From the IMG/VR virus record IMGVR_UViG_3300020312_000025, positions 1-22,737 of that record: a stretch of 22,737 nt of DNA; one strand, 5' to 3'. A program made the position numbers and the translations under genes. Shown here piece by piece: positions 1 to 22,737 of the stretch (position 1 is its first letter; the number at the start of each line of letters is the position of its first letter). This stretch comes from a virus. The notes beneath the pieces are model-generated. The model was given only the letters and a program-made list of their open reading frames with translations, had not been told where the DNA came from and searched no databases.

Positions 1-1
1 T

Positions 2-796
2 CAAGGAGCTTACAGAAAAGAGCTAGACGATCCTGATCCTGAACCGAACCCTGCTGAAGAAGAAATTCCAGAAGCAGCTACTTCTAAGGAAGAATCAAAT
101 AGCTTTGTAGAGCAGACTACCAAATCAGAACAACCTGAACATGACTACAAAAAAAGGTATGATGATTTAAAAAAGCATTATGATGCTAAAATAGAAGAGT
201 TTAAAGGTAAAGAACAAGAACTTTTAGAATTGGCAAAGCAAGCATCAGGGGGAGGTGTTAAATACACACCACCTAAAACGCCTGAAGAATTAACACAATT
301 CAAAGAGCAATATCCTGATGTATATAATGTTATTGAGACTGTGGCTCATTCTCAAGCTGAGAATAAAACCAAAGCTCTGCAAGATGAAATTAGGGATTTA
401 CAAGGAGACCGACAACGCCTAACTAAAGAAAAGGCAGAACAGGAACTTCTTAGATTACATCCTGATTTTATGGATATTAAAGCAGAAGCAGAATTTATTA
501 CTTGGCTAGAAGAACAACCACCTTCTATAGCAGATGGAGTTACTAAAAATAACACTGACGCTAAATGGGCTGCTAGAGTTATAGATTTATATAAAGCCGA
601 TAAAGGTATTTCTCGTACATCAAAAAAGCAAGCCACTAATACTGCTGCTGACTTTGTTCCTACTAAAAAGAAATCGGAACCAGCCAAAGGCAAGAAAGAG
701 TGGAGTGCTGAGGAAATCAGACGGATGAAACCTCACGAATTTGAAAAGTACGAAAAGGAAATCGACTTAGCAAGAAGAGAGGGCAGAATCCGTTAG
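2..796 (+). CDS. Phage scaffolding protein (5' partial)
   Basis: The frame is open from the first bases and ends at TAG 794-796, leaving 264 visible residues. The true start lies upstream; the first internal TTG at 230 has no ribosome binding site and is not a credible start. The protein is highly charged. It starts with an acidic Pro/Glu stretch (DDPDPEPNPAEEE), continues with Lys/Glu-rich coiled-coil-like helices (HDYKKRYDDLKKHYDAK, then DEIRDLQGDRQRLTKEK), and ends with a short basic helical tail (EEIRRMKPHEFEKYEKE, then DLARREGRIR). A coiled coil ending in a basic helix, immediately before the coat gene, is the usual scaffolding arrangement: the scaffold directs coat assembly into a procapsid and then leaves. 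The assignment rests on position and composition. An intrinsic head protease or minor head protein is less likely because no catalytic motif is visible. Confidence 0.8.
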   Translation, partial: QGAYRKELDDPDPEPNPAEEEIPEAATSKEESNSFVEQTTKSEQPEHDYKKRYDDLKKHYDAKIEEFKGKEQELLELAKQASGGGVKYTPPKTPEELTQFKEQYPDVYNVIETVAHSQAENKTKALQDEIRDLQGDRQRLTKEKAEQELLRLHPDFMDIKAEAEFITWLEEQPPSIADGVTKNNTDAKWAARVIDLYKADKGISRTSKKQATNTAADFVPTKKKSEPAKGKKEWSAEEIRRMKPHEFEKYEKEIDLARREGRIR

Positions 797-829
797 TTTA
801 TTAACTTTAACTAGAAAGGGGATTCGATT

Positions 830-1741
830 ATGGCTATCGGAACTGCAGCAGGATATACTAACCTGCCTTCTGGTAACTTTTTACCAGAAATTTATAGTCA
901 AAAAGTTCTTAAATTCTTCCGTAAAGCTTCAGTTGTTGAGGATATTACCAACACTGACTATTTCGGAGAAATTGAAAATTTTGGCGACACAGTTAGAATC
1001 ATAAAAGAACCCACTATCACAGTTTCAGCATATACTAGAGGTTCCTCTGTTAATACTCAAGACTTAGCTGACGATGAAATTCAATTAACAGTCGACAAAG
1101 CTAATGCATTTGCTTTTAAAGTAGATGACATTGAGGAAAGACAAGGACACATCAATTTTGAAACTCTAGCTACATCTTCAGGTGCATATGCACTTAAAGA
1201 TAGCTACGATAGTGAAGTTCTATCTAACATTCAATCAAACGTCACATCAACAAATACATATGGTGCTGATCACGCAACAAACTCAATCGACACAGGTTTT
1301 GACACTAGTGAAGTTGACCCTGTAAACGTGCTTGCAAGACTAGGAAGACTCTTAGACGACCAAAACGTTCCTACAGACAACAGATGGGCAGTAGCTGCTC
1401 CAAGATTCTTTGAAGAGCTACAGCAAACTAGTTCTAAACTACTTGATGCTAATTTCTTAAATGAAAATAGTTCACAAGTTAGAAATGGTTTAGTTGTTCC
1501 TCAATTAGTAAATGGCTTTAGACTCTATAAGTCTAACAACATGCCATCTGCTTCTACTTCAGACGTGCATATTGTTTTAGCTGGACACCAAGGCGGTGTT
1601 GCAACAGCTTCACAAATTGCAAAAACAGAAGTAGTGAGAGACACTGAATCTTTCGCTGACATTGTTCGTGGTCTTCATGTCTATGGTAGGAAAGTTCTTA
1701 GAACTGAATCCATAGCCCAAGCCTATGTTAAATTAGATTAA
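830..1741 (+). CDS. Major capsid (coat) protein, HK97-fold
   Basis: This 303-aa protein follows the scaffold and has a strong Shine-Dalgarno (AAAGGGGA, 815-822) 7 bases before ATG. The N-terminal part (LPEIYSQKVLKFFRKASVVED, then FGDTVRIIKEPTITVSAYTRG) is the usual opening of phage coat proteins: an N-arm helix, then a strand with G-D-T-V and basic and aromatic residues leading to the E-loop. The middle (DDEIQLTVDKANAFAFKVDDIEERQ) resembles P-domain and spine-helix segments of P22-type and other HK97-fold coats. The C-terminal half contains a WAVAAPRFFEELQ segment and ends in GLHVYGRKVLRTES, a typical coat ending. It should form the icosahedral shell. Its codons are visibly richer in C-ending forms (AAC, GAC, TTC) than later genes, consistent with very high expression. 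Function is secure; the subfamily is not. Confidence 0.92.
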   Translation: MAIGTAAGYTNLPSGNFLPEIYSQKVLKFFRKASVVEDITNTDYFGEIENFGDTVRIIKEPTITVSAYTRGSSVNTQDLADDEIQLTVDKANAFAFKVDDIEERQGHINFETLATSSGAYALKDSYDSEVLSNIQSNVTSTNTYGADHATNSIDTGFDTSEVDPVNVLARLGRLLDDQNVPTDNRWAVAAPRFFEELQQTSSKLLDANFLNENSSQVRNGLVVPQLVNGFRLYKSNNMPSASTSDVHIVLAGHQGGVATASQIAKTEVVRDTESFADIVRGLHVYGRKVLRTESIAQAYVKLD

Positions 1742-1753
1742 GGGGGAAGATAA

Positions 1754-2194
1754 ATGGCTACATTAACACAAACTGGTGCAGGAACTGTAGGACACATGGC
1801 TTCTAATGCCGTGCCTAAAGCTTACGCACAATCAACTGTTATTGATGGCACATCTACCGCTTTAACTAGTGGAGATGTCTATCAAGCAATTAACGTACCA
1901 GCTAATTCTGTTGTACTAAGTGCAGGAATCGATGTGATTACTGCAGGTACTGGAACTGGTACTTTGGCATTAGGCGATGGCACAGTAACTTACGTTGCTG
2001 CGGCTGTACAAACTTCAGCAGGTCAAATGACTTCTGGAGATGCTCTTGCTGAACTCGCTGTTACTTATGGAGCAGCAGATACACTAGATGTAACTGTTGC
2101 TACTGCTAATGTTAATTCTAAAGTCCGAGTATGGGCTGTTTTAGTTGACATTGACGGAATGGGTGACTCTGAGTCTGGCGACACATATGCCTAA
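1754..2194 (+). CDS. Small structural protein, probable head decoration protein
   Basis: This 146-aa protein starts 12 bases after the coat gene with its own strong ribosome binding site (AGGGGGA, 1741-1747). It is rich in Ala, Thr, Gly and Val, has almost no Lys or Arg, and no predicted membrane segment. Alternating hydrophobic residues (VYQAINVPANSVVLSAGIDV, later KVRVWAVLVDIDGMG) indicate a compact beta fold. Such small beta proteins directly behind the coat gene are often outer-capsid decoration or cement proteins. It shares the transcription unit that ends at the stem-loop just downstream, so it is probably made at high levels with the coat. No family motif is recognised. The alternative is a head-fibre or minor tail component. 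Confidence 0.55.
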   Translation: MATLTQTGAGTVGHMASNAVPKAYAQSTVIDGTSTALTSGDVYQAINVPANSVVLSAGIDVITAGTGTGTLALGDGTVTYVAAAVQTSAGQMTSGDALAELAVTYGAADTLDVTVATANVNSKVRVWAVLVDIDGMGDSESGDTYA

Positions 2195-2205
2195 ATAATG
2201 TCTTT

Positions 2206-2236
2206 GGTGGGGGGTATTAAGTACCCCCTGCCTTTT
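2206..2236 (+). terminator. Rho-independent terminator after capsid module
   Basis: A perfect 7-bp stem GGGGGTA/TACCCCC with a 5-base loop (TTAAG) is extended by G-T, T-G and two G-C pairs to about 11 bp, and is followed by CCTTTTAC with a short T run at 2233-2236. The stem starts 12 bases after the stop of the 146-aa protein and finishes 13 bases before the next gene. It lies exactly between capsid genes and downstream genes, so it probably limits read-through and keeps coat transcripts in excess. The T run is short, so termination may be partial. Confidence 0.82.
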
Positions 2237-2249
2237 ACAAGGAAAAATT

Positions 2250-2393
2250 ATGAAGAATTTATTTTTAGTTTTTATAGTTTCTGTTTTTCTAGTAGGATGT
2301 GGTAGTTCAAGAATTATGTTGAACGCTGATATTCCAGAATCACAAGCTATAACAATAGAAATTACTACTCAAGATAACGAAACAGTAGAATAG
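2250..2393 (+). CDS. Small lipoprotein (47 aa)
   Basis: ATG at 2250 follows AAGGA (2239-2243). The product opens with Met-Lys-Asn, a hydrophobic stretch (LFLVFIVSVF), and the lipobox L-V-G-C with Cys17, followed by GSS. This is a clear signal-peptidase-II lipoprotein signal. The mature peptide would be only 31 residues, acidic and Thr-rich (ESQAITIEITTQDNETVE). It therefore lies in the periplasm or outer-membrane leaflet of a Gram-negative host. Very small phage lipoproteins serve as outer-membrane spanins (Rz1 type) or as receptor-blocking superinfection-exclusion factors (T5 Llp type). The low proline content argues against a classic Rz1. It lies directly after the capsid terminator, and its stop is shared with the next start (TAGTG). 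The lipoprotein call is secure; the role is open. Confidence 0.75.
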   Translation: MKNLFLVFIVSVFLVGCGSSRIMLNADIPESQAITIEITTQDNETVE

Positions 2394-2569
2394 TGATTAA
2401 AACAGTAGGAATAGAATTATTGAAAATAAGCCTATGTATTTTCATGGTGCTTTTTTTGTATTTAGGAATAGCTTCTTTTAAGCTGCAAGAATACACAATT
2501 TTTCTAACCCTATTACCTATTAATGTTGCGATAGGGTGGTTTATATACCATAGATTAAAACATGGCTGA
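2393..2569 (+). CDS. Small two-helix membrane protein, holin candidate (58 aa)
   Basis: The GTG at 2393 overlaps the preceding TAG (TAGTG), so translation is probably coupled to the lipoprotein; no strong Shine-Dalgarno is seen. The next Met (residue 18) is inside the first helix and unlikely as start. The product has two hydrophobic segments, about residues 9-28 (around KISLCIFMVLFLYLGIASF) and 35-53 (around YTIFLTLLPINVAIGWFIY), separated by a short polar turn (KLQE). It ends in a basic tail, HRLKHG. Basic residues at both ends predict N-in, C-in topology, as in class II holins. The gene overlaps the next by 8 bases. No endolysin is visible nearby, so holin remains a hypothesis; an immunity or exclusion partner of the lipoprotein is the alternative. 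Confidence 0.6.
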   Translation: MIKTVGIELLKISLCIFMVLFLYLGIASFKLQEYTIFLTLLPINVAIGWFIYHRLKHG

Positions 2570-2906
2570 GTCAACATTTATCTCAGCAGCAGCAACACCA
2601 GGAAATACAAGCAGGACAGATGTATATACTTGTCCTAGCAATTTTAAAGGGATTGTAAGATTTATAAATGTAGGCAATGTAAATGCATCAGCAAAAACAG
2701 CGATGCTAGAGTGGTATGACTCTTCAGCTACTACCTACTACCCTATTACAGGTTCTAAATCTGTAGACGGAGAAGGGTATATAAGTCTAACAGATATGTT
2801 TCTAGTATTAGAAGCAGGTGACAAAGTAACAGTCACAGCAGGAACAGCAAGCACAGTAACAGCAATAGCAGGTGTAGAGCTGATATACAATCCTCTAACA
2901 ACATAG
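2562..2906 (+). CDS. Small beta-rich virion protein (114 aa), function unknown
   Basis: ATG at 2562 lies within the end of the two-helix membrane gene (8-base overlap). There is no recognisable Shine-Dalgarno and an in-frame stop (TAA, 2556-2558) lies just upstream, so the start is fixed and probably relies on translational coupling. The protein is a compact Thr/Ala/Ser-rich beta sandwich by appearance: alternating polar and hydrophobic strands (FKGIVRFINVGNVNASAKT, KVTVTAGTASTVTAIAGVEL) with a YDSSATTYYPI loop. It has no signal peptide or membrane segment. Between the capsid module and the adaptor, it is probably a minor head, neck or fibre-base protein. Similar small proteins are common in marine podoviruses, but I cannot name the family. 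Confidence 0.6.
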   Translation: MAESTFISAAATPGNTSRTDVYTCPSNFKGIVRFINVGNVNASAKTAMLEWYDSSATTYYPITGSKSVDGEGYISLTDMFLVLEAGDKVTVTAGTASTVTAIAGVELIYNPLTT

Positions 2907-2913
2907 GCAAAAC

Positions 2914-4029
2914 ATGGCTACATTTCTTACACTAGTAAATAACGTATTAACAGAATTAAATGAACCTACATTAGCTTCATCGGCAGATTTAAGTGCTGCA
3001 GCTACTACAGTAGGAATACAAACATCAGTAAAAGAAAATGTAAATAAATCTATAAGAGATATAGCCACTTCAGAAGTAGAGTGGTCTTATCTATATGCTT
3101 CAGGCACACAAGCTTTAACTGCTGGTATACAAGAGTATACAGTTACTACAGCAGCTTCTACAATAGACTGGGATAGTTTTGTTTTAGTACCTACAGAACT
3201 AACAACTAATGGTGAGTTTACAAGTAACATAACTAATTGGACTGCATCTAACTCAGGCACTGGAAGTGCTACATACTCTTCAGGTGCATTATCTTTAGCA
3301 GCAGGCACTGGCACTAGTGCTGTATACCAAGAGCTTTCTTTAACTAGAGGTAGAACATATATGGTTTCATTTGCTATGAAAAATGCTTCTACTTCAGGAA
3401 CAGCAATAAGTCCTAGTTTAGCAGTTTCAGTAGGAACAAGTGCTTTAGCTACAGATGTATCTACAGGTACATATACTTCTGCAGGAGGATCAAATGATGA
3501 AGGTGATCTTAGCTATCACAGTTTTACATTTGAAGCTTCTGCTACAGCACATTATTTAACAATTAAAAACGAAACTGCATCATCTACAGTATTGGTAGAT
3601 AATGTCAGTGTAAAAGAAGATATTCATCCTAAATCATTAAGATACTTAAATGAAGATGAATGGAGAGACAGAATAGTTGGAACAGATAAAAATCAAAACC
3701 CTGACCACTTTGCAGAACCACAATATGTATATAGAACTGTTGCTTCTAGTTCAGCACTTACGTTTGGGGTCTCACCTGTTCCAGATAAAAGCTCTTATAC
3801 TGTGGAGTTTGATTATTATACTTCCCCAACAGACCTATCTGCGTCAAGTGATACGCCTAGTATACCGACTCGTTACCACGATCTGATAGTTAAAAGGGCT
3901 GCTTATTACACATTACTTACTCGATCTGACCCACAGTTAGCTCAAGTATACTTACAGGAATATAGTTTTGGTTTACAACGAATGAGAACAGATTTGATAA
4001 ATCGTAAAAATTATATGTTTGCAGTCTAA
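2914..4029 (+). CDS. Head-tail adaptor protein with inserted CBM-like domain
   Basis: The N-terminal ~90 residues (ATFLTLVNNVLTELNEPTL, then KENVNKSIRDIATSEVEWSYLY, then GIQEYTVTT) and C-terminal ~135 residues (PKSLRYLNEDEWRDRI, EPQYVYR, TRYHDLIVKRAAYYTLL) match the architecture of P22 gp4/T7 gp11-like adaptors that plug the portal and start the tail. Residues ~95-236 do not belong to that fold. They start NGEFTSNITNW and end TVLVDNVSVKE, the characteristic ends of CBM4/9-type jelly-roll carbohydrate-binding modules, with Ser/Thr-rich strands between. The insert lies between two core strands (WDSFVLVPT and PKSLRYL). Usual adaptors are about 200-230 aa, so the extra length equals the insert. 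The last base of TAA is the first base of the next ATG (TAATG), coupling it to the nozzle gene. Confidence 0.75.
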   Translation: MATFLTLVNNVLTELNEPTLASSADLSAAATTVGIQTSVKENVNKSIRDIATSEVEWSYLYASGTQALTAGIQEYTVTTAASTIDWDSFVLVPTELTTNGEFTSNITNWTASNSGTGSATYSSGALSLAAGTGTSAVYQELSLTRGRTYMVSFAMKNASTSGTAISPSLAVSVGTSALATDVSTGTYTSAGGSNDEGDLSYHSFTFEASATAHYLTIKNETASSTVLVDNVSVKEDIHPKSLRYLNEDEWRDRIVGTDKNQNPDHFAEPQYVYRTVASSSALTFGVSPVPDKSSYTVEFDYYTSPTDLSASSDTPSIPTRYHDLIVKRAAYYTLLTRSDPQLAQVYLQEYSFGLQRMRTDLINRKNYMFAV

Positions 4030-5555
4030 TGGCAGACATGTTGAACCCATATGTAGTTGACCTAGTAGGAGGTCTTGTACTGAATAAATCTATGTTTGAA
4101 ATGCAACCAGGAGAAGCTTTAGAATTGACAAATTTTGAACCAGATATAGGCGGTGGTTACAGAAGAATAAATGGCTTTGCTAAATTTAATACTAACGAAG
4201 TAACTTCAGGAACAACCACAGGTGCAATACTTATGTCTGCTATATATAAAGATAAAGTTATAGCTGCTAGAGGTACAGAAGTATTTAAGTTAGGTAGTAG
4301 TGGTGCTGTAAGTTCTATAGATACAGGCAGAACTAGTGCAGGCAGATATGATTTTGATGTCTACAATATGGATGGAACAGAAAGAATAATATGGGCTGAT
4401 GGAGCTAACAACGCTTCTCATTATGATAACAGTTCAGTAACAGATGTAACTGCGACTGGTGCTCCAGCTAATCCTAAATATGTAAAGATATTTAAAAACC
4501 ATGCTTTCTATGCTGGTGCGTCTGCGGCACCTCAAAAACTAATATTTTCTGCTCCTTATAACGTAGGAGATTTTACACCTGCCAATGGTGCAGGTTCTAT
4601 ATCAGTAACTAGTGATATAGTAGGTTTAAAGGTATTTAGAGAACAATTATATGTATTTTGTGAAAACGCTATATTTAGAATAGTAGGAAATAGTGTTGCA
4701 GATTTTCAAATGCAACCAGTAACAACTAATGTAGGTTGTGTTGCTCCACAAAGTATACAAGAGGTAGGCGGTGATATTATTTTCCTATCTGCAGATGGTT
4801 TAAGAACAGTTGCAGGTACAGAAAAAATTGGTGATGTAGAATTAGGAGTGATATCTAGACCAGTACAAAGAAGATTTACAGAATTAAATTATACTGATGC
4901 AGCAGACACTATAACATCCGTAGTTATACGAGCTAAGACACAATATAGAATTTTCTTTTCTGATAGGGCAACAGAAACAGAAAGTAAAGGTGTTATAGCT
5001 GTATGGAGAGGCGATAGATGGGAGTTTTCAGAAATAAAAGGAATAAAACCTAATTGTGCTGATAGTGGTTACATATCTAATGTAGAGACTACTGTACATG
5101 GGGGATATGATGGGTACATATATAAACAAGAAACAGGAAGTACGTTTACTAACGCTGGTAATTCTACAATAACGATAAAAGGAAGATATAAATCAGCACA
5201 CTGGACTATGGGAGACCCAGGTATTAGAAAAAGATTTCATAGAGCAATATTAAATTATAGACCAGAAGGATCATTAGATACCAATCTAGGTTTAGAATAT
5301 GACTATGGCTCAGATGATGTATTAAATCCTAACAGTATTGCTATATCAGGAGCACAGGAGGGTGCAGCCGTATATGGTAGTGCTGTTTACGGAACATCAG
5401 AATATGGAGGAGCAGAGTTTGTATTGGTAAGACAGCCTATAGTAGGTTCTGGTTTTGCAGTAGCATTACAATTTACAGATTCAGCTACAGAAACATGTAG
5501 TCCTTATTCATTAAAAGGATTTAGTTTAGAATTTGCAGCAGCAGGTAGGAGATAA
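4029..5555 (+). CDS. Tail nozzle / tail hub protein
   Basis: This 508-aa protein starts at an ATG sharing one base with the adaptor stop and has no Shine-Dalgarno of its own. It opens with LNPYVVDLVGGLVLNKS, then EALELTNFEPDIGGGYRRING. The pattern of a beta-propeller start with a conserved GGGYRR-ING loop is typical of podovirus nozzle proteins (analogues of T7 gp12 or P22 gp10). Repeated four-strand units follow (ILMSAIYKDKVIAARGTEV, KYVKIFKNHAFYAG, IVGLKVFREQLYVF). The C-terminal region has a YGSAVYGTSEYGG motif and a beta strand platform (FAVALQFTDSA) also common in these proteins. It probably forms the hexameric lower tail through which DNA passes. The name rests on order and fold pattern, not on a catalytic residue. 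Confidence 0.72.
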   Translation: MADMLNPYVVDLVGGLVLNKSMFEMQPGEALELTNFEPDIGGGYRRINGFAKFNTNEVTSGTTTGAILMSAIYKDKVIAARGTEVFKLGSSGAVSSIDTGRTSAGRYDFDVYNMDGTERIIWADGANNASHYDNSSVTDVTATGAPANPKYVKIFKNHAFYAGASAAPQKLIFSAPYNVGDFTPANGAGSISVTSDIVGLKVFREQLYVFCENAIFRIVGNSVADFQMQPVTTNVGCVAPQSIQEVGGDIIFLSADGLRTVAGTEKIGDVELGVISRPVQRRFTELNYTDAADTITSVVIRAKTQYRIFFSDRATETESKGVIAVWRGDRWEFSEIKGIKPNCADSGYISNVETTVHGGYDGYIYKQETGSTFTNAGNSTITIKGRYKSAHWTMGDPGIRKRFHRAILNYRPEGSLDTNLGLEYDYGSDDVLNPNSIAISGAQEGAAVYGSAVYGTSEYGGAEFVLVRQPIVGSGFAVALQFTDSATETCSPYSLKGFSLEFAAAGRR

Positions 5556-5558
5556 AAA

Positions 5559-8500
5559 ATGGCAGGTTATTCAGCAAGACAATCGAGTTTTACTACAGGA
5601 GATACGATTGAAGCAGCCGATAGTAATGATGAATTTAATCAGATATTAGCAGCTTTTCATGTATCTACTGGGCATACCCATGATGGTACTACAGCAGGTG
5701 ATGGTGGACCCCTTTCAACACTATACAGTAATACTATCAGTATGGGCACAGGTGCAGATACAGATATTGTATTAACATTTAATGCTAACACTAGTGATGG
5801 TGTTATTACTTGGATGGAAGATGAAGATTACTTTAAATTTTCTGATGACATACTAGTTAATAGTACAGAAAAATTACAATTTAGAGATACTGCAATATAT
5901 CTATATTCTAGTGCTGATGGACAGTTAGATTTAGTTGCTGATACAGAAATACAGATAGCTGCCACTACTGTAGACATAAATGGTAATGTAGACATATCAG
6001 GTTCACTTACTTTAGGTGGAACTGCTATAACTTCTACTGCGGCAGAATTAAATATACTTGATGGTGTTACATCAACAGCAGCAGAACTTAACATACTTGA
6101 TGGCGTTACATCAACAGCAGCAGAATTAAATATATTAGATGGTGTTACATCTACTGCTGCAGAATTAAATATACTTGATGGTGTAACTTCTACTGCGGCA
6201 GAATTAAATATACTTGATGGTGTAACTGCAACCGCTACTGAAATAAATATTATTGATGGTGATACATCTGCTACTAGCACTACTGTAGCTGATGCTGATA
6301 GAGTAGTATATAACGATGCAGGAACTATGAAACAAGTTGCTGTTACTGATTTAGATACTTATATTTCTGCTACATCAAAAACTTTAACAAACAAAACACT
6401 TACAAGCCCTGTATTAAACACAGGCGTTTCAGGTACGGCTATAGCAGATGAAGATGATATGTCTTCTAACTCAGCTACTAAACTTGCCACACAACAATCA
6501 ATTAAAGCATATGTAGATGCTCAAATTACTGCAGAAGATTTAGATGTTAGTTCTGATAGTGGTACTATAGCTATTGATTTAGATTCTGAAACCCTAACTA
6601 TAGCAGGTGGTACAGGTTTAGATTCTAGTGCTACTTCTAATACAGTAACTTTAGCGATAGACAGTACTGTAACTACACTTACAGGCTCACAAACATTAAC
6701 AAACAAAACTCTTACTAGCCCAGTTTTAAATACTGGTGTATCTGGTACTGCTGTATTAGATGAAGATAATATGTCTTCTGATTCTGCTACTCAACTAGCT
6801 ACACAACAATCTATTAAAGCCTATGTTGATGCAGTATCTACTGGTATTACTACATTTGTAATGGAAGATGATGACGGCACAGAAGTTACTATTTCAAACA
6901 ACAAAGAAATTAAATATATAGGTTCTGGTCTTACTACAAACTGGACAGACACAGATAATGGTACAGATGGTGATCCCTATGATTTAACATTTACTGTAGA
7001 TGCAGCACAAACAGGTATTACATCTATATTAGCTACCGACCTTAAAATTGGTGAAGACAACGAAACAAAAATAGATTTTGAAACAGCAGATGAAATACAT
7101 TTTTATGCAGCTAATGCCGAACAAGTATATGTAGCTGATGGTGTGTTTGGTCCACAGACAGATAGTGATGTTGATCTAGGCACAACAGGCGTTAGATGGA
7201 AAGACGCTTACGTAGATTCTGTGACAGTTACGGATGATGTAACTATAGGCGGTGATCTTACTGTTAATGGTACTACAACAACTGTAAACTCTACGACAGT
7301 AACTATAGATGATCCTATATTTACATTAGGTGGTGATTCTGCTCCTGGTTCTGATGATAACAAAGATAGGGGTATTGAATTTAGATGGCATAATGGGTCA
7401 GCCGCTAAAGTAGGTTTCTTTGGTTATGATGATTCAGCAAGTGTATTTACATTTATTCCAGACGCTACAAACTCTTCAGAAGTATTTAGTGGTACAGCAG
7501 GTAATGTAGCTTTTGGTAACATTGCAGGTACATTAACAACTGCGGCTCAAACAAATATAACTTCTGTAGGAACTTTAGCAGGCGGTGCTATTAGCTCAGG
7601 TTTTGGTGCTATTGATATAGGTTCTTCAGCATTAACTGCAGGTGCAGGTACATTATCTAGTTTATCTGTAGGTGATGGGAACGTAACTAATGTAGGCGAT
7701 ATTGCATTAGATAGTATTAGTGCAGACGGCACACAAATAGATATTACTTTAACAGACAATGATTCTGCAGCTTTAGAAATAAAAGAAGGCTCTACTGCCT
7801 ATATGACTTTTGTTACTACTAACAGTTCAGAAAAAATACAAATAGATAAATCTTTAGATATTAATGCTACTTCTGATTTTGGAAGTAATGCAATGACAAA
7901 TGTAAATATTGATTCAGGAGCTATAGATGGTGCAACTATTGGGGCTAACTCAGCAGCAGCAATAACAGGAACAACAATAACAGGAACAACTATAACTGCT
8001 TCTACTGCAGTCGTACCTGATGCTTCAGGTGGTGCTGATATAGGTAGTACATCTCTTGAATGGGGTGATGTATATATTGCTGACGATAAAAAAATATATT
8101 TTGGTAATGACCAAGATGTGTCTATGGAGTATGATGAAGATGGTACAGACACGCTTCTTGTATCTGGTGATGTAACTATTGCAGATGATAAGAAATTATA
8201 TTTTGGCACAGATAAAGATGTTTCTATTGAGTATGACGAAGATGGCATAGATACACTACTTGTTTCAGGAGATGTAACTGTAGCTGACGATAAAAAATTA
8301 TACTTTGGAACAGGTAAAGATGGTTATATCGAATATGACGAAGATGGTCTTGACACTATGGTGTTTGGTCTACCTACAGGTGGTGGTCAGATACTAGATG
8401 ATAAAAAACTATATTTTGGAACAGGTAAAGATGTAAGTATAGAGTATGATGAAGATGGAAATGATACATTAAGTATTAGTGGCGATGTTCTTATAGAAGA

Positions 8501-10370
8501 CGATAAAAAACTATATTTAGGATCAGGTAAAGATTTTAGTATAGAATATGATGAAGATGGAAACGATACTACAGCTATAGTAGCTGCAGGCGGTCTTAGT
8601 TTTGCTCCTCATGGTACTAGTGCAGGAAATGGTACAGAATTAAGATTCCAAGAACTAGCGGCTAATGGTGTAAACTATGTAGGCTTTAAAGCTCCAGATT
8701 CTATATCATCTAATGAAATATGGGCATTGCCTAATGCAGATGGTACAGATGGTCAATTTTTAAAAACAAATGGCTCTAATACTTTAAGTTGGGGTAGTGT
8801 ATCTAGTGGCTCTATTCAATTTGTTGCAGATGGTGCTATTAGTGCTGCAGGTAAGCCTGTAAGTTTAACAAGTGAGGGAAAAGTAATGGAAATAGTAGCC
8901 TCTACATCAAGAACATATGGTTCGGCTTATATTGTTGTGGATGAGCATAGTGTTAAAACTTCATATTATGGTAATAGGACTTCAAGAACTGCTGTGCATG
9001 ATGATGCTACTAATAGAGATGTAATATTTTATATTAAAAATGATAATAAATTATATGCTAAAGTGTATGAAGTACATACTAACAACTATACTACCAATCA
9101 TGGTACTGAGGTAGAAGTAGATGGTAGTACTTCATTTAAATATCTTACAGCAGGTTATGATCCTAATACTAATAGAGTTTTAATTGTATATTCTGATCCA
9201 GGTAACAGTGAATATTTAACTGCAAAGGTAGGTACAATAGATTCAAGTGATAATTCTATTGCTTTTGGTTCAGCTACAGTAATATCATTGTTAGCTCAAT
9301 CAATGAATTGTGAGTTTGATACTAACACAAATAACTTTATTGTTAATTTTGCAGATACTAATAATAAATATAGAAGTATACCTTGCACTATAACAGGAGG
9401 TACAACAAACACTGTAGCTTTTGGAAATAGTGGAACTGCTTACGAACCAATTTCAGGTACTGATACTGTTAGTGCTCAGTACCTAGGTTTTGGCATAGTT
9501 TATATGCGTAATAGAAATAAATTTGCTCACCTGTATAGTAACGCTTCACAAACTAGTAAAATATATGGTTTTGCTTCAACTTTATCTGGTACAGGTTCTA
9601 GTGCAACAGCTAGTTTTACTAGTCAACAACAACTCGATAGTTCAAATTATAATTATTTTCCTTGTCCTACTTATCATCCTCAATCTTCACACGCTTTTGT
9701 GACTTTCTTTAATGATGGTCAAGACGATAGATTAGAAGCAAGAATGATGTCTATGGATAGCACTGGTAGTTTATCGTTTACAGCTCAAGTTGATGTAACA
9801 ACAGCATCGTCATTATATCCTGTTAGTGCTGTAGACGAAAATACAGGACAAGCAGTAATTATGTATAGAGATGAAACTAATGCTGCCTGGCCCAGCTTTG
9901 ATACAAGAATTAAAATAAGAGAATGTACATTAAATAGTGCAGGAGATAGCATAACAGTAGAAGGTGCAGTTGATTGGGATACTGGTCATAATAATAGCAC
10001 TTACACTGAGTCGCTACCACGAGATTTAAGTATGTATTATAATTCAACGACAAAAAGAATAGTAACATTTTTCGATTATAGTAGAGACTTAAATGTTGGT
10101 GTTAGTGGTGTAGATGGTAAATTTAAAAGTAGAGTATTTAAAAGTAGCAACAATTCAACAGAAGAAGATTTTGTTGGTATTGCACAATCAGCAGTTTCGG
10201 ATGGTGCAACTGTAGATGTTAAAGTTTTAGGTTCAGTAGATGAAAATCAAAGTTCTTTAAATATAGGTGCTAAATACTATTTAAACGAAGCTACTTATAC
10301 TACAAGTGGAACTAATAATACTTTAATGGGAAAAGCATTAGCAGCAGATAAATTGCTAATAACAAACTAA
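5559..10370 (+). CDS. Long tail fibre / receptor-binding protein (1603 aa)
   Basis: A good ribosome binding site (AGGAGA, 5546-5551) precedes ATG. Residues 1-50 (AGYSARQSSFTTGDTIEAAD, NDEFNQILAAFH, GHTHDGT) form a virion-anchoring segment typical of phage fibres. Residues 158-235 contain six 13-residue units (TSTAAELNILDGV), followed by two copies of a 47-residue TLTNKTL...YVDA block (275-321 and 379-425). The shaft has many short beta repeats (IDDPIFTLGGDSA, GIEFRWHNG). Residues 841-1013 hold five DDKKLYFGTGKD units. Residues ~1140-1520 contain seven related segments that I read as beta-propeller blades. The last ~70 residues (DFVGIAQSAVSDGATVDV, GAKYYLNEATYT) are a typical trimer end domain. 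The protein should bind the host surface. No chaperone-peptidase or depolymerase motif is seen. Confidence 0.88.
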   Translation: MAGYSARQSSFTTGDTIEAADSNDEFNQILAAFHVSTGHTHDGTTAGDGGPLSTLYSNTISMGTGADTDIVLTFNANTSDGVITWMEDEDYFKFSDDILVNSTEKLQFRDTAIYLYSSADGQLDLVADTEIQIAATTVDINGNVDISGSLTLGGTAITSTAAELNILDGVTSTAAELNILDGVTSTAAELNILDGVTSTAAELNILDGVTSTAAELNILDGVTATATEINIIDGDTSATSTTVADADRVVYNDAGTMKQVAVTDLDTYISATSKTLTNKTLTSPVLNTGVSGTAIADEDDMSSNSATKLATQQSIKAYVDAQITAEDLDVSSDSGTIAIDLDSETLTIAGGTGLDSSATSNTVTLAIDSTVTTLTGSQTLTNKTLTSPVLNTGVSGTAVLDEDNMSSDSATQLATQQSIKAYVDAVSTGITTFVMEDDDGTEVTISNNKEIKYIGSGLTTNWTDTDNGTDGDPYDLTFTVDAAQTGITSILATDLKIGEDNETKIDFETADEIHFYAANAEQVYVADGVFGPQTDSDVDLGTTGVRWKDAYVDSVTVTDDVTIGGDLTVNGTTTTVNSTTVTIDDPIFTLGGDSAPGSDDNKDRGIEFRWHNGSAAKVGFFGYDDSASVFTFIPDATNSSEVFSGTAGNVAFGNIAGTLTTAAQTNITSVGTLAGGAISSGFGAIDIGSSALTAGAGTLSSLSVGDGNVTNVGDIALDSISADGTQIDITLTDNDSAALEIKEGSTAYMTFVTTNSSEKIQIDKSLDINATSDFGSNAMTNVNIDSGAIDGATIGANSAAAITGTTITGTTITASTAVVPDASGGADIGSTSLEWGDVYIADDKKIYFGNDQDVSMEYDEDGTDTLLVSGDVTIADDKKLYFGTDKDVSIEYDEDGIDTLLVSGDVTVADDKKLYFGTGKDGYIEYDEDGLDTMVFGLPTGGGQILDDKKLYFGTGKDVSIEYDEDGNDTLSISGDVLIEDDKKLYLGSGKDFSIEYDEDGNDTTAIVAAGGLSFAPHGTSAGNGTELRFQELAANGVNYVGFKAPDSISSNEIWALPNADGTDGQFLKTNGSNTLSWGSVSSGSIQFVADGAISAAGKPVSLTSEGKVMEIVASTSRTYGSAYIVVDEHSVKTSYYGNRTSRTAVHDDATNRDVIFYIKNDNKLYAKVYEVHTNNYTTNHGTEVEVDGSTSFKYLTAGYDPNTNRVLIVYSDPGNSEYLTAKVGTIDSSDNSIAFGSATVISLLAQSMNCEFDTNTNNFIVNFADTNNKYRSIPCTITGGTTNTVAFGNSGTAYEPISGTDTVSAQYLGFGIVYMRNRNKFAHLYSNASQTSKIYGFASTLSGTGSSATASFTSQQQLDSSNYNYFPCPTYHPQSSHAFVTFFNDGQDDRLEARMMSMDSTGSLSFTAQVDVTTASSLYPVSAVDENTGQAVIMYRDETNAAWPSFDTRIKIRECTLNSAGDSITVEGAVDWDTGHNNSTYTESLPRDLSMYYNSTTKRIVTFFDYSRDLNVGVSGVDGKFKSRVFKSSNNSTEEDFVGIAQSAVSDGATVDVKVLGSVDENQSSLNIGAKYYLNEATYTTSGTNNTLMGKALAADKLLITN
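6030..6263 (+). repeat. 39-bp tandem repeat in fibre (TSTAAELNILDGV x6)
   Basis: Six head-to-tail 39-bp units start at 6030, 6069, 6108, 6147, 6186 and 6225. The first five encode exactly TSTAAELNILDGV; the sixth is degenerate (TATATEINIIDGD). The units differ at several synonymous positions (tca aca gca gca, tct act gct gca, tct act gcg gca; ctt or tta for Leu). They lie in the N-terminal part of the fibre shaft and probably form a repetitive triple-stranded rod. Confidence 0.95.
6381..6833 (+). repeat. Duplicated 141-bp block in fibre
   Basis: Two copies of a 47-residue block lie 312 bases apart at 6381-6521 and 6693-6833. Both read TLTNKTLTSPVLNTGVSGTA, then a DED(D/N)MSS segment, then LATQQSIKAYVDA. 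Protein identity is very high while codons have diverged, indicating an old duplication of a shaft module kept by selection. The intervening ~57 residues (DSETLTIAGGTGLDSSAT and neighbours) are not clearly repeated elsewhere. Confidence 0.9.
8079..8597 (+). repeat. 102-bp imperfect repeats in fibre (DDKKLYFGTGKD x5)
   Basis: Five units start at 8079, 8181, 8283, 8394 and 8496. Spacing is 102 bases (34 codons), except 111 between units three and four, where GLPTGGGQIL replaces the usual VSGDVT strand. The consensus reads DDKKLYFGTGKDVSIEYDED, then G, a variable residue and DTLLVSGDV. The acidic YDEDG loop is invariant in all five and would place carboxylates at regular spacing along the shaft. 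Confidence 0.92.
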
Positions 10371-10385
10371 ATTAAGGAATATAAA

Positions 10386-10841
10386 ATGCAAACAATAGTA
10401 CAAAAAGATACTAATATAAGTTTATATTACATAGATGATAATAAAACTGTAACTGTTACAGCAGAAAGCACAACCATTAGTTTAGATGGAACTTTAGAAA
10501 GAACTATACAAGACTGCACATCAAGTAATGTTGTTTTACGCACAGGCGTAGATGCTAAATCAGATTGGTGGGGATATAAATATAAACATGATGGTTCTTC
10601 ATGGTCAGCTAATTCAGATTTTAAAGGTTTAGATAATCTTAAATCTGATATTAATAACTCTGTAACAACTATTTCTGTTATTAATACAAGACCATTTACG
10701 ACATCTGGTACTGTACAAATAAACAATGAAAAAATTACTTATACAGGCGTAGATGGTACAAATCTTACAGGTTGCACTAGAGGGGCTGCATCAACAAGTG
10801 CTGCAGATCATAAAGAAGGTGATCCTGTAAAACAAATATAA
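10386..10841 (+). CDS. Fibre-associated structural protein (151 aa)
   Basis: ATG follows AAGGA 7 bases upstream, 15 bases after the fibre stop. The protein is soluble and beta-rich. The N-terminal half (ISLYYIDDNKTVTVTAEST, SDWWGYKYKHDGSSW) is aromatic. The C-terminal ~50 residues (VTTISVINTRPFTTSGTVQI, then NEKITYTGVDG, TGCTRGAASTSAADHKEGD) form a module often found in phage tail and baseplate proteins: an I-x-x-E-x-I-x-Y strand, then G-CTRG and a His-x-x-G-D end. Placement right behind the fibre suggests a fibre-tip, fibre-attachment or assembly partner. No enzymatic motif is visible. Confidence 0.6.
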   Translation: MQTIVQKDTNISLYYIDDNKTVTVTAESTTISLDGTLERTIQDCTSSNVVLRTGVDAKSDWWGYKYKHDGSSWSANSDFKGLDNLKSDINNSVTTISVINTRPFTTSGTVQINNEKITYTGVDGTNLTGCTRGAASTSAADHKEGDPVKQI

Positions 10842-10854
10842 ATAAGGAGAGCAC

Positions 10855-11022
10855 ATGGCTAAACCAACAGTAGCTTCTGTAAACCAGAAAATCGAATCAC
10901 ACGTAGACGCATGTGCTGACAGATACCTTCTGATAGAAAAACGACTATCTAGGATAGAGACAATTATCATAGTGGCATCTGCAAGTAGTATAGGGTTATT
11001 ATTAAAATTAGTCATAGGATAA
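10855..11022 (+). CDS. Small XhlA-like membrane protein, holin candidate (55 aa)
   Basis: This short gene has an excellent ribosome binding site (TAAGGAGA, ending 4 bases before ATG) and sits in a gap that would otherwise hold nothing. The first ~35 residues are a charged helix with a heptad-like pattern (VNQKIESHVDACADRYLLIE, then KRLSRIET). It is followed by one hydrophobic segment (IIIVASASSIGLLLKLVIG) that runs to the C-terminus. A short coiled-coil helix plus one C-terminal membrane helix is the arrangement of the hemolysin XhlA family, used by phages as holin helpers. The protein lies between the fibre and internal-virion genes, where podoviruses often place lysis genes. Architecture supports the call; specific residues do not prove it. 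Confidence 0.6.
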   Translation: MAKPTVASVNQKIESHVDACADRYLLIEKRLSRIETIIIVASASSIGLLLKLVIG

Positions 11023-11025
11023 AAA

Positions 11026-14000
11026 ATGGCAAAACAGACAAATTTAGAAAAAAGATTAGACGAACTAGAAGCTAGGCAAAACATGTTTTGGGGAGGAGAA
11101 ATAAATTTGCCTACAAGTTACGTTGATCCTAATACAGGTAAAACTATGCCTTTGCCTACTGTTCCTGGTATGGGTCAAAGTAATTTAACTACAGCCTATA
11201 ATCAACAACAAACTATTGGTGGTGCTAATACTATAATAGGTGGTGCAGGTAATGATGTTATTACAGGTGCTAATACTATAACAGGTGGTGCAGGTAACGA
11301 TATTGTAACAGGCGGTGCAGGTAATGATACTATACCAGGAGCTACAGGTGCTAATACTATAACAGGTGGTGCAGGTAATGATACTATACCAGGAGCTACA
11401 GGCGATGCTCCACCTGCAAGTTTAGATGCATTTGGAAGCACTAATATGTATACTGATATGTTCGGTAGAACCATAGGCAATAAAGATAGAAGTCAAGTAA
11501 ATTTATCGGCAACAAAACAAGTAGCAAATGATGATGGTACATATACTAGAATTTACTATGATTATGATGGTAATGAAATAGGTTCTCGTGTTTCAGAAAG
11601 CACAAGACTAGGCGGAACTCAAGATAAAGAAGGTGAAGCTGCATTAAAAACAGAGGATAAAGATACAAATCCTAGGTGGGAAGAAGTAAATAGAATACAA
11701 ACAGCAACTACTATTGATATAATATTACAAGACATGAATCCTGACTCCCCTACTTTTGGGCAGCAAACTATACAAAATATTCCTAGAACAGATACTGTAA
11801 CTGGAGGCACTGGTAACGATACTGTAACTGGTGGCACTGGTGGCACTGGTGGCACTGGTGGGGGAACTGGTGGAACTGGTGGACCAACTAACTATGGAGA
11901 TGTACAAGCTCAGTTTGATCAGATGGCAGGTTTAACAGGAGTAAATCCTGCATTACCTCCTGGTGCTAATGTTGCCCCTGCTATGGACATACAACCACAG
12001 CCTAGTGAATTTGAAACTACTGCAGGTGTTCAGCTAGGTGCTGCTCCTTTAGTAGGAACACAGGTAGTAAGTGATGAACAAATAGCTGCTTTAAATGCTG
12101 CTGGTTATACTATAGCTCCACTTTCTAAACAAGCAAGCAATACAGAAACACTTGCAAATATAACAAACCAAGCACTAACAGCACAGACTAAAGATACTTT
12201 ACTTAGAGAAGCTACTGGTCAAGAAGGCACATTAGGTACAGAATCTGTTATAGGAACTGCACCACAAGCAGAAGCTATAACAGTTAAAAAAGCAGAAGCT
12301 CCTGATACTAATGAAGTAGCAGAAGTATCTAGAAGAGGTACACCTTCTGTAGACGATTTTGTAGGCACTTATGGTGATAAAATACAAGCTGCTAAAAGGT
12401 CAATGGATGTAGGCGATACTGTTCCTGAATTAGACCCACAAACAGCAAACCAAGCCACTGCTCAAGTACAGTATGAAAAAACCGCAGAAGCTACAATGCA
12501 AGCTGCACAAGCTAGTGAAGATGAAAGAACTAGAACTATGGCTCAAGCTGTTGAGCAAGAAATGTCTCAAGTTCCTGTAGAAGCTACTGTTCAAGGACAA
12601 CTAGAAAATCTTATGGCACAATTTGCAGATGGTAAAACTCCTGCATATGCTGCTGGAGCTATTCGTAATGCTCAAGCTATGATGGCTCAAAGAGGTTTAT
12701 CTGCAAGTTCTATGGCAGGTGCTGCTATTATGCAAGCCGCTATGGAATCTTCCATACCTATAGCTGCACAAGATGCTCAAGTATTTAGAGAAATAAATCT
12801 TAGTAATATAAATAATAAACAAAAAGTAGCTTTAGCAAATCAGGCTGCTGCTTTAAATTTATCTTTAGCTGATTTAAGTAATAGACAACAAGCTGCATTG
12901 CAAAATTCTACTAATGGATTTAAATTACAATCACAAAGTTTATCTAATTTACAACAGGCTGCTCTTGCCAATGCACAGCTAAGAGCTGCTCTACAAGATA
13001 GAGAGTTGGCTTTTGATCAACAAAGAGCAATTACAAATGCTGCAAAATATACAGAAATAGAAAATATAAATCTTAGCAACGAACAACAAGGTGTAATGCA
13101 AGATTCTGTAAACAACATAAATTTTGCTATGTCTAACTTGTCTTTTCAACAGCAAAGAAGACTTGCTAAAGCCCAAGTCGATGCTGCATTAACAGGACAA
13201 GAATTAACTAATGACCAACAAAGAGCTGTTATAAATGCTGCTAGAATAGCAGAAGTAAACAATATAAAATTTACTGAAGAGCAAACACGTAATTTAAATG
13301 AAGCTCAAATTATGCAAAACTTAACATTAGCAAATTTAGATGCGGACATGAAGGCTGCTCTTTCTGATGCTGCTAGTTATGCTACTATGGATATGGCTAA
13401 TTTAAACAACAAACAACAAGCTCAAGTTATAAATGCTCAATCTTTTTTAAATTTAGATTTAACTAATTTAAGTAATAAACAACAGGGCGAAGTATTAAAA
13501 TATCAAGCTAGAACTAATGCATTATTTTCAGATGCTGCTGCTGATAATGCTAGAAATCAATTTAATGCACAATCTGAAAATCAAGTTAATCAATTTTTTG
13601 CACAGTTAGGTGCTCAAGTAGCCCAACAAAATGCACAGAGAGTAGCTGCTATGAAACAATTTAATGTAGATCAAGTTAATTCACATGCTAGATTTAATAG
13701 CTCTCTTGTAGATAATAGAGAAAAATTTAATAGCACTATGCAGGCTCAAATTAATCAATCTAACGCACAATGGCGTAGGCAAACAAATACTGTAAACACA
13801 GCAACACAAAATGAAGCTAACAGAATAGACGCTTTAAATTTATTAAACATGAATCAAAATTCATTAAATAATTTATGGCAAGCATATAGAGATGAAGCAT
13901 CATGGTTGTTTACTGAAGGAATGACAGCTAAACAATATGCACATGAAATAGCAAAAATGAATTTAAATGCACAACAACAAAGGGCTTTGTATAACTTACA

Positions 14001-14064
14001 AGTAAAAGGAGATACTGTAGAATCTATAGGAACTGTAGTTGTTGATGCAGCTTTTGGTATATAG
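11026..14064 (+). CDS. Internal virion protein with RTX-like repeats and hendecad stalk
   Basis: This 1012-aa protein starts 3 bases after the XhlA-like stop, with AGGA upstream. Residues 1-60 are a charged helix (NLEKRLDELEARQNMFWG) and linker. Residues 65-127 carry four RTX-like nonapeptides (GGAGNDVIT, GGAGNDIVT, GGAGNDTIP twice), with one more at 260-268 and a Gly-Gly-Thr run after it. Residues ~290-575 are Ala/Gln/Thr-rich. From residue 599 to 922 the chain is a continuous 11-residue-period helix: eleven 22-mers such as QQAALANAQLRAALQDRELA plus FD, then seven 11-mers such as FNSSLVDNREK. The end (ALNLLNMNQN, AQQQRALYNLQ) is also helical. Size, helical content and position fit podovirus proteins ejected into the cell envelope (T7 gp14-16 role). 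No signal peptide, lysozyme or peptidase motif is visible. Confidence 0.68.
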   Translation: MAKQTNLEKRLDELEARQNMFWGGEINLPTSYVDPNTGKTMPLPTVPGMGQSNLTTAYNQQQTIGGANTIIGGAGNDVITGANTITGGAGNDIVTGGAGNDTIPGATGANTITGGAGNDTIPGATGDAPPASLDAFGSTNMYTDMFGRTIGNKDRSQVNLSATKQVANDDGTYTRIYYDYDGNEIGSRVSESTRLGGTQDKEGEAALKTEDKDTNPRWEEVNRIQTATTIDIILQDMNPDSPTFGQQTIQNIPRTDTVTGGTGNDTVTGGTGGTGGTGGGTGGTGGPTNYGDVQAQFDQMAGLTGVNPALPPGANVAPAMDIQPQPSEFETTAGVQLGAAPLVGTQVVSDEQIAALNAAGYTIAPLSKQASNTETLANITNQALTAQTKDTLLREATGQEGTLGTESVIGTAPQAEAITVKKAEAPDTNEVAEVSRRGTPSVDDFVGTYGDKIQAAKRSMDVGDTVPELDPQTANQATAQVQYEKTAEATMQAAQASEDERTRTMAQAVEQEMSQVPVEATVQGQLENLMAQFADGKTPAYAAGAIRNAQAMMAQRGLSASSMAGAAIMQAAMESSIPIAAQDAQVFREINLSNINNKQKVALANQAAALNLSLADLSNRQQAALQNSTNGFKLQSQSLSNLQQAALANAQLRAALQDRELAFDQQRAITNAAKYTEIENINLSNEQQGVMQDSVNNINFAMSNLSFQQQRRLAKAQVDAALTGQELTNDQQRAVINAARIAEVNNIKFTEEQTRNLNEAQIMQNLTLANLDADMKAALSDAASYATMDMANLNNKQQAQVINAQSFLNLDLTNLSNKQQGEVLKYQARTNALFSDAAADNARNQFNAQSENQVNQFFAQLGAQVAQQNAQRVAAMKQFNVDQVNSHARFNSSLVDNREKFNSTMQAQINQSNAQWRRQTNTVNTATQNEANRIDALNLLNMNQNSLNNLWQAYRDEASWLFTEGMTAKQYAHEIAKMNLNAQQQRALYNLQVKGDTVESIGTVVVDAAFGI
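11218..11403 (+). repeat. RTX-like Gly-rich repeat array
   Basis: GGxGxDxxx units lie at 11239-11265, 11284-11310, 11311-11337 and 11365-11391, separated by GANTIT or GATGANTIT spacers that keep the 9-residue step after the second unit. At DNA level a ggtgctaatactata block occurs at 11221, 11266 and 11347, and a 39-bp stretch at 11311 recurs at 11365 with only two or so differences. The pattern matches the calcium-binding nonapeptide of RTX proteins, but four units is a short array. Confidence 0.85.
11803..11886 (+). repeat. Gly-Gly-Thr short tandem repeat
   Basis: One RTX-like nonapeptide (GGTGNDTVT, 11803-11829) grades into a 9-bp tandem repeat ggtggcact (three copies) and degenerate GGT codon units coding GGTGGTGGTGGGTGGTGG. 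The run looks like recent slippage expansion from the nonapeptide and probably acts as a flexible linker. Confidence 0.85.
12820..13791 (+). repeat. 22/11-residue helical repeat array (66/33-bp period)
   Basis: Eleven units of exactly 22 codons start at residues 599, 621, 643, 665, 687, 709, 731, 753, 775, 797 and 819, most beginning QQ or QK. Typical half-units are QQAALANAQLR, QQRAVINAARI and QQAQVINAQSF. From residue 846 seven exact 11-residue units follow (FNAQSENQVNQ, FFAQLGAQVAQ, QNAQRVAAMKQ, FNVDQVNSHAR, FNSSLVDNREK, FNSTMQAQINQ, SNAQWRRQTNT). F-N of these aligns with positions 6-7 of the earlier units, so the phase is unbroken. Only the period and a few positions are conserved, not the full sequence. 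Confidence 0.9.
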
Positions 14065-14073
14065 GAGTATAAT

Positions 14074-14607
14074 ATGGCAGGAATACCAGGTTTAAGAGAT
14101 ATATGGGGAGCAATCGGAGATGGTCTTGATTGGATAGGCGATACTGCAGAAGACGCTTTAACTTTCATAGCTTCTCCTTTTGTAGACGAAGAAGGAGAAC
14201 TGTTTGGATTTATATCTAAAGATGATTTAGTAGGAGCTTATAGAGATTATCGTACAGAAGGGAAAACAAAAAAACCTACAGGAAGTAAGCAATATGTACA
14301 GCAAGGTATAGAAGCTTTAAATACACAAGCTGTAAGTGAAGCTAGAAGTTCTGCCGTAGAACAAATGATGAATCAAGAACCTTACGCAGCATATAACCAA
14401 CAAGTAAACACTATAGAATCTTTGCCTAAAATAGTTGATCAAATTTTAAAAGCAGGTAAATTTGAATCTAAAACACTTACCCCAGAACAAAAATTAACTA
14501 TGGGTCCAAACATATTATTAAAAGATAATCAATTAAATGTAGGTCCAACAGATAAAATAGATTTAAGTGCCTATAGACGTAGTAACAAAATTAAATATAC
14601 AGAATAA
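14074..14607 (+). CDS. Putative internal virion protein, 177 aa
   Basis: ATG follows AGGAG 6 bases upstream, starting 9 bases after the hendecad-protein stop. The first ~45 residues (IPGLRDIWGAIGDGLDWIGD, then TAEDALTFIASPFVDEEGEL) form an amphipathic helix with regularly spaced Trp, Ile and Leu facing one side, suitable for membrane or protein docking. Then comes a basic Lys/Arg segment (AYRDYRTEGKTKKPTGSK), a helix (QAVSEARSSAVEQMMNQE) and a mixed C-terminal region ending RRSNKIKYTE. It is not recognised as a named family. Between two virion proteins, it is probably a small packaged or assembly component. Confidence 0.5.
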   Translation: MAGIPGLRDIWGAIGDGLDWIGDTAEDALTFIASPFVDEEGELFGFISKDDLVGAYRDYRTEGKTKKPTGSKQYVQQGIEALNTQAVSEARSSAVEQMMNQEPYAAYNQQVNTIESLPKIVDQILKAGKFESKTLTPEQKLTMGPNILLKDNQLNVGPTDKIDLSAYRRSNKIKYTE

Positions 14608-14619
14608 AAGAGAAGATTA

Positions 14620-15237
14620 ATGCAAGTAAGACCAGAAACACCAGATCAAAACATGAATGATAGAGGCGATCCTTTTAACATGCCTGTTGCAGGAGAATCT
14701 CTAACTAGAGAAGCAGGACAAAACCCTATGGAAAGTCCTCCTAAACATACAGACCCTGACGTTGTATATTCTAAACTAGCAGATAAATTTTCTAAACCAG
14801 AAATAAAAGAAAGAATTTTAGAATTATTTGCTGCTGGTATACCTATAGAAGTAATTATAAATGTTTTAACTAGACATATAGCATATCAAGGAATAGTAAA
14901 TCCAGATTTAGCAGAATTAATAAAACCTTCTCTTACTGTATTTTTTGTACAGATGGCACAAGAAGCAGATATACCTTTTGATATATTTCTTGAAGATGAA
15001 GAGGCTGATCAACAAGCTCTTGAGGGTAGAGAAACTATGCTTATGGAAACTATGGCTGAACAAAGACCTGAATTAACTAAAGAAATAAAAGCAACTAAAT
15101 TTAGAGAAGATTTAAAAGCACGTGCTCTAGAAGCTCAAAAGTCTGTAGCTGCACGTAGGGAAATAGACCAACGTATAGAAGATTCCCCTGTAGAAAGCGA
15201 TGGTAGCTTCTTAGAAATGGGAGAAGGCAATGAGTAA
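14620..15237 (+). CDS. Putative virion protein, 205 aa
   Basis: The start at 14620 is preceded by AGAGAAG and lies 12 bases after the previous stop. Residues 1-55 are Pro/Asn-rich and disordered-looking (VRPETPDQNMNDRGDPF). Residues ~60-125 are a hydrophobic helical core (IKERILELFAAGIPIEVIIN, then VLTRHIAYQGIVNPDLAELI, then PSLTVFFVQMAQEADIPFDI). The last 80 residues are highly charged helix (EEADQQALEGRETMLMETMA; RALEAQKSVAARREIDQRIE). This combination of a helical core with long acidic helix is seen in uncharacterised virion genes of marine podoviruses. The last 8 bases overlap the next gene. Function is unknown; a structural or ejection role is inferred from neighbours. Confidence 0.5.
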   Translation: MQVRPETPDQNMNDRGDPFNMPVAGESLTREAGQNPMESPPKHTDPDVVYSKLADKFSKPEIKERILELFAAGIPIEVIINVLTRHIAYQGIVNPDLAELIKPSLTVFFVQMAQEADIPFDIFLEDEEADQQALEGRETMLMETMAEQRPELTKEIKATKFREDLKARALEAQKSVAARREIDQRIEDSPVESDGSFLEMGEGNE

Positions 15238-17131
15238 TTTTTTAAGATTTGTAGGTGGTATGGCTAAAGGTGCTCAGAAACGTATTGATGAAAGACGAGA
15301 AGAAGAAAAGCTTGAAAGGAGTATAAAAAACAAAGCATACTGGGATAATTATTATGATAATTATTTTGATGGTTCAGCTAGTTCTACTTTTACTATAGGA
15401 GGAAATAATCCTGGTACAACAGTATCTCCGACAAGTGCACAATCTTCAAATGTTATACGTTTTAATCCTGTTATGGGTACTGGTATAACAGCACAAAATT
15501 CTTACGATCTATCTAAAAATAATTTCATAATGTTAGCTGAAGTGGCTAAAAAAGACCCAAAGGCTTTAGCAGATTTTTATAACTCAGAAGAAGGTAGATT
15601 AGCCATTAACAGATATGTAACAAACTCTATAGTGCAAGCAAAATCTGAATACGATGTAGAAAAATATGGAGCTGGCAGAGCTCCTGGTTTTCAAGATATA
15701 GATAGGTTAGTAAAAGGTATAAACGATCCTACTATAAATGCCATATTAGCTGATATGAAAAATTCAGCAGGACAAGATACTTTTATTGAAAATCCTACTA
15801 TGAAACAAACTTATGGAGATGATTGGAATGAAGGCGATGGAAAAGGTGGTTATTTTGAAGAAAGTGCTGGGTTTTCAGAAGAACTGACAGGGTATGATCC
15901 AAAAGAAAAAGCTAGTTTAGAACAATCTATAGTTAATTTCTTTAGAGGAGAAGACAATCCAGTCAACAGATTGGCTTTAGGTAGGGCTGCGTTTACTTCA
16001 GACTATGGACTTCAAAACAAAGGACTAGTATATGACGCTTTAAACAGACAGATGAGAACAAAAGATGAAGAGGGCTCTACAGTTTTGTTACCAAGAAAAT
16101 CAAAAGATGAAAAAAAAGAACAACTTGCAGTAGATGCAAGGGATGCTCACGATAAAGCTTTTAGGCTATTAAACGAAATAGGAATACGAATGTTTGGTAG
16201 TTCTCAATTTGATTCAAAAGGTAATAGAATAGAGGGAACATACACTAGAGGTGAATTAGTAACAGGTAAGGCTTTTGCTTTAAGAAGAACTCTTGCTGGT
16301 GTGTTTGGTAAAACTGGTCAATTTTCTCAGCTACGTGCAGAAATAAAATCATTTGGAAATAAATATGGAAGCACTTTAAAAGAAACTAATGCATTTCTTA
16401 AAGAGGCTACAGGTATGGATATAAATCAACATATACAATCTTTAGATGCTATATCTCAAATGGACCTTGAATTAACAGAAGATGGTTTATACAGAGTTTC
16501 TGAAGGTCAAAGAATAGCATTAGCTGCAGAAGATCAAACAGCAGCTTTAGAATCATTACAGATAGCTTTGGCATTTACAATAGCTATTGCTAACCAAAAC
16601 TATGAAGGTGGTAAAGCTGTGTCTGATGCTGACTTCCAAAGAGCTTACGAACAAGTTACAGGCGAAAGAAGAAAAGGTGGTTTATTTTCTGAAGGTACAA
16701 GCTTAGAACAAATAGCTAATATTCATGCTGTTCTGTATGACGATATGGCAGCTAAAGCTTTTGATGCTGATATATTTTTAGGAACTGCACCAGGATATGA
16801 AGAAAAAGCTATAACAACAATGAATGGTGCAGTAAATCAATTAGCAGCAACACAAAAATTTAATTTCTATGATAGAATGTCAAATACAGCTAACTCTTAT
16901 AAATTAAGGTGGGTATTTGGCGATTCATTTGAAAAAATAGATGGTAACTATGTAAAACCTGATTACACTAGAGGTTTACAAGAATTAAAAGGTCAATCTA
17001 CAGAAGATGATATAGGTACAGGTTTATATGGTATGACTGATAAAAGAGGTTTTTTAGAAAACATTAGAATTAGGGATGCTGGACAATCCGCATATGAAAA
17101 ATACATAGATGCTGTTCAAGGAGATAACTAG
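15230..17131 (+). CDS. Putative internal virion protein, 633 aa
   Basis: ATG at 15230 is preceded by GGGAGAAGG inside the end of the previous gene (8-base overlap). The protein starts with a basic helix (FLRFVGGMAKGAQKRIDERR), then a Tyr/Asn-rich loop (YWDNYYDNYFDG), followed by an otherwise soluble alpha-helical body with segments such as MLAEVAKKDPKALADFYNSE, ARDAHDKAFRLLNEIGIRMF and AALESLQIALAFTIAIANQN. No catalytic motif, signal peptide or clear membrane helix is visible. Its stop TAG shares its last base with the GTG of the next gene. Size and place suggest the mid-sized ejection protein (role like T7 gp15), but there is no diagnostic motif. Confidence 0.55.
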   Translation: MSNFLRFVGGMAKGAQKRIDERREEEKLERSIKNKAYWDNYYDNYFDGSASSTFTIGGNNPGTTVSPTSAQSSNVIRFNPVMGTGITAQNSYDLSKNNFIMLAEVAKKDPKALADFYNSEEGRLAINRYVTNSIVQAKSEYDVEKYGAGRAPGFQDIDRLVKGINDPTINAILADMKNSAGQDTFIENPTMKQTYGDDWNEGDGKGGYFEESAGFSEELTGYDPKEKASLEQSIVNFFRGEDNPVNRLALGRAAFTSDYGLQNKGLVYDALNRQMRTKDEEGSTVLLPRKSKDEKKEQLAVDARDAHDKAFRLLNEIGIRMFGSSQFDSKGNRIEGTYTRGELVTGKAFALRRTLAGVFGKTGQFSQLRAEIKSFGNKYGSTLKETNAFLKEATGMDINQHIQSLDAISQMDLELTEDGLYRVSEGQRIALAAEDQTAALESLQIALAFTIAIANQNYEGGKAVSDADFQRAYEQVTGERRKGGLFSEGTSLEQIANIHAVLYDDMAAKAFDADIFLGTAPGYEEKAITTMNGAVNQLAATQKFNFYDRMSNTANSYKLRWVFGDSFEKIDGNYVKPDYTRGLQELKGQSTEDDIGTGLYGMTDKRGFLENIRIRDAGQSAYEKYIDAVQGDN

Positions 17132-20100
17132 TGGCTACTGAAGAAGAAATGAAAGAATTAGGAATTGTTGACAGAACACTTAAATCCGTTGACAAAGCAC
17201 TTAAACCTGTAGATGATTTTTTTCAAGCAGGACTTAAAGGAGTAGTAGCACGTGGTCAAAGAAGAATTGAAGAACAAAAAACTTTAACAGACTCAGGTGT
17301 TATGTTTAACTACTTTCCTAAAAAAGTGCTTAACACAGACCCTCATGCAGGCGTTTTAGATTCACATTTAAAAAGAATATATACTTTAGACGCAGCTAAT
17401 AATTTAACAGACGAAGATAAAATATTAAATGCCTACTATCTACAGGATGGTCTAAGAAGAGAACCTGGTGATAATCTTAGTGAAGATCAAAAAAATTATA
17501 GTTCAAGAAAAGCTATAGCTGCAATACATGCAGATATGAAATCAAGAAATTTAAGTGAAGATCAAATACAAGAAATTACAGACAGAGCTACTGAAAGATA
17601 TAAAAATGAAGAAATACCTAATGATCCTGGTGCTGACATGAAAAAGTTACAAAAAACTTGGAGCGATTCAGGTGCAGATTATTGGGCTAACCAAAGAGAA
17701 GTTCACAACATATACGCAGATAGGCTTGTAGAAAATACAAAAGATTTATTTAAGTTTCCTGCAAGATCAATTTTACTTAACATAGCTTTACCTAAAGAAG
17801 CTGTATTTGATTTGCCTAGTATGTTTATGAGCCAAGAAAGAGCTGCAGGCTATGAACGAAGGTTACAAAATCCTTTTAGTGATGAGGCTTTTCAATATGA
17901 TGAAGAGACTGGGCTTACAGGAGCACTTGGTAAATTTGATCCTGGGCGTAACTTATACAGAGCTGTACAAAGCGGTATGTATCATTTTGGAAAAATATTT
18001 CAAGATGTTGTAGAAGATGCACTTCCTTATGGTGGTGATTTAAAATATAATAAAAGCAAAGCAGATAAAATAGATGTAGCAGGACAGATAGCTACTGGAG
18101 GCGGTGCTGAGTTTTTATATAAAACATCTGGAAAGATGATAAAATATTTAAAAGATGATGCAGCAAGGGAAAGTTTAACAGAAGTTCTTGAGTCTGATTT
18201 AAAAGGAATATTTGGAGGAAATACATCTAGTAGAACTGGTGGTTTTATAGATAGGCAAACAGCAAAACTAGCAACAAAAAGAAAATACGGAATAACAAAA
18301 GAAGGTGCACGAAGTAAACTTCTTAGAATGAACGAATTAGATGACTTAGGAGTAGATGCCTACAAAATAAATGTTGCTAAAGACATAGCTAAAATAAGTG
18401 CAGGAATGGCTGGAACATACGCTGCTTTAGAAACGGCTGGTGAAAACTGGGCATTAAATGATAGTATGGTATATCAGTTTCTTAAATTTCCTCTTTTAGC
18501 TCTTGGGGGTGTAGGTTTTCAAAAAATAGCTCCTTCAGCAGTAAGTTTTATAGAACCCTACGAAGGTGCTACTAGTAATCTTATTCATAAAATGGCTATG
18601 ACTGTTAGTGGCGAAGATATGACTCCTAAAAATGTTTTAGTTAAAGCTTTAGGCTATGACGAAGATCATATAAAAAGTTTAGACGATATAACTGCAGAAG
18701 AATTATTAGATATATCTCAACAAGATAACAGTTCTGTTATTAAATTTAGTGCAACTTTAAAAAAATTAGAAAATTCTGTAAATGCAGAAGATAGATTAGC
18801 AGCAAAATCTGTTATAGATTCTTATAACTATACATTAAATTTAAGAAACGATATTTTAGATATTGTTGCTAGAAGAAATAATTTTTCAAGTGTAGATGAT
18901 TTATTTAAAAATGCTCCTCAGATAGCTGGTAAAGCAGACATGACTTTAGATCAAATATTAACTTCTGATATTCTTAGAGCTATTAGATTAGAAGCTAAAC
19001 AAGAAGTAGATATAGGATTAAAACAAGGATTAGATTTATTAGAAACTGAAGCAAACACAAGTTTAAGATTTATGGAACGAGAAAAAAATCAAAGAGAACT
19101 TATAACAGGATTGTTTAATGATATTTTAGGAGACCCATCAGATCAAAAAGCTTTAGAAGGTGCTGAAGACATTCTAAGCACTATACGTAAAAGAAATAAC
19201 GACCTACTTCAAAAAACAAACAAAGAGATTGAAGCGTTTGAAGATTCTATGAGAACTGCAGGTATAGATATGGAAGCTGCTGCTAAAACTGATTTTGATA
19301 GTTTAGAAACATTAAATGAAGATCAGAGCCTACTTCTTAGAAATATACCTACTGAAGAAATAGTGTATCGTAAACGAGATACAATTAACACTATAGATAA
19401 TACATACGTTCCTGAAAAACAAAAAACAGTAGATCAGTTAGATGAGTTTGGGGATAGGCAAAAAACCTACATAAGTAATGCTAGAAAAACTGCAAGAGAT
19501 AGAAAAGATAAAGCATATGAAGATGCGTTTCAAGATGTAGGACAAGAAAAATTACAAGGAACAGATTTTAAAACTTATGCAGAAAGTTTAGAAGACACTA
19601 AAGTAAAAGAAGATTTTGTAGAATTTTTTGATTATGTTTCTGAAAGTAGTTTTGGTAGAGATAGAGCAGGTGCTGTAAAAGGTATGGCAGGTACTCCTGA
19701 TATGGGGTATGCTATTAATAGATACGTAAAACAAGTGCAAAGAGATTTTGTCAATGCTCAAGGACAAACTCAAGAAACTTTATTAAATAATTTAAAAAGA
19801 ATGACGCAAGGTGCAGATGATCCAGATGCATTAAATGAAAGACTTTTAGAAAATATAAACACAAATAGAGCAAGTAAGGACCTTAATACTATAGAGTCTT
19901 TAGAACAAGCTACCATGACTGAAATAAAGTCTGTAAGTAATAGTTTAATAAATAGAGCAGAACAGTTCGGTATAGCTGAAGGAGAAAGTTTAATACGTTT
20001 AGACGATCTTCATTTTATGAAAAAAGGTATAGATAAAAGACTAAGAGCTATAGGTGAAGGCGGTGGTGACATGGCTTTTGATTTAGCTCAAACGTCTGAC

Positions 20101-21423
20101 AGACTAAAAGAACTATTAGATATGGGTTCAGAAATGGTGGCTATGAAAAATCCAAATATAGTCATAAAAACATACAAAGATGCGTCTGATGTATACCATA
20201 ATACTTACATAAAACCTTATCGTAGAGGTGAAGGATTTAAACCTTTTAAAAAGAACGTTGAGGGCGATGTAGTCCAGCCTGAAGCAGATATATTTAGAGA
20301 TTTTTTAACTAGTGCAGACGATAAAAAAGCTATGGCACAATTAGATCAAATACTAAAAGATGGCGGTGAAGATGGTGCTTTACTTATAAGGCAGAGCATA
20401 GCTGAAGCTGTCGATAAAGATATGACTATAAATCCTAAAATACTAAGACGTTTGGAAGATGCAAATATAATAGACAAAAGAACTTCTTCTAAAGTTGCAG
20501 AATATTATGATCAACCTTTTAGTAAAAATTTAGCTGATGAAATAAGTATAGCACAAACGAGAGTTAATAATGCTTTTAAACAAGTAAGAGAAAGAGCACA
20601 AAAAGAAGACAGATTATTTAATCTTTTAGGAAATCAACCAACGGATGATTATAGTCAATTATTTAAAACTTTAAATAGTTTTGCTAGAGGAAAAGATGGC
20701 GGTGTTCAAAAATTAGACGCTACAATGAAAGACATTGCAAAATATTATGATGGAGCAAATCCTGCAGAACAATTAGCAAATGTTAAAAGAGATTTTAAAG
20801 CTATATCTACACAACAATTATATGATGATGCTGCTAGAAAAGTTAACGAAATTGTTAAAACAGACTATAATGATTGGTTAAACAGAAATAAAAATATGCT
20901 TGGCGGTATGTCTAAAGCAGATAGAAAAATTGCATTTCAAGAAGAGATAGATGCTATAGCTTTCAGTGAAGCATATCAAAAAAATAAAAGCCTATATGAA
21001 TATTTAGATAAAGAACATGCAGATGATTTAGGTGTTCTTTTAGATTTTACAACTGTGGTAGGCAGAGACGCTTCATCAATACCTGTAAGAGGAGTATCAA
21101 GAGCTATGTCTCTAGAGTCAGGTATGTCTAGGGTATATGGTATTGCTAGAGGAGTTGTTAGTTTACGTTATGTAGCAAGTGAATTAACTATACAAGCGTT
21201 TAGAAGAAAACGATTAGCTTTATTACAAGAAGTTATAAACAATCCTAGATCAGCAGATGTATTAGCAAGGGCTATGCAAAAAGATGCATGGAAAAGTGTA
21301 AGATATAGAAACAAATTTATTTCAATAATAAGAGGTGCATTTGCCATAACACCTGCCGATGCAAGCGATGAAGAAATATTAGCACAAGCATCAAAACAAT
21401 ATGGCTTTACTATAAGTGCATAA
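17131..21423 (+). CDS. Large internal virion / DNA-ejection protein, 1430 aa
   Basis: GTG is the start: it overlaps the preceding stop (TAGTG) and AAGGAG lies 7-8 bases upstream. The product is mostly charged helix. N-terminal residues (VDRTLKSVDKALKPVDDFFQ, QAGLKGVVARGQRRIEEQK) are amphipathic. Around residues 421-470 lie two moderately hydrophobic segments (KISAGMAGTYAALETAG and LKFPLLALGGVGF) that could insert in a membrane. Residues ~630-820 are coiled-coil-like (LLQKTNKEIEAFEDSMRTAG; NARKTARDRKDKAYEDAF). The C-terminus has RGVVSLRYVASELTIQAFRR and a basic end (RYRNKFISIIRGAF). It is similar in size to T7 gp16 but lacks a visible lytic transglycosylase motif. The role is inferred from size, order and amphipathic segments. 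Confidence 0.62.
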   Translation: MATEEEMKELGIVDRTLKSVDKALKPVDDFFQAGLKGVVARGQRRIEEQKTLTDSGVMFNYFPKKVLNTDPHAGVLDSHLKRIYTLDAANNLTDEDKILNAYYLQDGLRREPGDNLSEDQKNYSSRKAIAAIHADMKSRNLSEDQIQEITDRATERYKNEEIPNDPGADMKKLQKTWSDSGADYWANQREVHNIYADRLVENTKDLFKFPARSILLNIALPKEAVFDLPSMFMSQERAAGYERRLQNPFSDEAFQYDEETGLTGALGKFDPGRNLYRAVQSGMYHFGKIFQDVVEDALPYGGDLKYNKSKADKIDVAGQIATGGGAEFLYKTSGKMIKYLKDDAARESLTEVLESDLKGIFGGNTSSRTGGFIDRQTAKLATKRKYGITKEGARSKLLRMNELDDLGVDAYKINVAKDIAKISAGMAGTYAALETAGENWALNDSMVYQFLKFPLLALGGVGFQKIAPSAVSFIEPYEGATSNLIHKMAMTVSGEDMTPKNVLVKALGYDEDHIKSLDDITAEELLDISQQDNSSVIKFSATLKKLENSVNAEDRLAAKSVIDSYNYTLNLRNDILDIVARRNNFSSVDDLFKNAPQIAGKADMTLDQILTSDILRAIRLEAKQEVDIGLKQGLDLLETEANTSLRFMEREKNQRELITGLFNDILGDPSDQKALEGAEDILSTIRKRNNDLLQKTNKEIEAFEDSMRTAGIDMEAAAKTDFDSLETLNEDQSLLLRNIPTEEIVYRKRDTINTIDNTYVPEKQKTVDQLDEFGDRQKTYISNARKTARDRKDKAYEDAFQDVGQEKLQGTDFKTYAESLEDTKVKEDFVEFFDYVSESSFGRDRAGAVKGMAGTPDMGYAINRYVKQVQRDFVNAQGQTQETLLNNLKRMTQGADDPDALNERLLENINTNRASKDLNTIESLEQATMTEIKSVSNSLINRAEQFGIAEGESLIRLDDLHFMKKGIDKRLRAIGEGGGDMAFDLAQTSDRLKELLDMGSEMVAMKNPNIVIKTYKDASDVYHNTYIKPYRRGEGFKPFKKNVEGDVVQPEADIFRDFLTSADDKKAMAQLDQILKDGGEDGALLIRQSIAEAVDKDMTINPKILRRLEDANIIDKRTSSKVAEYYDQPFSKNLADEISIAQTRVNNAFKQVRERAQKEDRLFNLLGNQPTDDYSQLFKTLNSFARGKDGGVQKLDATMKDIAKYYDGANPAEQLANVKRDFKAISTQQLYDDAARKVNEIVKTDYNDWLNRNKNMLGGMSKADRKIAFQEEIDAIAFSEAYQKNKSLYEYLDKEHADDLGVLLDFTTVVGRDASSIPVRGVSRAMSLESGMSRVYGIARGVVSLRYVASELTIQAFRRKRLALLQEVINNPRSADVLARAMQKDAWKSVRYRNKFISIIRGAFAITPADASDEEILAQASKQYGFTISA

Positions 21424-21448
21424 AAAAAAATCACAATAGGAGATTGAT

Positions 21449-22384
21449 GTGATACAGAGATTACGAGAGTATGCCATAATAGGTATAGCTTTAGGTATAG
21501 TCACAAGTGTGGCATTTGGTGAGGATTCCAATATAACAAATACCACTACGACTACATCTACTGTAACTTCTAACAATACCAACGTAAATACAAATAACAA
21601 TACCAACGTAAATCAAACAACCAGCAACAATACCAACCTCAATACCAACAATACAACCATAAACAGTACTGCAACAAATACAAATAACAACACATCAACA
21701 TCTACTAGCAATGTAACATCGAACATAACTCAAACACAAAATGTTACTAACACAAATAATAGCACTGTAAGTTCTACATCTAACAATACAAATTCATCTA
21801 CAAATAGTAATACAAACATAAACACATCTACAAGTTCAAGCACTGTGAACACACAAAACACTAATAACAATACCAATGTCAATAGTTCACAAAATGTGAA
21901 TACTAACACATCTACCAGCACATCATCTGCTACACAAAAAGTTACACAAAGAATTAAGACTGCCCCTCCATCCGCAGTGAGCCCATCCATCATGTCCTAT
22001 TCTCAAGACCTCTGTACTACAGGAGCTTCAGGAGCTGTTCAAACACAAATCTTTGGTGTATCAGCAGGTAAATCTGTACGAGACGAAAACTGTGAACGTT
22101 TAAAAAATTCCAAAGCCTTATATGACATGGGGATGAAGGTAGCGGCTGTAGCCCTACTTTGTCAAGATTATAAAGTTTTCAGGGCGATGGAACAAAGCGG
22201 CAGTCCTTGTCCGTATAAAGGTAAGATAGGTGCTGAAGCCCAGAAAGCATGGGATGAAAATCCAGAAGACAGACCTGACTGGAATCTTATAAAAGCAGAT
22301 ATGAAAGGGTATGAATTTAGAGCTTACAAGAAAAAAGACTTTTGTAAGAAATACCCAACACAAAAGATATGCTTAAAACCCTAA
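21449..22384 (+). CDS. Exported Asn/Thr-rich protein with six-Cys C-terminal domain
   Basis: GTG at 21449 follows AGGAG (21438-21442); the ATG two bases earlier runs straight into TGA, so GTG is the start. Residues 1-24 are a signal peptide (basic QRLREY, core AIIGIALGIVTSVAFG). Residues ~29-163 are low-complexity Asn, Thr and Ser (NTNVNTNNNTNVNQTTS and similar) with scattered Val and Ile. From about residue 168 a compact domain follows (KTAPPSAVSPSIMSYSQDLC; SVRDENCERLKNSKALYDMG; VAAVALLCQDYKVFRAMEQS) with six cysteines (DLC, ENC, LLC, SPC, DFC, KIC) that could form three disulfides outside the cytoplasm. The AsnThr region is an extended linker or stalk. Related tail domains occur in marine phages, but I know of no assigned function. 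Confidence 0.72.
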   Translation: MIQRLREYAIIGIALGIVTSVAFGEDSNITNTTTTTSTVTSNNTNVNTNNNTNVNQTTSNNTNLNTNNTTINSTATNTNNNTSTSTSNVTSNITQTQNVTNTNNSTVSSTSNNTNSSTNSNTNINTSTSSSTVNTQNTNNNTNVNSSQNVNTNTSTSTSSATQKVTQRIKTAPPSAVSPSIMSYSQDLCTTGASGAVQTQIFGVSAGKSVRDENCERLKNSKALYDMGMKVAAVALLCQDYKVFRAMEQSGSPCPYKGKIGAEAQKAWDENPEDRPDWNLIKADMKGYEFRAYKKKDFCKKYPTQKICLKP

Positions 22385-22737
22385 TATCATTAATCCTACT
22401 TAGTAGTTTTGCCTACGCTAGTGCACCCACCTTCACTGTAGGCACTGACCCCCTCATAGATATAACTTCTACAGGTACTGGATTAAGCTTAGGCGATGAT
22501 CAAATGTCTGGCATGAAGAATATAGGGTTTGACTTTACTTTCTACGACCAGACTTTTTCTCAAGTAAACATATCGATGAACGGATTCTTTACGTTCCAGT
22601 CAAATTTTTCTGTACCTAGAAGTAGGAATTACTTATCCGAAACGCTTCCTGCCACTTCATTTAACTATTCTGTATTCCCTGCTTGGTCTGATTATATTAG
22701 AAGATCATCTGGTAATAAATCTCCCTACATACAAACA
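22369..22737 (+). CDS. Exported nidogen-like protein (3' partial)
   Basis: ATG at 22369 lies inside the end of the Asn/Thr-rich gene (16-base overlap), and the frame stays open to the window end, giving 123 visible residues. Residues 1-19 are a signal peptide (LKTLISLILLSSFAYASA). The mature part has a beta fold with IGFDFTFYDQTFSQVNISMN, GFFTF (71-76) and FPAWSDY (103-109). A hydrophobic F-x-F-x-F strand, then S-M-N-G-F, then F-P-x-W-(S/A)-D-Y is the pattern of the NIDO (nidogen-like) extracellular domain. It is therefore an exported or surface protein, possibly an adhesin or partner of the upstream protein. The pattern match is by eye and the C-terminal part is missing. Confidence 0.62.
   Translation, partial: MLKTLISLILLSSFAYASAPTFTVGTDPLIDITSTGTGLSLGDDQMSGMKNIGFDFTFYDQTFSQVNISMNGFFTFQSNFSVPRSRNYLSETLPATSFNYSVFPAWSDYIRRSSGNKSPYIQT

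Follow-up and report, generated by a model that had tools for sequence, protein, structure and literature searches.

Phage T5 encodes Llp, a periplasmic, disulphide-bonded protein that acts as a receptor blocker and keeps phage from adsorbing to infected cells and to debris (PMC9586334). Pelagiphages carry csgF, csgG and csgA/B in a type VIII secretion region (PMC9599517), and RemA of Flavobacterium johnsoniae has been described as a gliding adhesin (PMC10994853). The PHROGs family phrog_20531, in turn, is listed without function, partner or export. Here, a locus is examined at the end of a 22,737-nucleotide stretch of viral DNA (IMG/VR record IMGVR_UViG_3300020312_000025; hereafter the window), on a contig whose capsid places it with the HMO-2011 type (HTVC033P as the best hit, 53%). 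Two overlapping genes, A and B, lie there, and A belongs to phrog_20531, a family to which no function has been assigned although it occurs in SAR11 phages and in those of other abundant marine bacteria. Judged by gene order among relatives, the pair is really a trio with a third member, C; the exported A and B and the membrane-anchored rod C probably act together on the infected-cell envelope.

The A and B genes of the window

ORF A spans 21449-22384 (+), has a GTG start and encodes 311 aa; ORF B spans 22369-22737 (+), has an ATG start, encodes 123 aa within the window and is open at the contig end. The parts of the two genes are as follows.

21449..21520, + strand: A residues 1-24, predicted Sec signal peptide (hydrophobic core and (-3,-1) site, family-wide; crude rule)
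21521..21952, + strand: A residues 25-168, Asn/Thr/Ser-rich tract with an N period of 2 and a T period of 4, low-confidence in the model
21953..22384, + strand: A residues 169-311, conserved Cys-containing helical domain (phrog_20531), confidently modelled at about 210-290
22369..22384, + strand: 16-nt overlap of A and B, from the ORF coordinates
22369..22422, + strand: B residues 1-18, predicted Sec signal peptide (..SSFAYA-S; crude rule)
22423..22737, + strand: B residues 19-123, start of the head domain (RemA-N/NIDO-like), cut by the contig end

An earlier note on this DNA had described two genes that overlap by 16 bases, both starting with signal peptides, and both points are upheld, the second as signal-peptide-like starts. 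Overlaps of A and B recur in relatives at -13, -16, -28 and -31 nt, which suggests translational coupling. Comparison with relatives gave dN/dS values of 0.06-0.22 for the C-terminal domain of A, 0.11-0.23 for its tract and 0.06-0.18 for B, ratios by which both genes are under purifying selection throughout; because substitutions in the tract are strongly purifying, this low-complexity segment is not junk. A search of Rfam returned no hit.

The assignment of signal peptides follows a crude rule that combines a hydrophobic core with a (-3,-1) site. The core was present in 111 of 115 A and 119 of 126 B relatives and the site in 114 of 115 and 125 of 126, respectively; a lipobox-like motif was rare (2/115 A, 4/126 B). 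Cysteines follow a disulphide-type pattern. The C-terminal domain of A contains six (81) or four (38) cysteines in 119 relatives and never an odd number, and when counting begins at the signal peptide, with the tract included, the number is odd in 6 of 115 A proteins. Proteins of the B family have 0, 2, 4, 6, 8, 10, 12, 14 or 16 cysteines, an even count in 114 of 115, the sole exception being the frame-broken B of locus L163; among neighbouring proteins the count is even in 196 of 289. It should be noted that the relatives in these counts are not independent, and that the counts are to be read as patterns rather than as tests. In L163 (8001-9783), B is split into two ORFs on a contig otherwise very like the window, through a frame break or an assembly error. 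Together, the signal-peptide features and cysteine counts that are even almost without exception indicate an oxidising compartment, and A and B are predicted to be exported. Since neither an outer-membrane exporter nor a lipobox nor CsgG was found that would take them past the outer membrane, the periplasm would be their simplest location.

The tract of A reaches 85% N/T/S over 120 aa, compared with at most 42% in the seven other window proteins tested, and its periodicity exceeds that of shuffled sequences for N at spacing 2 (z 3.3) and for T at spacing 4 (z 6.1). Its length varies from 11 to 351 aa across the family. The tract had previously been described as joined to a six-cysteine domain, and in the window this is accurate (cysteines 189, 215, 238, 254, 299 and 308); across the family only the first four cysteines are common to all, six being present in 81 of 119 relatives. 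The window protein matches phrog_20531 with an E value of 1.2e-16, and 8 of 9 tested relatives match this family too. Structure prediction, which had been proposed for residues 165-311, yielded a confident helical domain at about 210-290 (AlphaFold pLDDT ~95 for residues 220-280), whose fold found no convincing match among the PDB families listed (best Z 2.8). A subset of A proteins, in 13 of 126 loci (L083, L088, L092, L127 and similar) including contigs of 200-350 kb, ends in a hydrophobic tail such as KKIGIGAILGVLVHKLF, which suggests membrane attachment.

Completion of the locus

The extension beyond the contig end that had been called for was obtained from locus L161, which is 99.6% identical to the window over 21455-22737 and continues with the full B of 664 aa, then an 84-aa holin-like ORF and C (81 aa), before convergent genes on the opposite strand. 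The pair had been placed at the end of the virion operon: the cassette does directly follow the large virion genes, but two further genes come after A and B, as the late operon ends A-B-holin-like-C. The holin-like ORF (L161:2899-3153) has a relative in L178 that corresponds to phrog_10198, a family of small holin-like membrane proteins without assigned function that lies beside the cassette in 48 of 126 loci. Within the virion region of the window, calcium-binding repeats of the RTX type are encoded by a 1012-aa gene (11026-14064; Pfam HemolysinCabind, E 3.2e-15). Near its own cassette, the related phage HTVC115P has a gene annotated as a toxin-activating lysine-acyltransferase.

In L161, C consists of a transmembrane helix and a coiled coil and terminates in NPLAQ. 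The coiled coil varies widely in length among relatives and the end is nearly invariant, an NPL terminus being present in 106 of 108 C proteins. Lysine plus arginine counts around the transmembrane helix (1.49 before, 2.09 after) leave its orientation unclear from charge. Two proteins deposited as lysozyme, CRP-207 gp73 (L010:3292-3873) and CRP-810 gp51 (L011:6204-6626), cluster with C, and with their transmembrane helix, coiled coil and NPL end these labels look like mis-annotations.

The complete B protein (664 aa in L161, 640 aa in L013) is modular, with a head, an acidic linker and a shared C-terminal region. The head is modelled as a beta domain (pLDDT ~90 for residues 30-195), and a profile of B matches residues 9-185 of RemA in the PDB (8gl6_D, E 6.1e-15); by profile comparison, the N-terminus of RemA is the one clear link of B to a characterised protein. 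The description of B as nidogen-like was weakly supported, Pfam NIDO being detected in 3 of 37 relatives (best E 0.0019) and not in the window's own lineage member. The B model gave no strong match to the PDB by Foldseek or VIA-align, and the resemblance of residues 489-560 to COMM (Z 4.6) is too weak to be relied on. Comparison of B with PHROGs and of B tails with the phage collection found nothing, an NCBIfam search nothing useful, and a BFVD search with B three low-E hits, all without known function. An acidic linker (at least 35% D/E over 40 aa) is present in 94 of 110 B proteins versus 12 of 180 neighbouring proteins. The C-terminal region is common to 128 of 133 complete B proteins despite differing heads; in other lineages the head is a different, carbohydrate-binding-like domain, recorded as 'putative carbohydrate binding' in deposited entries. 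Between S28C10 and both HTVC033P and HTVC202P, B heads are 58-61% identical and A cores 36-38% (L043, where A was mis-parsed, was left out), and on this comparison B heads are exchanged between lineages.

Conservation and distribution of the trio

A search with the C-terminal domain of A recovered 11 phage records, namely six pelagiphages (including the T4-like Mosig), two roseophages, an Autographiviridae fosmid and two spring-water phages; in loci L002-L009 the order is A, a long exported ORF and a short coiled-coil ORF. Viral contigs yielded at least 600 matched stretches for the A family and 73 loci for B. In each of the 156 distinct A loci whose downstream sequence reaches 400 nt or more, A is followed by a long ORF taken as B (minimum 150 aa, start between -260 and +500 nt relative to the A stop), and A accompanies B in 65 of 73 loci, the remaining 8 being cut at a contig edge. 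Pairing in other marine phages, on which the earlier note had staked its account, is thus near-obligate in both directions. C was recovered by clustering in 109 of 126 non-redundant loci, at a median distance of 10 nt downstream of B. Of the 63 loci flanked by 3 kb on either side, 60 have it, and in the remaining ones (L003, L007 and L128) a C-like or masked ORF is visible by eye. These counts come from sampled best hits and describe close to moderate relatives.

Hosts of the cassette range from podoviruses and a T4-like pelagiphage to contigs of more than 300 kb (331 and 352 kb in L083 and L092), and its position varies, including places beside terminase, primase or head genes. Among sister phages, A is present in HTVC033P, HTVC115P and CRP-207 and absent from HMO-2011, HTVC103P, CRP-1, CRP-345 and CRP-9. 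Likewise, HTVC023P has A and B and HTVC027P lacks them, and both infect HTCC1062. This presence and absence agrees with the proposed accessory nature of the genes and, because sister phages do without it, the cassette is by this distribution not essential. A bacterial origin was considered and rejected: genome contigs yielded only 17 loci, nearly all of them in metagenome-assembled or single-cell genomes, and these look like binned phage because they keep the same A-B(-C) order, a reading that is not proven contig by contig. In the deposited annotation of phage ctXG6705, A was missed and short minus-strand ORFs are listed in its place (L007:5890-6396), and B is labelled transport protein tonB (L007:6269-7375). 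No description of the A-B-C unit was found in the open-access literature, a scope outside which most subscription journals lie, and within it the proposal of an undescribed system stands.

Possible functions of the cassette

A and B could be virion proteins, either fibres or decorations whose N-termini are not signal peptides or proteins that join the particles either in the periplasm or once these have been released. The position of the window cassette, directly after the large genes that end the virion operon, agrees with this, and a fibre could well carry NIDO- or lectin-like heads and N/T/S tracts. The signal-peptide features of nearly all relatives, the almost strictly even cysteine counts and the varied positions of the cassette argue against it, and we consider a virion role quite unlikely. 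Still less credible is a role of A as an amyloid or fibre subunit like curli, secreted by a phage type VIII system and causing aggregation. The tract of A does alternate N with T/V/S, as expected of a beta-former, and pelagiphages elsewhere carry the curli genes mentioned above; however, CsgG (PF03783) was detected in none of 20 cassette-bearing records (some of them fragments), four control genomes being positive, and A gave no Pfam curlin hit at E values up to 1. The type VIII route was rejected, and the cassette is not the pelagiphage curli system, because CsgG is absent from all 20 records.

A role as a host-lysis accessory, in which exported A and B, anchored by C, would weaken or span the outer membrane or wall late in infection in aid of holin, endolysin and spanin, is a serious rival because 44 of 63 non-redundant full-flank loci have genes of the lysis type (endolysin, holin-like, Rz/Rz1) in the interval from -5 to +4 kb, with endolysin in 28 of 63. 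The order in L033 is A-B-C-lipoprotein-Rz-Rz1-lysozyme-TerL, and in the window lineage the holin-like phrog_10198 ORF sits between B and C. Like an i-spanin of the Rz/Rz1 type (phrog_739, phrog_812), C has an N-terminal transmembrane helix, a coiled coil and lysis genes nearby; 3 of 37 C proteins match the Rz-like phrog_739 (best E 5.8e-6) and four match XhlA or DUF2730, comparisons in which coiled coils cross-match. However, canonical Rz (phrog_739, E 1.5e-8) and Rz1 (phrog_812, E 5.7e-12) adjoin C as separate genes in 17 loci, so that C is not simply the i-spanin and replacement of the spanins by the cassette was rejected; the lipobox-like motif expected of an o-spanin is, in turn, rare in A and B. 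A phrog_812 profile run against the isolates matched nowhere, an uninformative search. Moreover, infection and lysis proceed in sister phages that lack the cassette, as with HTVC027P and HTVC023P on their shared host, some cassettes lie away from recognised lysis genes (HTVC202P, Mosig), and an adhesin-like exchangeable head would be unusual for a lysis protein. A lysis function is, on balance, less likely than not.

The explanation tentatively preferred, with a likelihood somewhat short of even, is that A, B and C form an envelope-anchored adhesin or receptor-masking complex in the infected cell. It is favoured because an exchangeable head on a conserved base and an accessory distribution are expected of a surface-interaction function, and because T5 Llp is a precedent for periplasmic receptor blocking by a phage protein. 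In such a complex, presumably made late, the N-terminal helix would anchor C in the inner membrane, with the coiled-coil rod projecting into the periplasm and the NPL end serving as a docking tag. B would leave the cytoplasm via Sec, and its exchangeable head, whether RemA-N/NIDO-like or carbohydrate-binding-like, could bind a surface or outer-membrane ligand, with the acidic linker as a spacer and the shared C-terminal region docking on A or C. A, exported and disulphide-bonded, would contribute its conserved helical domain and, as a stalk, the beta-prone Asn/Thr/Ser tract. The likeliest effect would be that host-surface components are occupied or masked, sparing the phage superinfection and the adsorption of its progeny to infected cells or debris.

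A more ambitious version of the envelope complex is a possibility that we rate as rather improbable: a tripartite machine in which the C rod with its NPL tag holds an exchangeable reader, B, and a disulphide-bonded stalk, A, and remodels the surface of the infected cell to control binding, with only the B head swapped as hosts change, in marine and freshwater phages of all sizes. More generally, a conserved, exported cassette with exchangeable heads, present in some and absent from other similar phages, would give phages a route to alter the surface of some of the ocean's commonest cells.

Comparison with known systems

Phage-encoded envelope modification is a kind of activity already known, and a categorically new mechanism is not claimed here. 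The N-terminal domain that follows the signal peptide of RemA, a T9SS-secreted protein, is homologous to the B head. The match covers that domain only: B is without the other ~1,200 residues of RemA, no T9SS C-terminal domain was seen in it, and, unlike RemA, it has an acidic linker and a C-terminal region of its own and is encoded by phages beside A and C. The pelagiphage type VIII secretion region (PMC9599517) is, like the cassette as interpreted here, a multi-gene envelope module common to SAR11 phage families; its proteins differ from A, B and C, and the cassette records lack CsgG. Similar in the suggested effect are the superinfection-exclusion proteins Llp of T5 and Cor of T1, which are exported, envelope-located phage proteins, as A and B are predicted to be. 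No sequence relation to them is known and the cassette has almost no lipobox; Llp and Cor are single small lipoproteins, whereas the cassette consists of three genes.
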